In this document: positions 1-64,000 of the stretch, in pieces
Layout of the letters: every line of letters starts with the position of its first letter
Numbering within the stretch: the stretch's first letter is position 1
Assembly (NCBI RefSeq): GCF_015277775.1
Contig: NZ_CP063849.1
Location: forward strand, 4,712,001 to 4,776,000
Reading direction: 5' to 3'
Length of the DNA: 64,000 nt
Origin: Paludibaculum fermentans
GTDB taxonomy: Bacteria > Acidobacteriota > Terriglobia > Bryobacterales > Bryobacteraceae
Notes under the pieces: generated by a model
Seen by the model: the letters and a program-made list of their open reading frames with translations, nothing else
Told to the model about the DNA's origin: nothing
The model's database searches: none
Made by a program: the position numbers and the translations under genes

Positions 1-921
1 CACCAGGGTGATAGATTCCAGACCCGGATACTTCAACATCTCGCGGACAGCCAGTCCGTCTCCGCCGCCCAGCACCAGCGCGCGTTTCGCGCCGGGGATG
101 GAGGCCAGGCCCGGGTGCACCAGGCACTCGTGATAGCGGTACTCGTCCCGTGAGCTGAACTGCAGGTGCGAGTTCAGGTAGAGCCGGTAGTCCTGCTTCC
201 ACTTGGTCAGCACGATGCGCTGGTAGGGCGTGGTTTTCGAGAAGATCACGTCATCGGCATAGAGGGCGGCATCGGCGGTGTCGGTGATGCGGTCAGCGGC
301 CACCATGCCGCCGCCCAGGATCAGCACAACCACGGCACAGACGGCCCGTTGGAGCAGCGGCGACGGCAAGTGCTCCTTGAACAGGAAGGTTGACCACAGC
401 GCCACGCCGGCGTTCACCAGGCCGAACAGGACGGCGCTGCGGACCATGCCCAGCTTCGGCACCAGGAACAGCGGGAACAGCAGGGACGCGCCCAGCGCGC
501 CCATATAGTCGAAGGTAAGGACGTTCGCCACCAGTTCCTTGAACTGGAAGCGCTCGCGCAGGATGCGCATGAGCAGCGGGATTTCCAGGCCCACCAGAAT
601 GCCGATGCCGATCACCAGGGCGTAGAGCAGGAACCGGAAGCCGGTGGTGTAGGTGAAAGAGAGGAAGAGGATGGTCGACGAGAAGCCGCCCAGCAGCCCC
701 ACCATGAGTTCAATGGTGATGAACCGCGACACCAGGGCGCGGTCGATGAACCTCGACAGCCAACTGCCGATGCCCATGGCAAACAGGTAGCTGCCGATGA
801 TCGTGCTGAACTGAAGCACGCTGTCGCCCAGCAGGTAACTGGCGAGCGTGCCGGCAATCAGTTCATAAATCAGACCGCAGGCCGCGATCAGGAAAACGGA
901 AAGGAAGAGAACCAGCGCCAT
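1..921 (-). CDS. speE: Membrane-fused spermidine synthase (SpeE family), 3' end cut by window edge
   Basis: Polyamine aminopropyltransferase, which would move the aminopropyl group of decarboxylated AdoMet to putrescine. The 307 codons in the window have no stop and continue beyond position 1. The first ~200 residues form several hydrophobic helices (start MALVLFLSVFLIAACGLIYE), as in the membrane-anchored SpeE subfamily. They are followed by a beta-rich segment (YQRIVLTKWKQDYRLYLN) and the AdoMet-fold glycine motif VLGGGDGLAVREML just before the edge. The ATG at 921 begins the first membrane helix. It is the last gene of a minus-strand operon that also encodes AdoMet decarboxylase, so the dcAdoMet donor would be made by the same operon. 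The aspartates of the C-terminal catalytic half are outside the window and unchecked. Confidence 0.9.
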   Translation of the reverse strand, partial: MALVLFLSVFLIAACGLIYELIAGTLASYLLGDSVLQFSTIIGSYLFAMGIGSWLSRFIDRALVSRFITIELMVGLLGGFSSTILFLSFTYTTGFRFLLYALVIGIGILVGLEIPLLMRILRERFQFKELVANVLTFDYMGALGASLLFPLFLVPKLGMVRSAVLFGLVNAGVALWSTFLFKEHLPSPLLQRAVCAVVVLILGGGMVAADRITDTADAALYADDVIFSKTTPYQRIVLTKWKQDYRLYLNSHLQFSSRDEYRYHECLVHPGLASIPGAKRALVLGGGDGLAVREMLKYPGLESITLV

Positions 922-960
922 GAAGGGACGTGTGCCCGGCCCGCAGGCACGGGCCTCCGT

Positions 961-1176
961 TTAGTGGACAGCCGAAGCGACGATAATCGCGATACCCAGC
1001 GCCATCAGCCCCGCGAAGATCGCGAGCGCCGTGTTCTGCTTCTCCACAATCTCTCTCCAGAGATCGTAGGGTGTGATCTTGTCCCAAGTGATGAAGCTCA
1101 CCACCAGAATCACCACGCCGACCACGGCATAGATGAGCGCGTTGATCAACGAACCGAGATGGAATTCAATGCCCAT
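961..1176 (-). CDS. DUF350 family small membrane protein
   Basis: Protein of 71 residues with two hydrophobic helices (about residues 6-28 and 48-68) around a short charged loop (WDKITPYDLWREIVEKQN). This matches half of the DUF350/YjfL family, whose members often occur as one or two two-helix units. Start chosen at the ATG at 1176, preceded by AGGAAAGGAAAC; a longer frame to 1221 would add 15 non-hydrophobic residues and bypass that ribosome binding site. It sits 31 bp after the small membrane peptide and 39 bp before speE. The function of DUF350 is not established. Its recurrent occurrence with SPFH proteins and polyamine enzymes suggests a role at the membrane under envelope stress (inference). 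Confidence 0.75.
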   Translation of the reverse strand: MGIEFHLGSLINALIYAVVGVVILVVSFITWDKITPYDLWREIVEKQNTALAIFAGLMALGIAIIVASAVH

Positions 1177-1207
1177 GTGTTTCCTTTCCTCATTCTCCAG
1201 CGATGCT

Positions 1208-1393
1208 CTACTTGCCGCCAAACCAGTGTGGCAGATAGCCGTAGTGCGAGCGGTAAACCCCGGGGTTCTCGCGAACGGACTTGGGGATGTTCTTCACTTC
1301 GTTGATGGAGGACATGCTCAGGCCTGTCCACTGTCCCACGGAGACCATCCCCAGCAGGACAATCCCGTACAGAGTGTAAAGAGGGCTTTTCAT
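1208..1393 (-). CDS. 61-residue membrane-anchored peptide of the SPFH/polyamine operon
   Basis: Small protein with one N-terminal hydrophobic helix (MKSPLYTLYGIVLLGMVSVG) and a soluble tail with many aromatic residues ending GYLPHWFGGK. The start codon overlaps the stop of the preceding DUF4178 gene as ATGA at 1393-1390, so translation is probably coupled. A longer in-frame reading to 1450 would overlap the neighbour by 58 bp and lacks support. No family recognised. Strict placement inside the operon between DUF4178 and DUF350 argues that it is a real gene. Confidence 0.6.
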   Translation of the reverse strand: MKSPLYTLYGIVLLGMVSVGQWTGLSMSSINEVKNIPKSVRENPGVYRSHYGYLPHWFGGK

Positions 1394-2721
1394 CAGTCGT
1401 CGTCTCCACTCGAAGAGGAGGATCCCGGAGCATAGTCGCTCTCCGACCACCGTCTCCCCTCAAAAGCCATGGCCCGGATGCTGGTTACAATCGGCGGAAT
1501 CAGCAGCAGTGGCAGGGCCAGCCAGAAGAGCCAGGTGGTGGGCACGTCCCGCCGCACCGTTACCTCATAGTTCATCGTCATGCCGGAGGCCGCCGTGGCG
1601 GAGGCCTGCGCGTCCATCTCCGGCTCGATCCGCAGGTAGTACCGGCCCGCCGGAACCCGCGGCAGGATCACGCTATCCTTCGCCTTGCCTTCCGACCAGG
1701 AACCGTCGCTATCCCGGCCGCTGTAGTAACTCACTTCCCGGCCGAAATCAAAACCCTGGGCGCCATCCTCGCGCAGCAGCGCCAGGCTGAAGTAGGCCCA
1801 GTTGTTCTTCAGATCCGTAGTCAATTCAATCTCGACATTGCCTTTTCCAGGCACCTCGAACGGCTGGGTAACGAAGGAATGCTCTCCGGGCACAGCCTGT
1901 GCGAAATGGAAATTCTGATCGAAGATCACCCGGTTGCTGGCGCTGAACGTGAAGAACGCCATCAGCGCGGCCCATCCCAAGCACAGCAGCATGAACGTGC
2001 GCCAGGAGGCCCGCACTTTGTCCTGGAAAGGAGACGGCTGGTTGGCGTAGACACCCCGCGGCGCGGGCAACTTGGTCTTGAGTTGGAACGCCTGCTCGAT
2101 TTCGGCGCCCAGAATATACGTGCCGAACGACCAGTTGACCTCGCCTTCCGTCTGCTCCGACGACATCATGTAAGGCGCGGAGACGTAATCGTCGACCGTA
2201 TTCGTCTCGCCCACCCGCACAGCCCACGGGAACTCGCCCATCACGAACGCCGTGCGCGCCACCGCGTTCTGGAAGTGCTTGTAATTGACGTTATTGTAGT
2301 TGACGGCTTTCCGGCCGCCCAGCGTCGTGAACGACGGCAGGCCGTGCACGGTCAGCACATCATTCCAGTGCCCGTCGTACTGCGTCAGGTAGCGGAAGCC
2401 CTTGAACGGGTTGAACAGCAGGTACTCGTGCCAGGAGTACTCGACTCCATCCGAGTTGATGCATCGCACCTGGAAGCCGATGACCTCATAGGGGATTCCA
2501 CGATACTTACCGCGGGTGCCCAACGGGATCAGGGGCCGTACGCGCAGGCGCTCGTCGAACTGCTGGAGGATCTGGAGCTCCGGCGTCGTCGGATCGATGA
2601 TGGTGCAACACTGCACGCATACCGCGCTACGCGTATGCGCAAAGCCGCGCAGTTCGATGTTGCCGCCACAATTGGGGCAATTGATGGCTTTCGGTTTCGG
2701 GACGCGGGACGGCGCTACCAT
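1393..2721 (-). CDS. Zinc-ribbon DUF4178 protein with two C-terminal membrane helices
   Basis: Protein of 442 residues. A zinc ribbon lies at about residues 15-38 (CPNCGG and CVQC). A DUF4178-like beta domain follows, recognisable by GTRGKYRGIPYEVIGF and the tryptophan/tyrosine-rich YSWHEYLLFNPFKGFRYL. One membrane helix lies near residue 245 (FMLLCLGWAALMAFF), then an extracytoplasmic beta-rich domain, then a second helix near residue 405 (WLFWLALPLLLIPPIV), and an acidic/serine tail. Its first 7 bp overlap the end of the previous DUF4178 gene and its stop overlaps the next gene. DUF4178 has no established activity. The layout suggests a sensor or adaptor joining a cytoplasmic zinc-ribbon module to the envelope (inference). 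Confidence 0.8.
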   Translation of the reverse strand: MVAPSRVPKPKAINCPNCGGNIELRGFAHTRSAVCVQCCTIIDPTTPELQILQQFDERLRVRPLIPLGTRGKYRGIPYEVIGFQVRCINSDGVEYSWHEYLLFNPFKGFRYLTQYDGHWNDVLTVHGLPSFTTLGGRKAVNYNNVNYKHFQNAVARTAFVMGEFPWAVRVGETNTVDDYVSAPYMMSSEQTEGEVNWSFGTYILGAEIEQAFQLKTKLPAPRGVYANQPSPFQDKVRASWRTFMLLCLGWAALMAFFTFSASNRVIFDQNFHFAQAVPGEHSFVTQPFEVPGKGNVEIELTTDLKNNWAYFSLALLREDGAQGFDFGREVSYYSGRDSDGSWSEGKAKDSVILPRVPAGRYYLRIEPEMDAQASATAASGMTMNYEVTVRRDVPTTWLFWLALPLLLIPPIVTSIRAMAFEGRRWSESDYAPGSSSSSGDDD

Positions 2722-3350
2722 CCTTCAAACTCCCTCAGGCCGGTCAACTTCAGTGCTTCGATGTCCACATACCGGCCCATGAACAGCAGCGGCGGCGTCT
2801 CGGAATAGTCGATGGTCGCAAAGCGCGCATCCATGGTGCGCAGATCGGCGGTCGTGAACTCGCTGCGATCCGAGGTCGTGAAGGGCAACTCCCCCTCAAA
2901 GCCCACATAGCGGACCTTGGTCAGGTGCGTCACCATGAACTGGGCGCCTTGCAGCTGAAAGACCTGCCCCTTCTTCATCTCCAGGGGCGTGGGGAAGGTG
3001 ATGGGCGAGGTCACGGCGAACGAGACGGCGTAATCCGCCTGGGCATCGCTGAGCCAGCCGCTGGTGCCGTCATTCATGAGCAGGTGCCACTCGTTCCAGT
3101 TGCCCTGCTCCCACTCATAGCGGATCCGGCCAATGACGGTGAAGTGCTTGTTGTCGAAGAAGCCCTCCGTCATCAACTGGATCGCCGAAGCGTCGGGCGG
3201 CAGATCGGCTACCGTGCCCACCGCTTCCAGATTCACATCCCGGCGGATGATGATCGCCTGGCAATAGGGGCAGGCGGCCTGCACCGCGCTGGACCAGGCG
3301 AATTTGATGGGAGCGCCGCAATTGGGGCAGTTTGAGGAGGGTCCACTCAT
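2715..3350 (-). CDS. Zinc-ribbon DUF4178 protein, soluble
   Basis: Protein of 211 residues with an N-terminal zinc ribbon (CPNCG at ~8, CPYC at ~28) and a DUF4178 domain (FTVIGRIRYEWEQGNWNEWH, then DGTSGWLSDAQADYAVSF). No membrane helix. It shares the ribbon plus DUF4178 plan with the downstream 442-residue protein, so the two look like an in-operon duplication in which one copy gained membrane segments. The start overlaps the speD stop as ATGA (3350-3347). Likely partner of the SPFH and polyamine proteins encoded alongside; activity unknown. Confidence 0.8.
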   Translation of the reverse strand: MSGPSSNCPNCGAPIKFAWSSAVQAACPYCQAIIIRRDVNLEAVGTVADLPPDASAIQLMTEGFFDNKHFTVIGRIRYEWEQGNWNEWHLLMNDGTSGWLSDAQADYAVSFAVTSPITFPTPLEMKKGQVFQLQGAQFMVTHLTKVRYVGFEGELPFTTSDRSEFTTADLRTMDARFATIDYSETPPLLFMGRYVDIEALKLTGLREFEGW

Positions 3351-3709
3351 GAAAGAGCGCGCTCCAATCTTCTGACATCCACCTTGCGCGCCTCGAATCG
3401 GCGGGTCAGTTCATGCTCGAAGGCCCAATTGTCACGAGGCTTGCAGCAAAACAGGTTCAGCGACAGCGCGCCATGCTCCGGAAAAGTGTGTACCGCCAGA
3501 TGCGACTCCGCCAATAAGGATAGCCCGGTAATGCCTCCGGGCATGGCCGGAGTCAGTCCAGGAAACTGGTGCCACACGGTGGGCGCGACCGGGTGTAGTT
3601 GCAGACCGGCGACCATGTCGTCGAATAGGGCCTCAAGTGCCGGCAGAGAGGCCAGGGTGGCCGGATCGCAGCCCGCGGCATCGACCACCCATTCACAGCC
3701 GGAAGTCAT
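3347..3709 (-). CDS. speD: S-adenosylmethionine decarboxylase proenzyme (SpeD)
   Basis: Makes decarboxylated AdoMet, the aminopropyl donor for spermidine synthesis. At 120 residues it matches the short bacterial/archaeal class 1b enzyme. The self-cleavage motif LLAESHLAVHTFPE is present; cleavage between Glu68 and Ser69 would convert the serine into the catalytic pyruvoyl group. His74 lies in the HTFPE motif and Cys88/Cys89 fits the catalytic cysteine. It lies 28 bp after the SPFH gene and overlaps the DUF4178 start by 4 bp. With the speE-like gene at the end of the same operon, both dedicated steps of spermidine synthesis are encoded here. Confidence 0.93.
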   Translation of the reverse strand: MTSGCEWVVDAAGCDPATLASLPALEALFDDMVAGLQLHPVAPTVWHQFPGLTPAMPGGITGLSLLAESHLAVHTFPEHGALSLNLFCCKPRDNWAFEHELTRRFEARKVDVRRLERALS

Positions 3710-3737
3710 TGGAGTGATGGTAACTCTTATTTACAAC

Positions 3738-4790
3738 TTACTGCTGAGGCTTACCGCACTCCGGGCAGAACTTCGACGCCCGTGGAATCTTCTGCCCGCA
3801 CTCGGAGCAGAATTTCGTATCAGGCACCGCTGCCGCACCGGCGACCGGCACGACCGGCACCACCGGGGGCGCCGCCTGCGGAGCAACAGGAGGAGGAGCC
3901 TGCGGCGGCTGTTGCGCCTGCGGATTCATCGCCTGGGAGAACACCTGCCCCAGCCCGACGCCCGCGCCCAAACCCACACCGAGGCCGGCCAGCCCGCCGC
4001 CCTCGTTCGCAGCCGCGATGGGCAGCGAATTGGCCGCCTGGAACTGCGTGTACTGCTGCATATTCCCGATCATGTTCATGCCCACGCGCGTGTCGAGGAA
4101 CTTCTGCAGCTCTTCCGGCAGCGAGAGGTTTTCCACCACGAACTGATCGATGGCGATGCCCAGCTCCGCAAACACCGGCGTGATCGACGCCTTGATGCGG
4201 TCGCCCACCTCCACCAGGTTGGCGGCCATGTCCAGGAACGGAATCTGGCTCTCGGCGAAGGCATCCGACATGCGGCCGACAATCGTCTGGCGCAGCTGCG
4301 GCTCCACTTCGCTCACCCGGTAGACTTCCCCAAAGCCGCTGACCTTCGTCAGGAACAGCTTTGGATTGTCGACATGCCACGAATAAACGCCGAAACCACG
4401 CAGCCGGATCGCGCCGAAGTCCTTGTCGCGAATCGTGACCGGCTGGGCCGTGCCCCAACGCTGGGCAATCTGCTGCCTGGTCGAAAAGTAGAAGACGTCG
4501 CTCTTGAACGGGGACGCGAACATCTTGTCCCAGTTCTGAAGGTTCGTCAGCAGCGGCAGGGTACGCGTGTTGAGCGTATACAGCCCGGGGCTGAAGATGT
4601 CGGCGCAGCGGCCTTCGTTGACGAACATCGCCGCCTGCGACTCTCGCACCGTAAGTTGCGCACCATTCTGGATTTCCATGTCCTGCATGGGATACCGGTA
4701 CGCAAGGACGCCATCTTCCTGGTCCGTCCACTGGATAACGTCAATGAACTGTTTCTTGAGAAAGGATTTGATCTGATCACCAAGGGCCAT
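3738..4790 (-). CDS. SPFH domain protein with C-terminal zinc ribbon ('virion core protein'/YdjI-like)
   Basis: Protein of 350 residues, first gene of the operon. It starts MALGDQIKSFLKKQFIDVIQW, typical of YdjI-type SPFH proteins. An SPFH core follows (RCADIFSPGLYTLNTRTLPL, then a helical stretch RIKASITPVFAELGIAIDQF), then a glycine-rich and proline/alanine-rich linker, and a terminal zinc ribbon (CSECG then CPECG). Start chosen at the ATG at 4790 because of the GGAGAG upstream; a frame to 4823 adds 11 residues without a ribosome binding site. SPFH proteins oligomerise at membranes as scaffolds. The ribbon matches those of the two DUF4178 neighbours, suggesting a shared binding partner (inference). 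Confidence 0.85.
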   Translation of the reverse strand: MALGDQIKSFLKKQFIDVIQWTDQEDGVLAYRYPMQDMEIQNGAQLTVRESQAAMFVNEGRCADIFSPGLYTLNTRTLPLLTNLQNWDKMFASPFKSDVFYFSTRQQIAQRWGTAQPVTIRDKDFGAIRLRGFGVYSWHVDNPKLFLTKVSGFGEVYRVSEVEPQLRQTIVGRMSDAFAESQIPFLDMAANLVEVGDRIKASITPVFAELGIAIDQFVVENLSLPEELQKFLDTRVGMNMIGNMQQYTQFQAANSLPIAAANEGGGLAGLGVGLGAGVGLGQVFSQAMNPQAQQPPQAPPPVAPQAAPPVVPVVPVAGAAAVPDTKFCSECGQKIPRASKFCPECGKPQQ

Positions 4791-4811
4791 GTTGACTCTC
4801 CGCGTCACCTG

Positions 4812-4817
4812 AGTATA
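4812..4817 (-). promoter_or_regulatory. Candidate -10 box of the SPFH/polyamine operon
   Basis: On the minus strand TATACT lies 21 bp upstream of the SPFH start codon, a good match to a housekeeping -10. No convincing -35 sits 16-18 bp further upstream (best GGAACA). Position and match support it, but it is a prediction. Confidence 0.4.
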
Positions 4818-4986
4818 CGGCAACCCGTTGACAGTTGTTCCCGGAATCGGACGAGCGGCCCCGGGCTCAGCTTTCGCATTCCTAGCGATCTTGTGATCGA
4901 AATTGCAATGCCACCGCGCTAGTTACAGGTGAGCGCGGAATTGGCCGGTCGCCGCCCGCGCCGCTGACTACCCCTGGAGCTGTACT

Positions 4987-6249
4987 TTGAGTTGGTTACT
5001 GACGATTCTCGTTGGACTGATTACCGCCGCTGCCTGTGGCGCCGCGGCCTGTTACCTGGGCACCCTGTGCGTCGAGTGGTACAGCATCTCCAGCTTCGAA
5101 GGTGGCTCCGGCTACTTCGTGGCTTTCCTCACCCTGTTCGGCATTGTCATCGGCCTGATCCTGGGCATCGTCACCTCACGCGTGGTGGCCGGCGGCGCCT
5201 CACCCGGGTTTCTCCGGGCCCAGGGCATCTCGCTGGGCGAGGTCGTCAGCCTGTTCTGCGTGATCGCCCTCTTTTGCCGCCTGGGCGGCACTGTGGCGCC
5301 CACCATCGATGGCGAGCAACTCGACCTGGAAGTGGAGCTCAAATGCCCTCGCGGAGTGGTTCCCACCGAACGGCCCGACCGCAATTACTCGAACTGCTTG
5401 CTGACCCCGCTCGGCTCGGGCAATAAGCGCCTCGACTCCAGGGGCGGCGAGATGCTCTGGAAACAGGCCAGCGAGTCCGGCGGCCAGTGGACCGTCCCCT
5501 GCCGCGTCAGTTTGTTCAGCGACCGGTCGATGCGCACGGTCCGGATGCTGATGGACACATCGACCGACATCGAGTTCATGCTGCCCATGCCCGCGAAACC
5601 AGGCAAGGAGTATCTCGAGTGGAGCACCTGGCGCAGCGACCGGTTCCTGGAAGAGAAAGACAAGCCAATCACCGGCTACTCGTACCGGTTCCGCGTCCGG
5701 CGTGCCTCCGAGATCCGGCGCGAAGCCGAGGCGGCGGCCCAGGCGGAACACGAGAAGAAGATGCAGGCCTTCGCGGCCCTCACCCCCGGCTCGCCACTCG
5801 ATGAGTGGGTCAGCTTCGGCGTCGATGACACCGTCGACAAGCATCGCATTGCCCAGGTCCTGGTCACCCGCATCGCCGAACTGCCGGCCCTGTTCCGAAG
5901 TTCCGATCCTGAGCACCTGCGCGGCCTGACCATCGTCCTATCCACCGTCCAGACGCTGCCGGCCTCGGCAACCGAGCCGCTGCGCCAGACCGCTACGGTT
6001 CTCACTGAACGGCTGCGAGCCATTCCGGCGCCCATCAGCGACCGGGACAACACGCTGCTGGGCCAATTGAGAGGTGTCTATTGGACCTGGCACCAGCTCG
6101 CGGGCAACGTCCAGGATCACACCATGGCCGATTTCCACGGCTCCATGAGAGCATTGCTGGCGGTTGCCGAAGCACGGTCCGGCGACAGCTATGAATTCGA
6201 CGCCCTGGCCGATTCCCTCCGTAACGACCTGCAGCAACAGCACCAGTAA
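4987..6249 (+). CDS. Uncharacterised membrane-anchored protein (420 aa)
   Basis: Not recognised. Three hydrophobic helices lie in the first ~110 residues (SWLLTILVGLITAAACGAAA, the segment around YFVAFLTLFGIVIGLILGIV, and a third around VVSLFCVIALFCRLGG). A beta-rich region with several cysteines follows, then a charged alanine/glutamate helix (RREAEAAAQAEHEKKMQAF) and a helical C-terminal third. The start is TTG at 4987 with GGAG 8-12 bp upstream. It is divergent from the SPFH operon across 196 bp and is followed by two further unknown genes with short or negative spacing, so the three probably form one transcript. It might serve the neighbouring envelope-stress cluster, but nothing in the sequence shows this. 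Confidence 0.6.
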   Translation: MSWLLTILVGLITAAACGAAACYLGTLCVEWYSISSFEGGSGYFVAFLTLFGIVIGLILGIVTSRVVAGGASPGFLRAQGISLGEVVSLFCVIALFCRLGGTVAPTIDGEQLDLEVELKCPRGVVPTERPDRNYSNCLLTPLGSGNKRLDSRGGEMLWKQASESGGQWTVPCRVSLFSDRSMRTVRMLMDTSTDIEFMLPMPAKPGKEYLEWSTWRSDRFLEEKDKPITGYSYRFRVRRASEIRREAEAAAQAEHEKKMQAFAALTPGSPLDEWVSFGVDDTVDKHRIAQVLVTRIAELPALFRSSDPEHLRGLTIVLSTVQTLPASATEPLRQTATVLTERLRAIPAPISDRDNTLLGQLRGVYWTWHQLAGNVQDHTMADFHGSMRALLAVAEARSGDSYEFDALADSLRNDLQQQHQ

Positions 6250-6287
6250 ACTGCCTATTCACATTTCACCTGGAAAGCTCACCGCCC

Positions 6288-7730
6288 ATGTCCAACTCAT
6301 TCGGCTTCACCATCTACACGTTCCCGCCCAAGCTGGCTGACCTCGGGTTCGAGATCGCGGTCCCCAGCGACTGGACAATCCACGATCTGCCGATGGAAGA
6401 CATCGACTTCAGCAACCCTGTCGCCTTCGCGCCGCTGATGGTTGCTACGTCACCTGTCGCCGCAGTGGCGCTCACGGTCGCCGCCCGTCCGGCGTATGAC
6501 AACGGCTCAGTCCGCGACTGGGTGACTTACCTGCTGGAGAACAATGAGATCCAGATGACGGCCGGCGGCCCTCGCGAGATCGGCCCCACGGAGGGCATCA
6601 TGGCCCTGGGGCGCCAGAATCAGGAAGGCACCTGGCTGGACCACCGCTTCTTCCTGTTTGAAGACGGAGGCCGCCTGGTGAACGTCAACCTGATGGCGCC
6701 CGAGTCCCTCGCCGGCGCTTTCGAACCCGTCTGGCAGGCTGTGATGGAGTACTTCAAGCTCTCCGCCCCCAAAGGCCAGACTGTACCTGTTTCCTATGTA
6801 CCGCCGTCTCCACACGGCGAAGGCCCGGCTCCGTCGTTCGCCCTGTACGCACTGGCTGACGATGCCAGTTCGATGGATCCGGAGCACCAGGTCAACGCCA
6901 ATCTGCGAAACAAGGGCGCCGGGCTGACACCCAACGTCGCCGCGGAAAACACAGAAGAGAAGAAGGTCACCATCGGAGCGGGCTCCATCGAAGCCCAGGT
7001 CGACATCCCCATGGGCTGGTTCGCGATGGACGACGGCAAGCGGACTCTGGTGTTCGAACCAGCCGGCGAGGTCCAGATCAACCTCAGCCTGATCCCCTGC
7101 GAAGGCCGCAACGCGCAGCAGTTGCTGGATGCGCTGCAGGCCGAGGCCCAGCAATCCTATCCGGCGCCTCAGTTCCTCCGCTTGAGTGAAGACGAGATGC
7201 ACGGGCTGAGCATTCGCAACATCTTCGACGGCGACGCTGCGATCGAGCAACTGCACCTGATCACCGCCTGGCGGGACCATACGGCCTTCCTGCGAGCCCG
7301 TGTGACCGCTACTCCGCCGCGCATGCGCGATGCGGCGAACCTGGCACAACTCATCCTCAAGAGTGCCGCCTTCGACGCCCCCCAACTCAGGGAACCCGCG
7401 CCCGCGCCACAACCGGATGAGCCCGCCTGGTGGACCAAGGCCAAGGCGCTGGAACTCGAGAACCACCTGGCCGAAGCGGAAAAGGTCATCGCCGATAGCG
7501 TGCCGCACATCGCGTATGCCATCTGCACCGCCGACCTGTACCGCCTGCGCATGATCCGCCTGCGGCAGCAGCACGACAGCCAGGGAGCACACCAAGCATG
7601 GGAGGAGGCCGCCGACTGGGCACGCACCTACGCCGGCATGGCCACCAGCGGCGGAGAAGGTGCGGCTCTCTCCCTCGCACGGGACAGATTCATCAAGGAG
7701 CTTGGGCCCGATCCCGGGGGCCGGGATTGA
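6288..7730 (+). CDS. Uncharacterised soluble protein with two DcrB/PsbP-like domains
   Basis: Protein of 480 residues without signal peptide or membrane helix. Two similar alpha/beta domains of ~150 residues can be seen: about 8-160 (FEIAVPSDWTIHDLP ... VNLMAPESLAGAFEPVWQAV) and about 225-370 (AQVDIPMGWFAMDDGKRTLV ... AFLRARVTATPPRMRDAANL). Each has the 'ψ-P-x-x-W' opening and the late 'F-x-Rarg/Val strand then helix' seen in DcrB/PsbP/DUF1795 proteins. That assignment is from memory of the fold pattern. The C-terminal ~100 residues look like paired helices (LENHLAEAEKVIADSVPHIA), perhaps TPR-like. Its stop overlaps the next start. Confidence 0.6.
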   Translation: MSNSFGFTIYTFPPKLADLGFEIAVPSDWTIHDLPMEDIDFSNPVAFAPLMVATSPVAAVALTVAARPAYDNGSVRDWVTYLLENNEIQMTAGGPREIGPTEGIMALGRQNQEGTWLDHRFFLFEDGGRLVNVNLMAPESLAGAFEPVWQAVMEYFKLSAPKGQTVPVSYVPPSPHGEGPAPSFALYALADDASSMDPEHQVNANLRNKGAGLTPNVAAENTEEKKVTIGAGSIEAQVDIPMGWFAMDDGKRTLVFEPAGEVQINLSLIPCEGRNAQQLLDALQAEAQQSYPAPQFLRLSEDEMHGLSIRNIFDGDAAIEQLHLITAWRDHTAFLRARVTATPPRMRDAANLAQLILKSAAFDAPQLREPAPAPQPDEPAWWTKAKALELENHLAEAEKVIADSVPHIAYAICTADLYRLRMIRLRQQHDSQGAHQAWEEAADWARTYAGMATSGGEGAALSLARDRFIKELGPDPGGRD

Positions 7731-8227
7731 ACTACGAGCTCATCTACGACATCGCCCAGGACTCACAGGCGCCGAAGCTGGCCTTCCTCTTCGGCGCTGC
7801 CCTGGCGGTGGCGACCGGCCTTTGGGTGCTCTACCTGCGGATCCGCGCCCTGCCTCTCCACGCCGGGGTCAAGTTCCTGGGCGCCCTCACCGGGATCATC
7901 TTCCTCCTGGGCGGAGGATATGACGCCGAGCAGCGCTATCTGGCTGGGAACAAGTCCGCCCGGCAGGTAGAAGGGCCAATCACAGGTTACTGGACCCGCC
8001 TGGAGACCCGCTCCGGCGAGCAGGAGACGTATGAATGGGAGGGGTTCATCGTAGGCGGGGTTCCCTTTGTCTACGCCCGCAACGTGGAGCAGAACGCCTT
8101 TCACAATGCCGGCGAGAACTCCGTCGTCCTGGCCGACGGGATGCAGGCCCGCATCCGCTACGTGCCCCTGGTGCGCGATGGCCGCCCGGACAACCAGATC
8201 CTCGTTTTCGAGCTCGCCAGGCCCTAA
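7727..8227 (+). CDS. Uncharacterised protein with two membrane helices and a DUF3592-like extracytoplasmic domain
   Basis: About 166 residues. The preferred start is TTG at 7727, which overlaps the previous stop as TTGA, mirroring the ATGA couplings elsewhere in the window. Two helices are visible (LAFLFGAALAVATGLWVLYL and FLGALTGIIFLLGGGY), then a beta-rich segment (GPITGYWTRLETRSGEQETY ... ARIRYVPLVRDGRPDNQILV) like the small DUF3592-type periplasmic domain. A longer frame starting at 7598 exists, but its extra residues are arginine-rich shadow translation of the upstream gene. Function unknown; last gene of the three-gene unit. Confidence 0.55.
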   Translation: MNYELIYDIAQDSQAPKLAFLFGAALAVATGLWVLYLRIRALPLHAGVKFLGALTGIIFLLGGGYDAEQRYLAGNKSARQVEGPITGYWTRLETRSGEQETYEWEGFIVGGVPFVYARNVEQNAFHNAGENSVVLADGMQARIRYVPLVRDGRPDNQILVFELARP

Positions 8228-8334
8228 GCGGCGGCAGGATCGGGACCAGGGCATCTCTGCTACTGTGGATTCATTACCTTGGCTTGACCCGCTTCGTCGC
8301 CGGGCGTTGGCCTGATTCAGGGATCCACTGGGCT

Positions 8335-9138
8335 ATGCGCATCTTATTCACCGTCATCCTGACGCTGTTCTCCTTTCAGCAACTCTCCCAGGCTCAGGAG
8401 AACTACGAGATCCAGGTCTACGGCAGCGAAACCATGCCGCCGCATAAGACGATGCTCGAGTTCCATACGAACTTCACGGTGCAGGGCACCAAGACCGTAA
8501 CCGACGGGATGCGCCCGACGAATCATGCCTGGCATGAGACTCTCGAACTGACCCACGGCTTCAACGACTGGTTCGAGACCGGCTTCTATGTCTTCATGAC
8601 CAACAGCCGCGGCTACGGCTGGCAATGGGTGGGCGATCACATCCGGCCCCGCGTGCGCGTCCCTCCCTCCTGGAATTGGCCCGTCGGCGTCAGCCTCTCC
8701 ACCGAAGTGGGCTACCAGCGCGCCGTCTACGCCGGAGACACCTGGAATATGGAGATCCGCCCCATCGTCGACAAGGAACTCGGCCACTGGTACATGAGCT
8801 TCAACCCGACAGTGGACCGTGCCTTCCATGGCCCGGGCGTTGCCTCCGGTGTCGTCTTCTCTCCGAACTTCAAGGCGAGCTACGCCATCACGAAGAAGAT
8901 CAACTTTGGCGGCGAGTATTACGGCTCATTGGGCCCCCTGCACTCCTTTGCCCCGCTGCGGGAACAGGAGCATCAGATCTTCCCGACACTCGACATCGAC
9001 TTCGGCCCGGACTGGGAATTCAACTTCGGCGTCGGCCTCGGTTTCACCGGCTCGACCGACCACATGATCATGAAGATGATCATCGGGCGGCGCTTCGGCT
9101 CTCTCTCCTGGAAGCATCACAGCCGCGAAAGCCATTAG
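8335..9138 (+). CDS. Outer-membrane beta-barrel protein
   Basis: Protein of 267 residues with a clear signal peptide (MRILFTVILTLFSFQQLSQA, cleavage before QENYE). The rest is built of alternating short amphipathic strands rich in Trp/Tyr/Phe and Gly (TGFYVFMTNSRGYGWQW, NFGGEYYGSLGPLHSF, FNFGVGLGFTGSTDHMIMK) ending in a strand pair, as in porin-like proteins. The start at 8335 places the signal peptide at the N-terminus; the frame is open further upstream, but that part is shadow translation. It is a single gene between the unknown trio and the molybdenum enzyme genes. Cargo or role unknown. Confidence 0.7.
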   Translation: MRILFTVILTLFSFQQLSQAQENYEIQVYGSETMPPHKTMLEFHTNFTVQGTKTVTDGMRPTNHAWHETLELTHGFNDWFETGFYVFMTNSRGYGWQWVGDHIRPRVRVPPSWNWPVGVSLSTEVGYQRAVYAGDTWNMEIRPIVDKELGHWYMSFNPTVDRAFHGPGVASGVVFSPNFKASYAITKKINFGGEYYGSLGPLHSFAPLREQEHQIFPTLDIDFGPDWEFNFGVGLGFTGSTDHMIMKMIIGRRFGSLSWKHHSRESH

Positions 9139-9216
9139 CCCGCCGGCCTGGATGCGCCATTTCCAGCGGAGCGCTATACTACGCCCAAGCTGGGAACGTA
9201 ATCCTGGGGAAAAACA

Positions 9217-9668
9217 ATGGTTCAACTGAGTGTGAATGGCGTCGCCCACAAATATGACGGTGATCCGGAGATGCCGCTGCTGTGGTATCTGCGCGATCTG
9301 CTGGAACTGGCAGGCACAAAGTATGGATGCGGAGCCGGCCTCTGCGGCGCCTGCACGGTCCATCTGAACGGAAAACCGGTGCGCAGTTGCATCACGGCCA
9401 TGAAAGACACCGCCGGGATGAAGATCACCACCATCGAAGGCCTGAGCCCCGACGGCAAACACCCGCTGCAGTTGGCCTGGCAGGACCTGAACGTCATGCA
9501 GTGCGGCTACTGCCAGAGCGGCCAGATCATGCAGGCCGCCGGGCTGCTCAAGGAGAAACCGAAACCGACCGACGCCGATATCGACGCCTACATGACCGGC
9601 AACATCTGCCGCTGCGGCACCTATCAGCGCATCCGGTCCGCCATCAAGAAGGCCGCGGGAGTGAAAGC

Positions 9669-9672
<4 letters not shown>
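9217..9672 (+). CDS. 2Fe-2S subunit of a xanthine-dehydrogenase-family oxidoreductase (IorA/CoxS type)
   Basis: Electron-transfer subunit of a molybdenum hydroxylase. At 151 residues it is the standard length. The plant-ferredoxin-type cluster motif is [18 protein letters not shown] with the fourth cysteine in VRSC. The second cluster domain shows [10 protein letters not shown] and CRCGTYQRI. The ribosome binding site is CTGGGGAAAAACA before the ATG at 9217. No Tat signal of its own, so it presumably travels with the Tat-tagged large subunit encoded by the next gene (4 bp overlap). The closest named family is isoquinoline 1-oxidoreductase subunit alpha or aldehyde dehydrogenase small subunits; the substrate cannot be told from sequence. 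Confidence 0.9.
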
Positions 9673-11897
<2,225 letters not shown>

Positions 11898-11909
11898 GAG
11901 CGAATCGAT

Positions 11910-11952
11910 AAGCAAACCGCGGCGGCTGGAGCGATCCGGCCGCCGTTCGCTT
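11910..11952. terminator. Convergent (bidirectional) terminator hairpin
   Basis: Interrupted inverted repeat between two convergent genes: a 7-bp GC core (CGGCGGC/GCCGCCG) extended by AAGCAAA/TTCGCTT with one mismatch and a short CCG bulge. It lies 12 bp after the stop of the molybdenum subunit and 1 bp before the stop codon of the opposite regulator. T-runs are short on both strands, so efficiency is uncertain. Confidence 0.5.
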
Positions 11953-11953
11953 A

Positions 11954-12814
11954 TTACGGCCGGTCGAGCTGCCGCAGTTTCTCCGGCGTATCCGTATCCG
12001 TGCACGGCAGGTATACAACGATCTTCAAACCCGCCGGAGCCGGCACATCCAGATGCAGCGGCTCGAGCGTGAGCAAGCCCGCCGTCTCGTGCCGCAACTC
12101 CTTGCGGTACATCAACGGGGCAGCCACCTCGTGATTGGGCCACAAATCCGCAAACACAGGGCTCTCCGCGATGAGCGCCCCGGTCAGCGCAGACCACCGC
12201 GAATCGCCCACGTGCGCGCTGGAATCCGCCCGGAAACTGCCCAGCACGCAACGCGCGTAACGATCCCAATCGACGAAGAGCCGGCCGAAGGAGGAGTCCC
12301 GCTGAAACGTCAGCCAGACCACGTTTCTCCGCGCCTCCTCGATCGCACCGAAGTCGCCGAAAACGCGTGTGGCCGCCCGATTCCAGGCCAGGATGTCCCA
12401 ACGTTGATTCAGCAGATAGGCCGGAGTGGGATTCAGACTGTCGAGCGTCTGCCGCACCAGCCCCATCACCTGCTGCGACCCTTCAGACGGCGCCGGTGGA
12501 GCCGCATGGCCCGCCAGCAGGAACAGATGCTCGCGCTCGCGGCCATCCAGGCTCAGCACGCCCGCCAGCCGGTCCAGCGTCTCGATGGACACATTCACGG
12601 CGCGCCCTTGCTCCATCCATGTGTACCAGGTGGCGCTGATCCCGGCCAGCTCCGCCACCTCTTCGCGCCGCAGGCCAGCCACGCGCCGCCGCCGCCCGTT
12701 GGGCAGCCCGACATCCGCCGGAGCCAGCCGCGCGCGCCGCGTCAGCAGGAAATCCGCCAGTTCCGCGCGCCGCCTCAATGCGCTTCGATCCCGTACAGCC
12801 GTCGCCATAGTCAT
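11954..12814 (-). CDS. XRE-family regulator with MmyB-like ligand-binding domain
   Basis: Protein of about 286 residues. Residues ~10-95 form a helix-turn-helix with the typical opening LADFLLTRRARLAPADVGLP and GLRREEVAELAGISATWYTW ... GRAVNVSIETLDRLA. Residues ~105-280 match the MmyB-like PAS-type ligand-binding domain (NPTPAYLLNQRWDILAWNRA, then WLTFQRDSSFGRLFVDWDRY). Several starts are possible (TTG 12829, ATG 12814, ATG 12808); 12814 is used as the first ATG. It is divergent from an SDR oxidoreductase gene, an arrangement common for this subfamily, where the regulator controls the neighbour and itself. The inducer is unknown. Confidence 0.85.
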   Translation of the reverse strand: MTMATAVRDRSALRRRAELADFLLTRRARLAPADVGLPNGRRRRVAGLRREEVAELAGISATWYTWMEQGRAVNVSIETLDRLAGVLSLDGREREHLFLLAGHAAPPAPSEGSQQVMGLVRQTLDSLNPTPAYLLNQRWDILAWNRAATRVFGDFGAIEEARRNVVWLTFQRDSSFGRLFVDWDRYARCVLGSFRADSSAHVGDSRWSALTGALIAESPVFADLWPNHEVAAPLMYRKELRHETAGLLTLEPLHLDVPAPAGLKIVVYLPCTDTDTPEKLRQLDRP

Positions 12815-12821
12815 GGATGGT

Positions 12822-12855
12822 AGTGCCAATACTAGGATAACGACTCACTGGTACT
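12822..12855. promoter_or_regulatory. Imperfect inverted repeat in the regulator/SDR divergent region
   Basis: AGTGCCA (12822-12828) and TGGTACT (12849-12855) form a 6-of-7 inverted repeat separated by 20 bp in the 89-bp gap between the divergent regulator and SDR genes. The first arm overlaps the candidate start region of the regulator gene, where an autoregulatory operator could lie. Only position and symmetry support it. Confidence 0.25.
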
Positions 12856-12903
12856 GTTTTCCAAACCACCGCACACTGTAGCTGAAAGGAAGTCAGTCAA
12901 ACT

Positions 12904-13701
12904 ATGAACCTTCAATTGGAAGGCAAGTCCGCCGTCGTCACCGGCGGGACCGCGGGCATCGGCCAAGCCATCGCCACGCAGCTCGCGCAGGAAGGTGTCC
13001 AGGTCTTCATTACCGGCCGGACCCAGGCCAGCCTCGACCGCGCCATTGCCGAAATCACCCCGAAACTCGCCGGCCGCGGCAGCGTCACCGGCATTCTGGC
13101 CGATCTCGGCACCCGCGAAGGCGCCGATGCCCTCGTGCGTGAATTGCCCTCAGTCGACATCCTCGTCAACAACCTCGGCATCTACGAACCCAAGCCCTTC
13201 GTCGACATCCCCGACGAAGACTGGCTGCGCCTCTTCGAAGTCAACGTACTGAGCGGCGTCCGCACCTCCCGTGCCTACCTGCCCGGCATGCTGGCGCGCA
13301 AGACCGGCCGCATCATCTTCATCGCCAGTGAATCGGCCGTCGCCGTCCCCGCCGAGATGATGCACTACGGCATGACCAAGACGGCGCAGCTCTCCCTCTC
13401 CCGAGGCCTGGCCGAGATGACCACCGGCACCGGAGTCACCGTCAACACCGTCATGCCCGGACCCACGATGTCCGCCGGCATCGTCGACTTCATCAAATCG
13501 ATCTCCGATGACCCCACCGCGGACTTCGCTCAACTGGAGGCCGCCTTCTTCAAGAAGCACCGCTCCGCTTCCCTGCTCCAGCGCCTGATCCAGCCCGAAG
13601 AGATCGCCAGCCTGGTCGCCTACCTGGCCAGTCCGCTGGCGGCGGCCACCAACGGCGCGGCGGTGCGGGCGGAAGGCGGACTCGTCCACTCCATCGTCTG
13701 A
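12904..13701 (+). CDS. SDR family NAD(P)-dependent oxidoreductase
   Basis: Protein of 265 residues, the classical short-chain dehydrogenase length. The cofactor motif TGGTAGIG is near residue 14, NNLG near 95, the catalytic serine in FIASES near 142, and the YxxxK pair in YGMTK near 155. The C-terminal region (QPEEIASLVAYLASPLAAAT) is typical of reductases acting on small carbonyl or alcohol substrates. Ribosome binding site AAAGGAAG, 9 bp before the ATG. It is transcribed away from a MmyB-type regulator that probably controls it. The substrate cannot be inferred. Confidence 0.9.
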   Translation: MNLQLEGKSAVVTGGTAGIGQAIATQLAQEGVQVFITGRTQASLDRAIAEITPKLAGRGSVTGILADLGTREGADALVRELPSVDILVNNLGIYEPKPFVDIPDEDWLRLFEVNVLSGVRTSRAYLPGMLARKTGRIIFIASESAVAVPAEMMHYGMTKTAQLSLSRGLAEMTTGTGVTVNTVMPGPTMSAGIVDFIKSISDDPTADFAQLEAAFFKKHRSASLLQRLIQPEEIASLVAYLASPLAAATNGAAVRAEGGLVHSIV

Positions 13702-13718
13702 TATCTGACTTACTGCGG

Positions 13719-13742
13719 GCGGCCGGTATTCACTCCGGCCGC
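13719..13742. terminator. GC-rich hairpin at the SDR/rtcA convergence
   Basis: Perfect 8-bp stem GCGGCCGG/CCGGCCGC with an 8-nt loop, 17 bp after the SDR stop and covering the rtcA stop codon. It is placed where transcripts from both sides end. No T-run follows on either strand, so it may act with Rho or simply protect 3' ends. Confidence 0.35.
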
Positions 13743-14752
13743 ACCGCAACAGCTACGTGTCCTCCGGCTTCGCTGCACTCGAAGCGCACAGGCAGGAACC
13801 GCCGGATCACTTCCATATTGGTCTGCGCGTGCCGGTTCAGCTTCACGGCAGTGAAGGAACCCGAACCCGCCAGCGCCATCGGCAGCAGCAGTTGATCCGC
13901 CAGGTGCTCGCCCACAGCCGCCTTCGACCCCAGGTACGCCCGCGCATCCAGCACCGCCACCTTCGCCACCCGCTCGGCACTCACCCCGACCTTCCCGAAC
14001 GCCGTGAAGATCTCCGTCACCGCGCGGCTCTCCACCTCCACCATCACGACGTTGCCCGGACCCGCCGACTCGCGCGTCGACTCGATCACCTGGGTCTCCG
14101 GACCCCACTCGAGAAGCCGCGCCGCGGTCTTCACCTCCCGCTCGGCGATGTCCCTCGGCAGGTTCGCCACAATCGCCACCACGCGCCGGCCCGTCATCTC
14201 CGCCCGCTCGCCGAGATGCAGCGGCTTCAGCCGGACCGTCGGCAGGATCTCCGCCGTGAACCGCCCGCCGCCCGCCGGATAGAACCCGGGCCGTTCCAAT
14301 CGAACCTGGACCCGCGGCCCCATCCGCTCCACCAGCGGCAGGAACGCCCGCTCCAGGAACGGAAACGGCGGCGCCGCGTCGTTGTGCGTCCCGCCTTCGA
14401 TCACCAACTTGCTCGGACTCGTCGCCAGCATCAACGCCGGCAGAACAGTCTGGAACACCAGCGTCCCGCTACCCGCCGACCCAACCGCAAACCGATACTC
14501 ACCTGCCTTCACAGGGCCCGGCACGAACCCGATCGAAGTCGACCCCAGCACCGCGCCCTCCACCTGCGCCTGCCCGATCTCCGCCGCCGCCAGCACCGCC
14601 GTCAAATGCTGGCGCAGAAGCCCCGGCCGCTCGCGGCCCGCACGAATGTTGTCGATCTGGATGGGCCGGCCGGTCACCAGGGAAAGGCTGAGCGCCGTCC
14701 GCAGGATCTGCCCTCCGCCTTCCCCAAACGACCCGTCAATTTGAATCAACAC
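13730..14752 (-). CDS. rtcA: RNA 3'-terminal phosphate cyclase (RtcA)
   Basis: Converts RNA 3'-phosphate ends to 2',3'-cyclic phosphates using ATP, through a covalent AMP-histidine intermediate. The 340 residues match the family length. The N-terminal signature IDGSFGEGGGQILRTALSLS is intact, as are FYPAGGG and the catalytic-histidine motif EHLADQLLLPMAL (His283, equivalent to His309 of E. coli RtcA). Last gene of the RNA-repair island, 42 bp after rtcB. Its cyclic-phosphate products are RtcB substrates, so the two enzymes act in series on cleaved RNA. Confidence 0.96.
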   Translation of the reverse strand: MLIQIDGSFGEGGGQILRTALSLSLVTGRPIQIDNIRAGRERPGLLRQHLTAVLAAAEIGQAQVEGAVLGSTSIGFVPGPVKAGEYRFAVGSAGSGTLVFQTVLPALMLATSPSKLVIEGGTHNDAAPPFPFLERAFLPLVERMGPRVQVRLERPGFYPAGGGRFTAEILPTVRLKPLHLGERAEMTGRRVVAIVANLPRDIAEREVKTAARLLEWGPETQVIESTRESAGPGNVVMVEVESRAVTEIFTAFGKVGVSAERVAKVAVLDARAYLGSKAAVGEHLADQLLLPMALAGSGSFTAVKLNRHAQTNMEVIRRFLPVRFECSEAGGHVAVAVRPE

Positions 14753-14794
14753 TGGAATCCCTCCCTGAGGGGTGCGGATCCACTCCGCACCCTC

Positions 14795-16030
14795 TCAGCC
14801 CTTCACGCAAACCACCTGCCGCAAGGTATGCACGATCTCGACAAGATCCGCCTGCGCCGCCATCACCGCATCAATCGGCTTGTACGCCGCCGGCGTCTCA
14901 TCGATCACCGCCTCGTCCTTCCGGCACTCCACACCCTCGGTCATGCGGATGTGGTCGTCCAGCGAGAAGCGGCGCCGCGCCTCGTTGCGCGACATCGCTC
15001 GCCCGGCCCCGTGGCTGCAGCTATGGAAGCTCTCCACGTTGCCCTTGCCGCGCACGATATACGACCGCGCCCCCATGCTGCCGGGGATGATCCCCATATC
15101 GCCCTCGCGCGCCCGCACCGCGCCCTTCCGGGTCACCAGCACGTTCTCGCCGAAGTGCGACTCCCGCGCCACGTAGTTGTGGTGACAGTTGATCACCTTC
15201 AACTCCGTGGTGAACGGCGGCAGCTTGCCGGACGCCCGTACCGCGCCGAGGATCTGCTCCATCATCAGGTCCCGGTTCCGCCGCGCGTAGTCCTGGGCCC
15301 ACTCGACCGCCTCGACATAGTCGTCGAAGTGCTCCGTGTGCTCCGGAAAGTACGCCAAGTCGATATCCGGCAGGTTGATGTAGAATCGCCGCATCTCCTT
15401 CCGGGCCAGCTCAATGAAGTAGCTGCCCATCCGGTTGCCGACGCCGCGCGAACCGCTGTGCAGCATGAACCAGACGTGATCCGCCTCATCCAGGCAGACC
15501 TCGATGAAGTGGTTGCCCGTACCCAGCGTCCCCAGGTGGTTCGCATGGTTGCCGCGATCCAGCTTGGGATGCTTCCGGAGAACGGTGTCGTACCGATCCT
15601 TCAGCTCGTCCCGCCAGACCTCCTGGTTGCGCAGGGGAATCGAGCCCCACGCGCCGCGGTCGCCCGCTCCGCCATGGTTCGTCCGCCCATGCGGAACAGC
15701 CGCCTCAATCGCAGACCGGATCGCCTTCAGGCTGTCCGGCAGATGGTTCGCATCCAGGTCGGTCTGCACCGCCATCATGCCGCACCCGATGTCCACTCCG
15801 ACAGCCGCCGGAATGATTGCACCCTTGGTAGGAATCACGCTGCCGACGGTCGCGCCGACGCCCCAATGCACGTCCGGCATCGCGGCGATCCATTTGTAGA
15901 TGAAGGGCAACTGCGACGCGTTGATCAACTGCTGGCGCGCCTGGTCCTCCACCTGGACGCCCTTCGTCCAGGCCTTGATGGGGACCCCCTTCTCTGTCGT
16001 GATGACGTTGTATCCGGTCAATTCAGGCAT
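14795..16030 (-). CDS. rtcB: RNA-splicing ligase RtcB (3'-phosphate/cyclic phosphate to 5'-OH)
   Basis: GTP- and Mn2+-dependent ligase that joins RNA 3'-phosphate or 2',3'-cyclic phosphate ends to 5'-OH ends, the ends left by metal-independent RNases. The protein has 411 residues. Metal and nucleotide ligands are visible: Asp80 and Cys83 in VGVDIGCGM, His174 in GTGNHF, His191 in HSGSRG, and the guanylylated His340 in SCSHGAGR. The ATG at 16030 has AAGGAATC 6-13 bp upstream. The gene starts 51 bp after the last RNA element of the Ro60-RtcB spacer, so the structured RNAs and rtcB may share one transcript. Confidence 0.96.
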   Translation of the reverse strand: MPELTGYNVITTEKGVPIKAWTKGVQVEDQARQQLINASQLPFIYKWIAAMPDVHWGVGATVGSVIPTKGAIIPAAVGVDIGCGMMAVQTDLDANHLPDSLKAIRSAIEAAVPHGRTNHGGAGDRGAWGSIPLRNQEVWRDELKDRYDTVLRKHPKLDRGNHANHLGTLGTGNHFIEVCLDEADHVWFMLHSGSRGVGNRMGSYFIELARKEMRRFYINLPDIDLAYFPEHTEHFDDYVEAVEWAQDYARRNRDLMMEQILGAVRASGKLPPFTTELKVINCHHNYVARESHFGENVLVTRKGAVRAREGDMGIIPGSMGARSYIVRGKGNVESFHSCSHGAGRAMSRNEARRRFSLDDHIRMTEGVECRKDEAVIDETPAAYKPIDAVMAAQADLVEIVHTLRQVVCVKG

Positions 16031-16081
16031 ATCCGATTCCTTCCCAAGCGTAGCGATTCCTCCGCCGCGCTCGCGCTTTCA

Positions 16082-16148
16082 AGGGGCCGACAAGGTGGGG
16101 AAGAGACCCCAGCATTTGGAAATGTAGTCCCTTCGACATTCGGCCCCT
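16082..16148 (-). ncRNA. Y-RNA-like element 3 (short, no tRNA module), next to rtcB
   Basis: Minus-strand RNA of 67 nt closed by a perfect 9-bp helix (AGGGGCCGA at 16148-16140 with TCGGCCCCT at 16090-16082). Inside are a 6-nt 5' loop, a 7-bp helix AAGGGAC/GUCUCUU (16133-16127 with 16107-16101) with a G·U pair at its fourth step, an apical part starting CUACAUU that can form a 4-bp hairpin, and a ~10-nt 3' loop ending CUUG. The same plan and the conserved GRACUACA core occur in the other two elements, with compensating base changes. The GUCGAAGG segment next to the outer helix resembles the Ro60-binding region of Y RNAs (recalled, not aligned). Confidence 0.7.
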
Positions 16149-16172
16149 GCATTCATCAATCCATAACCATCC

Positions 16173-16312
16173 AGGCCCGTGGCGACAATCCGTTGAAGAA
16201 ACCCGATGCTCTACCGCTGAGCTACCGCGCGTCATGTTCGCGCGACCCGGATTTGAACCGGGGACCCTCGAAGTGTAAAACTTGTAGTTCCTTCTGCATT
16301 CGCCACAGGCCT
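16173..16312 (-). ncRNA. YrlA-type bacterial Y RNA with loop-closed tRNA-like module
   Basis: Minus-strand RNA of 140 nt. The outer helix is 13 bp (16312-16300 with 16185-16173, one U·G). The inner 7-bp helix AAGGAAC/GUUUCUU (16293-16287 with 16202-16196) matches that of the flanking elements. The apical module resembles a circularly permuted tRNA. It has a T-arm CCCGG-TTCAAAT-CCGGG (16262-16246), then an acceptor-like stem CGCGCG/CGCGCG (16244-16239 with 16231-16226) closed by the 7-nt loop AACATGA instead of free ends. A linker TA and a canonical D-arm GCTC-AGCGGTA-GAGC (16222-16208) follow. This is the design described for YrlA RNAs that associate with Rsr/Ro60 in bacteria. It lies directly after the Ro60 gene. 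It is not a functional tRNA: it has no anticodon arm and no 3' CCA end. Confidence 0.85.
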
Positions 16313-16327
16313 CTTCTGCGGCAGCGT

Positions 16328-16393
16328 GGAGGCCGGCAAGGATCTTCGAGAGACGCCACATGGGAAATGTAGTCCCTCCAGCATCCGGCCTCC
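16328..16393 (-). ncRNA. Y-RNA-like element 1 (short, no tRNA module), next to Ro60
   Basis: Minus-strand RNA of 66 nt closed by a perfect 9-bp helix (GGAGGCCGG at 16393-16385 with CCGGCCTCC at 16336-16328). The inner 7-bp helix is GAGGGAC/GUCUCUC (16378-16372 with 16354-16348), again with a G·U at the fourth step. The apical ACAU-UUCCC-AUGU hairpin replaces the tRNA-like module. Compared with element 3, the first inner pair is G-C instead of A-U; compared with the YrlA-like element, the fifth is G-C instead of A-U. Both are compensated on the opposite strand. It lies 67 bp after the Ro60 stop codon. Confidence 0.7.
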
Positions 16394-16419
16394 TGCTCAC
16401 AAAGACCTCAGGCCGTCCA

Positions 16420-16451
16420 GGGCGGCGTCCTCCGATGGCAGAACACCGCCC
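16420..16451 (-). promoter_or_regulatory. Stable hairpin between Ro60 and the RNA array
   Basis: An 11-bp stem (GGGCGGUGUUC with GGACGCCGCCC, two U·G pairs) with a 10-nt loop begins 10 nt after the Ro60 stop codon. No T-run follows, so it is unlikely to be a simple intrinsic terminator. It could stabilise the upstream mRNA 3' end or mark the processing boundary before the Y-RNA-like elements. It lacks the GRACUACA core of those elements. Confidence 0.4.
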
Positions 16452-16460
16452 CACAGCCCT

Positions 16461-18014
16461 TCACGCAGCCTCGGCTTCAATACGGCCCACCCAGTGGTCC
16501 GCCTCGAGCTTGCCTGCTGCGAACGCCGCCATCAGTTCGAACACCTGGTCGGAGAAGCCTCCGATGTTCAGGATGTCCGCCCGCTCAGCGGCCTGCGTCG
16601 TCTGATACGGCTGGATGTCCAGGCAGATCAGCCGCGCCTTCGGATTCCGCTGCCGGAACCCGTTCCACTCGGCCATCAGCGCCGTACCCCGGCCCAGCCC
16701 CGCGTCCACCCACGACTCGTTATCCGAGACGAGGATCACCAGGTCCGCCTGGGCCTTCTGCTTGTTCAACAGCGCAATCGGAGCGCTGCAGTTCGTTCCG
16801 CCTCCGCCGATCGCCGCCAGCTTCGCCGCATTCGTCATCACGCTATCGCGTGCATTCAGCGCCAGCGAAACCACGCCCTGCTCGAACGGCAGCACGGTCG
16901 CCGACGGGTTCTTGCGCACCACCGCCGCGGCCACAAGCGCCGCCACGTCAATGCAGCGCACCGCCGACGTCGAGCCCTTCCGCTTACCCGTAATCGCCGA
17001 GGCCATCGACCCCGACACGTCGGGGCAAACCACCACGGAGCCATTGATCACCGGCACGTTCCGGATCGCCAGCTCCATCGCGTCCTGCAGCGCATCCTTC
17101 ACCACCGCCGGCACCGCCGCATCGCAGTTCTGGAACGCCGTCAGCAACTGGTACGGGAACACCCGCGCCCGCCGAATCTCCTCAGCATTCCGCAGGCGGT
17201 TCGCAATCTGCGAGGCCAACCCCGCTTCTCCGAACACGCCATGCCGCGCGAAGGTATTCAGGTTCATCCGCACCGTCTGCCACGAAGCGTTCCGGGCGAT
17301 CGCCACCCAGTCCTCGCGGCCCAACGGCAGGGCCGTCAACATCGTGAACGGCAGGTCCGGAACCTCTGGCGAAGCCCCTTCCTTGAACCGCTCAAACTGC
17401 GTCACCAACTGCGGCAACGCGTCCAGCGCGTAGGTCCGCCCCAGCATGTACCCATAGAAAGCCTCGCGGCCCGGGTCCTGCGGCTTCGGGTGAACCATCT
17501 TCACGATGTCGGCCAGCGAGGGGCTCTGCCCCACGCTCGACCGGAACAGCGTCTCCGTGTCGCGGCCGTCCAGCCACTGCCGGACCAGCCGCTTTGGCGC
17601 CGACCCCAGCGACTTCCGGCCTACGACGCCGGAGCGCAGCATCTGCACATACGTCCGCAGCATCCGCGCGTTGTCGATGACCCGCGCGAACACCGCTTCG
17701 TGCAGCCGCGCGTCCCGCACGGAAAGCCACGCGCACAGCAACGCCGGCATGTCTTTCATATACGAGCGCGTCCGGCTGTAGATCGCGACACGCGCCACGA
17801 ACTCCGGCTCCACCTGCGCGCACAGCTCCAGCACATGCTGCAACTGCTTGTCCGCCGACGCATAGAACGTTCGGCCAAAGCACCCGGTCGCGGCGAACTG
17901 CGCCAGAGCCTGCTTCGGCTCCAGTGCATACGCCGGAGCGTTCTCGTGGTTCACCGCATCCGTCTTCGGGATCAGCGCCCCACGCAAGCTCGCGAATAGT
18001 GACTTGTTGGCCAT
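16461..18014 (-). CDS. rsr: Ro60/Rsr ortholog (TROVE plus vWA domains)
   Basis: Ring-shaped RNA-binding protein that in other bacteria binds Y RNAs and misfolded or damaged RNAs and couples them to nucleases. The 517 residues contain a HEAT-like TROVE ring (about 30-320, including ALLCAWLSVRDARLHEAVFA and GREAFYGYMLGRTYALDALP) and a C-terminal von Willebrand A domain. The intact MIDAS motif is DVSGS at residues 332-336, with GGGGTNCSAP and LVILVSDNESW further on. Start chosen at the ATG at 18014 with AGAGGAACG upstream; nine extra residues are possible to 18041. It lies 23 bp after the 219-residue unknown gene and is followed by the Y-RNA array, rtcB and rtcA. Confidence 0.93.
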   Translation of the reverse strand: MANKSLFASLRGALIPKTDAVNHENAPAYALEPKQALAQFAATGCFGRTFYASADKQLQHVLELCAQVEPEFVARVAIYSRTRSYMKDMPALLCAWLSVRDARLHEAVFARVIDNARMLRTYVQMLRSGVVGRKSLGSAPKRLVRQWLDGRDTETLFRSSVGQSPSLADIVKMVHPKPQDPGREAFYGYMLGRTYALDALPQLVTQFERFKEGASPEVPDLPFTMLTALPLGREDWVAIARNASWQTVRMNLNTFARHGVFGEAGLASQIANRLRNAEEIRRARVFPYQLLTAFQNCDAAVPAVVKDALQDAMELAIRNVPVINGSVVVCPDVSGSMASAITGKRKGSTSAVRCIDVAALVAAAVVRKNPSATVLPFEQGVVSLALNARDSVMTNAAKLAAIGGGGTNCSAPIALLNKQKAQADLVILVSDNESWVDAGLGRGTALMAEWNGFRQRNPKARLICLDIQPYQTTQAAERADILNIGGFSDQVFELMAAFAAGKLEADHWVGRIEAEAA

Positions 18015-18037
18015 GATCGTTCCTCTTTCAGCTCTCC

Positions 18038-18697
18038 TCAACCGCCCGTGCGGAGCCCCTTTGCGTACAGCGCAACCTGGCTCGCCTCGCCGGCATTTTC
18101 CTTCGAATCGTAAAAGTAGCCCTGCGTCGTCTCCGTCTCGCGCTCTACCTTCCAGACCCGCGTATTCGTGACGTAATCCGGCTTCTCCTCAAACGGTGTG
18201 ACGAAGGCCGGACAAAACCATTGCATGCGGTTGTTGGGCTGGGCCGCGAAGTTCCCGTTATCCAGGGCGACGACATGAGCGCACTTGTGGCCGCCGTCGC
18301 CCGCTTCCTCCGAGTCTTCGTTTCCGCGCCAATCCAACGTGAACATATACTGACCGCCGGCCCACGACCGGTCCCGCAACTGCACCCGCACTCGGGCTTC
18401 CCGCAGCCGGTCGAACGTCGTGGCCTCCATCTCGTAGCTGAAGCAATCCCAGAATTGCAGCCAGTCCAACGGCATCACCGGAGCCTCCGGCTTGTGACAA
18501 AGCGCATGCAGCGGCAGCCGCCAGATCACGGCTCCGTTCTCCGTCAACACGTGGAACCCGAGAGCCCGCCCCTGGATCGAGGCCGCCCCAAAGGCGCACA
18601 CCGCCACGAATTCATTCAGGTGTGCCGCTCCGTCATATAAGAACTCTTTCCGGAGCAGACAATAGAACCGCGGAATGTTCACATTGAACGTTGCCAA
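18038..18697 (-). CDS. Unknown 219-residue protein heading the RNA-repair operon
   Basis: Not recognised. No signal peptide or membrane helix. The fold looks mixed alpha/beta with many aromatic residues (LDWLQFWDCFSYEMEATTFD, QYMFTLDWRGNEDSEEAGDG, NNRMQWFCPAFVTPF). The start must be the TTG at 18697: an in-frame TGA lies four codons upstream, and GAGAGGTGA is correctly spaced. That is a strong ribosome binding site on a rare start codon. It ends 23 bp before Ro60. It could be an RNA-binding or RNA-processing partner of Ro60/RtcB; this is guilt by association only. Confidence 0.8.
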   Translation of the reverse strand: MATFNVNIPRFYCLLRKEFLYDGAAHLNEFVAVCAFGAASIQGRALGFHVLTENGAVIWRLPLHALCHKPEAPVMPLDWLQFWDCFSYEMEATTFDRLREARVRVQLRDRSWAGGQYMFTLDWRGNEDSEEAGDGGHKCAHVVALDNGNFAAQPNNRMQWFCPAFVTPFEEKPDYVTNTRVWKVERETETTQGYFYDSKENAGEASQVALYAKGLRTGG

Positions 18698-18770
18698 TTC
18701 GAAACATCACCTCTCAGCCTGCTTCAATCTTTCAAAACATATGCGGATCACCGCAGCCGATCATAATTAG

Positions 18771-18844
18771 TGGAGCGAGTGCGGAGAATCGAACTCCGTT
18801 GGCCGGACTGGCGATCCGGTGCCCATCCAATGGGCCACACCCGC
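18771..18844 (-). tRNA. tRNA-Gly(GCC)-like gene with encoded CCA and C at position 33
   Basis: Minus-strand cloverleaf of 74 nt. Acceptor GCGGGTG/CACTCGC (7 bp, one G·U), TG at 8-9, D-arm GCCC-ATTGGAT-GGGC, A26, anticodon arm CCGGA-TCGCCAG-TCCGG with anticodon GCC. A 4-nt variable region follows, then T-arm CGGAG-TTCGATT-CTCCG, discriminator T and encoded CCA. Position 33 is C, whereas nearly all elongator tRNAs have U33; the rest of the fold looks functional. It ends 73 bp upstream of the unknown gene that starts the Ro60-rtcBA operon, on the same strand. A short TGCGG/CCGCA hairpin (18742-18755) and a TATGAT box (18760-18765) lie in between, so separate termination or a promoter for the operon there is possible. 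Confidence 0.85.
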
Positions 18845-19143
18845 TCAAACTCTTCCCGAAGCAGGGTACACCTCGACCCGACCTCCAGGCGCGCGCGGAA
18901 CGCACGACGGAAGGCTCAAACCCCATCTCTCGAGACAGCTAGTTGATCGTGGGCGCACGCAAAAAGGGCGGCCACTCGATGGCCGCCCCTTCTTGAAATC
19001 CAATTATTCCAAGTCGGTTAAGTCACCTCGCGGGCGTCATGATTGACGCGCGCCAGCGAGCCATTGAGGCATCCGCCGAATTGGAATGTGTAGGTCATGC
19101 AGTTCAATCCTAAATCACTACTATCCAACAATGCAAGTACTAT
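18845..19143. other. Gene-free spacer (299 bp)
   Basis: Holds the terminator hairpin of the leftward 885-residue gene (listed separately) and upstream DNA of the tRNA-Gly-like gene. No ORF with a ribosome binding site, no repeat and no further RNA fold was recognised. The part between 19000 and 19143 is less GC-rich than the surroundings. Confidence 0.5.
18961..18988 (-). terminator. Intrinsic terminator of the 885-residue gene
   Basis: On the minus strand GGGCGGCCA-TCGAG-TGGCCGCCC (9-bp perfect stem, 5-nt loop) is followed directly by TTTTT (18965-18961). It lies about 155 bp after the stop of the leftward gene at 19144, and ends its transcript before the tRNA-Gly-like gene and the RNA-repair operon. 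Confidence 0.8.
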
Positions 19144-21801
19144 TTAGCCTAAATTTGCGCGGCGTTTCGTTGACAGCAAAGCCGCGCCCACCTCGAAATC
19201 CCAGCTGCCATCGTCCCACCACGCGTCAGACAGTACGCAGCCCACCGAATAGTCATCATCGCCTTCTTTCGACACATAGACGGGCACCCCTAACTCCGCG
19301 GCAAAGGCATAGTCAAAATCGCGAAACAGCGTCTTGGCCTCACGCGCCGCGGACCCTGGATACACCGGGAAACAGACCAGCCGGTCGTCATCGGAAATGG
19401 CAATGAGCTGCCGGGCGATCACGCGCCGCCGCTCATCTCGCAGGTAGAGAACCTGCTTGTTCACATCCACCAATGCGGCCACCGCCGATTCGGAGCAGAG
19501 TCCCCCCACTGCCAGGCACGAACCCACATACGTGCCCAGCTTCAACACCTCAAATGGATCCTGTTCCAGTTCGATGCGATAGCATCCGGACTCAAAAGGA
19601 ATCCCCCGCTCCCACACCTCCCTCGCAACACCGGGGTGCTTCCGGTACCACTCGTTTGTGGCCGGGTGCTTCGCCAGGTACGCCGTATCACCGGCCCAAT
19701 ATGCGCGCAGGAACTTCCTCAACCCCCGGCGATTGCTGCCAATCGAGCCGAGCAGCCGCAGCGCATGCTCGCCTTCTCCGGTCATCTCCATCGCCGGCAA
19801 CCCACGCTGCAAAGCCGCCAAAGCCGCGGCCTCAATCACGCTCAAACGCGTCAACACAAGATTCTGCGACAGCACGCGTTGATAACGCTCCAGCCGCGCC
19901 GGCGTCAGCGTGACTTCTCCCTGCAGCCAGGACTTCAACCGGGCCGGCACGGGATTCTCGTAACCATCCCGCAAGTTCTCTGCGATCTCGCGGCACACCT
20001 CCTTCACCGGCTTGGCCGTTGGATCTATTCGGAAAAGCGGGTGCCCTCGAGCCTCTTTGACCACTTGCTCCCGCAACGGAGCGCTCATGCTGCCCAGCAC
20101 CTTCGCCGACCTGCACAGCCGCTTGGGCTCGGCCAGAAAGGCATTCACTATAAACACGGCCTGGAACTTGGCCAGGGCCCCAAGCCCGCGCGCAAGCAGG
20201 ACGGAGTCGCTGTCGCGTTCGCAAGCCTTCTCCAGCACCTGCAGGCAACGATCCGGAGCAGCCACCAATCGTGCAAGCTCGGTTTCTCTCTCCATCTCGA
20301 GGAGCGTCAGCCACGCACGAGCAGCGTTGGAGCCCAGCCCGAAAGGAGTTGCACAGATCCTCGACAGCAGGGTAAACCCCACAGGCAGGCATCTGCGGAT
20401 CGTGGTGGGATTGTCCCAGTACCACAACCAATCCGCTACGTGCTCCATCCACTTCTCCTGATACTCAGGCCGAACCCCAAGCACCACCTCCTCCATCCGG
20501 GCAAGCAGGCCCGCAATGGCGCCCCATTTCCGCTGGGCTGTGCGCTGGGGCATGTCGTATTGCTCCACGCTGACGAGCATCTCGAAATACCGCGACGCAG
20601 CGGGAATCGCAAACTCCCTCCACCTCGAGCGTGCGATTGCTTCGGCCAGCCCCGCCATCCGGCCGCACATCTCCCACAATGCGGACACCAGCCAGGGAGA
20701 CAGTTCCAACCGGGCTCTGACTTCCCTCACCACTTGCTCGGGAAAAGCGGAACATTGTCCAATCTCATCAAATCGCCGCTGGGGATTGAACTGCGCCGTC
20801 AGCCGAAGCCCGGCCATCAAGTAGTCGGAAGACGCGCCACTCGGGGCCGTCAACAACAACTGCTCCAGCCAAACGGCGAGATGCTCATCAGCCACCACCT
20901 GGCCGGCTTCTTCGATCGCGCACAGGAGTTCCCTGCTGGGCTTCGCGCTGTGGGAGCCCGTTTCCAATACCAGTTGAAAGAACAGGGGGCGATGAACGGT
21001 CGCCAGCCGCCCACTCGCCTCGCCCCACGCGCACGCGCCCTCTGCATCACCCAGCGAAACCAGGCGCGCGAAGGCGGACAGGGCCCTTGCATCAATGCCC
21101 AGGCTCAACCGCGAAAACAGCGCGAGCAGCCGCGATTGCTGACGGACCGGCTTCGTCCGTATGGTGGGCCACAGCAGCCGTACAAATGGACCTGGCAGTC
21201 GCCAGGGCGCTTTCGAGAACGAACCTGGCTGCAGTTCAGGTTCCAGCCCATCTAGAGCAGAAGCACTGTACCCCGCCTTCAGCAATCGTGCGCGAACACC
21301 GCCCAGGAACTGCAGCAGCGGCGCGACCAGGACCGGCAAGGCTCGCGCATGACACAAGTGTGGCCGCACATCCGTTTCCGGCAGCCGCCGCCGCTTCGGA
21401 GGCTGGTACTTCGTACCCCGGTACGCTCGCGGATTCGCCGCCGTGGCTCGCACCGGAACCTCTGTCTCCGACCACCCGGATGGCAGCGGATCAACCACCC
21501 CGGCACTCGGCAACTCCGGCACCGTCTCCAGCAGCACGACCAGCACGTGAAAGAGAGTCTCCGCATCGGCAGCCCTCACCACGCCCAGCTTCTGCCACGA
21601 TGCCAGCAGACGATCCCGCGCCGGACAAAGCGCACTCCTCACCAGCGAGAGCTCGACGGGAACAACAACGAAAGGCCCGGCCCCACTGCCAGCGCGGGTC
21701 CTCCTGCAAATTTGCGCAAAGAGGCCCTTTTTGTTGCGGACGACGGAAACCACTCGCTCCGCACCGTCATCCTTCCATCCGCCTGTGCCTCGCTTACTCA
21801 T
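19144..21801 (-). CDS. Large uncharacterised protein (885 aa) next to the RNA-repair island
   Basis: Not recognised. Basic N-terminus (MSKRGTGGWKDDGAERVVSV) and no signal peptide. There is a long helical middle of repeated amphipathic helices that may be HEAT- or TPR-like. The more conserved-looking C-terminal domain starts near residue 745 and includes DPFEVLKLGTYVGSCLAVGG, VDVNKQVLYLRDERRRVIAR and LVCFPVYPGSA. The 'G...SC then K-x-V-x-Y-x-R-x...R' pattern is loosely reminiscent of PcfJ-like C-termini, but that is weak. Ribosome binding site GAGAGGGC before the ATG at 21801; its own terminator at 18988-18961. Same strand as the RNA-repair operon but separately terminated. Confidence 0.7.
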   Translation of the reverse strand: MSKRGTGGWKDDGAERVVSVVRNKKGLFAQICRRTRAGSGAGPFVVVPVELSLVRSALCPARDRLLASWQKLGVVRAADAETLFHVLVVLLETVPELPSAGVVDPLPSGWSETEVPVRATAANPRAYRGTKYQPPKRRRLPETDVRPHLCHARALPVLVAPLLQFLGGVRARLLKAGYSASALDGLEPELQPGSFSKAPWRLPGPFVRLLWPTIRTKPVRQQSRLLALFSRLSLGIDARALSAFARLVSLGDAEGACAWGEASGRLATVHRPLFFQLVLETGSHSAKPSRELLCAIEEAGQVVADEHLAVWLEQLLLTAPSGASSDYLMAGLRLTAQFNPQRRFDEIGQCSAFPEQVVREVRARLELSPWLVSALWEMCGRMAGLAEAIARSRWREFAIPAASRYFEMLVSVEQYDMPQRTAQRKWGAIAGLLARMEEVVLGVRPEYQEKWMEHVADWLWYWDNPTTIRRCLPVGFTLLSRICATPFGLGSNAARAWLTLLEMERETELARLVAAPDRCLQVLEKACERDSDSVLLARGLGALAKFQAVFIVNAFLAEPKRLCRSAKVLGSMSAPLREQVVKEARGHPLFRIDPTAKPVKEVCREIAENLRDGYENPVPARLKSWLQGEVTLTPARLERYQRVLSQNLVLTRLSVIEAAALAALQRGLPAMEMTGEGEHALRLLGSIGSNRRGLRKFLRAYWAGDTAYLAKHPATNEWYRKHPGVAREVWERGIPFESGCYRIELEQDPFEVLKLGTYVGSCLAVGGLCSESAVAALVDVNKQVLYLRDERRRVIARQLIAISDDDRLVCFPVYPGSAAREAKTLFRDFDYAFAAELGVPVYVSKEGDDDYSVGCVLSDAWWDDGSWDFEVGAALLSTKRRANLG

Positions 21802-21893
21802 GCCCTCTCGAAGCGTACCGGATTGATCCGGGCGTCCGCATCACCGCAACTTCCGGATATCGCCCCCGCCCCCTCATCCCTTACCGTCAATCC

Positions 21894-22550
21894 ATGCACA
21901 GAACAGTCGACCCCACCGTGCTCTACTTCGGCACCCCAGTCGCTCTCATCAGCACCTTGAACCCCGACGGTTCCCCCAACCTCGCACCCATGTCTTCCGC
22001 CTGGTGGCTCGGCTGGACCTGCATGCTCGGCCTCGGCCAATTGAGCCAGACCTCCGGGAACCTCATCCGCACTCGTGAATGCGTCATCAACCTTCCCTCA
22101 CAGAACCAGGTCTCCGAAGTCGACCGCCTCGCCCTCACCACCGGCCGCAATCCGGTCCCCGAACTCAAGCTCGGCTGGGGCTATCGTCACGAGCCCGACA
22201 AACTCGGAACCGCCGGTCTCACTGCTGTCGACTCCGTCTCCGTCGCACCCCCGCGCGTCGCCGAATGCCCCGTCCAGATGGAAGGCATCGTCCACCACCA
22301 CCGCCCCTTCGGCAAGAACGTGAACGCCAATGTTTTCGAAGTCCACATCGTGAAGTTGCACGTGGAAGAAAGCCTCCTCATCGGGAACGGCTCGCGCGCG
22401 CACATCGATCCCCTGCGCTGGCAGCCCCTCATCATGAGCTTCTGCCGCTTCTTCTCGCTCGGGGGCGAAGTCCATCCCTCGCGCCTCGCCGAGTCGGACT
22501 TCATGAAGTTCATGCAGCAGGGCGGAGGCGCGCAGCCAATGCGGCGCTGA
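21894..22550 (+). CDS. Flavin reductase family protein (FMN-binding split barrel)
   Basis: Protein of 218 residues. The N-terminal half has the typical flavoredoxin signature: PVALISTLNPDGSPNLAPMS, then SAWWLGWTCMLGLG and TSGNLIRTRECVINLPS. This places FMN binding in residues ~10-75. The C-terminal half continues the barrel (CPVQMEGIVHHH, VFEVHIVKLHVEESLL). The start ATG at 21894 is preferred because the region before it reads as shadow of the opposite gene. Members reduce flavins or act as stand-alone FMN proteins; the partner is unknown. It is divergent from the 885-residue gene and ends against the opposite beta-propeller gene with no spacer. Confidence 0.85.
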   Translation: MHRTVDPTVLYFGTPVALISTLNPDGSPNLAPMSSAWWLGWTCMLGLGQLSQTSGNLIRTRECVINLPSQNQVSEVDRLALTTGRNPVPELKLGWGYRHEPDKLGTAGLTAVDSVSVAPPRVAECPVQMEGIVHHHRPFGKNVNANVFEVHIVKLHVEESLLIGNGSRAHIDPLRWQPLIMSFCRFFSLGGEVHPSRLAESDFMKFMQQGGGAQPMRR

Positions 22551-23495
22551 CTAGCGCTCGCTCTTGCCATCCAGCAGGTGCGTCGATGTAGCCGGGCCGA
22601 GCACGCTCCAATCCTGCAGCGCCCACACGACCTTTTTCTTCGCATCCACTTCGATCAACTGCACCGTCTGCGGCCACTCCGCCTGCGGACGGCTCCCACA
22701 CCAGTTGTTGATCAACGTATGCCCGTTCGCCAGACGCGAGACCTCCTGCACCGTGAGCAGCGGGATCCCCGGCAGATCACCCTTTTCGATCGCCCACACC
22801 GTCTCGCCCTTCCGATTCACCTCGCGCACATAACCCTGCTGGTTCCCACTGATCAGCGTGTTGCCGTTCTTCAGCCGCACCGCGGCCCACGCCGACGGAG
22901 CTTCCACACTCCATACGGTCTGCCCCGCGGCGTCGTACTCCACCACCTTGCCCAAATCCATGTGGGCCACCAGGAAATGCCCGTCCGCCGTCAACCGGAT
23001 GTGCCGGAACTGTCCGTGCACTCCATCCGGATTCTTCGTCGGCAGCACCAGCTCCTTCTCCACCTGCCCCGTCGACTTGCGCAGGATCAGCGCCTTGGCC
23101 GGATTCCCATTCTGCATGACCAGTACACGATCCCCGTCCACCGGCCACGCCGTGTGCATCTCGGTCTTCGGCGGCGCGTCGTAGTTCCAGACAATCTTCT
23201 TGTCCGGAGTAATCTCGCTCGCGCCAAACTGACGCGAAAACAGGATGTTCCCATTGGGCAGCATCGTACAATCGCCCAGCTCGCCACGCAGCGGATTTGT
23301 ATACGACCACACCACCTTCCCGCCACGGATCACATGGATCACCTGGTCCGTCAGGCTGCGGTTCTGCCACTCTCCGCAATAGAGGAAAGAATGTTGCGCC
23401 AACCCTTTCCCAGGCAATCGCGGCCCGGACGTCTGCGCACCGGCCACCAACGGCAGCGCCGCCAATATCAACCTCACGGAGATCGAAGCAGCCAT
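22551..23495 (-). CDS. Exported PQQ-like beta-propeller protein
   Basis: Protein of 314 residues with a signal peptide (VRLILAALPLVAGAQT). It contains repeated propeller blades, each with a 'G-K-x-V-W-x-Y' or 'NGNTLISG' strand pair: GGKVVWSYTNPLRGE, DKKIVWNYDAPPK, AAGQTVWSVEAPS, KGETVWAIEKGD, KKKVVWALQDWS, with LPNGNILFS and LANGHTLINN between. This is the arylsulfotransferase/PQQ-like propeller pattern, but residues for a sulfotransferase activity were not identified. Probably a periplasmic binding or scaffold protein. Stop codon adjacent to the opposite flavin reductase stop. Confidence 0.65.
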   Translation of the reverse strand: MAASISVRLILAALPLVAGAQTSGPRLPGKGLAQHSFLYCGEWQNRSLTDQVIHVIRGGKVVWSYTNPLRGELGDCTMLPNGNILFSRQFGASEITPDKKIVWNYDAPPKTEMHTAWPVDGDRVLVMQNGNPAKALILRKSTGQVEKELVLPTKNPDGVHGQFRHIRLTADGHFLVAHMDLGKVVEYDAAGQTVWSVEAPSAWAAVRLKNGNTLISGNQQGYVREVNRKGETVWAIEKGDLPGIPLLTVQEVSRLANGHTLINNWCGSRPQAEWPQTVQLIEVDAKKKVVWALQDWSVLGPATSTHLLDGKSER

Positions 23496-23565
23496 GAAGC
23501 CCTACCTTCCGCAATGATGCAAACCGCCGTTATTGTATAGCGTCCCGATCCCCATCACTTTTCGA

Positions 23566-23595
23566 TTGACACAAGACATCAGGCATATGCATACT
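23566..23595 (+). promoter_or_regulatory. Candidate promoter/operator of the PadR-ADOP operon
   Basis: TTGACA (23566-23571) and CATACT (23590-23595) are separated by 18 bp. The overlapping palindromes GCATATGC and TATGCATA (23584-23593) sit on the -10, a typical place for PadR autorepression. If used, transcription would start near 23602, only ~10 bp before the preferred PadR start codon. Confidence 0.5.
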
Positions 23596-23610
23596 ACCCC
23601 TAACGATATT

Positions 23611-23937
23611 ATGCCTAAGAAAGAAATGCCTGCCGGAGCCCTTGTCCTCCTCATCCTCCGCGTCCTTCGCTCCGGACCGCTTCATGGCTACGCCATCGCC
23701 CAGCGCATCCACACCCTCTCCTCGGAAGTCCTGCACGTCGAGGAAGGCGCACTTTACCCCGCCCTCCAGCGCATCCTCCTGCAAGGCTGGGTCACCTCCG
23801 ATTGGGGCATCTCCGAGACCAATCGCAAGGTCCGTTTCTACGAACTCACGCCCGCCGGACGCCAGCAACTCGAAGCCGAAATGTCCGGTTACGACCGCGT
23901 CCACGAAGCCATCCAGGCCGTCCTGCGCACCGCATAG
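23611..23937 (+). CDS. PadR family transcriptional regulator
   Basis: Protein of 108 residues with the PadR winged helix: GALVLLILRVLRSGPLHGYA, then EEGALYPALQRILLQGWVTS, and the wing with RKVRFYELTPAGRQQLEAE. The start MPKKEMPAG at 23611 is preferred because the candidate promoter/operator lies over the upstream ATGs at 23533-23587; 23587 remains possible. It is 12 bp upstream of an ADOP permease. This pairing is characteristic of Acidobacteriota, where the PadR protein is thought to control its permease. Confidence 0.9.
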   Translation: MPKKEMPAGALVLLILRVLRSGPLHGYAIAQRIHTLSSEVLHVEEGALYPALQRILLQGWVTSDWGISETNRKVRFYELTPAGRQQLEAEMSGYDRVHEAIQAVLRTA

Positions 23938-23949
23938 GAACCCGACCAA

Positions 23950-26499
23950 ATGGACAAGCTCCTCCGCCGCCTCCGCTACCTGCTGAACCGCCGCCGCTTC
24001 GACGACGAGCTCGCCAACGACCTCGAGTTCCATCGCGAAATGGCCGCGCTGGCGGGCGGCAAGCCCGTCGGCGATCCGCTCCGGCTCCGCGAAGAGGCGC
24101 GCGAAGCCTGGGGCTGGACCTGGATCGACCGCCTGGGCCAGGACCTCCGCTACGCCACACGCCTTCTCCGCAAATCGCCCGGCTTTACTTGCGCCGCCAT
24201 CCTCATCCTGGCCATCGGCATTGGCGCCAACGTGGCGGCCTTCGGCTTCTTCAACCTGATGGTGCTGCGCCCTCTGCCCGTCCGGGAACCGGCCACCCTG
24301 CTCCATTTCCAGCGCCAGGCGCCCGCCGGCTACGCCTCAGTCCTGCCTTACCCTGAGTTCGACTTCTTCCGCCGGCACACCACGACGCTTTCCGGCCTCA
24401 TCGCCCGCAGCCGCGGGTCTCTCCAGATGGAAGGCGATGAGAAGCCGCTCAAGGTGCACTTCGTCTCCGCCAACTTCTTCACGGAGCTCGGAACCTCCGC
24501 CACCCTCGGCCGCCTGCTCGACCCCACGCGCGACGAGGCCGCCGGAGCGGATCCGGTGGTCGTGCTCAGCCGCGGCTTCTGGCAGCGCCGCTTCGGCGCA
24601 GACCCGTCCCTGCCCGGCCGCATCATCCACCTCAACGGCAAGCCGGTCACCGTCGTCGGCGTAGCCTCGGACGAAACCAGCAGCCTCGCCCTCGAAATAC
24701 CGGACCTGTGGATCCCGGTCACCCAGCATCCGCACCTCGTCGCGGGCAGCAAACTCCTGACGGACTACTCCGTCGAATCCGCCGGCGAAGAGGTCTGGGG
24801 CCGCCTGAAGCCAGGGCTCACGCCGAAAGCCGCCGAGGAAGAATTGCGATCCCTCGCGGCCGCCCTCCGCGCCGAACACCGCGAGGGGATCTGGGAAAAC
24901 GAGACCCTGCCCAGCGAACCCGGCGGCTACGTCACCAGCATCCTGGGCCGCGCCCATCACGGCACCGGAACCAAGGATCCCAGCGAGATCGTCCCCGTGG
25001 CCAGCCTCATCGTAGCCCTGGTCCTGCTGATCCTGGCCGTCGCCTGCGGCAACCTGGGCAGCCTGCTGCTCGCCCGCGGAGTCGCCCGCGAGCGCGAGAT
25101 CTCCATCCGCGTCTCCGTCGGCGCCGGCAGCGCCCGCCTCATCCGCCAGTTGCTCACTGAGAGCGCGTTGCTGGGCCTGCTCGGCTCCGCCGCCGGCCTG
25201 GGTGTCGGCCAGCTCATCATGAGCGGACTCATGTCCGCCACCAGCACCCCCGCCTGGCTGGACCCTTCACCCGACTGGCGCGTCCTGCTCTTCTGCGCCT
25301 CCATGGGCCTTTTCTCGGCCCTGCTGTTCGGCGTAACCCCAGCCTTCCAGGTCGTCCGCCAGCGCCATCGCGCCACACGCACCCGCCAGATCCTCATCTC
25401 GGCCCAGGTCGCGGCCAGTTGCGTCCTCCTCATCGTCGCCGGACTCCTCGTCCGCGCGCTCACCCATGCCTCAGCGGACCCCGGTTTCGAATACCGGCAG
25501 GTCGTCACCATCGACCCGGAGCTCGGCAATCACAACTATTCGGCCGCCCAGGCCCGCACCTACCTCGACACCCTTCAGGGCCGGCTCCGCAGTCTGCCCG
25601 GAATCGAGGCCATCTCCTTATCGTCGGCGCCGCCCTTCGGGAACAAGACCATCACCATGGGCTCAGAGTTCGACGGACGCGTCCTCAAGATCCGCATGAA
25701 CAATGTCGATCCGCTCTACTTCGAGACCTTGCGCATCCCGCTCCGCCGCGGCCGCAACCTCGCCGCCGGCGACCCCAATTCCCTGGTCGTCAGCCAGTCG
25801 CTGGCCGAACTCGCCTGGCCCGGACAGGACCCCCTCGGCAAGCCCTTCGACGTCGCCGGCCGCCAGCACACCGTCGTCGGCATCGTGGCCAATGCGCATG
25901 TCACTTCCCAGCAGGACAAATCCGCCGCGGAAGCCTATTTCCTGGCCACCGAGGCCGATCTGCCCTCGATGGTCGTCCTGGTCCGGACCTCCGCCAGCCC
26001 CGAATCCCTGGTCCCAACCCTCTCTTCCCTCGCCAAGGCCCTCGATCCCAGGGTCATGCCCGACGTCCAACTGATGAAGAACTCCTTCCAGCGCCGGCTC
26101 CAAGGCACGCAGTATGGCGTCCTTTCGGTCGGCATCCTGGCCTTCATCGCCCTGTTCCTCGCCTGCCTGGGCATCGTGGGCCTCATCGCCTACGCCGTCT
26201 CCCAACGCACCAAGGAGATCGGTATCCGCATGGCCCTGGGCGCCCGGCCGGCCAACATAATAATGACCGTGATGCGCCAGTTTGCCCAGCCCGTTGGCAT
26301 CGGCCTCCTCATCGGAGCCGGAGCGGCCGCCGCCCTCTCCCAGGTCCTGCGCAAGATCCTCTTCGGGCTCGGCCCGCTCGATCCCGTCGCCTACTTCAGC
26401 GCCATTGGACTTTTTACCTTGACCGTCGCCCTCGCCTCGCTCTTCCCGGCCCGCAAAGCCCTCCGGGTCGACCCGATGCAGGCCCTGCGCAACGACTAG
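23950..26499 (+). CDS. ADOP family (MacB/FtsX-like) permease with N-terminal ADOP domain
   Basis: Protein of 849 residues. The N-terminal helical domain (LRRLRYLLNRRRFDDELAND ... EEAREAWGWTWIDRLGQDLR) leads into the first permease module with RLLRKSPGFTCAAILILAIG and a MacB-type periplasmic domain. Three membrane helices around residues 345-450, a second periplasmic domain, and a final helix set (SQRTKEIGIRMALGARPANI ... ALASLFPARKALRVDPMQAL) complete the duplicated FtsX plan. These 'acidobacterial duplicated orphan permeases' have no adjacent ABC ATPase, and none is seen here. Substrate unknown. Co-transcribed with padR. Confidence 0.92.
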   Translation: MDKLLRRLRYLLNRRRFDDELANDLEFHREMAALAGGKPVGDPLRLREEAREAWGWTWIDRLGQDLRYATRLLRKSPGFTCAAILILAIGIGANVAAFGFFNLMVLRPLPVREPATLLHFQRQAPAGYASVLPYPEFDFFRRHTTTLSGLIARSRGSLQMEGDEKPLKVHFVSANFFTELGTSATLGRLLDPTRDEAAGADPVVVLSRGFWQRRFGADPSLPGRIIHLNGKPVTVVGVASDETSSLALEIPDLWIPVTQHPHLVAGSKLLTDYSVESAGEEVWGRLKPGLTPKAAEEELRSLAAALRAEHREGIWENETLPSEPGGYVTSILGRAHHGTGTKDPSEIVPVASLIVALVLLILAVACGNLGSLLLARGVAREREISIRVSVGAGSARLIRQLLTESALLGLLGSAAGLGVGQLIMSGLMSATSTPAWLDPSPDWRVLLFCASMGLFSALLFGVTPAFQVVRQRHRATRTRQILISAQVAASCVLLIVAGLLVRALTHASADPGFEYRQVVTIDPELGNHNYSAAQARTYLDTLQGRLRSLPGIEAISLSSAPPFGNKTITMGSEFDGRVLKIRMNNVDPLYFETLRIPLRRGRNLAAGDPNSLVVSQSLAELAWPGQDPLGKPFDVAGRQHTVVGIVANAHVTSQQDKSAAEAYFLATEADLPSMVVLVRTSASPESLVPTLSSLAKALDPRVMPDVQLMKNSFQRRLQGTQYGVLSVGILAFIALFLACLGIVGLIAYAVSQRTKEIGIRMALGARPANIIMTVMRQFAQPVGIGLLIGAGAAAALSQVLRKILFGLGPLDPVAYFSAIGLFTLTVALASLFPARKALRVDPMQALRND

Positions 26500-26581
26500 C
26501 CCGGCCGGTCACAAAGCAGTTACACATTTGCCCGTCGAGAACGCCCGGACCGAACTTCGCGTTGTGCGATCATCGAGTCTG

Positions 26582-27217
26582 ATGCGCCGAGTCGTCACCA
26601 TGGAGGATGTACCCCGCGAGGGGGTGCTCCACGTCCCTCCCGGCGCCATCTTCACTCCTTCGGCCCGCGATCTTGCCGCCGAACGCGGCATCCAGATCGT
26701 CGAACTGGCGTCCGAGGAGATCGCCCGGCTGGTCCAACCTGACAAAAAGATCGCCATTGGCTCCGACCACGGCGGCTTCCAGATGAAGCAGCACCTCAAA
26801 CCGGTGCTCGACGAACTGGGCTGGACCGTCATCGATATCGGCGTATTCGAGGAAAAGGCCGCCGACTACCCCGACATCGCCCACGCCGTGGCCAGGCTCG
26901 TGGCGGAAGGCAAAGCGGCCCTCGGCATCCTCGTCGATGGAGCCGGAATCGGCAGCTCCATGGCCGCCAACAAGGTGCCCGGAATCCGCGCAGCTCTATG
27001 TTATGATAGGGCTTCCGCTCGGAACAGCCGCGAGCACAACCACGCCAACGTGCTCACTTTAGGAGGGCGAATGCTCACCGAAAGCCAAGCCGAGGACGTG
27101 CTCCGTACATGGCTCGCCACACCCTTCGGCGGCGGTCGCCATCAGGGCCGAATCGACAAGATTACTGAAATCGAACGGGCGTATTCAACGTGGAACGCGC
27201 AGAACTCGAAAGCATAG
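26582..27217 (+). CDS. rpiB: Ribose-5-phosphate isomerase B with BMC-type N-terminal extension
   Basis: Interconverts ribose-5-phosphate and ribulose-5-phosphate or related sugar phosphates. The RpiB core occupies the last ~150 residues: [40 protein letters not shown], the anion-hole motif [20 protein letters not shown], and [19 protein letters not shown] ~55-residue extension precedes it ([20 protein letters not shown] then [17 protein letters not shown]). It resembles the small domain fused to several microcompartment-associated enzymes and is absent from ordinary RpiB. A TTG at 26528 could add 18 more residues. It overlaps deoC by 28 bp, so the two enzymes are made together. Confidence 0.85.
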
Positions 27218-28110
27218 CGGCGGCCATCGCCGAACAGATCCTCGCCGGCGCCGGCGGCACCCCGGCCGCGGCGGCGTTGCCCTCGTTGAAGCCCGGCAAC
27301 CCGGTGAAGGGCCGCGAAGGCCTGAATGAGTCGGAAGACGTCTGCCCCGGCTGCGTCCAGCGCTGCGCCCAGATGTGCGCGTTGAAAACAAAGAACATCA
27401 TCTCCGCCGGAGCCGACCGCGTCTCCAGCAGCGAAAAGCTCACCAAAATCGACCCCAAGATCGCCGCCCTCATCGACCACACCATCCTGAAGCCCGAAGC
27501 CACCCGCGCCGAGGTGCTCAAGGTCTGCCAGGAAGCCAAACAGTACAACTTCGCCAGCGTCTGCGTGAACCCCCACTGGGTGCCGCTGGTCGCGGCCGAG
27601 CTCAAGGGCTCGCCCGTGAAAGTCTGCACTGTCATCGGTTTCCCGCTGGGCGCCACCTCCACCGCCTCCAAAGTGGCTGAAACCGAGATCGCCGTCCGCA
27701 CCGGAGCCCAGGAGATCGACATGGTCCTCAATGTCGGTGCGCTGAAGAGCGGCGACCACGTCGCTGTGAAGACCGACGTCCAACTCGTCGCCGAGGCCTG
27801 CCACCGTCACGGCGCCATCCTCAAGGTGATCCTCGAAACCGCGCTGCTCACCGACGAGGAAAAGGCCATCGCCTGCGCGCTCTGCAAGGTCGCCGGAGCC
27901 GACTTCGTCAAGACCTCCACCGGCTTCTCCAAACACGGCGCCACCGCCAACGACGTCGCCCTCATGCGGAAAGTCGTCGGTCCTGAAATGGGCGTCAAAG
28001 CCTCCGGCGGCATCCGCACGCTGGAAGACCTCGAAACCATGTATACCGCCGGCGCCAGCCGGATCGGAGCCAGCGCCAGCGTCAAAATCGTAGAGGCCAC
28101 GGCTCGATAG
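27190..28110 (+). CDS. deoC: Deoxyribose-phosphate aldolase (DeoC) with encapsulation-peptide-like N-terminus
   Basis: Class I aldolase that splits 2-deoxyribose-5-phosphate into glyceraldehyde-3-phosphate and acetaldehyde. The catalytic domain begins near residue 90 ([20 protein letters not shown]). The Schiff-base lysine is in [15 protein letters not shown] and the second lysine in [14 protein letters not shown]. The first ~22 residues form a short amphipathic helix ([20 protein letters not shown]). An Ala/Pro linker follows, then a cysteine cluster [12 protein letters not shown]. That layout resembles encapsulation peptides that target cargo into bacterial microcompartments; ordinary DeoC is ~220 residues. 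GTG start at 27190 inside the rpiB 3' end. Confidence 0.88.
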
Positions 28111-28114
28111 CTCC

Positions 28115-29866
28115 ATGGCCGTCACACGCAAAACCCGGGTTCGCTTCCGGGAGCGGGCGGAATTGCTCGACTTCCTGCTGGAGGTGTCCGCCGCCACCGG
28201 CGAGACCCTCGACCTCGAACGCCTGATGGAGAACGTCTCCAACATCGTTCGCCAGGTCATCCCGCACGACCTCTTCGCCATCCTGCTCTACAGCGAACGC
28301 CGCCGCGGTCTGCGCATCCGCTACTCCCTCGGCCATCGCCACGAGATCGCCCACAACCTGTTGATTCCCCTGGGTGAAGGCCTCACCGGCACCGCCGCCG
28401 CCACGCGCCAGCCCGTGATGACCGGCAATGTCGAGGAAGACAAGAACTACCTGAGCGCGCTCGACGCCGTCCGCAGCGAACTCGCCGTCCCCATGCTCGC
28501 CCGGCACAAGCTCGTCGGCGTCATCGACCTCGAATCCACCACGCCCGACGCCTTCTCCGCCCAGGACCGCGCCCTGCTTCAGCTCATTGCGTCCCGCGTC
28601 GGCGCCGCCATCGACAACGCCCGCCTATACCGCCGCGTTGAACGCCAGAACAAGACCCAGCGCGCCCTCGGCCACATGGCCCACGAGTTCTCGTCCATCC
28701 TCAAACTGGACCAGCTCCTCGTCAAAATCGCCAAGAGCGTCCGGACCCTCATCAACTTCGACGCCTTCATCGTCCTGCAAGTCGACGAGGACCGCAAAGA
28801 GCTCGTCAGCCTCTTCAGCCAGCGCTACGACAAACGCGTCCAGATGGAGAGCCTCCCCATGGGCAAGGGCATCACCGGAGCCGCCGCCGAATCGCGCCAG
28901 CCCGTCCTCTCCCGCGACACGTCCACCGACCCGCGCTACATCGACTCCCACGCGGGCATCCGCAGCGAGGTCGCCGTCCCCCTCATCGTCAAGGACCGCG
29001 TCATCGGCGTCATGGATCTCGAAAGCGAGCGCGTCGGCTACTTCAACGAGGACCACGTCCGCACCCTGTCCCTCATCGCCCCTTCGGTCGCCATCGCCAT
29101 CGAGAACGCCCGGCTCTATGAGGAACTGGAACGGCGCGAAAAGGCGATCCAGGAGGACCTCGAGGCCGCCCACGAAGTCCAGTCGATCATGATGCCGCAG
29201 GCCGCGCCGGACCTGCCGGGCCTCAGCGTCGGCGTCCGCATGAAGCCCGCGCGCCTGATCAGCGGCGATGTCTTCGACTTCTTCGAATACTCCGACGACC
29301 ACACCATGCTCGCCTTCGGCGACTCCAGCGGCAAAGGCGCCGCAGCCGCCCTCTACGGAGCGCTCTTCAGCGGCATGCTCCGCGGCGCCGCACCCCGCCG
29401 CCGCAGCCCGGCCCAGCTTCTCAAGTCGCTCAACGACACCCTGATGGAGCGCCAGGTGCCCGCCCGCTATGTCACCCTGCTGGTCATGCTGTGGCGTGCA
29501 GTCGAAAAGAAGTTCATCATGGCTAACGCTGGCTCCACCACCCCGCTGGTCTGCCGCGGCGGCCAGATCCTCCAGCCTCATGCCGCCGGTGTGCCCGTCG
29601 GCCTGCTGGAGAACATCGAGTACGAGGAGACCGAGTTCCAGGCCAAGAGCGGCGACGTCTTCGTCCTCTTCAGTGACGGCGTCCAGGACCAGGGCAACCC
29701 GACCGGCGAGGAGTACGGCCGCCGCCGGCTGCGGCGCTTCCTCGAAGCCCGCTGCTGCGACCCGGCCCAGGAGATCGCCGATGGCCTGCTGGCCGACATC
29801 GAGGAGTACCGGGAAACCACGCCGGTGCACGACGATCAGACGGTCATCGTCCTCAAAGTAATCTGA
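28115..29866 (+). CDS. GAF-GAF-PP2C (RsbU/SpoIIE-type) serine phosphatase
   Basis: Protein of 583 residues. Two GAF domains (about 20-175 and 195-340) share the motif 'plg.GitG.aa.trqPv': LGEGLTGTAAATRQPVMTGN and MGKGITGAAAESRQPVLSRD. After a coiled-coil linker (EELERREKAIQEDLEAAHEV) comes a SpoIIE-type PP2C domain with metal-binding aspartates in ISGDVFDFF, FGDSSGKGAAAALYGALFSG, VLFSDGVQDQGN and HDDQTVIVLKV. Proteins of this plan dephosphorylate anti-sigma-factor antagonists in response to a GAF-sensed signal. It starts 4 bp after deoC, so it may be in the same transcript. No partner anti-sigma gene is present. Confidence 0.9.
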   Translation: MAVTRKTRVRFRERAELLDFLLEVSAATGETLDLERLMENVSNIVRQVIPHDLFAILLYSERRRGLRIRYSLGHRHEIAHNLLIPLGEGLTGTAAATRQPVMTGNVEEDKNYLSALDAVRSELAVPMLARHKLVGVIDLESTTPDAFSAQDRALLQLIASRVGAAIDNARLYRRVERQNKTQRALGHMAHEFSSILKLDQLLVKIAKSVRTLINFDAFIVLQVDEDRKELVSLFSQRYDKRVQMESLPMGKGITGAAAESRQPVLSRDTSTDPRYIDSHAGIRSEVAVPLIVKDRVIGVMDLESERVGYFNEDHVRTLSLIAPSVAIAIENARLYEELERREKAIQEDLEAAHEVQSIMMPQAAPDLPGLSVGVRMKPARLISGDVFDFFEYSDDHTMLAFGDSSGKGAAAALYGALFSGMLRGAAPRRRSPAQLLKSLNDTLMERQVPARYVTLLVMLWRAVEKKFIMANAGSTTPLVCRGGQILQPHAAGVPVGLLENIEYEETEFQAKSGDVFVLFSDGVQDQGNPTGEEYGRRRLRRFLEARCCDPAQEIADGLLADIEEYRETTPVHDDQTVIVLKVI

Positions 29867-29888
29867 CCGCAGAGGGGCTCAAACACTT

Positions 29889-31136
29889 ATGTTTCAACCG
29901 TTCGAATACCGCGAAGGTGTCCTCTACTGCGAGGGCGTGGAGCTGTCCAAAATCGCCGACCACGCCGCCACGCCCTGCTACGTCTATTCGGCGCGCGCCA
30001 TCCTCGATCGCTTCCACTCCTACGACCAAGGCCTCTTCGGCATCCCCCACCGCGTCTGCTACGCCGTCAAGGCCAACAGCAACCTGAGCCTGCTGAACAT
30101 GCTCGCCCAGGCCGGCGCGGGCTTCGACATCGTCTCCGGTGGGGAACTGCACCGCGTCCTCAAGGCCGGCGGCGACCCCGGTAAAGTCGTCTTCTCCGGC
30201 GTCGGCAAAACCCGCGAGGAGATCGACTCCGCCCTCCAGCTCGGCATCCACAGCTTCAACTGCGAGAGCGAAGCCGAAATCGCCCTCATCAGCTCCCTCG
30301 CCTCGCGCCTGGGCAAGACCGCGTCCATCGCCCTGCGCGTCAATCCCGACGTCGACGCCGCCACCCACCCCTATATCTCCACCGGCCTGAAGGAGCACAA
30401 GTTCGGCATCGACATCGCCGAAGTCGAGGGCGTCTACCAGCGCGCCGCCGCGCTGCCAGGCATCTCGCTCGACGGCGTGAGCTGCCACATCGGCTCCCAG
30501 TTGCTCGACCCCGCCCCGCTGCTGGAAGCCGCCACCAAGATGCTCGCCCTGGTCGGCCGCCTGCGCGCCAAGGGCATTGCCATCAAGGAGTTGGATCTCG
30601 GCGGCGGACTGGGCGTGCCCTACCATGCCGGCGATCCGCGCCCCGACGTCGACACCTTCCTGCGCAAGATCCGCCAGCTCGTCGACGGTCACAACCTGTT
30701 CCTGATGTTCGAACCCGGCCGCTCCGTCGTCGCCGAGGCCGGTGCGCTCGTCTCCCGCGTGCTCTACCGCAAGAAGAACGGGGAAAAGGAGTTCGTCATC
30801 ATCGACGCCTCCATGACCGAACTCATCCGTCCGGCCCTCTACGAGGCCCACCACGAGATCCTGCCCTTGCGGAAGTCGAAGTTCGGCACCGTGGTCGCGA
30901 ACATCGTCGGACCCGTCTGCGAAAGCGGCGACTTCCTCGCCGAGAACCGCGAAGTGGCCAATGTCCTGCCCGGTGACCTGATCGCCATCATGACCGCCGG
31001 AGCCTACGGCTTCGCCATGGCGTCGAACTACAACTCACGGGTACGGCCGTGCGAGATTCTGGTCGAGGGAGACACCTGGCGCGTCATTCGCCAACGCGAG
31101 ACGCTGGATGACCTGATTCGCGGGGAAGAACTCTAG
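29889..31136 (+). CDS. lysA: Diaminopimelate decarboxylase (LysA)
   Basis: Last step of lysine synthesis: meso-diaminopimelate to L-lysine and CO2. The 415 residues form the fold III PLP enzyme. The cofactor lysine is Lys61 in CYAVKANSNLSLL, with HIGSQL, DLGGGLGVPY and MFEPGRSVVAEAG for the PLP phosphate and barrel, and GPVCESGDFLAENRE, which brings the active-site cysteine of the partner subunit. Ribosome binding site AGAGGGG, 12 bp before the ATG. The stop overlaps the opposite thioredoxin-like gene's stop within a single CTAG (31133-31136). Confidence 0.95.
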   Translation: MFQPFEYREGVLYCEGVELSKIADHAATPCYVYSARAILDRFHSYDQGLFGIPHRVCYAVKANSNLSLLNMLAQAGAGFDIVSGGELHRVLKAGGDPGKVVFSGVGKTREEIDSALQLGIHSFNCESEAEIALISSLASRLGKTASIALRVNPDVDAATHPYISTGLKEHKFGIDIAEVEGVYQRAAALPGISLDGVSCHIGSQLLDPAPLLEAATKMLALVGRLRAKGIAIKELDLGGGLGVPYHAGDPRPDVDTFLRKIRQLVDGHNLFLMFEPGRSVVAEAGALVSRVLYRKKNGEKEFVIIDASMTELIRPALYEAHHEILPLRKSKFGTVVANIVGPVCESGDFLAENREVANVLPGDLIAIMTAGAYGFAMASNYNSRVRPCEILVEGDTWRVIRQRETLDDLIRGEEL

Positions 31137-31606
31137 AGCAGCTTCTTGATCGCCGCTTCCAGTTCGGTGAGGTTTACCTCGCCGAAGAACGACCGGACCT
31201 TCTTGCCGGTCTTGTCGTAGAGGAACGACGCGGGCAGCGCGCCCGACCATTTGGGATCCAGGCCGGCGGCAAATTTGTCGTCGTCCTTGGCCCGCCGGAT
31301 GTACACCGGGGCCGGCACCTTGGTCTTGTCCAGGTACGCACCGGCATCCTTCGCCTGTTCGGGCTCATCCGCCGAGATCGTCGCCAGTTCGAACCCCTGG
31401 GCCTTCAACCGGGCCGCCAGGGCCACCAGTTGCGGCATCTCCTTGCGGCACGGCACGCAGTAAGTCGCCCAGAAGTTCACCAGCAGCACCTTGCCCTTCG
31501 CCGGCGCCACCACCTTGGCGGTGTAGGTCGCTTCGTCGACAGGCTTCAGGTCGGCCGCCAGAACCGGAACGGCAGCCAGCAGCAGGGTCAGCAGGATGCG
31601 TCGCAT
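31133..31606 (-). CDS. TlpA-like periplasmic thioredoxin-fold protein
   Basis: Protein of 157 residues with signal peptide (MRRILLTLLLAAVPVLAAD) and thioredoxin fold. The redox motif is CVPC in NFWATYCVPCRKEMPQL, the cis-Pro loop GALPASFLYDKTGKKV, and a short C-terminal helix. It would reduce or exchange disulfides outside the cytoplasm. Last gene of a four-gene minus-strand unit (LysW-like protein, two carboxypeptidase-regulatory-like proteins, this one) with 9-11 bp gaps. A second, longer TlpA lies at 34820-35341. Confidence 0.88.
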   Translation of the reverse strand: MRRILLTLLLAAVPVLAADLKPVDEATYTAKVVAPAKGKVLLVNFWATYCVPCRKEMPQLVALAARLKAQGFELATISADEPEQAKDAGAYLDKTKVPAPVYIRRAKDDDKFAAGLDPKWSGALPASFLYDKTGKKVRSFFGEVNLTELEAAIKKLL

Positions 31607-31616
31607 GGTGCCGTCC

Positions 31617-32012
31617 TTACTTCTTATCGTCTGACTTCTTGTCCTCGGCCTTCTTCGGCTCGAGCTTGAGGTTCACCACCGCGTCCAGCCGAGTGTCGAA
31701 GATCGACAGCGAACGCGAGGGGCTGGCAAACTCCTTGTAGTCCGCCTTCAGCTCGTAGTCGGTGTGCGTCGAGAGGTTCTGGAACTGATACTTGCCGCCG
31801 TCCTGCGTGATGAACGACTTCACCTGCAAGCTCTTCAGGTTCTTCAGCTGCACCACGGCACCCACCGCCGGAGCCCCATCTTCAAGGGACACAACGCCTT
31901 CCACGTTCCGCACATTCGGGTCGCGCGACTTCGACTTCTTCTGGTTCGTGAACTGGAAGGCAAACAGCGACGCGGCCAGCAGCGGCAGCAGAACAAAGAG
32001 ACGGCGATTCAT
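31617..32012 (-). CDS. Small exported carboxypeptidase-regulatory-like protein
   Basis: Protein of 131 residues with a signal peptide (RLFVLLPLLAASLFAFQF). One Ig-like beta domain of the carboxypeptidase-regulatory type follows: GVVSLEDGAPAVGAVVQLKN, ITQDGGKYQFQNLSTHTDYE, then a lysine/aspartate tail. Such domains occur in many Acidobacteriota surface proteins and have no enzyme activity of their own. Ten bp upstream of the TlpA-like gene and 9 bp downstream of a similar protein. Confidence 0.7.
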   Translation of the reverse strand: MNRRLFVLLPLLAASLFAFQFTNQKKSKSRDPNVRNVEGVVSLEDGAPAVGAVVQLKNLKSLQVKSFITQDGGKYQFQNLSTHTDYELKADYKEFASPSRSLSIFDTRLDAVVNLKLEPKKAEDKKSDDKK

Positions 32013-32021
32013 GGTGAACTC

Positions 32022-32456
32022 CTATTTAGACTCCGGCGCAGCCTCGGGTTTGAGCTGGAAGTACACATCCAGCCGGTCCGGACTGTCGTTCACGTCAACA
32101 ACCTTCTCTTGTTGGACGTGGCCGCGGGCCTTCACGGTGACAAGATACTGAGCCTTCCGGGGCGGAACGTAGAAGGCAAACTCGCCCCGCGCATCGGAAA
32201 CCTTCTTCTGGAGCTTGGGCGCCTTCCCCCCTTCGGGCCTGGTCTTCACCGTCAGGGTCACTTCGGCGCCGGGCAGGGCAAAACCGGGCTCCCGGAACAC
32301 GGTTCCAGCAACCACGGCCGATTCAGAGGGCTTGTCTCCGGCCCCGAGAAGACCGGCAGGCAGAATCGGCGAGAGAGCCAGCAGCAGGAGCAGGACAATC
32401 AGCCTAGCGCCAATCGTCGTCTTCCTCCTCCTCTTCCTCTTCCTCGTCTTCCTCAT
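32022..32456 (-). CDS. Exported carboxypeptidase-regulatory-like protein with very basic signal n-region
   Basis: Protein of about 144 residues. After a hydrophobic stretch (ARLIVLLLLLALSPILPAGL) comes one Ig-like domain (GTVFREPGFALPGAEVTLTV, ARGEFAFYVPPRKAQYLVTV). The only in-frame ATG gives an n-region MRKTRKRKRRRKTT, read from the DNA that encodes the acidic tail of the preceding LysW-like protein in another frame, with 53 bp overlap. A non-ATG start just before the hydrophobic stretch cannot be excluded. Second gene of the four-gene unit. Confidence 0.6.
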   Translation of the reverse strand: MRKTRKRKRRRKTTIGARLIVLLLLLALSPILPAGLLGAGDKPSESAVVAGTVFREPGFALPGAEVTLTVKTRPEGGKAPKLQKKVSDARGEFAFYVPPRKAQYLVTVKARGHVQQEKVVDVNDSPDRLDVYFQLKPEAAPESK

Positions 32457-32646
32457 CGTCTTCCTCGTCGAACTCCTCGTCGAACTCTTCGTCGTCGAAG
32501 CCTTCGCCGTCAGTTTCCAGTTCGAGGGGATCGACGGACGAGACTACGAAGTTCTTCCCACACTCTTCACAGAGGACGGATTCGCCTTCGTCCAGTTCGT
32601 CCTCTTCAACGTCGATGGCAGCGCCACATTCTGGGCAGTCGATCAT
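32404..32646 (-). CDS. LysW-like zinc-ribbon protein with long acidic tail
   Basis: Protein of 80 residues. Zinc ribbon CPECG ... CEECG followed by VSSVDPLELE matches LysW/ArgW amino-group carrier proteins, which hold intermediates on a C-terminal glutamate (motif EDWGE). Here the tail is a run of ~30 acidic residues ending EEDDDWR, so the terminal Glu is replaced by Arg. Ribosome binding site GAGGAGAA. No LysX, LysZ or LysY gene lies nearby, and the host has LysA of the diaminopimelate route, so canonical carrier function looks unlikely. It may be a repurposed carrier or a small metal/protein-binding protein. Confidence 0.65.
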   Translation of the reverse strand: MIDCPECGAAIDVEEDELDEGESVLCEECGKNFVVSSVDPLELETDGEGFDDEEFDEEFDEEDDEEDEEEEEEEEDDDWR

Positions 32647-32731
32647 GGCTGATTCTCCTCAAAGGAAGGCAAGCGCTTCAAGCGTCAGAGTGAATTGTCG
32701 CCAAAGTGCTTGTCCTAATGCAACGGGGAAC

Positions 32732-33121
32732 TTAGTGGGCGTACAGGAGCCGCTCGCGCTCTTTGTTCTCCGCTTCCTCAATGCCCTTGCTATGCGCATC
32801 GAGAGCCGCGGATGACACAGTCACAATCGTCGTCTCCATGTCCTCCCAGGTCGAAATCATGTGCTCGAGATGAAGACTCGCCAGACGCCCGCACCATGCG
32901 TCGGTCAGCTGTCTTCCTCTGCGTGCGGCGGCGGCCAGAAGGTCGGTGTGCATCAAGGCCACTACCACCTCACGCTTCTCCTCGCCGTCGGTGATGTAAT
33001 ACTTGCAATCCACGGCGTCGCAGTGGCGGATGGAGATGGCATTCTGCTGCCACCGGAACTCGGCCTGCCACACGCGGCCAAATGGATCGGTCACTTCGAA
33101 TCGGCGGAAGTTCTCTGGCAT
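32732..33121 (-). CDS. Uncharacterised conserved-looking small protein (129 aa)
   Basis: Not recognised. Soluble, 129 residues. The N-terminal half looks beta-rich (FRRFEVTDPFGRVWQAEFRW, then HCDAVDCKYYITDGEEKREV) and the C-terminal half helical (LTDAWCGRLASLHLEHMIST). Start codon ATG at 33121 (MPENFRRFEV); sequence bias and frame match its neighbours. It is 85 bp upstream of the LysW-like gene on the same strand and downstream of the folE terminator. No functional clue beyond position. Confidence 0.55.
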   Translation of the reverse strand: MPENFRRFEVTDPFGRVWQAEFRWQQNAISIRHCDAVDCKYYITDGEEKREVVVALMHTDLLAAAARRGRQLTDAWCGRLASLHLEHMISTWEDMETTIVTVSSAALDAHSKGIEEAENKERERLLYAH

Positions 33122-33143
33122 TCAGTTTTTATCCTAACGCAAA

Positions 33144-33174
33144 GGCCGCCATCGGCAAGGGTGCCGAGGCGGCC
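33144..33174 (-). terminator. Hairpin terminator after folE
   Basis: GGCCGCC-A-TCGGC-AAGGGT-GCCGA-GGCGGCC: a 12-bp stem with a single bulged A and a 6-nt loop, 38 bp after the folE stop. On the minus strand it is followed by TTTGCGTT, a short, weak T-run. Confidence 0.55.
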
Positions 33175-33212
33175 GGAGCAAAACTTTAAAAAACTAACCT
33201 GTAGCCTGGGGC

Positions 33213-33839
33213 TTAGATCAGGGAGTTGTGCCGCACATGCGACAGGAACTCGTCCCGTGAGTCCTTCCGCTGCCGGAAGGCGCCCAGCATGGCCGAAGAC
33301 GTCGTCGAGGAGTGCTGCTTCTCCACACCGCGCATCATCATGCAGAAGTGGCGCGCTTCGGTGATGACCCCCACGCCCACCGCGTCCAGCACCTCCTGCA
33401 GGCATTCCGCGATCTGCTGCGTCATCCGCTCCTGCACCTGCAGGCGGCGCGCAAAGACGTCGACAATGCGCGGGATCTTGCTGAGCCCAATGATCTTATT
33501 CTTCGGAATGTAGGCCACGTGGGCCTTCCCGTAGAACGGCAGCATATGGTGCTCGCACATCGAAAAGAACTCGATGTCCTTCACCACCACCATCTCGTCG
33601 CACTTCTCGTTGAAGATGGCGCCGTTGACGATCTTCTCGATGTCGGCCGTATACCCACTGGTCAGGAATTTCAGCGCCTTCTCGGTTCGCACCGGCGTCG
33701 AGAGCAGCCCTTCCCGTTGCGGGTCTTCTCCCAGCGCGCGCAGCACTTCCTTCATGTTGGCTGCAATGACCCCCTCATTGCCGGCGGTTTCGAGCCGCTT
33801 GGGTTCCAGAACCTTAACTAAAGCTTTCGATGATTTCAT
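33213..33839 (-). CDS. folE: GTP cyclohydrolase I (FolE)
   Basis: First step of pterin synthesis: GTP to 7,8-dihydroneopterin triphosphate. The 208 residues include the family signature [20 protein letters not shown], with zinc ligands Cys and His in CEHH and the second Cys in HFCMMMRG, plus [15 protein letters not shown]. Start at the ATG at 33839; the longer frame to 34022 is arginine/tryptophan-rich shadow sequence. Its first 26 bp overlap the end of the upstream tetrahydropterin synthase gene, so folE is translationally linked to the two PTPS paralogues that use its product. Confidence 0.95.
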
Positions 33840-34296
33840 CGCGATGACTTTCCTGAGGCGCCGGGACCGGCGCGACCACTTCAAAGATGTTGCGTTTGGT
33901 TTCCCAGATTCTAAGCTTTTCGAACCGCGCCGGATGCCCCGCAAAGGCAATCGGCCAGGCGGCCGCCAGACGCCGCGCCAGCACCTCCGCCAGCACCTCG
34001 GTCGTCGGCACCAGCGTCGCAAATTCAGCCACTTCCGCGTTGAGGTTGCGCCGGTCGAACTGCTTCAGCACCACGGTTTCGACAAACTGGTCCAGCGCGT
34101 CTACCGAAACTGCACGTCCGCGCACAGGATCGATCTCTTCCCGTACACACACGTCCAGCGTGTAGTTGTGCCCGTGGCCGTAGGGATTATTGCATTTTCC
34201 GTACACTTCCCGGTTCTCCGCGTCGCTCAGCAGTGGAGTGTGCAGGCGATGTGCGGCCGAGAAGCGGTAGCGGCGGACCAGGCGTACGTCAGGCAT
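33814..34296 (-). CDS. 6-pyruvoyl/6-carboxy-tetrahydropterin synthase, copy 1 (catalytic Cys present)
   Basis: Acts on dihydroneopterin triphosphate. About 160 residues: zinc histidines in RFSAAHRLH and GHGHNY, the catalytic cysteine in [14 protein letters not shown], and the late Glu in RIWETKRN. The start [12 protein letters not shown] at 34296 is preferred (14 bp after the upstream stop); an ATG at 34323 would overlap the previous gene. It is sandwiched between a paralogue and folE. It could be QueD of the 7-deazaguanine route or a PTPS for other pterins. No QueC or QueE is in the window. Confidence 0.85.
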
Positions 34297-34309
34297 GGCG
34301 AGGCTCAGC

Positions 34310-34720
34310 TCAGCGCCCCTCATACTCGACGAAAAGATCGTCGGTCTCATACAGCCGGATGGCGTGCAGCCGTCCAGGCCCCGCCGCGAAATGCGGCTGC
34401 AGTCTACGCCAGATCTCCACCGCCAGGTTCTCGGTCGTCGGCACGACGGAATCGAAAGGCGGAACCTCGTGGTTGAGGTGGCGGTGATCCATCGGCTCCA
34501 CCACTTCGCGCTCGAGAATCTGTTTAACTGCCTTTAGATCCACCACCATACCCGTAACCGGGTCGGGCGCGCCTTCCAGCGTCACTTCCAGCGAATAATT
34601 GTGGCCATGACCATGCGGATTCGCGTCGGCGCCATACAGCGCCGCGTTTTCAGCCTCGGATAGGTCCTGGTTGTAACAGGAGTGGGAGGCGGAGAATTCG
34701 ACCTTGCGGGTGATCCACAT
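34310..34720 (-). CDS. Tetrahydropterin synthase paralogue, copy 2 (catalytic Cys replaced)
   Basis: Protein of 136 residues, same family. Zinc histidines are kept (VEFSASHSC and GHGHNYSLEV), as are VVPTTENLAVEIW and the late Glu in RLYETDD. Aligned to copy 1, the catalytic Cys of [12 protein letters not shown] is Asp in YGADANPHGHGH; a Cys instead follows the first zinc His (SHSC). The chemistry may therefore differ from copy 1. First gene of the PTPS-PTPS-folE unit; the divergent promoter region (34721-34819) is shared with tlpA. Confidence 0.82.
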   Translation of the reverse strand: MWITRKVEFSASHSCYNQDLSEAENAALYGADANPHGHGHNYSLEVTLEGAPDPVTGMVVDLKAVKQILEREVVEPMDHRHLNHEVPPFDSVVPTTENLAVEIWRRLQPHFAAGPGRLHAIRLYETDDLFVEYEGR

Positions 34721-34819
34721 GACAAAAATGCTGCCTGTAGAACAGATGCGCGGCCCGCACCTGACGATACAATTATAGGGGTAAGGATCTGGATACCCAG
34801 GTCCAGAAAGTCGGGCGCT

Positions 34820-35341
34820 ATGGACAAGAACAAGTTGGCATTCAGGATTCAGATGGTGGCCGTTGTACTGCTGGCCGGTCTGGCTCTCGTCATGGGCAAT
34901 TCACTGCGCGAGCGCGTAGTGGCTGTGGGCGACAAGGCCCCAAAGTTTACAGTTCGCACGGATCGCGGCCGCGAGGTCTCCACCACCGACTTCGGCGGCA
35001 AGGTGCTGGTCGTCAACTTCTGGGCCACCTGGTGCCCGCCCTGCATTGAGGAAATGCCCTCCCTGCAGGCCATGGCGCAGCAACTCGGCCCCAAGGGCGT
35101 CGTCGTCCTCGGCGTCAGCGTCGACAAGAACGACGTCAGCTACAAGCGCTTCCTGCAGCAGGCCCGCGTAAGCTTCGAAACCTCCCGCGACCCCGAAGCC
35201 AACATCAGCGCCGACTACGGCACCTTCAAGTACCCCGAAACCTACATCATCGACCGCGAAGGCAAGGTCCGCCAGAAGATCATCGGCCCCCAGGACTGGA
35301 CCGCGCCCGAGGTCATCCGCAGCATCGAGTCCCTCCTGTAG
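34820..35341 (+). CDS. Membrane-anchored TlpA/ResA-like thiol-disulfide oxidoreductase
   Basis: Protein of 173 residues. An uncleaved N-terminal membrane helix (IQMVAVVLLAGLALVMGNSL) is followed by an AhpC/TSA-type thioredoxin fold. The active site is CPPC in NFWATWCPPCIEEMPSL, with VDKNDVSYKRFLQQ and the cis-Pro loop TFKYPETYIIDREGKV. Such proteins keep periplasmic cysteines reduced, for example in cytochrome c maturation. Start at the ATG at 34820, which begins just before the helix. It is followed 23 bp later by the glcD-like gene. Confidence 0.9.
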   Translation: MDKNKLAFRIQMVAVVLLAGLALVMGNSLRERVVAVGDKAPKFTVRTDRGREVSTTDFGGKVLVVNFWATWCPPCIEEMPSLQAMAQQLGPKGVVVLGVSVDKNDVSYKRFLQQARVSFETSRDPEANISADYGTFKYPETYIIDREGKVRQKIIGPQDWTAPEVIRSIESLL

Positions 35342-35364
35342 TTGTAGTAGAGTGAGTGGCAACC

Positions 35365-36792
35365 ATGGGCGCTTGGAAGGACGAACTGATCCGCATCGTT
35401 GGTCCGCGAGGGTACCTGAATCGCCCCGAGGACCTGCGGCTCTATGAGTACGACGGCGGTGTCGACAAGGCCCGCCCGGAGATCGTCGTCTTCCCGCGTA
35501 CCACCGACGAAGTCAGCGCCATCGTCCGCGTCGCGCACCGCAACGGCGTACCCATCGTCGGCCGCGGAGCCGGCACCGGCCTCAGCGGCGGCGCCATCCC
35601 CGAAAAGGGCGGCATCCTGGTGGGCTTCTCCCGCATGAACCGCATCCTGGAGATCGACCTGGCCAACGAACGCGCCGTCGTCCAACCAGGCGTCGTCAAC
35701 CTCGACATCAGCCTCGCCGTGGACGCCGACGGCTACTTCTATGCACCGGACCCGTCCAGCCAGCGTGCCTGCACCATCGGCGGCAATGTGGCCGAGAACG
35801 CTGGCGGCCCCCATACCCTCGCCTACGGCGTCACGACCAACCACGTCCTGGGCCTCGAAGTCGTCCTGCCCGACGGCACGGTCGTCCAGACCGGAGCCTG
35901 GTGGCCCGACACCCCCGGCTACGACCTCACCGGCCTGCTCACCGGCAGTGAAGGCACCATGGGCCTGGTGACGAAGATCGTCATCCGCCTCATGAAGAAG
36001 CCCGAGTGCGTCAAGACGATCCTGGCCATCTTCGACTCCGCCGACGACTGCGCCCTGACGGTGAGCGAAATCACCGCCCGCGCCATCACGCCCGCCGCCG
36101 TCGAGATGCTGGATGGCTGCATGCTCAAGATGGTGGAGGCGGCGGTGCACGCCGGCTATCCGCTCGACGCCGACGGCGTGCTTCTCATTGAACTCGAAGG
36201 AGTGCGCGAGGCCGTCGAGGAGCAGGCGGAACAGGTCCGCCAGGCCTGCGAGTATTGCCGCGCCCGCGAATTCCGCGTCGCCCGTAGCGAGGCCGAGCGG
36301 CAACTGCTGTGGAAGGGCCGCAAAAACGCCTTTGGCGCCATCGGCCGCGTCAGCCCGTTCTACTACGTGCACGACGGCGTCGTGCCGCGCACCCAGATCG
36401 CGCCCACCCTGCGCCGCATCGGAGAGATCTCCACCCAATACGGCCTGACCATCGGCAACATCTTCCACGCCGGCGACGGCAACATGCATCCCATCATCCT
36501 GTTCGACGCCCGCATACCGGGCGATCTCAACCGCGCCCAGGGCGCCGGCTTCGACATCCTCGAATACTGCATCCAGGTGGGCGGCTCCATCACCGGCGAG
36601 CACGGCATCGGCATGGAGAAGGTGCACCTCATGGACAAGCAGTTTTCCGCCGAATCCCTGGATATGATGCGCCGCATCCGCGAGCTGTTCGATCCGGCCC
36701 GGCTCTTCAATCCCGGCAAACTGCTGCCCGGAGCCAGAGGCTGCGCCGAGATCCGCCAGCCGCCGCTCATCGCCGGCAACCCGGTCTACTGA
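35365..36792 (+). CDS. FAD-linked 2-hydroxyacid oxidase (GlcD-type glycolate/lactate dehydrogenase)
   Basis: Protein of 475 residues. The PCMH FAD-binding domain shows VVFPRTTDEVSAIVRVAHRN, GRGAGTGLSGGAIPEKGGIL and CTIGGNVAENAGGPHTLAYG. The C-terminal FAD-oxidase domain has GNIFHAGDGNMHPIILFD and TGEHGIGMEKVHLM, the metal/substrate loop. It would oxidise glycolate or D-lactate-like acids. No GlcE or GlcF partner follows, so it may act alone or with distant partners. The ATG at 35365 is chosen over a GTG nine bp earlier. First of a three-gene unit with a URO-D family protein and a methyltransferase. Confidence 0.9.
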   Translation: MGAWKDELIRIVGPRGYLNRPEDLRLYEYDGGVDKARPEIVVFPRTTDEVSAIVRVAHRNGVPIVGRGAGTGLSGGAIPEKGGILVGFSRMNRILEIDLANERAVVQPGVVNLDISLAVDADGYFYAPDPSSQRACTIGGNVAENAGGPHTLAYGVTTNHVLGLEVVLPDGTVVQTGAWWPDTPGYDLTGLLTGSEGTMGLVTKIVIRLMKKPECVKTILAIFDSADDCALTVSEITARAITPAAVEMLDGCMLKMVEAAVHAGYPLDADGVLLIELEGVREAVEEQAEQVRQACEYCRAREFRVARSEAERQLLWKGRKNAFGAIGRVSPFYYVHDGVVPRTQIAPTLRRIGEISTQYGLTIGNIFHAGDGNMHPIILFDARIPGDLNRAQGAGFDILEYCIQVGGSITGEHGIGMEKVHLMDKQFSAESLDMMRRIRELFDPARLFNPGKLLPGARGCAEIRQPPLIAGNPVY

Positions 36793-36812
36793 TATTGGGG
36801 AGGTACACGGTC

Positions 36813-37772
36813 ATGATGAACCGACGAGAGTTCTCGCTGGGCGCAATGGCGTTCTTCGCTCCGGCGCCGAAGGAGAAGATGACCCCGACGGAGAGGGTCA
36901 CCGCGGTGCTCAAAGGCCGTATGCCCGATCGTCCGCCGTTCTCGTTCTGGCATCACTTCCACGACGAAGCGCAGCCGCCCGAAAAGCACGCCGCGTTCAC
37001 GATGGACTACCAGCGTCGCTACCACCTCGATTTCGTCAAGGTGATGAGCGACTATCCTTACCCGAAACCAGCCGGCGGGCCGTGGTACGAGTTGAAGCCG
37101 GTGGATTCGCCGTTTCCCCGGCAGTTGCGGGCGCTGGAGCTCATCCGCGATGGCCTGGCCGGCCAGAAGTACTTCGTGGAAACGCAGTTCAACCCGTGGA
37201 ATGTCGCCGAGAAGCTCTCATCGAAAGAAGCGGTCCTGCGGCTGATGCACGACAAGCCGCAATCGCTGCTGGACGCCCTGGAAGCCATCGCGAAGTCGGA
37301 GGCGAATCACGTCAAGGCAGCGCTCGAAGCAGGCGCATCCGGCGTCTTCCTCTCCATCGCCAATGCCCAGCAGACCGTCATGACCCTGGCCGAGTATCGC
37401 AAGTTCAGCGAGCCGTTCGACCGCATGGTTCTCGCCGCCGCGCAGGACGCGCCCATGAATACGCTGCACCTGCATGGCGACCGCGTCATCCTCGACTACT
37501 TCTGGAAGGGCTGGAACGTGCCCATCATTCAATATTCGGTGGCTGGCACCAAGTTCCCGATGTCCGAGGCCCGGCGCCGCTTCAACGGCGTGCTAATGGG
37601 TGGGTTGGACGAGAACAAATCGGCCACCTCCAGCGCCGCCGACATCACCGCCCTGGTTCAAAAAGCCCGCGTAGCCGCGCCAAAATGGATCTGCGCCCCC
37701 GGCTGCTCCATTCCGGACGACGCCACCGACGCCAGTCAGCTCAAGCTCAGCCGCGTCCTGCACGGCCAATGA
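36813..37772 (+). CDS. Uroporphyrinogen decarboxylase family protein (URO-D-like methyltransferase type)
   Basis: Protein of 319 residues with a TIM-barrel URO-D fold: TPTERVTAVLKGRMPDRPPF at the start, then a central GASGVFLSIANAQQ and LHLHGDRVILDYF. The short hydrophobic N-terminus (MMNRREFSLGAMAFFAPAP) looks like a remnant Tat-type signal and is unusual for this family. URO-D relatives include corrinoid-dependent methyltransferases. True HemE is unlikely because the N-terminal arginine motif and context do not fit. Ribosome binding site GGGGAGGT; overlaps the next gene by 4 bp. Confidence 0.75.
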   Translation: MMNRREFSLGAMAFFAPAPKEKMTPTERVTAVLKGRMPDRPPFSFWHHFHDEAQPPEKHAAFTMDYQRRYHLDFVKVMSDYPYPKPAGGPWYELKPVDSPFPRQLRALELIRDGLAGQKYFVETQFNPWNVAEKLSSKEAVLRLMHDKPQSLLDALEAIAKSEANHVKAALEAGASGVFLSIANAQQTVMTLAEYRKFSEPFDRMVLAAAQDAPMNTLHLHGDRVILDYFWKGWNVPIIQYSVAGTKFPMSEARRRFNGVLMGGLDENKSATSSAADITALVQKARVAAPKWICAPGCSIPDDATDASQLKLSRVLHGQ

Positions 37773-38359
37773 TGAGCTGGAAGACGCGCCGCTGGGACCT
37801 CTACGCTCCCTACTACGACAAGCTGATCGGCTTTGAGCACCTGCGCCGCCGGTCTCTGGACCTGGCCAGGCTGCAACCCGGAGAACGCCTCCTGGTGGAC
37901 GGCTGCGGCACCGGCCTCGACCTGCCGTTGATCCGGTCCGGCATCGAGGTGGATGCCGTCGATCTCAGCCCCGGCATGGTGGAGCAGGCCCGCCGCAAGA
38001 GCGCCGCCGCCCGCATCCAGGTGATGGATGCGCAGCAACTCACCTTTCCCGATGCAACGTTCGATTGCGTGCTGCTGCACCTGATCGTGGCCATTGTGCC
38101 GGAGCCGCTGCGCTGCCTGCGCGAGGCCGGCCGCGTCCTCAAGCCAGGCGGCCGCATCATGCTCTTCGACAAGTACTTTCACGGCCCCGGCCAGCCACGC
38201 CTCATCCGAAGGCTGCTGAACCCGCTGATGAAGTTCCTGGTGACCGACCTGAACCTGCGCACGCTCGACCTCGCCGCCCAGGCCGGCTTCGAGATCGTCC
38301 ATGAGGAACCCGCCATGTTGAACGGCATGTTCCGCATCGCCCGCCTGGAGAAGGTCTAA
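37769..38359 (+). CDS. Class I SAM-dependent methyltransferase
   Basis: Protein of 196 residues. Motif I is LLVDGCGTGLDLPLI, the acidic residue ends the second strand in VDAVDLSPGMVEQAR, and motif post-I and IV are VMDAQQLTFPDATFDCVLLH and EAGRVLKPGGRIMLFDKYF. This is the UbiE/PhcB-like small-molecule type. Start overlaps the URO-D family stop as ATGA (37769-37772). Substrate unknown. Its stop overlaps the opposite gene's stop by 4 bp. Confidence 0.88.
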   Translation: MMSWKTRRWDLYAPYYDKLIGFEHLRRRSLDLARLQPGERLLVDGCGTGLDLPLIRSGIEVDAVDLSPGMVEQARRKSAAARIQVMDAQQLTFPDATFDCVLLHLIVAIVPEPLRCLREAGRVLKPGGRIMLFDKYFHGPGQPRLIRRLLNPLMKFLVTDLNLRTLDLAAQAGFEIVHEEPAMLNGMFRIARLEKV

Positions 38360-40011
38360 AGGGTCTCGAACTCAATGGTCTTCTTCAGCGGCGTCAGGCC
38401 GCAGAGGTAGACACTGGACCCCGGCAGCTTCGCCTCCGCGCCGCGCACCTGCGTATAGGAGTGCTGCGAGAAGCCCGGGCCGAAGCGGATGGCGTCCCCG
38501 CCGGCCCGCGCCACGGCATAACCGTCCTTCAGCAGGAAGCCGCCGTTGACCTTCGGTGCGGCTCCGACGCCCTCCAGCACCGCGTTCTCCCGCAGGTTCA
38601 CTTCGATGGCGAGAGGGACTCCAGCCGTCCCCTGGGCCTCGATGTCGATCACGAAGCCCTTGGCCTTCTCCCGCACGGTGACGGTGTATCGCAAGCGCTC
38701 GATGTTGCTCTTCTTCCTCTGCGGTCTCAGCGCCGACCACTCGGACGCCTCCACGTGACGCGGCGGATCGAAGGGCTGATAGTACGGCCCCTCCAGCTCC
38801 TGCGTCATCCGGTAGCCGTCCTTGGTCTTCTCGTAGGACGAGGCGCGGAACTGCCCCTTGCCGAAGAACGCCGAGGCGAAACGGACCGCCTCCACCACAC
38901 ACCCACCCTTGCGCATCGTGAAGAACCGGCTGTTGCCGTTGAGCAGGATGCTGGCGCTCATCGCGCCGCGCCGGAACCGGGCGATCTTCACAGCCGGCAT
39001 GAGCTTTTCGAAGTCGTCCGGCAGGGGCTTCGAGGCCGGCAGCGGCTTCTGCAGTTCGGGGTAACGCAGGTCGAACGAGAGCGAGCCGGCGCGCTGCTCG
39101 ATGCTGCGAACCACCGTGGCGAACTGCCCGTTGTTGTCCTGGATGGCGAAATAGCGCAGCGGGAACCAGTAGCGATCCATCCCGGCGCGGTCGTACTGAT
39201 CCTGCCGGGTGGAGATCTCGGTCACCACTTCCCCGCCCGGGTGGATGAGGTAGAGCATCGCCTCCAGGTTGCGGCGCACCGGATCCAGAAGCTCCGGCCG
39301 GCCCGTCTTGAGGCCGGTGACCAGCAGAGCCTTGTCGCTGACGGTGTTGTAGACCGTGGTGGACCGTTCGTCGAACTGCCCGTCGGAGTCGATATCGATC
39401 CCCTCCGCCAGCCACTGCGCAATGCGCCGCGGATAGCTGGGATCGGGCAGTAGTTCGTGGATCTGCGAGAGCGCCTCGCACACCACCCAGCGATGATTCG
39501 GAGTGTGGACGCCGCCGGTAGCCAACGCCTGGCCCGCCTTGCGCAGAAACGGCTCCAGGGCGGCAAACAGCGCCGGCTCGTTGAAGTGTTTCGCGATCCA
39601 GGCCGCGCCCGCCGCCCCGTGAATGACAAAGCCCAGGTCCGGTGTGGAGTGGAAATTGGTGACCAGCAGATCGATGGTGCCGTCGTCATTCTGCATGCGC
39701 GCCAGGTACCCGGCGGCCAGTTGGAAGCGCTTCCCCACTTCGGCCGACTTGTGATGCCGGGAGCCTGGGTAGACATAGGCGGCGATCAACGTATCGCAAA
39801 GGCCTGCTCCGGTGCCGGCGCTGAACAGCCCGAACTCGTCGGCGTAGCCGCCGCGATGAGGATCGGCCGGATCTGTGATCTGCTGCCGCAGAATCTGATC
39901 GACCGAGGCGTCGTGCCGGCGCACCAGCTCGGCCTCAATCGGGACAACGGCAGGGGCGGCGGCGGCGCTGGCGGCCAGGACGGCGGTGAAGTGACGGCGG
40001 CTGATAGGCAT
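38356..40011 (-). CDS. Exported alpha/alpha-toroid-like protein (glycosidase or lyase-like), unassigned
   Basis: Protein of 551 residues with a Tat-like leader (PISRRHFTAVLAASAAAAPA). Residues ~40-330 are helix-hairpin repeats (ELVRRHDASVDQILRQQITD, YVYPGSRHHKSAEVGKRFQL, LARMQNDDGTIDLLVTNFHS, TPNHRWVVCEALSQIHELLP) like heparinase or unsaturated glucuronyl hydrolase toroids. The C-terminal ~220 residues are beta-rich (PYYQPFDPPRHVEASEWSAL). The start at 40011 is chosen because the open frame beyond it overlaps the opposite gene. Catalytic residues not identified, so a polysaccharide-degrading role is only likely. Confidence 0.6.
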   Translation of the reverse strand: MPISRRHFTAVLAASAAAAPAVVPIEAELVRRHDASVDQILRQQITDPADPHRGGYADEFGLFSAGTGAGLCDTLIAAYVYPGSRHHKSAEVGKRFQLAAGYLARMQNDDGTIDLLVTNFHSTPDLGFVIHGAAGAAWIAKHFNEPALFAALEPFLRKAGQALATGGVHTPNHRWVVCEALSQIHELLPDPSYPRRIAQWLAEGIDIDSDGQFDERSTTVYNTVSDKALLVTGLKTGRPELLDPVRRNLEAMLYLIHPGGEVVTEISTRQDQYDRAGMDRYWFPLRYFAIQDNNGQFATVVRSIEQRAGSLSFDLRYPELQKPLPASKPLPDDFEKLMPAVKIARFRRGAMSASILLNGNSRFFTMRKGGCVVEAVRFASAFFGKGQFRASSYEKTKDGYRMTQELEGPYYQPFDPPRHVEASEWSALRPQRKKSNIERLRYTVTVREKAKGFVIDIEAQGTAGVPLAIEVNLRENAVLEGVGAAPKVNGGFLLKDGYAVARAGGDAIRFGPGFSQHSYTQVRGAEAKLPGSSVYLCGLTPLKKTIEFETL

Positions 40012-40054
40012 GGGCGGGTTCCCTGCGATTATAATGCCCGTGGAGTTTCTACAA

Positions 40055-41290
40055 ATGTTGCTAAGATGTTCCGCCGCCCTGCTGCTGTTTTCCAGCCTGG
40101 TCTTCGCCGCTCCGCCCGTGCCGGATGCGGGCAAAGCCGGCCTGGACGCCGCGCAGATGCAGAAGATCGCGCCGCGGATGAAGGCGATGGCCGACGCCCA
40201 GATGGTGCCCGGCACCGTGACGCTGGTGCAGCACAACGGCGTGCTGGCCCACCTGGAAGCGAGCGGTTGGGCGGACATTGAGGCGAAGAAGCCGATGCGC
40301 ACCGACTCTATCTTTCAGATCATGTCGATGACCAAGCAGTTCACCGGCGCGGCCATCATGATGCTGGTGGAAGAGGGCAAAGTGCGGCTGAACGACCCCG
40401 TCGAGAAGCACCTGCCGGAGTTCCGCGGCCTGTGGGTGATCGCCTCGGAAACGGACGGCGTGCGGACCCTGCGGCGTCCCGCGCGGCCCATCACCGTGCG
40501 CGACCTCATGTCCCATACATCAGGCATGGGCCAGGCGTCGCCCGGCCTCGGCGACATCATGGTGAAAATGGACCGCACGCTGGCCGAAGCGTGCCTCATC
40601 TACTCCCAGCAGCCGCTCGATTTCGAGCCCGGCACCAAATGGCAGTACTCCAACGCCGGCCTGGCCACACTGGGCCGGATCGTCGAAGTGGAGAGCGGGA
40701 TGCCTTACGAGAAGTTCCTCGAAACCAGGATCTTCCAACCGCTGGGCATGGTAGACACCTATGTCTCCCTGCCCGCCGAGAAGCACAGCCGGCTGGCCGC
40801 GCTCTACGACCGGAAGGACGGCAAACTGGTGAAGGCCGGAGCCAACGTCCTGGGCGGCGACGCCCTGCAGTTCCGGAAAGGCGCGAAGTACTCCGGCCCC
40901 GAGTACAGTCTCTACTCCACCGCCCTGGACCTCGCGCAGTGGTACCAGATGATGCTGAACAAGGGCTCGCTGAACGGCAAGAAACTGCTCTCCCCCTCGT
41001 CCGTCGAAGTGATGACCAAGGTTCATACGGGCGACCTCAAGGCGGGGCACGATCCCGGCGTCGGCTTCGGCCTCACCTGGGCCGTGGTCAAAGACCCCAT
41101 CGGGACCCTGACCGGACACAGCATCGGCACGTTCAACCACGGCGGAGCGTTTGGAACCTACGGCTGGGTAGACCCGAAAAAGGAACTGGTGGGCGTATTC
41201 CTGGTGCAGGATGACGATGATGCGAAGCCGGTGCGCGACGCGTTCATCAACATGACCAACGCCGCGGTGCTCGAGCCCTCCAAACAGTAG
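40055..41290 (+). CDS. Exported serine hydrolase of the class C beta-lactamase/esterase family
   Basis: Protein of 411 residues with a signal peptide (LRCSAALLLFSSLVFAAPP). The active site SxxK is Ser91-Met-Thr-Lys94 in QIMSMTKQFTGAA, YSN in TKWQYSNAGLATLGRIVE is the second motif, and NHGGAFGTYGWVDP supplies the HxG-like third. The start at 40055 is preferred over 40034 because GTGGAG sits 9 bp before it. Typical members are esterases or D-aminopeptidases. 12 bp before a MarR gene, which may regulate it. Confidence 0.9.
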   Translation: MLLRCSAALLLFSSLVFAAPPVPDAGKAGLDAAQMQKIAPRMKAMADAQMVPGTVTLVQHNGVLAHLEASGWADIEAKKPMRTDSIFQIMSMTKQFTGAAIMMLVEEGKVRLNDPVEKHLPEFRGLWVIASETDGVRTLRRPARPITVRDLMSHTSGMGQASPGLGDIMVKMDRTLAEACLIYSQQPLDFEPGTKWQYSNAGLATLGRIVEVESGMPYEKFLETRIFQPLGMVDTYVSLPAEKHSRLAALYDRKDGKLVKAGANVLGGDALQFRKGAKYSGPEYSLYSTALDLAQWYQMMLNKGSLNGKKLLSPSSVEVMTKVHTGDLKAGHDPGVGFGLTWAVVKDPIGTLTGHSIGTFNHGGAFGTYGWVDPKKELVGVFLVQDDDDAKPVRDAFINMTNAAVLEPSKQ

Positions 41291-41302
41291 GCCGGTACAG
41301 CG

Positions 41303-41755
41303 ATGGGCATCACGCTCGAAACCGAGGCCTTCGTCGCCTTGCAGCGCGCGGCGAACGGCCTGATGGAAGACATAACCAGGTTACTGAAGGGCTACGGCCT
41401 CTCCCCTGCGCAATTCAATGCCCTGCGCATCTTGCGCGGCGCGCGGCCCGCCTCCCTTACCTGTGGCGAGGTGGGCGACCGTCTCATCACGCGCGGTCCG
41501 GATGTAACAAGATTGCTCGAACGCATGGAGAAGGGCGGCCTGGTGTCACGCGTCCGGGGCACGGAGGACCGCCGGGTGGTGCGCGTCACGATCAGCGAAC
41601 GCGGCCTGGACCTGCTGGCTCAACTCGATGAACCGGTGACAGAACTGCACCGGAAACAGTTTTCCGCCTTGCGGGAGCGGCGTACGGCCAGTCTGGTGAA
41701 ACTCGCGAGCGCGCTACTTGCATCCCGGACCGCCCCGGATGCTTCTAAGATGTAG
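41303..41755 (+). CDS. MarR family transcriptional regulator
   Basis: Protein of 150 residues. Winged helix with GLSPAQFNALRILRGARPAS, CGEVGDRLITRGPDVTRLLE (recognition helix) and the wing RGTEDRRVVRVTISERGLDL. It lies between the serine hydrolase (12 bp) and the DedA-rhodanese gene (55 bp), all on one strand. Ligand unknown. Confidence 0.92.
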   Translation: MGITLETEAFVALQRAANGLMEDITRLLKGYGLSPAQFNALRILRGARPASLTCGEVGDRLITRGPDVTRLLERMEKGGLVSRVRGTEDRRVVRVTISERGLDLLAQLDEPVTELHRKQFSALRERRTASLVKLASALLASRTAPDASKM

Positions 41756-41810
41756 GGATCCATTTGGCGCCATTGGCACGGATCTTTCCTCGACTGGGGT
41801 TTCTTTCTAA

Positions 41811-42743
41811 ATGCATGGGGTTTGGGAATTCGTTCTACACCACGGGTACGGCCTGATGTTTGCCGCCGTGTTTGTGGAACAACTGGGCGCGCCGGTACCG
41901 GCCGTGCCGGTGCTGCTGGCGATGGGCGCCATGGCGGGACTGGGCTACTACTCCGTCTCGCTGTCCCTGTTGCTGGCCATCATTGCCGCCATGGCTCCGG
42001 ACGTCCTGTGGTACTACCTGGGCCGCCGCCGGGGCGATTCGATCCTGGCCCTGCTCTGCAAGCTGTCGCTGGAGCCGGACACCTGTGTCCGGACGACGAC
42101 CAACGCGTTCGACCGCTGGGGCCCGGCCACCCTGCTGGTCGCCAAATTTATTCCCGGACTCAGCACCGTGGCGCCGCCCCTGGCCGGCAGCGCGCGGCTT
42201 CCCATGGGACGTTTTCTGGCCTTCGATGCCGGCGGAGCCTTCCTTTGGGCGGGCTCCTCGCTGGCGGTCGGCTTCCTGCTGCGCCGCAAGGTGGAAGAGT
42301 TTGCCGAGGCGCTCTCCAGCTTTGGCATTGGACTGCTGGTGGTCGTAGGGTCGCCCCTGGCGGCCTGGATCTTCTGGAAACTGTGGCAGCGCGAGCGCGC
42401 CATGCGGCTCTACCGCATCGCGCGCCTGCAGCCCACCGACCTGAAGGCCATGCTGGATTCCGGAGAGCCCACGTATATCATCGACTTGCGCGGGCCCAAT
42501 GCCATCAAGCGGTCGGGCTTTAAGCTGCCTGGCGCCTTGATGCTGCCGCAGGACGAGATCGACGTTCACCTGCGCGACTTGCCCGCCGGAGCGCACCTGG
42601 TCTTCTATTGCAGTTGACCGAACGAAGCATCCAGCGCCGGTCTGGCGCTACGGCTCCAAAAGATGGGTTTCGCGAACGTCCGGCCGCTGCAGGGCGGCTA
42701 TGACGAGTGGGTCGCTCAGGGCTATCCTGTTGATAGCCTGTGA
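41811..42743 (+). CDS. DedA membrane protein fused to a rhodanese domain; predicted selenoprotein (TGA at 42615 read as Sec269)
   Basis: DedA/SNARE-associated domain in residues ~1-190 (FVEQLGAPVPAVPVLLAMGA, LGRRRGDSILALLCK, KFIPGLSTVAPPLAGSARLP), then a rhodanese domain from ~205 (MLDSGEPTYIIDLRGPNAIK). A conventional reading stops at TGA 42615-42617 in the middle of the rhodanese loop, VFYCS-stop. The same frame continues for 41 more codons with exactly the missing part: PNEASSAGLALRLQKMGFAN, then VRPLQGGYDEWVAQGYPVDS. Homologous DedA-rhodanese proteins, as I recall them, have Cys-Pro-Asn-Glu-Ala here, so the TGA takes the place of a cysteine. A hairpin with loop GGTCT follows (listed separately). 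Full product 310 residues with a C-S-U loop. Alternative: a nonsense mutation or base-call error. Confidence 0.75.
42615..42649 (+). promoter_or_regulatory. UGA codon plus candidate bacterial SECIS hairpin
   Basis: In-frame TGA (42615-42617), 15 nt of spacer, then a perfect 6-bp stem AGCGCC/GGCGCT (42633-42638 with 42644-42649) closed by the 5-nt loop GGTCT (42639-42643), 21 nt after the TGA. The apical GGUCU is the same as in the E. coli fdhF element recognised by SelB (from memory), at a nearly equal distance and in the same codon phase (GGU CUG). The sequence simultaneously encodes the conserved rhodanese residues SAGLAL. Confidence 0.7.
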
Positions 42744-42752
42744 GGGGCTCTC

Positions 42753-44807
42753 ATGCGGACTCTGGTCCTGATTCTTCTTGGTTCCACCTGTTTATTTGGC
42801 GGTAGTGTCACGGTCGCGTTCAATCCCACGGATCCGGCCATCGGGCCGTTTCCGTCGGATTTCATGACAACGCCGGATGACACGCAGAAGACCGGGCGGC
42901 GGGTGAACCTGCCGCTGCCGGACTGCGACCAGCGCGCCGGCGATTGCCAGGAGTTGACCCTGATCAACCAACTGGACGGTTTCAACGTCCAGGCGCGCCT
43001 GACCGTGCGGTTCAACGGCGCCATCGACCCGGCCACCCTGCGCGGCGGCGTCGTGCTGGTGTGGCTGGATGGTTCCAACCGGGTCACCCAGGTGAATCGC
43101 GTGAGCTGGGATCCGGCGACCAACACGATGCTCGCCAAGCCGGACCAGCCGCTGCGGCAGGGCCTGCGCTACGCGCTGCTGGTGACGGACGCGGTGAAGG
43201 ATCCGGCCGGCTCAGCCGTGAGCCGGGATGACGGCTTTCAGGCGTGTGTCGACCAACTGATCGGCGGCGTCTATTGCACGGACATCAGCGCGGCGGTGAC
43301 CCTGGCCGGCCAGGCACTTCCAGGCGCGGTGGTGACAGGCGGCTCAGTGTTTACCACCATGACCGGCACGACCCTGCTGGAAGCGGCGCGGCAGATGATC
43401 GATCTCAGCGCGCCGGCCTTCGAGCCGGTGGCGACCGTGCCCGTTCGCGACATTCGCACCCTGACAGTGCACGCCCAAGTCCGCACGGACGGCGACAAGT
43501 TTGAGGAAGTGCCCTTCCCCGCGCCGCCTGCGATTCTCGCTGTGTTGGGGATCGACCGCATTGCCTTCGGGACCCTGCAGTCGCCGCAGTTGTTGAACGC
43601 CCAGCAGGTGATCCCGAATACCCCCACGCTCGACCCGCTGCCCAAGGAGATCAGCATGGGCAGGGTTGCCTTCCACGTGCTGTTGCCGAACACGCCAATG
43701 CCGCCCGGCGGCTATCCGGTGCTGCTGGCGGCACACGGACTGGGCGACAACCGCCTGGCTGGCCCGTCGGTGATGGCGCAGTCGTTCATGCCGAGGGGCT
43801 ATGCCATTGTCGCGTTGAACGCCGTGGGCCACGGCTATGGTCCTGAATCGACGATCCGCATTGGCAAGGACGCCGGGACCCAGGAGATTGCGGCGGCCGG
43901 ACGCGGTGTCGACCTGGACGGTGACGGCGTGATTGGAGCCACTGAGGGGTGTATCGTGCTGGTGCCCGGCGCGCCGGTCTCCATCCGCGACTGCCTGCGG
44001 CAGACGGCGATCGATTGGCTGGCGATGGCGCGGGCGATCAAGCTCGGCCTGGATGTGGATGGCGACGGACGGCCCGACCTGGACGGCTCGCAGATGGCGT
44101 TCTGGGGGCAGTCGCTGGGTGCGTTTGTGGGCACCCTGGTGACGGCCACCAGCCCGGACATCCCCGCGGCGGTGCTGAACGTGGGCGGCGCCAGCGGCGT
44201 GGAGACGGCGCGCGTCAGCCAGTCGTTGCGGCCGCTGGTGCAGGGCTACCTGGGCCTGCGCGTCCCGGCGCGGCTGAACGCGTTCCCTGATTTCGACGAG
44301 CAGTATGTGGGGCGCGATGAACCGGTGAAGATCCTGAGCGTTCCGGGCGCGGCCGACATCAAGGATGTCTTCGAACGTCTGGAGTGGATTGAGGCAGCCG
44401 GCGCGCCTTCCACCTACGCTCCGCATTTGACCACGGCTCCCCTGGACGGCGTCCCGGCCAAGCGGGTGCTGTTCCAATTCGCGATCGGCGACCAGACCGT
44501 GCCGAATCCGTCGAACTCGCTGCTGGTGCGCTGTGCCGACGGCCAGGCGATGACGTCGATCTACCGGCACGACCTGGCGCGGGCACTGCGCCCGGAGCTG
44601 CCCGCCAATCCGCACACTTACTTCGCCTTCCTTTTGGACGCGAATGGAGCGCCCATTTCGCTGGCCGTCCTGGCGCAGGCCGCGACCTTCGTCCAATCGG
44701 GCGAAAGTGTGGTCCCGGACGTGAACAACCTGGTCAAGCCGTTCTTCGGCATCAACCTGTTCGAGACGCCGGACGTGCTGCCGGAGACCACTGGTTTCCT
44801 GCAGTAG
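42753..44807 (+). CDS. Exported alpha/beta hydrolase with N-terminal Ig-like domain and Ca-binding-like loops
   Basis: Protein of 684 residues with a signal peptide (MRTLVLILLGSTCLFGG). The N-terminal ~200 residues form an SbsA/Big_5-like Ig domain (LTVRFNGAIDPATLRGGVVL, LRQGLRYALLVTDAVKDPAG). The C-terminal hydrolase domain has GGYPVLLAAHGLGDNR and the nucleophile elbow GQSLGAFVG. Two EF-hand-like loops (DLDGDGVIGATEG and DVDGDGRPDLDGS) are embedded before the elbow. The plan resembles exported 'virulence factor' lipases. It starts 9 bp after the DedA-rhodanese stop, so it could be co-transcribed. Confidence 0.75.
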   Translation: MRTLVLILLGSTCLFGGSVTVAFNPTDPAIGPFPSDFMTTPDDTQKTGRRVNLPLPDCDQRAGDCQELTLINQLDGFNVQARLTVRFNGAIDPATLRGGVVLVWLDGSNRVTQVNRVSWDPATNTMLAKPDQPLRQGLRYALLVTDAVKDPAGSAVSRDDGFQACVDQLIGGVYCTDISAAVTLAGQALPGAVVTGGSVFTTMTGTTLLEAARQMIDLSAPAFEPVATVPVRDIRTLTVHAQVRTDGDKFEEVPFPAPPAILAVLGIDRIAFGTLQSPQLLNAQQVIPNTPTLDPLPKEISMGRVAFHVLLPNTPMPPGGYPVLLAAHGLGDNRLAGPSVMAQSFMPRGYAIVALNAVGHGYGPESTIRIGKDAGTQEIAAAGRGVDLDGDGVIGATEGCIVLVPGAPVSIRDCLRQTAIDWLAMARAIKLGLDVDGDGRPDLDGSQMAFWGQSLGAFVGTLVTATSPDIPAAVLNVGGASGVETARVSQSLRPLVQGYLGLRVPARLNAFPDFDEQYVGRDEPVKILSVPGAADIKDVFERLEWIEAAGAPSTYAPHLTTAPLDGVPAKRVLFQFAIGDQTVPNPSNSLLVRCADGQAMTSIYRHDLARALRPELPANPHTYFAFLLDANGAPISLAVLAQAATFVQSGESVVPDVNNLVKPFFGINLFETPDVLPETTGFLQ

Positions 44808-44897
44808 AACCGTTCATCGGCCCCTGGTCACCGTTCGCCGGAATAGCCGTGCCTGGAGAGGCCGGCCGGGCCTACGATCACATTGGGAGAAGTTCCA

Positions 44898-45269
44898 ATG
44901 ACGACCCGATGGTGGATGCTCTTCTTGAAGTGGATGGCCCGCGTGGCGGGCGTGGTGGTGGCCGGCGGCTTCCTGTTCTTGGTGGGCGCCGAGATCTTTT
45001 CGCCCCATTCCGGCGCTCCGACGCAGTGGCGGGAGTGGCTGGGCATCGGCTTGATTACCATTGCCTGCCTGGCGCCGCTGCTGGCGTGGAAATGGGAGAT
45101 GGAGGCGGCCGTGCTGTCGCTGGCGGCGCTGGCGGCCTGGGTAGTGATCGTGCAGGTCCGGCTGGATCGGGGCGGCAAGGTGGTGGCCGTGATGGCGGTA
45201 CCGGCATGCCTGTTCCTGCTGGACTGGGCAGTGAAGAAGACCCTCCAGAAGCCCATGCAGACCAACTGA
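44898..45269 (+). CDS. Small integral membrane protein (four helices)
   Basis: Protein of 123 residues with four hydrophobic helices: MARVAGVVVAGGFLFLVG, WLGIGLITIACLAPLLAW, AVLSLAALAAWVVIVQVRL and VVAVMAVPACLFLLDWAV. Resembles the uncharacterised small membrane proteins (DUF7670-like) common in environmental bacteria. Start ATG at 44898 with GGGAGAAG upstream; a start at 44883 would add five residues. No functional clue from the neighbours. Confidence 0.65.
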   Translation: MTTRWWMLFLKWMARVAGVVVAGGFLFLVGAEIFSPHSGAPTQWREWLGIGLITIACLAPLLAWKWEMEAAVLSLAALAAWVVIVQVRLDRGGKVVAVMAVPACLFLLDWAVKKTLQKPMQTN

Positions 45270-45338
45270 GCGCCCCGCCTGGCCTGGTGCGCTACCCTGG
45301 AAAACATTCCCGGCTGACGCTGGGGATCCAGGGTAGAG

Positions 45339-47117
45339 ATGAAGACGCTGCGACTGTTCGCCTGCCTGCTGCTGGCCGCCGGAATGTGGGCGGCCCAGCC
45401 ACTGCGCTATGCGCTGGACCTGACGGTGGTGCCGGAACGGCCGGAGTTCAATGGCGTCGTGCACATCACGGTCCGGCTGGATGCGGCCACCCGGGCGCTC
45501 ACCCTGAACGCGAAGGACCTCGTTCCAGCCGCGGCGCAGGTGCGCCTGGGTGGCCGGACCTTCACGGCACGTGCCTCGGTCCTGAACCCGGAGGAGCTGC
45601 GGGTGGAGTGGCCCCAGCCGCTGGGTCCCGGCGCGGCCGAGGTGGAGATCCACTACCAGGGGCGCATCGATGACAAAGCCATGGACGGTCCCTACCGCCG
45701 GCAGGTGGAGGGCCAGTGGTATGTCTTCACCACCTTCACGGCCATCGAGGCACGCCGGGCGGTCCCGTGTTTCGATGAGCCGCGCTACAAGACGCCGTGG
45801 AAGCTGACGCTGCATGTGCGGCGCGAGCACCGGGCGTTCAGCAACGCTCCGCTGGAGTCCGAAGCGGACGAACCAGAGGGCATGAAGGTGGTGCGGTTCA
45901 CTGAAACGGCTCCGCTGCCCAGTGAGCTAGTCGCCTTTGCCATAGGTCCCTTCGACACGGTGAACGGCCCGGACGCGGGCGAGCGGAAGGTGCCCGTACG
46001 CGTGGTGACGCCGAAGGGGCGCGGCGAGCAGGGGCGCTATGCGGCGGACATCACGAACCGCGTGCTGGAAGGGCTGGAGCGCTACACCGGGATCCCCTAT
46101 CCGTTCCGCAAGCTGGACCACCTGGCACGGGCGGAAGGCGCCTTCGGCGCGGTGGAGAATCCAGGGCTGATCAACTACCAGCAGAGCACGCTGCTGGCGG
46201 AGCCAGGCAAGGACTCCGAGCAGTGGCGCGAGCGCCTCCGCCAGATCATGACGCACGAGCTGGCGCACCAGTGGTTCGGCAATCTGGTGACCCAGGCCGG
46301 CTGGGAAGACGTGTGGCTGAGCGAAGGCTTCGCCACCTGGCTGGCCGGCGTCATGATGGACGCCGAGCATCCGGCTACGGAGAAGCACCTGGCGGCGGTG
46401 GCGGCGCGCGAGCGGATCATGGCCGCCGATGTGGGTCCCAAGGCCCGGCCGGTGCGCGTGCCGATGAAGAACCGCGAGGATCTCAAGGACGTCTACAGCC
46501 GTATGGTGTACCAGAAGGGCGCGGCCGTGCTGCTGATGCTGGAGGGCTGGCACGGCGCGCAGCGGTTCCAGGGTGAGCTCCAGCGGTATCTGAAGCAGAG
46601 GCCGTTTGGGACAGCCACCACGGACGACCTGGCTGACGCGCTCGACGCCAAGCCGACCCTGCACTCGTTTCTGGACCAGCCCGGAGTCCCGTCGGTTCAA
46701 GTGAAGCGGAAGTGCGAAAGCGGCCGGGGTGCGCTGGTGGTGGAACAGACGGCCGGCGAGGCCCGGTGGTCCGTACCGGTCTGCTGGAAGACGAACGCGG
46801 GGCAGGCTTGCACCCTGTTGACCGAAGCAGCGCGCGAGGTTCCGATGGAAGCCTGTCCGGCGTGGGTCTTCGCGAATGCGGGCGGGACGGGCTACTACCG
46901 CACCGTCTGGACCGAGGCGGAGTTGGAGGCAGTGGCGCAGGGCGGCCTGCCGGAACTGACTCCGGCGGAGCGGCTGACGCTGGTCTACGACCTGAAGGCG
47001 GGCGGCCACGGGCGGGCCCTGCTGGCCGTCCTGGCCCGGGATGCGCAGCCGCGCGTGGCGCAGGCGGCCGCCGAGGCGCTGAAGACGCTCAAGGAATCCG
47101 GGCAGGAGAAGCCTTGA
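45339..47117 (+). CDS. M1 family zinc aminopeptidase, exported
   Basis: Protein of 592 residues with a signal peptide (LRLFACLLLAAGMWAAQP). Zinc site HELAHQWFGNLVT around residue 305 with the downstream Glu in DVWLSEGFATWLAG. The exopeptidase N-terminus-binding loop is GAVENPGLINY, a GAVEN variant of the common GAMEN. A catalytic tyrosine follows in SRMVYQKGAAVL. It removes N-terminal residues from peptides outside the cytoplasm. Its stop overlaps the start of an amino-acid permease, fitting peptide breakdown followed by uptake. Confidence 0.93.
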   Translation: MKTLRLFACLLLAAGMWAAQPLRYALDLTVVPERPEFNGVVHITVRLDAATRALTLNAKDLVPAAAQVRLGGRTFTARASVLNPEELRVEWPQPLGPGAAEVEIHYQGRIDDKAMDGPYRRQVEGQWYVFTTFTAIEARRAVPCFDEPRYKTPWKLTLHVRREHRAFSNAPLESEADEPEGMKVVRFTETAPLPSELVAFAIGPFDTVNGPDAGERKVPVRVVTPKGRGEQGRYAADITNRVLEGLERYTGIPYPFRKLDHLARAEGAFGAVENPGLINYQQSTLLAEPGKDSEQWRERLRQIMTHELAHQWFGNLVTQAGWEDVWLSEGFATWLAGVMMDAEHPATEKHLAAVAARERIMAADVGPKARPVRVPMKNREDLKDVYSRMVYQKGAAVLLMLEGWHGAQRFQGELQRYLKQRPFGTATTDDLADALDAKPTLHSFLDQPGVPSVQVKRKCESGRGALVVEQTAGEARWSVPVCWKTNAGQACTLLTEAAREVPMEACPAWVFANAGGTGYYRTVWTEAELEAVAQGGLPELTPAERLTLVYDLKAGGHGRALLAVLARDAQPRVAQAAAEALKTLKESGQEKP

Positions 47118-48415
47118 CGCCGGGCCGGCTGCCGGGCCAGAGCCTGCTGCGTTCCCTGCGGACCCGCGACCTGACGGCCGTGGTGCTGAACGGCGTGATC
47201 GGCGCGGGCATCTTCGGCCTGCCGTCCCGTGTATTCGCCCTGAGCGGCGACTACAGCCTGTTCGCGTTCCTGGCCTGCGCGGTGTGCGTGGCAATCATCG
47301 TCCTGTCGTTCGCCGAGGTCGCGAGCCGCTTCTCGGAGACCGGCGGGCCCTATCTCTACGCGCGGGAGGCCTTCGGGCCGAGCGCGGCCTTTGCCGTGGG
47401 CTGGCTGTTGTGGGTGGCGCGGATCTCCGCCTTTGCGGCCAACTGCTCGCTGCTGGCCGAGTATCTGGCTTTGTTCGTACCCGCGTTGTCGGGCGGACCG
47501 GCGCGGGCCGCATTGCTGGCCGTCGTTGTAGCGGCCCTGACCTGGCTGAACATCCGGGGCATCCGGCCAGTGGCCCTGGCGAGCAATGTGCTGGCGGTGG
47601 GCAAACTGATCCCGCTGGCCGGCTTCGCCATCGCCGGCTTGTTCTTCCTGCAGCCGGTGCAGTTCAACTTCCAGCAGCCGCCCAGCTACCGCTCGTTCTC
47701 GCTCTCCGTGCTGCTGCTGGTGTTCGCCTTCACCGGATTTGAGATGGGCATGGTGCCGGCCGGCGAGTCGAAGAACCCGAAGAAGGACCTGCCGCGAGCC
47801 CTGTTTTCGGGCATGACGGTGGTCATCGCCCTATACATGCTGATCCAGGTGGTGTGCATCGGCACGCTGCCCGGCCTGGCCGGTTCGAAACGGCCGCTGG
47901 CGGATGCGGCGGCGGCGTTCAGCGGACCCGCCGGAGCCGCGGTGATGGCAGCCGGGCTGGTGGTCTCGCTGGCCGGCAACCTGAACGTCCTGGTGCTGTC
48001 GGCGTCGCGGATCCTGTTTGCCATGGGCGAGCAGGGCGACCTGCCGGCACCCCTGGCGCGGCTGCACCCGGTATTTCGGACGCCGGTGGCGGCCGTGCTC
48101 TGGACCGCGGCGGCGATGCTGGCGCTGACGCTGTCGGGGACCTATGTGTACCTGGTGACGGTGAGCACGTTGTCGAGGCTGGTGGCCTACCTGGCAACCT
48201 GCGGGTCAGTACCGCGGCTGCGGCGGCAACCGGAGGCTCCGGTGGCTTTGTTCCACACGCCCGGAGGAGTGCCGATGGCGCTGCTGGGGGTAGTGGTGTG
48301 CCTGTGGCTGTTCTCCAGCAGCACCTGGCTGGAGGCGCGGGACACGATGCTGGCCACGGCGTTTGGCTTCGTTTTGTTCGGCGTGACCCGCTGGCGGCGT
48401 CCGGAACCTCGCTGA
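47114..48415 (+). CDS. APC family amino-acid permease
   Basis: Protein of 433 residues with about 12 membrane helices. The APC opening DLTAVVLNGVIGAGIFGLPS holds the glycine-rich substrate loop, and SFAEVASRFSETGGPYLYAR and FTGFEMGMVPAGESKNPKKD are further family motifs. Start TTG at 47114, overlapping the peptidase stop as TTGA, with a strong GCAGGAGAAG ribosome binding site inside the upstream gene. Co-transcribed with the M1 aminopeptidase. Substrate unknown. Confidence 0.9.
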   Translation: MTPGRLPGQSLLRSLRTRDLTAVVLNGVIGAGIFGLPSRVFALSGDYSLFAFLACAVCVAIIVLSFAEVASRFSETGGPYLYAREAFGPSAAFAVGWLLWVARISAFAANCSLLAEYLALFVPALSGGPARAALLAVVVAALTWLNIRGIRPVALASNVLAVGKLIPLAGFAIAGLFFLQPVQFNFQQPPSYRSFSLSVLLLVFAFTGFEMGMVPAGESKNPKKDLPRALFSGMTVVIALYMLIQVVCIGTLPGLAGSKRPLADAAAAFSGPAGAAVMAAGLVVSLAGNLNVLVLSASRILFAMGEQGDLPAPLARLHPVFRTPVAAVLWTAAAMLALTLSGTYVYLVTVSTLSRLVAYLATCGSVPRLRRQPEAPVALFHTPGGVPMALLGVVVCLWLFSSSTWLEARDTMLATAFGFVLFGVTRWRRPEPR

Positions 48416-49037
48416 CGATCCGCAGGGGCCCGGCTTAAGGCGGAGCCATCGCCCAGCTCTCGAAAATGGGTTTGTTCCCTCAAAAACACGGGAACCGAAG
48501 CCGCCGGCCCGCAATCCGGTCAGTCGCGGCGCAATGGGTTTGATCCCTCAAAAATGAGCGCTACCGGGCAGGCGCCCACGGCCGCTGATCTCTCATCACG
48601 TTCTCCGGAGGAAAGCCTACCGCAAGGGCAACAGCCTGACAGCCGCTCCGACCCGCAACTCATTGACGAAATAGAGGCAAAAATACCTCGAACCGGCGGC
48701 ACCGGCCGAACGGGACAGCCAGAAATCCATTGATACTTTTGTGAAGATTTAGCGATGAGGGAGATGAGCGCTATCCTGTCACGACTTAGGCAATCTTGAA
48801 TGGGCATTTCGACGGCTACTCGAGATGCAGGGGGGCAACCAGTCAGTCGCTGGTGATGGCAGTGTGGGTAGACACCAGGATCAAAAGAAGATGAGAGTGT
48901 GTGGATCCCAGACAGGCAGATGTTCCGGGAGAGCCCCTTCAAAGGAAAACGCCCCCAGCCGACTCAGATCCTTTGGTCGGCCAAACTCGGGCTGCTGACG
49001 GAGTTCCCTGGCATGGGCCTGGGAATATCCTGCAGGA
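48416..49037. other. Gene-free stretch (622 bp) before the HNH gene
   Basis: No reading frame with a ribosome binding site or protein-like composition. A minus-strand frame over 48520-48942 has the composition of chance translation (Cys/Ser/Arg-rich). It contains two near-identical 20-bp repeats (listed separately). From ~48700 on, base composition is lower in GC than the surroundings, continuing into the HNH gene, so the segment may be imported or decayed DNA. Confidence 0.4.
48466..48554. repeat. Two direct repeats, ATGGGTTTGWTCCCTCAAAA
   Basis: Copies at 48466-48486 and 48534-48554 (21 bp each) differ at one base and are 68 bp apart. Each contains GGG-TTTGWTC-CCT, which can fold as a tiny hairpin with a 7-nt loop, recalling a tRNA T-arm. 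No other tRNA part is visible around either copy. Could be remnants of a repeated intergenic element or of tRNA-derived sequence. Confidence 0.45.
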
Positions 49038-49448
49038 ATGAGTAATTTCGACGATGGTGTAACTGCTCGATTGATGGCAACTGGAAAATGGTCAAAGGAT
49101 CAGGCTGAGGCGGGAGAACGAGCTAATTACCGCTGTGAGTACTGCGATCTGGACCTACTGAGCTCAATTGACAACTACAAACTCTGGACTCTGGACCATA
49201 TAGTCCCCAAGGAAGTGGGAGGAGACGAGTCACTCGACAATCTCGCTATCGCCTGCAGGATGTGCAATGTGTACTTCAAGTGGCGGTGGGATCCCCGCAA
49301 AGGTGCCCCCGCAGGTGCCGACCGGGCCGGACTCGTGGCTGCGGTGCGCCTTCACGTCGAAGCACAGCGGATCCGCATGGCCGGTGACCTCGAACTTGTT
49401 CGACAAATTGTTGAGTACAAACCGAATCCAGAATGTCCCATCAGGTGA
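49038..49448 (+). CDS. HNH endonuclease domain protein
   Basis: Protein of 136 residues. The HNH core is CEYCDLD ... LDHIVPKEVGGDESLDNLA followed by CRMCN, i.e. a zinc-ribbon HNH with two CxxC pairs and the DH catalytic motif. Upstream are basic helical residues (KWSKDQAEAGERANYR). The ATG at 49038 follows CCTGCAGGA. Its 5' half is less GC-rich than neighbouring genes. No restriction, toxin or phage partner is next to it, so it is an isolated HNH protein of unknown target. Confidence 0.8.
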   Translation: MSNFDDGVTARLMATGKWSKDQAEAGERANYRCEYCDLDLLSSIDNYKLWTLDHIVPKEVGGDESLDNLAIACRMCNVYFKWRWDPRKGAPAGADRAGLVAAVRLHVEAQRIRMAGDLELVRQIVEYKPNPECPIR

Positions 49449-49882
49449 TCCGGCCTAGGGAGCGAATCGGGAATGAGCCAGCGGTGCCGCCCGATGAGGC
49501 GGACGGTCTCGGGAGCTTCTCACAAATGCGGGTCTCGGCCAAAGGACCCGGATCGAGCCGCTATTGTCGTCCGTGAACCCGTCAGGCGGCCCCGCTACCG
49601 GCAAAAACCGCCCACCCTGCCCCGCATTTAGGATAACAGGCCGTCCACCGAGAAATCGAACTCGTTGAAAACAAACAAGATAAAGTCCAAAATTCAGCCC
49701 TCAAACCAGTCGACTTGCCCGCTCGAATTCGCATAACCTGAGTTCGTACCAACGGCACAGGCAATTGCGACAGCCCTGCGCCGCCAGCAATCAGCCGGAT
49801 TCACACAGCAACACAAGCGTTCCGTCTACCGGCCCGGAACTCGACGCATTTTGAACTCAGCGAAGAAGAAGAGGAGAGTTGT
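49449..49882. other. Gene-free stretch (434 bp) upstream of the monooxygenase
   Basis: No coding frame, repeat or RNA fold recognised. It includes an A-rich segment near 49660-49690 and ends in the purine-rich ribosome binding site of the short ORF at 49883. The promoter of the monooxygenase probably lies here, but no clear -35/-10 pair was found. Confidence 0.4.
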
Positions 49883-49954
49883 GTGCCTAAAGCCATTACC
49901 AGACTAAACGTGCCAATCAAGGACCAGACGGCGGCCACGCAGGTGGGCCGATGA
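49883..49954 (+). CDS. Candidate 23-codon leader ORF coupled to the monooxygenase
   Basis: A GTG at 49883 with GAGGAGAG five bases upstream opens a 23-codon frame (VPKAITRLNVPIKDQTAATQ...) whose TGA overlaps the monooxygenase ATG as ATGA (49951-49954). The strong ribosome binding site and exact coupling suggest translation of a leader peptide that sets expression of the enzyme. No family; could also be chance. Confidence 0.35.
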   Translation: MPKAITRLNVPIKDQTAATQVGR

Positions 49955-51450
49955 CGGAACACGCGGTGGTCATCGCCGGAGGCGGCCCCACGGGCCTGAT
50001 GCTGGCGGCCGAACTGGCCCTGGCGGGGATCGACGTCGCAATTGTCGAACGCCGCACCAGCCAGGAGCTCATCGGAGCGCGCGCGGGCGGCCTCCATGCG
50101 CGCACTCTCGAGATCCTCGATCAACGGGGCATGGTCGACCGGTTCCTCAAGGAGGGACATATCGCCCAGGTGGCGGGCTTCGCCGGAGTCCGGCTGGACC
50201 TCAGCGGATTCCCCACCCGGCACCCCTACGGGCTCGGACTCTGGCAGAACCAGATTGAGCGGATCCTGGCCGGCTGGGTCGAAGAACTGGCCGTGCCGAT
50301 CTACCGTGGACGCGAGGTGGCGGGCTTCACGCAGGACGACTCGGGCGTCGGCATCCAACTGTCCGACGGCGGACTTCTGCGGGCTCAATACCTCGCCGGA
50401 TGCGATGGCGGCCGCAGCCGGGTGCGCAAAGCAGCCGGCATCGAGTTCCCGGGCTGCGACCCGACCACCAGTTGCCTGACGGCCGAGGTGGAACTGGCCG
50501 AACTGCCGGAACTGGGCGTCCGCCACGACGCCATCGGCGTCCACGGCTTTGGGCGGCGGGAATATGAAATCCGCGACGGCAAGGTGGTTTTCAAGGAGAG
50601 CGGGCCCATCCGCGTCATGGTGACCGAGCGGCAGGTGGGCCCCTCCACCGAACCAACCCTGCGCGACCTCAGTGAGGCGCTGATCGCCGTCTACGGCACC
50701 GACTACGGCGTTCACAGTCCCACCTACATCTCCCGGTTCACCGACATGACCCGCCAGGCCGCGGCCTACCGCGACAGAAGGGTCCTGCTGGCCGGCGATG
50801 CCGCGCACATCCACGCCCCGGACGGAGGGCACGGCCTGAACACCGGGGTGCAGGACGCGGTAAACCTGGGCTGGAAGCTGGCCCTAGTGGTGAAGGGGAT
50901 TGCATCCGAGGGCCTGCTGGATACGTACCACGCCGAGCGCCACCCGGTCGCCGCCCGCGTCCTGCGCCACACAATGGCGGCGGTCCAGCTACGACGCGCG
51001 GACGAACGCACGAAGGCCGTGCAGGATACCGTGGCTGAACTCCTGGGGATGGACGAGCCTCGCAAACGCTTTGCCGCCGAGATGTCCGGCCTGGGCATTC
51101 GCTACGACCTGGGTGAAGGACACCCGCTGCTGGGCCGCCGCATGCCGGATCTCGAAGTGACCGCGGCCCAGGGCCCTCTTCGCGTCTTCACCCTGCTGCA
51201 CCAGGCCCGCCCGGTGCTGCTCCACTTAGGCGAGCCCGGCCGTGTGGACATCGCTCCCTGGGCAGACCGGGTTCAGTTGGTGGACGCCCGCTATGCCGGC
51301 GCCTGGGAACTCCCGGCGATCGGACCGGTCCCCCCGCCCATTGCCTTGCTAATACGCCCCGACGGCTATGTGGCCTGGGTGGGCGACGGAGCCCAGCAGG
51401 GCCTCGCCGAGGCGCTCACCCAGTGGTTCGGAGCGCCTCTCGCCCCATAG
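49951..51450 (+). CDS. FAD-dependent aromatic monooxygenase (rifampicin-monooxygenase/PheA-TfdB type)
   Basis: Protein of 499 residues. FAD motif VVIAGGGPTGLMLAAELALA with Glu at the end of the second strand (VAIVERRT), then RAGGLHARTLEILDQRGMVD. The DG motif is GCDGGRSRVRKAAGIEFPGC, the GD motif LAGDAAHIHAPDGGHGLNTG with VQDAVNLGWKLALV. The C-terminal ~110 residues form a thioredoxin-like domain as in phenol hydroxylase relatives. The N-terminal half strongly recalls Rox-type rifampicin monooxygenases, but many polyketide and phenol hydroxylases share these features. Preceded by a possible coupled leader ORF. Confidence 0.88.
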   Translation: MTEHAVVIAGGGPTGLMLAAELALAGIDVAIVERRTSQELIGARAGGLHARTLEILDQRGMVDRFLKEGHIAQVAGFAGVRLDLSGFPTRHPYGLGLWQNQIERILAGWVEELAVPIYRGREVAGFTQDDSGVGIQLSDGGLLRAQYLAGCDGGRSRVRKAAGIEFPGCDPTTSCLTAEVELAELPELGVRHDAIGVHGFGRREYEIRDGKVVFKESGPIRVMVTERQVGPSTEPTLRDLSEALIAVYGTDYGVHSPTYISRFTDMTRQAAAYRDRRVLLAGDAAHIHAPDGGHGLNTGVQDAVNLGWKLALVVKGIASEGLLDTYHAERHPVAARVLRHTMAAVQLRRADERTKAVQDTVAELLGMDEPRKRFAAEMSGLGIRYDLGEGHPLLGRRMPDLEVTAAQGPLRVFTLLHQARPVLLHLGEPGRVDIAPWADRVQLVDARYAGAWELPAIGPVPPPIALLIRPDGYVAWVGDGAQQGLAEALTQWFGAPLAP

Positions 51451-51498
51451 ACACCGATGACCATTCCTGACCGCTGGGAAGCAGGCAGGACGCGCGGC

Positions 51499-54063
51499 TC
51501 ATTCCGCCCGCAGCGCCGACATGGGCTCCACACAGGCCGCGCGCCAGGCAGGGATCAGCGACGCCGCCATCGCGACCAGGCCGAGCAGGACCGTAGCCAT
51601 GGCGAGCATCGCGGGATCCCCCGGCTGCACACCGAACAGGTGAACGGTCATCAGCCGGCCCGCCAGGACAGCCAGGGGAATTCCAATCGCGAGCCCGGCC
51701 GCCACCTGCCAGCAGGCTCCGGCCATCACCATCGCCACCACGCGGCCGCGATCCGCCCCTAGGGCCATGCGCAGGCCGATTTCCCCCGTACGCCGTTCCA
51801 CCATGTAAGCCAGCACGCCGAACAGTCCAACCACGGCCAGAACGAGTCCGAGAATGCCGAAGAGCGTCGTCAGGCCGGCAATCAGCCGCTGCTGCCGGAA
51901 ATCCGCGCTGACCACCCGGCTGTACGGGTCCACTCCATACAGAACGAGATTCGGGTCGACGCTGGCCAGAGCGTTGCGCACCTGTTTTTCCAGCTCCGGC
52001 GGGTCGCCCGGCGCCCACAGCACGATGTTCTGGAGATTGTGGGACCAGATCTCACCGCTGCGGTAGGCCGGATCGTCAAACTGGACCGTCTGGGCTTCCG
52101 CTAACCAATACATCGGCCGGACGGGATTCTTGTAGTCGTAGGTCATGTACCGGACATCGTTGATCACGCCGACGATCTCATAAGTCCCCGCGTATTTGAT
52201 CTTGCCGCTGCCGAAGTGCTGTCCAATCGGGTTCTGGTCCTTGAAGAAGCGATTCACAAACGCCTGGTTGACCACCGCCACGGGACGCGTCGTGGCCGTA
52301 TCGTTTTCCGTGATGGGCCGGCCCAACACGGTCTTTGCGCCGATCGCTTCAAAGAAGCCCGGCATCACGCGGACAAAGCCGGCGCCTGTATCTTCCCTGG
52401 CGCCTGGCTCGGGTTGGCCCGCGATACGAATCCCGTTGTTCCAACTGTCACCCGTCAAGGGCGCATAGAGCGCGGGCGCGACCATGCGCATACCAGGGAT
52501 CTGGAGCAGCCGCTCGTTGATCTGGCGGAACATCGGCTCCAGTTGCTCGGGCTTGTAGTTGCCCAGCATCGGATTGATCCAGGCGATATAACGGTCTTTC
52601 GTTTCGAAGCCGAAGTCCTGATGTTCGAGGTTGCGGAGGCTCTTGCCCAACAAGGCAGCCACGGATAGCAGGACCACCGAGACCGCGATCTGCGCAATCA
52701 CCAGCCCCTTCTGGGTCCAGGCACGCCCGGCCCCGACGGAGCGCCCCAGGCCCCGCAGTGCATCGGCGGGATCGGCATGCGAAGTGATCCAGGCCGGTGC
52801 GATGCCGAACAGGATGCCCGTCAACATGGAAACCCCCAGGGCGAACAGCAGGATGGGCCAGGACGGAGCCGTCTGAAGAGGGACGTAGTTGGCCTGGCTG
52901 CCGCTCTGAAAGGCAAGAGTGACCATCACCTTCGTCCCGGCGTAAGCCACGGCGATGCCCAAAGCTCCGCCAACGACGGCAAGCAGGATGGACTCCACCA
53001 GGACGCCGCGCATCAGGCGCGCCCGCGACGCACCCAGGGCCACCCGGATGGAAGTCTGCACCCGATCCTTCAAGCCGCGCGTGAGCATCAGATTGGCGAG
53101 GTTCGCGCAGGCCACCAACAGCACGCAGCCGGCGGCGATCAGCAGCAGGTTGAGCCCGTCCTCGTACTGATCCCGCATGACTTCGATACCCGATCCGCCG
53201 GGCGCCAGGCGCACTGTCTGCTGGCTCCAGAGCTGTTTCTCGCCCGGCTCCATATCGGGCACGTGGCCGGCCAGCCAGTCGTGGAATTCTACTTTCAGCT
53301 TGGCTTCGAGCGTGTTCGGATTCACGCCCGGGCGCACCCGTCCAATCAGATTGAGGAAGTTCTGATTCGGCCGTTTCAGGCGCGCGGTCTCGCCATCAAT
53401 GACGAGTTCCGCCGTCAGGGGCAGCCACAGATCGGGCATGCCCCAGCCCGCGAGCTTCGCGCCATAGAAGCCCGGAGCAGCCACGCCGACGACCGTGAAG
53501 GAACGGCCGTTGATCTGGTAGGCCGTGCCGACCACCGAGGGATCGGCGCCGTACTTTTCATTCCAGATCCGGTGACTCATCACCGCGACCGGCGGCGCGC
53601 CTTCGACGTCGTCCTCATCGGTCAACAGGCGGCCGATCCACGGCTGCACCCCGAAGGTGCGGAAGAAGTTGCCGGAGACGAACTCCCCATTGCGGGTTTC
53701 GGCCGGCGAAGCCGAGCCGGCCTTGCGCACGCCCAGTTGGGCATTGCCCGCCTGAAGCGCCGCCAGGTCAGCGAACTCGGGCGTCTGTGCGCGGAAGTGC
53801 CGGTAGGCTTCCCAGGAGAACAGGGAGAAATCGCCGTCATCGCCCTGGGTGTACCCGCCCCAATTGCAGCAGCGGACTTTGTCACCAATCTTCCAAAGCT
53901 CTTCCGGTTTTGCTACCGGCAGCGATTTCAGCATTACCTGGTGAACCAGGGTGAAGATTGAGGTGGTCGCTCCGATACCCAGCGTGAGGGTGATCACCGC
54001 CGTCGCGGTGACACCCGGAGCCTTTCGCAATTGCCGCACTGCATCGCGCAAATCGGCCAGCAC
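51499..54063 (-). CDS. ADOP family (MacB/FtsX-like) permease, form without N-terminal helical domain
   Basis: Protein of 854 residues beginning directly at the first permease module (VLADLRDAVRQLRKAPGVTA). MacB-type periplasmic domains follow (GDKVRCCNWGGYTQGDDGDF, GNFFRTFGVQPWIGRLLTDE), then a central helix set (LLLIAAGCVLLVACANLANL), a second periplasmic domain and the terminal helix set with VERRTGEIGLRMALGADRGR. The start is GTG at 54063 with GGAGGTGCCA; a frame to 54228 is longer but lacks the ADOP domain pattern. Unlike the permease at 23950, it has no adjacent PadR gene. No ABC ATPase nearby. Confidence 0.9.
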   Translation of the reverse strand: MLADLRDAVRQLRKAPGVTATAVITLTLGIGATTSIFTLVHQVMLKSLPVAKPEELWKIGDKVRCCNWGGYTQGDDGDFSLFSWEAYRHFRAQTPEFADLAALQAGNAQLGVRKAGSASPAETRNGEFVSGNFFRTFGVQPWIGRLLTDEDDVEGAPPVAVMSHRIWNEKYGADPSVVGTAYQINGRSFTVVGVAAPGFYGAKLAGWGMPDLWLPLTAELVIDGETARLKRPNQNFLNLIGRVRPGVNPNTLEAKLKVEFHDWLAGHVPDMEPGEKQLWSQQTVRLAPGGSGIEVMRDQYEDGLNLLLIAAGCVLLVACANLANLMLTRGLKDRVQTSIRVALGASRARLMRGVLVESILLAVVGGALGIAVAYAGTKVMVTLAFQSGSQANYVPLQTAPSWPILLFALGVSMLTGILFGIAPAWITSHADPADALRGLGRSVGAGRAWTQKGLVIAQIAVSVVLLSVAALLGKSLRNLEHQDFGFETKDRYIAWINPMLGNYKPEQLEPMFRQINERLLQIPGMRMVAPALYAPLTGDSWNNGIRIAGQPEPGAREDTGAGFVRVMPGFFEAIGAKTVLGRPITENDTATTRPVAVVNQAFVNRFFKDQNPIGQHFGSGKIKYAGTYEIVGVINDVRYMTYDYKNPVRPMYWLAEAQTVQFDDPAYRSGEIWSHNLQNIVLWAPGDPPELEKQVRNALASVDPNLVLYGVDPYSRVVSADFRQQRLIAGLTTLFGILGLVLAVVGLFGVLAYMVERRTGEIGLRMALGADRGRVVAMVMAGACWQVAAGLAIGIPLAVLAGRLMTVHLFGVQPGDPAMLAMATVLLGLVAMAASLIPAWRAACVEPMSALRAE

Positions 54064-54378
54064 TGGCACCTCCGGCGCTACTGATGAGAATCGAGTCCTG
54101 CGAACTCTCCCTATATACGACCGAGGCGCCCGATTGTGTGCTGACTCCGCGGCAAAAATTGCTGGCGAAGCAGCCCGTCGCGAGAAGGCGGCCGCCGAAC
54201 GGCCGGCGAAATCAGGCCGCGACCCCAATTAAGGAGAAAATTGCACTGCGCTGGACAATTCATTAGTCCTGTTCAGGATGCCAACGAGGGAAAAATCCCT
54301 ATCTGCTAGAATTCGTACATTCGGGCCCGTTTCGGCGGGCACGGCCGGTCCCAGCCCTCACAAAAGGCTGGTAATTAT
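54064..54378. other. Divergent intergenic region (315 bp) between the ADOP permease and the Ig-repeat giant
   Basis: No gene. On the minus strand TATATA near 54113 could serve the permease. On the plus side TAGAAT near 54307 could serve the giant gene, without good -35 boxes. Just before the giant's ATG, CCAGCC (54354-54359) can pair with GGCTGG (54369-54374), covering the AAGGCTGG that would be its ribosome binding site; a translational control is possible. Confidence 0.35.
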
Positions 54379-57300
54379 ATGAATGCCCATTTGCGTCTTG
54401 CTCTTTCCTCTCTTTTCCTGGTGTCGATAACGCTGCCCGGCCAGTCCTTGCCGGCCTTCCTCGCCAGCCAGTATCCAGCCCCCGGCGCGGTGGGCGTGCC
54501 CCGCAATATCGTGATCCTGCTGCGCCAGTTGCAGGTGCCCGGGCAATCCTGCGGCTCTCTCAAGCTGGCGCGGGCAGGCGCCGCGGACGAGTATCTATCC
54601 GGCTTGGGAGGCGACTCCGATGGAAAGACCTGGGAGCAGATCTTTATTCCGAATGCGCCGCTTCTGCCTTTGACCCAATACACGGCCGTCGCCGGCTGCA
54701 CGCCGCAGTCCTGGACCTTCCAGTTCACCACCGGACCCGATCTGGACAGAGAAGGCCCGCGCCTGGTCTCCGTTACGCCCGACCCGGCCGCCAGGGACAC
54801 CAGCCCGTTCGGCCCCTTCACCTTGCGCTTTGATCAGCCGCTACTCAAGTCACAGGGCGTCGTCTCCCTGGCCAGCGGAGTCGGCAACACCGTCGGCGCA
54901 GGCTCGGTCAGCCTGACGGAGGATCGCCAGGGCATCGTGATTCGCCCGGAGTTTGCTTACTCGATCCCGCCGGTAATCATGATGCAATTCGCCCCGGGTT
55001 CAGTGCGGGATCTCAACAACAACCCCGGAGCCGGAACCACCACCACCATCCGCTTCCTCACCTCCCTGGTCACGGACGCCGGCGGCCCCCGCCTGCTCGG
55101 AATCGCCCCCGAATCCGGGACTACCAGCGTGCCCACGAACTCCGCCGTTCAGTTGCTTTTCGATCGTCCCATCGACTACACATCCGCCCAGCAGGGGGCG
55201 ATCCTGCTGGAAGCCCGCGGCGTGAGTACGCCCGTACAGGCCGAGGTTTTCGGCGCCCTGGTCCGGCTCAACGGAGTCACGCTCCTGCCGGATACCGCCT
55301 ATCGTGTGCGCGTCACCACCGGCCTGCTCGATGCGCAGGGCGTGGCCGTCAGCCAGGAGATGACTTCTGACTTCACCACCTCATCATCAGCGGATCCGGA
55401 GCCCACAGACTCGTCCCGGGTCAGCCCCAGGAATCTGCAGGTGCCGAGGAATGCCCGGCTCGTCTTCCACTCTGCTCGCCGCCTGCCTGCCTTCGTGCCG
55501 CTCCTGGTGACGGCCATCAACCAGTGTGCGTCTTCCGGACGTTCCTGCCCCTCGTGGGCCGTTACCTCCAGCCTTCAGGATGACGGCCGGACCCTGGTGG
55601 TCACGCCCAAGGACCCACTGCCGGCCTGGGCGAAACTCAACCTGAACTTGCCCACCACCCTGGATATCGCGGGCTTCAGCATCTATTCAGACCTGAGCTT
55701 TGCCACGACGGATCAGATCGACACGGACTCACCCACCCTCGCGGCCAGCACCCCCTCGGAAGGCGATGCCGACGTCTCCACCCAGGGGAATTTGCGGTTT
55801 GTCCTCAGCGAACCCGTGGGCCTGATGACGCCCGCCAATGCGGTCCGCCTCACCAGGGACGGCCAGGCCGTGCCCGGACAGCTCGTGTTCGGCTCAGCCT
55901 ACTACTACAGCGAAACGACGGCGAACCTGTTCGAGTTCACACCCGATACCGCTCTCCTCCCGGGGACGTCCTACGAGATCGAACTGGTGGGCGTCGCCGA
56001 CCTCGCGGGCAACATCATGCCCACCCGGAAAATCCGCTTCAAAACCGCCGCCGATGCCACCGCGCCCGCTATCTATCCGCGCCTGGTGAGCACCAACCTG
56101 GACTCCGGCGCCGTCGGACCGATGGATCCGCTCACCTTCGAATTCAATCTCCCCCTGGCGTCCGGAGCCTCCACCGCCACGGTGACCGTCACCGCCAGGC
56201 AGGGGGATACGAACCTTGCCTTTCCTCACCCGGTCCGCATCGAGTCCTCCGGCACCACGGTTCGCATCACACCCTTGCTGCCTTGGCCAGCCCAGCGCAG
56301 CATCATGCTGAGAATCGACGTTCAGGACAGATGGGGTCGATCGACTTCATACTCCAACCTGTTTCTCGCTGCTTCCGCGGGAGACACCGACCGGCCGGAG
56401 GTCGTCTCGATGTCGCCCGCCAACGGCACCCCCCTCAATCCCGGCCAGGCCATCCGCATTACTTTTTCCAAGCCGGTATTGAACGCCAGCCAGGTCAACG
56501 GCGGGTTGACTGCCTCGCAGGTAGGCTCCACCTGGACGCCAACCATCCTGTGGAGCGACGACCGGACCACCGCCACCATCCTCCCCTTCTATCTCTATGC
56601 CGGCATCCCAGGTTCCGGTTTGCCCATGACGCTGGCGGTCACCTCGGCCCTGGTGGATCTCTCCGGCAATCCGGCAAAGGCGTTCACCGCGCGCTTCCCG
56701 CTCAATACCCTGGGCGTGTCCGTCAGCCGGCCCTCTATCGCCAAGTCCTGGCCCGATCGACTAGCGAACAATGTCGACGTCCGCTCCTCCCTCCATCTCT
56801 ACCTGTCGGGGCCCGTCGAGGCAGACCAGCTCAATCGAGCCGCCTGGATCGTAACCCCGGACGGCCGCGCGGACGGCGTCTGGCGCGTCTCCGGCGATGG
56901 CCGGCTCGCCACTTTCCAGCCCACGCAACCGTGGCCGGCCGGCAGTCCCATCCGGCTGATGCAGTTGGAGCCCGTCCTCACGGCGGATTACGGGTACAGC
57001 TTCACCACCGCCGCTGCCGTTCCCGATGGCCTCCAGGTGCTGCGCACCTCCCTGCTCGATCCCCATCCCGCCAACGCAGTCATCGATATTGAGTTCAACC
57101 AGGACATCCCCGCCGGCCGTGGTCCCGTGCGGCTCCAGACCGGCTATCCCCCCTTCGACTTCCCCGCTGACGAGACCCGCCCGCGGCCGAATGTAGTCCG
57201 CCTCGTGCCTCGCTCCGCGCCGCCCGTGGGCACCTATATCCGCCTGACCTCCAATCCGGATTCCACTTTGAATTGGAGTTCACCCTCTGCCGTGGTGCGC

Positions 57301-60300
57301 GCGGCCCTCCAGACGCCCCCGGCCCAGCCGCTCTACCGCTCGCCGCTGCCGGACAGCACCGGCATCGCCATCAACGCCCGTGTCTCCGTCGTGTTCACCG
57401 CCGACGTCAACTCCGTCAGCGCCAGCGAGGCCGGGGTCACCCTGACAACCGGAGGCGTCAAACTGCCGGCCACCCTGGTTCAAACCGCGCCCGGGCCCCG
57501 CCTCACCCTGGTCCCGCTCTCCCTGCTTCCGGCCAACTCGAAGATTGATGTCGCCATCACCGGCCTCGAAGACCGCCTGGGCCGGGCCATCCCGGCCATC
57601 ACTTGGTCGTTCACCACCGGAGACTCCGTCGACGTAACAGCGCCCACCCTGCTCTATACCAACGCAAATTGGAATCTGGATCCGCAGGTCAATGCCGTCC
57701 TCACCTTCGATAAGCCCCTCGACCCGGCCGGCACGGAAGCATCCGCCTCCTACTCCCAGGCCATCTCCTGGAGCCTCAGCTCCGACCTCCGGACGCTCTA
57801 TGTGATGCCCGCCGCCGGCTGGAAGCGCGGCGAAACTTACAATCTCAGCCCGCGCGTTGCCGATTGGTACGGCAATTCTTCCTCGGGGACCAGCGTCAGT
57901 TTTCAAGCTGGATTCGACAGCGACGGAACCGCGCTGGTCCTCCGCGCGGTCTCCCTCCTCGATGGACAGAAAGGCCTCCCGCTCAACTCCGTCTTCACTC
58001 TGCTGTTCAACAAACCGCTGGGCAGCGAAGACCTGCGCCCGGTCCGATTGACCACCGCCGGCAGGGACGTGCCTCTCGCCGTCAAATCCGCCAGCGGCAA
58101 CCGCGTCACCCTCACGCCGCAATACCTGCTCGATCCCCTCACCAGCTACCAGTTGATCGTCGACGGCCTCCGGGATTCTTCGGGCAATGCGCTGGTGGGC
58201 GGCAAAGTGATCTCGTTCGTCACCGGGGAGAGCCTGAACGAGGCCGCCACCATCGCGGTCTATCGCCTCCAGTCAGCCGGCTCGCCGCTCTCCGTACGCT
58301 TCTCGCAGCCCATCGACATTACGCCGCTGCTGGACGATCCACAAAGGCTCACCGTCTACGATTCCGGCTCCACGGGCTCCTCCCTCCCCGTTCCAGCCGG
58401 CATCACGTGGACGGACGATCGCATGCAATTGACGATCACCCCCCGCAAGCCCTTCGTCCTCGGCGCCAGTTACTCGCTCTCGCTCGCCGGCGTCACCGGT
58501 TCGGCTGGCGGCTCGTTGTCGCCCCTCACCTTTCAGTTCATCCCGTCGGAATCGCCCGATCTCACGCCCGCCCAACTGACGTTTGTGCCGCCGGACGGTT
58601 CCACCGCCGTGCCCGTCAACGTACAGATGCAAGTGACCTTCAGCAAGCTGCCGCTGGTGATGCCGGCCGTGCGGCTGTATGAGAACGGCGTGCTGGTGCC
58701 CGCCACATTGGGCTCCTCCTATGGGAACTTCACCGTGAGCGGCCTGGTCACACTGTCACGCGCGCTGAAGCCGAACCAGTCCTACCGCATCGAGGTCGAT
58801 GGCTTCCGGGATGCGCTCGATAACGAGATCGCCGCTTCCAGCGCCACCTTCACCACCGGATCCGGCTCGGAGCCGGCCCCCCTGCGCCTGACCTCCACCT
58901 CGCCCGCCAATGGAGACGCCGGCGTCTCACCGGATACTCCGTGGAGCATGACCTTCAACCAGCCGCTGCTGCCCTTCACGTTTCTTGAATTTGCGCCCCA
59001 AACCAGCCGGGCCATGCCCTTCGCGTTGACGACCCAGGTCAGTGGCCCTGTGTTCACCGTCACGGCCGCGCCCTCCTGGCCCGCCGCTTCCAGCATCAGC
59101 CTCATCCTGTTCACCACCACTCGCTTTGGACTGCCCACCTTTTCGTCGTGGACCGGCGCCATCCTCGAGCGGCAGCTCACCATCGGCTTCAAGACCGCCG
59201 CCGTCAATGATCCCACTCCGCCGGTCCTCCAGTCCGTCGAGCCGCCTGCGGGCTCCACCCTCCCCGGCGGCCGGGCGACCGTCACCCTGCGCTTCTCCAA
59301 ACCGGTCGCGCTGCCCGGCACCGCCCTCCAGATCTTCTACGGAGCCACCAAGGCCAGCGTCACCGGCACCTTCAGCAAGGATTTCCGCAGCGTGAGCTTC
59401 AACCTGCAGCCGCCGCCCAACTCGCGCGTCACCATCGCCGGCAGCTCCGATATCCGCGACAATGCCGACAATCCACTGGAGCCCTTCGTCCTCGAATACG
59501 ACACCGGCGAGAATGCCGTGACGGGATCGCCCACGGCCCAACTGACTGAACCCGCCCGGACCTGGTCTGTCCCGGCGGATACACAGATCACCGTGACCTT
59601 CGACCGGCCCATGGATCCCGCTTCCGTCCCGACGGCCCTCCGCGTCACTGAGAATGGCCAGAACTCCGCGGGCAGCATTGAGGTGCTCGCCGGCGACCGC
59701 GCCTACCGGTTCCATCCCGCTGCTCCGTTCGGCCCGGGCTCCCTGGTGAAGGTCTTCCTGCTTGGGACGGCTCAGGATACCAATGGACTGCTCTTCAACC
59801 CCGGCAGTGCGTGGCCGATCAGCCTGTCCGTGGAAGGCGTCGCCCCGCTCTCTTCGTCTCTCGAACTGACCCGGCGAGGCTTCCTCCAGACCGCGCCGGT
59901 CGACTCCCTGCTCGAGTTCGAACTCAGCGCCGAACTGGATCCCTCCTCCGTCAACGCGGAGTCCGTCTGGTTGCGGCGCGGCGCCCGCCTCGTGCCCGGC
60001 GAGGTCTCCCTGCGTGACCGCAGCATCGTCCAGTTCCGGCCGACGCAGCCGCTGGAGTCCGGCGCCCAGTATGTCCTGACGGCCGGCAGCGCCCTCCGCA
60101 GCCTCGAGGGCCGCCTGTTCGCCGGCCAGGACCTCGCCTTCCGGGCAGCGCCCGCCGTGGCCTCCGCCGAACTCGAGTCCGTCATCGAGACAGAGTGGGC
60201 CGGCCGCCGCGCCGTGCGGGTGCGCTTCACCGCGCCAGTCAGTCCGCTGGCCGCACGCGGCCTCAGCCTCGACTTCGACGGGGTGCCCGTCCCGGCGGAA

Positions 60301-60459
60301 ACCCTCAGCACCACGGATGCTCGCGAGTTCCTCCTGCTCCCTGGCGATCCCCAGGCCCAGGGAACTCTCCACCTCAACCTGGACCGTGTACCGGAAGCCA
60401 ACGGCCGCCCGCTGCCGTTCCGTCGCGTGTCCGCCGGCCGTGGGCCCTCCGCCCAATGA
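54379..60459 (+). CDS. Giant exported protein of tandem SbsA/Big_5-type Ig-like repeats (2026 aa)
   Basis: Signal peptide MNAHLRLALSSLFLVSITLP, then about 18-19 consecutive Ig-like modules of ~100-115 residues. Each begins 'S-P-x-[ND]-G ... P ... [IL]-x-[VIL]-x-F-[SND]-x-P-[LVI]' and ends 'T-S-Y-x-[IL]-x-[VL]-x-G-[VLI]-x-D-x-x-G-N'. Examples are SPANGTPLNPGQAIRITFSK, PPDGSTAVPVNVQMQVTFSK, SPANGDAGVSPDTPWSMTFN. No enzyme domain and no C-terminal sorting motif were found; it ends GRGPSAQ. Likely a surface or secreted filament, adhesin or scaffold. The repeats are diverged at DNA level, so this is an old amplification. Confidence 0.85.
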   Translation: MNAHLRLALSSLFLVSITLPGQSLPAFLASQYPAPGAVGVPRNIVILLRQLQVPGQSCGSLKLARAGAADEYLSGLGGDSDGKTWEQIFIPNAPLLPLTQYTAVAGCTPQSWTFQFTTGPDLDREGPRLVSVTPDPAARDTSPFGPFTLRFDQPLLKSQGVVSLASGVGNTVGAGSVSLTEDRQGIVIRPEFAYSIPPVIMMQFAPGSVRDLNNNPGAGTTTTIRFLTSLVTDAGGPRLLGIAPESGTTSVPTNSAVQLLFDRPIDYTSAQQGAILLEARGVSTPVQAEVFGALVRLNGVTLLPDTAYRVRVTTGLLDAQGVAVSQEMTSDFTTSSSADPEPTDSSRVSPRNLQVPRNARLVFHSARRLPAFVPLLVTAINQCASSGRSCPSWAVTSSLQDDGRTLVVTPKDPLPAWAKLNLNLPTTLDIAGFSIYSDLSFATTDQIDTDSPTLAASTPSEGDADVSTQGNLRFVLSEPVGLMTPANAVRLTRDGQAVPGQLVFGSAYYYSETTANLFEFTPDTALLPGTSYEIELVGVADLAGNIMPTRKIRFKTAADATAPAIYPRLVSTNLDSGAVGPMDPLTFEFNLPLASGASTATVTVTARQGDTNLAFPHPVRIESSGTTVRITPLLPWPAQRSIMLRIDVQDRWGRSTSYSNLFLAASAGDTDRPEVVSMSPANGTPLNPGQAIRITFSKPVLNASQVNGGLTASQVGSTWTPTILWSDDRTTATILPFYLYAGIPGSGLPMTLAVTSALVDLSGNPAKAFTARFPLNTLGVSVSRPSIAKSWPDRLANNVDVRSSLHLYLSGPVEADQLNRAAWIVTPDGRADGVWRVSGDGRLATFQPTQPWPAGSPIRLMQLEPVLTADYGYSFTTAAAVPDGLQVLRTSLLDPHPANAVIDIEFNQDIPAGRGPVRLQTGYPPFDFPADETRPRPNVVRLVPRSAPPVGTYIRLTSNPDSTLNWSSPSAVVRAALQTPPAQPLYRSPLPDSTGIAINARVSVVFTADVNSVSASEAGVTLTTGGVKLPATLVQTAPGPRLTLVPLSLLPANSKIDVAITGLEDRLGRAIPAITWSFTTGDSVDVTAPTLLYTNANWNLDPQVNAVLTFDKPLDPAGTEASASYSQAISWSLSSDLRTLYVMPAAGWKRGETYNLSPRVADWYGNSSSGTSVSFQAGFDSDGTALVLRAVSLLDGQKGLPLNSVFTLLFNKPLGSEDLRPVRLTTAGRDVPLAVKSASGNRVTLTPQYLLDPLTSYQLIVDGLRDSSGNALVGGKVISFVTGESLNEAATIAVYRLQSAGSPLSVRFSQPIDITPLLDDPQRLTVYDSGSTGSSLPVPAGITWTDDRMQLTITPRKPFVLGASYSLSLAGVTGSAGGSLSPLTFQFIPSESPDLTPAQLTFVPPDGSTAVPVNVQMQVTFSKLPLVMPAVRLYENGVLVPATLGSSYGNFTVSGLVTLSRALKPNQSYRIEVDGFRDALDNEIAASSATFTTGSGSEPAPLRLTSTSPANGDAGVSPDTPWSMTFNQPLLPFTFLEFAPQTSRAMPFALTTQVSGPVFTVTAAPSWPAASSISLILFTTTRFGLPTFSSWTGAILERQLTIGFKTAAVNDPTPPVLQSVEPPAGSTLPGGRATVTLRFSKPVALPGTALQIFYGATKASVTGTFSKDFRSVSFNLQPPPNSRVTIAGSSDIRDNADNPLEPFVLEYDTGENAVTGSPTAQLTEPARTWSVPADTQITVTFDRPMDPASVPTALRVTENGQNSAGSIEVLAGDRAYRFHPAAPFGPGSLVKVFLLGTAQDTNGLLFNPGSAWPISLSVEGVAPLSSSLELTRRGFLQTAPVDSLLEFELSAELDPSSVNAESVWLRRGARLVPGEVSLRDRSIVQFRPTQPLESGAQYVLTAGSALRSLEGRLFAGQDLAFRAAPAVASAELESVIETEWAGRRAVRVRFTAPVSPLAARGLSLDFDGVPVPAETLSTTDAREFLLLPGDPQAQGTLHLNLDRVPEANGRPLPFRRVSAGRGPSAQ

Positions 60460-60547
60460 GGACCCGCCCGGAATGCAGCGCAGGCCTCATCAGCAGCGGC
60501 CCGGCGGTGCACGGAACCCCCCAGTGGCACCTGGTGTCGAAAGCAGA

Positions 60548-61897
60548 GTGATCCGGCTTCGTTTATCTAGTCCTGTGGCGGTGGACCCCACATCGCCGCT
60601 GGATTGGCGGACGCAGGCATGGCTGCTGTCTGCGCTCATCTTCAACCTGCCGTTCTACTTCCGGTATGGAGGGGATCTCTGGATGGAGTGGCCGCTGCCC
60701 CAGTATTCGCTCCTCCTGGGGGTGGTGGCCTTGCTGGTGGCCGTGGTTTTCTTCTTCCTCCCGGCACTGGCCATGCACACCTCGCGAAAGCCGCTGTTCG
60801 AGACGCTCGCTGCGTCCATCGGCACCTTTCCCGCGGAGGCGGTTCGCGGGTGCGGCGCAGTCCTGCTCATCTGTTACCTCTCAGAATTCCTGGGCCTCCT
60901 GCGCTGGTTGCTCTCCCAGGCATGGAGGCTGGAGGCTTTCAACTGGACCTTCGAGTGCCTGATCGCGGGGATTCTTGGTTTCCTCTGCTTCACCGGACTC
61001 CAAGGTGAGACGGCCGCCGCGAGGATGGCTTGGGTTTCGACCCGGCTGGGGGTGGCGATCCTGCTGGCCGCCTTGATCCGCGTGCATGACGGGTGGCCGG
61101 CCATCCCTGGCGGGTTCCCGGACTACACAGGGCAATCAGCAGGCATGGTCCTTTGGCGCGGCCTCTCCGGAATTGCTCTCTACGTAGCGCCCTTGGCCTT
61201 CTTCGCGGCCGGCTGGAGCAGCCGTGGCGCGGGCCGCAAGCAGGTCATGGCGACAGCCTTTGTAGGCTTGGCGCTGCCGTTGTTCACGGCACTCCTGCTC
61301 GTGGGCATATCGAATGTGGCCGTTCATTCGTCTCCGTACTACCGTTATGGTGGGAACCCGAGTATTGCTTTGGCGCTGTGGGGCGGTGCCGCACAAAGCG
61401 CAGTGGCCGGGCGCATGCTGCTCGCCGGGCTGACTTTCTTCGGCCTGGCGCGGTTCTGCATCCGGGCACTGGCGGATTCCGCGGCGTTCTTTTCCAGGAA
61501 ACGCGCGGCGCAATGGTGGATGACCGCAACGGCCATTGCCCTCCTCACCGGACTGTCGCGGTACAACTTCGATCAAAGGCTCATCCACACCCGGGTGGCC
61601 ACTACCTATGTTCTGGTCGCCGCCTCAGCGATCCTGACCTCCGATTGGGTCCTCAAACGGCCACAGGCAGAGGGCCGGCACCGGCTGGACTGGGTAAGCT
61701 GCGCGGCTCTCGTGGCAGGCCTGGCCGCTCCCTGGTATTTACCAACGGTGATTGTGGGCACCGGTCAGGATGCGTGGGGGTACCAGTCCTTACTGCCCTC
61801 TTACGCAATGGCCCTGCTCACCTGCCTGCTGGGACGGCTGGCCGAACGGGCCTTGCTCGCCAGACGCGGTGACACGGCCGTCGCCGTCAGCTTGTAG
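60548..61897 (+). CDS. Uncharacterised multipass membrane protein (about 12 helices)
   Basis: About 449 residues, almost entirely hydrophobic helices: LLGVVALLVAVVFFFLPALA, FECLIAGILGFLCFTGL, LGVAILLAALIRVHD, GLSGIALYVAPLAFFAAGWS, FVGLALPLFTALLLVGISNV and others. The pattern is loosely like APC-superfamily cytosine/purine permeases, but no specific signature was recognised. Start uncertain: GTG at 60548 is the first start after the preceding gene that gives a short cytoplasmic N-terminus; a GTG near 60578 is also possible. 88 bp after the Ig-repeat giant. Confidence 0.65.
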   Translation: MIRLRLSSPVAVDPTSPLDWRTQAWLLSALIFNLPFYFRYGGDLWMEWPLPQYSLLLGVVALLVAVVFFFLPALAMHTSRKPLFETLAASIGTFPAEAVRGCGAVLLICYLSEFLGLLRWLLSQAWRLEAFNWTFECLIAGILGFLCFTGLQGETAAARMAWVSTRLGVAILLAALIRVHDGWPAIPGGFPDYTGQSAGMVLWRGLSGIALYVAPLAFFAAGWSSRGAGRKQVMATAFVGLALPLFTALLLVGISNVAVHSSPYYRYGGNPSIALALWGGAAQSAVAGRMLLAGLTFFGLARFCIRALADSAAFFSRKRAAQWWMTATAIALLTGLSRYNFDQRLIHTRVATTYVLVAASAILTSDWVLKRPQAEGRHRLDWVSCAALVAGLAAPWYLPTVIVGTGQDAWGYQSLLPSYAMALLTCLLGRLAERALLARRGDTAVAVSL

Positions 61898-62002
61898 CTG
61901 GATCGCTCCACCTCTATTGCGGCTGGACAAATTTCCTCTTGCGCCTAGGTGTAACACGTGCCATAGTACACTTGTGATTGCGACCAAGGCCGGAGACACC
62001 CC

Positions 62003-62401
62003 ATGATTCCGTTCCGGGTTACCCTGCAGTCGGGCATTCCTGTCCACGAACAGGTAGCGTTCGAAGCCAAGAAAGCCATGATCTCCGGACGCCTGCGGCC
62101 CGGTGATCCCTTCCCTTCTGTGCGCGCCTTGAGCAAGGCGATGAAGATCCATCCCAACACGGCGCAGAAGGTGGTCGCGCAGCTCACGGCGGAGGGATTG
62201 CTGGAGGTGCGGCCCGGCATCGGCACGGTGGTGCTGGCGCCGCCGCCCGGCACACGCTCGGAACGCGGCCAACTGCTGGGCCGCGAAGTCGAACAACTAA
62301 CGGTCGAGGCCCGCAAGCTGGGGTTGACGCGGCAGCAACTCCACGACGCCATCGATGAACACTGGCTCTTGCTGGAGCCGGTCCCGGAGGAGAAAGCATG
62401 A
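62003..62401 (+). CDS. GntR family regulator, YtrA type
   Basis: Protein of 132 residues. Winged helix at ~10-75: PVHEQVAFEAKKAMISGRLR, PSVRALSKAMKIHPNTAQKV and the wing GLLEVRPGIGTVVLAP. A short ~50-residue helical C-terminus replaces the usual large effector domain, as in the YtrA subfamily that regulates ABC transporter operons. Overlaps the ATPase gene by 4 bp (ATGA), so it controls its own operon in all likelihood. Confidence 0.92.
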   Translation: MIPFRVTLQSGIPVHEQVAFEAKKAMISGRLRPGDPFPSVRALSKAMKIHPNTAQKVVAQLTAEGLLEVRPGIGTVVLAPPPGTRSERGQLLGREVEQLTVEARKLGLTRQQLHDAIDEHWLLLEPVPEEKA

Positions 62402-63306
62402 GCAGCCCGCTACGCACTGAGCAACTGACCAAGCGCTTCCGTTCCGTGGAAGCCCTGCACCAAGTGAGCCTGGATGTGCCCGAGGGCGCGGTCTTTGCGC
62501 TGGTGGGACCCAACGGCGCGGGCAAGACCACGCTGCTCAAGACGCTGCTGAACATCGAGCAGCCGACCTCCGGCCACGCCGAGGTGCTGGGCGTGGATAC
62601 TCGTGCGATGAAGCCGGACCTGCTGGCGCGCATCGGCTACATCTCAGAGAACCAGCGCCTGCCCGGCTGGATGAAAACCGGCTACTTCCTCTCGTACTGC
62701 AAACGGTTCTACCCTGCCTGGCGCGATGACGATTTGGCGGAACTGATCCGGCTCTACCAGCTTCCGCTCGACCGCAAATTGAGCGAACTGTCGCGAGGGA
62801 TGCGGCTGAAAGCCGTGCTGGCGTCCGCGCTGGCCCACCGGCCCAAGCTGATCCTGTTGGACGAGCCCTTTAGCGGCCTCGACGTGCTGGTGCGCGAGCA
62901 GCTCATCGAGAGCATCCTGGAGCGCACGCCCGAAGCCACCGTCCTGCTGGCTTCGCACGACCTGCCGGAGATCGAGAGCTTCGCCAGCCACGTCGCGTAT
63001 TTGAACGAAGGCCGGCTGGAGTTCGCCGAGGAGATGGGCAGCCTGACGGAGCGCTTCCGCGAGGTCGAGGTCACGCTGGAGGAGCCGACTACCCTGCCCG
63101 GCGACCTGCCGCGCAACTGGCTGAATGCCGAACAGTCCGCGGTCGTAGTGCGCTTCACGGATTGCCGGTTCGATGGCCGGCAGACACAGGCTGAGGTCCA
63201 GCGCCGCCTGCGCGGCGTACGTGATGTGACGGCGCGGTCCATGAGCCTGCGTGCGATTGGGGTGGCCCTGGCCAGGTCGGCCGAGGCCAGTGTGGGAGCG
63301 AGGTAA
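62398..63306 (+). CDS. ABC transporter ATP-binding protein
   Basis: Protein of 302 residues. Walker A is LVGPNGAGKTTLLKTL, the Q-loop is near SENQRLPGW, the signature is LSRGMRLKAVLASALA (LSRGM, a YtrB-like variant of LSGGQ), Walker B is LILLDEPFSGLD and the H-loop is LLASHDLPE. The C-terminal ~90 residues are a regulatory extension. Middle gene of a GntR-ATPase-permease operon like ytrABC, which exports or responds to cell-wall-active compounds in other bacteria. Confidence 0.93.
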   Translation: MSSPLRTEQLTKRFRSVEALHQVSLDVPEGAVFALVGPNGAGKTTLLKTLLNIEQPTSGHAEVLGVDTRAMKPDLLARIGYISENQRLPGWMKTGYFLSYCKRFYPAWRDDDLAELIRLYQLPLDRKLSELSRGMRLKAVLASALAHRPKLILLDEPFSGLDVLVREQLIESILERTPEATVLLASHDLPEIESFASHVAYLNEGRLEFAEEMGSLTERFREVEVTLEEPTTLPGDLPRNWLNAEQSAVVVRFTDCRFDGRQTQAEVQRRLRGVRDVTARSMSLRAIGVALARSAEASVGAR

Positions 63307-63310
63307 TGTC

Positions 63311-64000
63311 ATGCCGATGATGCTGCATATCTTCCTGAAGGATGCCCGCCGCCTCTGGTGGGTGGTGCTGGCGACCTGGGTTCCGCTCACGGCGCTGGCG
63401 TGGCTGGACGCCGCCCGGACAGACTGGCTGATCAACCAGCCGGAGGGTTGGCTCAACCTGTTGGTCCCCCTGGCATGGGCGTGCCTGATCGCAATGGCGG
63501 TGCAGGAAGAGCCCCTGGCCGACAAGCAGCACTTCTGGATCACTTGGCCTTACCGCTGGCCGGCGCTGCTGGCCTCGAAGCTCCTGTTCGTGACCGCCTT
63601 CATCCATATCCCGGCGCTGGTGGCCGACGCGGCGGTCGTGGCAGCCCACGGCTTCCCGCTGTCTGGTTCGATCCCGTCGCTGCTCTGGAAACAGGCGGTG
63701 CTGGCGGCTGTGGTGACTGGTCCGGCGATGGCACTGGCCTCGGTGTGCCGCCGGATCCCGCACTTCCTGGTGGCCGCGATCCTGCTCTTCGGAGGCGCCG
63801 CTTACCTGGCCGCGTTCTCGGGACAGATGAGTCCATGGCTCGCTCCCGACACACTGCGCAGCGAACTGCCTGCGATCGTCGTGGCTGCGGCCGCCGTCCT
63901 GGTAATCCTGCTGCAATACAGCCGGCGGCGCACAGCCCCCTCACGGGTATTGGCCGGTGTTTCCGTCCTGGCGGCGGTGGCGCTCTACACAAGCCTCACC
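63311..64000 (+). CDS. ABC transporter permease, 3' end cut by window edge
   Basis: The first 230 codons are present, open to the window end. Hydrophobic helices include WWVVLATWVPLTALAWLDAA, LVPLAWACLIAMAVQEEP, AVLAAVVTGPAMALASVC, FLVAAILLFGGAAYLAAFSG and IVVAAAAVLVILLQYSRRR. ABC-2-like permease of the YtrC kind. Start ATG at 63311, 4 bp after the ATPase stop. It would pair with the preceding ATPase to form the transporter. Confidence 0.85.
   Translation, partial: MPMMLHIFLKDARRLWWVVLATWVPLTALAWLDAARTDWLINQPEGWLNLLVPLAWACLIAMAVQEEPLADKQHFWITWPYRWPALLASKLLFVTAFIHIPALVADAAVVAAHGFPLSGSIPSLLWKQAVLAAVVTGPAMALASVCRRIPHFLVAAILLFGGAAYLAAFSGQMSPWLAPDTLRSELPAIVVAAAAVLVILLQYSRRRTAPSRVLAGVSVLAAVALYTSLT

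Follow-up and report, generated by a model that had tools for sequence, protein, structure and literature searches.

What question does a TGA codon raise when it breaks the frame of a membrane protein gene, and is followed by 41 further codons of the same domain? The gene in question lies in the window, i.e. the whole stretch of 64,000 nucleotides that was analysed (G000:C1:4712001-4776000), in a genome of 9.53 Mb on two contigs. Its frame opens with the ATG at 41811 and the first in-frame stop is the TGA at 42615-42617 (codon 269). A plain table-11 ORF ends there with 268 residues and misses another 42 (Sec and 41 more), as the TGA is the sole interruption of the frame 41811-42743. The preliminary description had placed this single TGA in the active-site loop of the rhodanese domain and had counted 41 residues between it and a second TGA; the reading of the frame agrees on both points, and Pfam agrees on the first. 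We propose that the gene very probably encodes a 310-residue membrane selenoprotein with selenocysteine (Sec) at UGA 269. The Sec decoding draws its support from comparison with relatives, while the function is one that we infer. The gene and its main parts are the following:

41811..42743, + strand: DedA(VTT)–rhodanese gene, probably for a selenoprotein of 310 residues with Sec at 269 (frame reading and Pfam)
41895..42266, + strand: VTT/DedA membrane domain, residues 29-152 (Pfam PF09335, 38.4 bits, cut-off 33.9)
42432..42716, + strand: rhodanese domain, residues 208-302, with the TGA read through (Pfam PF00581, 51.3 bits)
42615..42617, + strand: TGA codon, read here as selenocysteine U269 (same TGA in family and phylum homologues)
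42741..42743, + strand: terminal TGA stop (frame reading)

Pfam places the N-terminal VTT domain and the C-terminal rhodanese domain in a single chain, which is the architecture of DedA–rhodanese fusions. With the TGA read through, the Rhodanese match of the window protein is one continuous domain across it. AlphaFold2 on the window protein and one 93% relative gave a mean pLDDT of 42.6, which is too low for use.

The codon-269 column was followed in 200 genomes of the same family (Bryobacteraceae), the window's own included, all of which give some match to the window protein at E 0.001. At least 73 of the 200, counting the window's own, contain the fusion with TGA at this column, and among the matches listed another 54 family fusion loci have a sense codon in its place, for Cys in 47 and for Ser in seven. 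A phylum sample of 396 genomes gave a match at 1e-25 in 71, and 29 loci fetched from other families of the phylum comprise 22 with TGA and seven with Cys. Family and phylum together provide 154 full-length fusions: 92 with TGA, 54 with Cys, seven with Ser and one with Gly. The in-frame TGA is thus aligned with the Cys of homologues, as is characteristic of selenoproteins, and Cys, which had been claimed for this column, is found in most non-TGA homologues (54/62). A sequencing error at the TGA is ruled out because the other 72 family loci share it. With the trait column masked, a quick tree was built from 153 rows (92 Sec, 54 Cys, 7 Ser). On it the Sec label must change at least 13 times, and starred branches force five of these changes; since this tree is unrooted, the changes count gain and loss of Sec without distinguishing them.

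Some loci stand outside these numbers. A scan for related loci gave two, L047 (the 93% relative) and L048, a distant rhodanese that was unused; L047 and L148, near-copies of L018, are outside the tallies. L099 (Gly) and the fragment L111 misfit the loop pattern and are outside the family counts of 73 TGA and 54 sense codons, and the 153-row tree was built without L099 and the fragments L109, L111, L146 and L147. In L099, Gly at the Sec column is accompanied by Leu replacing C92. The window genome encodes a second DedA–rhodanese fusion (L072, G000:C1:2917720-2918637), 45% identical and with Cys at the Sec column, which together with the window gene forms a natural Sec/Cys pair within one cell. 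The distant fusions L112, L120, L135, L141, L142 and L144 (30-36% identical) have TGA members among Cys relatives and a non-Pro residue after Sec. At a further fusion homologue (G447:C5:1917548-1918432) the match reads through one TAG.

The region behind the TGA evolves as coding sequence. Among nine same-genus genes (36 pairs), the 41 codons that follow the TGA show 295/273/670 differences at codon positions 1/2/3, as compared with 461/317/730 in the 40 codons before it, and median dN/dS was 0.27 after the TGA (35 usable pairs) versus 0.34 before it (36 pairs). The claim that rhodanese coding is kept after the TGA is sustained by both measures.

The codons that follow the TGA also carry a candidate for the signal that would direct Sec insertion:

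42633..42649, + strand: SECIS-like hairpin, 6 bp stem, loop GGTCT (synonymous-codon null and third-position entropy)

The hairpin (AGCGCC-GGTCT-GGCGCT) is separated from the TGA by a spacer of 15 nt, its first paired base being the 16th, which is where it had been described. Its loop GGTCT would correspond to the apical sequence of the E. coli fdhF SECIS. Folded alone and compared with its shuffles, the window hairpin is not unusual in stability (z = -0.35), and therefore the evidence for it is comparative. Six pairs in the same register, with G-U allowed, are found in 66 of the 73 family TGA loci. All six are Watson–Crick pairs in 63 of the 73, whereas 1000 rounds of synonymous-codon resampling gave 2.2 such loci on average and never more than seven. 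Six pairs also occur in 4/54 non-TGA family loci, all four among the 24 with a following Pro, and the Cys relatives, too, exceed their own null (3.9 vs 3.1 pairs). The stem is nearly invariant; the loops of the TGA loci, such as CGTGC, CGTGT, GGTCT and CGGGT, have G as their second base in 73/73. The 22 phylum TGA loci have six Watson–Crick pairs in 12 cases, five in three, and three or four in seven, and the seven with three or four pairs in this register share the peptide SAARVAR.

The four stem codons have a third-position entropy of 0.00-0.46 in the 92 Sec genes versus 1.35-1.78 in 30 Cys genes, and most codons outside stem and loop are free of such a contrast between Sec and Cys genes. 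Codon 2 after the TGA, outside the stem, has an entropy of 0.35 in Sec versus 1.35 in Cys genes, and codon 11 shows the opposite contrast (1.49 in Sec versus 0.56 in Cys genes). Judged by these comparisons of sequence, the TGA genes keep the hairpin far beyond what the amino acids require and the Cys genes do so much less. Conservation of the hairpin among TGA relatives is supported by both the synonymous-codon null and the entropy; it is through these comparative tests, the single-sequence fold not being significant, that a SECIS hairpin as known from bacterial selenoproteins is recognised here.

The window genome encodes the machinery that such a gene needs. It contains tRNA-Sec (68.8 bits; anticodon TCA according to ARAGORN), selB (358 bits, cut-off 242), selA (490 bits, cut-off 268) and selD (353 bits, cut-off 125). 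All four genes on which bacterial selenoprotein synthesis is judged, and which the preliminary description had proposed to look for, are therefore present. The selD gene (L181, G000:C1:9301580-9302485) carries its own in-frame TGA and probably encodes a selenoprotein itself. In the family, selB was above the cut-off in 167/200 genomes, which leaves 33 without it, or 34 when judged by E-value. Searches for tRNA-Sec covered the window genome and 40 others, namely the selB-less genomes and six more; 22 of these 40 had a match of 63-80 bits and 30 were above the Rfam gathering score of 47. Beside its 68.8-bit tRNA-Sec, the window genome shows another match, of 47.4 bits. Since matches of 47-50 bits also occur in genomes with a clear tRNA-Sec, matches of 50 bits or less were taken as other tRNAs, and the line of 60 bits for tRNA-Sec is our own choice.

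In seven of the 73 TGA genomes no selB match reaches the cut-off. Each of the seven contains a tRNA-Sec (63-77 bits), and we therefore read the absence of selB as incompleteness of these assemblies. Among the matches listed, the TGA form occurs in 73/182 genomes with selB or a tRNA-Sec of at least 60 bits versus 0/18 without both (Fisher p = 2e-4, a test that ignores kinship between genomes). Eight of these 18, counted as being without tRNA-Sec, have a match of 47-50 bits, just above the Rfam gathering score. With that score in place of 60 bits the TGA form occurs, among the matches listed, in 0/10 (p = 0.015, kinship being ignored here as well).

Two other readings of the TGA have to be weighed against Sec. 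It could be a real stop; the product would then be a DedA protein whose rhodanese tail is truncated, and the remainder would be decaying. The table-11 ORF does end at residue 268, but the conserved coding after the TGA, the same TGA in at least 73 family loci, and the alternation of Sec and Cys on the tree, with its 13 or more label changes and five starred branches, speak against decay, and we reject this reading as hardly credible. The UGA could also specify a residue other than Sec, or be passed by general read-through. Here, the residues that take its place in the 62 non-TGA fusions are Cys (54), Ser (7) and Gly (1), never Trp, and unspecific reading fits poorly with a genome that has the full Sec machinery, a fusion gene that itself ends at TGA and a hairpin that accompanies the TGA form; on these grounds this reading is rejected as extremely improbable, too. 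Sec at position 269 remains the reading that we adopt. UGA 269 would be decoded by the SelA, SelB, SelD and tRNA-Sec that this genome encodes, under the direction of the hairpin 15 nt downstream.

Sec has a Cys close by in the rhodanese loop:

42609..42611, + strand: C267, at the column of the canonical catalytic rhodanese Cys (alignment with YC of 6mxv and 3tp9)

In the solved rhodaneses 6mxv and 3tp9, which have loops two residues shorter, YC is aligned with C267, and we therefore take C267 as the canonical catalytic Cys. It is kept in 92/92 Sec rows, 54/54 Cys rows and 4/7 Ser rows. Residues 266-269 (YCSU) form a C-x-U motif in the rhodanese loop. The C-S-U loop that had been claimed for the active site thus holds as a C-x-U pair in the loop, but Sec lies two residues past the catalytic C267.

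The DedA half has features of its own that distinguish the fusions from DedA-only paralogues:

42057..42059, + strand: C83, first Cys of the DedA-half pair (Cys in 154/154 full-length fusions, in 0/13 DedA-only matches)
42084..42086, + strand: C92, second Cys of the DedA-half pair (Cys in 151/154 fusions, in 0/13 DedA-only matches)
42162..42164, + strand: S118, at the column of an Arg in DedA-only paralogues (never Arg in 154 fusions, Arg in 13/13 DedA-only matches)

The 13 DedA-only matches are same-family paralogues in which the match covers the DedA half only; they are a chosen subset of the listed matches and were defined by match extent. Residue 118 is N, S, G, D or A in the 154 fusions, and residue 112 is Lys or Arg in 153/153 fusions and in 13/13 DedA-only matches. 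By spacing, in a mapping of our own, residues 112 and 118 correspond to Arg130 and Arg136 of YghB, which are described as essential and likely phosphate-binding in the available text of PMC10127716. Under this mapping, the first column of the basic pair of UndP flippases is basic in 153/153 fusions and the second is never Arg in 154. The PGD motif is present in 12/13 DedA-only matches and its acid is Asp in only 9/154 fusions. Of 23 records with a query coverage of at least 80%, three Pseudomonadota plasmid fusions were fetched; inspected by eye, all three show the two DedA-half Cys and a CxC loop. Because the fusions have C83 and C92 where the 13 DedA-only matches lack them, Arg is missing at 118 and the columns map to YghB as described, we think that the fused DedA proteins may form a separate functional group.

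Ser occupies the Sec column in seven fusions (L107, L118, L122, L123, L126, L131 and L134). In three of them Ser replaces the catalytic Cys as well; C83 is retained in 7/7 and C92 in 6/7. Their rhodanese tails may be inactive and attached to a DedA half that still works.

One neighbouring gene of the fusion gene may be relevant for its expression:

41303..41755, + strand: MarR-family regulator gene, 55 bp upstream of the fusion gene (Pfam, ORF)

This MarR gene is a possible local regulator of the fusion gene. In 15/158 homologue loci (L020, L152 and 13 others), the fusion gene is immediately preceded on its own strand by a gene, and BLAST shows these genes to be related to one another; in eight loci the overlap is 4 bp. 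Two of these 15 genes were scanned and both are pirin. Fourteen of the 15 loci with this pirin-type gene have Sec forms and one has a Cys form; upstream of the pirin-type gene, six of the 15 also have a gene that resembles the window's MarR. At the window locus there is no pirin between marR and the fusion gene, and the relatives of that pirin in the window genome are all weak (32-33% identical). Within flanks of about 1.5-2 kb, some of which are cut by contig ends, the 158 loci showed no larger cluster of recurring neighbours.

From these features a mechanism can be proposed. The positive-inside rule applies to membrane topology, and the basic stretch after the last hydrophobic segment would place the rhodanese domain in the cytoplasm. 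C267 would take up sulfane sulfur as a persulfide, or meet an oxidised or electrophilic substrate, and U269 would then resolve the C267 persulfide by forming a C267-S-Se-U269 bond. Thioredoxin, or else the C83/C92 pair of the DedA half, could then reduce this bond. The DedA half itself would be a membrane anchor or a redox-coupled transporter, in which one basic residue that is a candidate for UndP binding is missing. The gene may be regulated by MarR, and the MarR gene upstream together with pirin in some relatives suggests induction by phenolic or electrophile stress. Overall, as far as sequence can tell, the protein likely serves as a sulfane-sulfur/redox relay bound to the membrane, and not as an ordinary undecaprenyl-phosphate flippase. 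The redox-relay part of this explanation is itself tentative and we would rate it somewhat below an even chance. More doubtful again is its fullest form, in which the fused DedA proteins would be a distinct non-flippase subfamily with a four-centre thiol/selenol relay, the C-x8-C pair exchanging electrons or sulfane sulfur (or selenium) with C-x-U/C-x-C and coupling sulfur/selenium redox to membrane transport.

Two further functions deserve consideration. The protein could be a Sec-containing UndP flippase like ordinary DedA proteins, in which the rhodanese would serve as a redox switch that controls flipping. The VTT domain is present above its cut-off, residue 112 is Lys or Arg in all 153 fusion rows, and COG0586 DedA proteins are proposed UndP flippases with rhodanese fusions in that subfamily (PMC10127716, available text). 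Still, this is unlikely, as the column mapped by spacing to YghB Arg136 is never Arg in the 154 fusions but is Arg in 13/13 DedA-only matches, and the acid of the PGD motif, which 12/13 DedA-only matches have, is Asp in only nine of the 154. Slightly less likely still is a role in selenium handling, in which selenite is taken up or reduced Se is delivered by the rhodanese and Sec acts as a sensor of Se supply. Ledgham in 2005 reportedly tied a DedA protein to selenite resistance or uptake in Ralstonia/Cupriavidus metallidurans. A review sentence links DedA to selenite in this organism (PMC11422209, available text) and the Ledgham 2005 work is cited in the available texts of PMC6321198 and PMC8659212. 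The Sec and Cys copies in the one window genome would also fit. On the other hand, some genomes that lack both selB and tRNA-Sec (e.g., G104, G163) have Cys forms, so the core function would be independent of Sec, and no sel gene was recognised on viewing the 25 listed neighbour clusters. Both functions are kept as rivals of the sulfane-sulfur/redox relay.

Both halves of the proposed protein have precedents, since C-x-U rhodanese selenoproteins and DedA–rhodanese fusions are each known already. The best NCBIfam match of the window protein is NF041203 (rhodanese_LYCAU, form 3), named rhodanese-related (seleno)protein, which shares the C-x-U motif in the rhodanese loop; the match scores 84.4 bits, below the curated cut-off of 115, and the model has 126 positions, whereas the rhodanese of the window protein makes up the last third of a membrane protein of the DedA family. 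A rhodanese-like selenoprotein form 3 with motif CxU is given in Table 1 of an inventory of 119 bacterial selenoprotein families and subfamilies (PMC13188914, 2026), in the available text of which the word DedA is absent. The same inventory contains TsoB (NF045694), a rhodanese/DsbD fusion-like selenoprotein and thus likewise a rhodanese fusion, but set apart by its description: it has a UxxxxU motif, two Sec and a DsbD-like partner instead of DedA.

Fusions of DedA with the thiosulfate sulfurtransferase GlpE, e.g. PA1209 of P. aeruginosa, have the architecture of the window protein. Such DedA–rhodanese fusions are reported in PMC12893004 and PMC10127716, and the available texts of both mention no selenocysteine member; the link between rhodanese and UndP in them is called unclear in PMC10127716. 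The three fetched Pseudomonadota plasmid fusions share the C-x8-C pair, but unlike the window protein they have Cys at the Sec column. YgaP, an inner-membrane rhodanese with solved structures, was matched at E 0.0003-0.001 and is distant in sequence. It is not known to have a DedA half or a C-x-U.

In the literature searched, which excluded supplements and NCBI protein annotations, no Sec-containing DedA fusion was found, nor any paper that brings selenoprotein, rhodanese and DedA together; the available text of deep-Sep (PMC12013277) has neither rhodanese nor DedA. The earlier claim of an undescribed combination must be narrowed accordingly: C-x-U rhodanese selenoproteins are already catalogued (NF041203), and it is their fusion to DedA that was not found described. 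The same search found in print neither the spread of this union of Sec and DedA fusion nor its Cys pair.

The fusion would add a DedA-fusion selenoprotein architecture that is missing from the available text of the 119-family inventory (PMC13188914), and one that occurs in at least 73/200 sampled genomes of a single acidobacterial family. It would also give the link between DedA and rhodanese a concrete, testable chemistry, with a C-x8-C pair facing a C-x-U pair.
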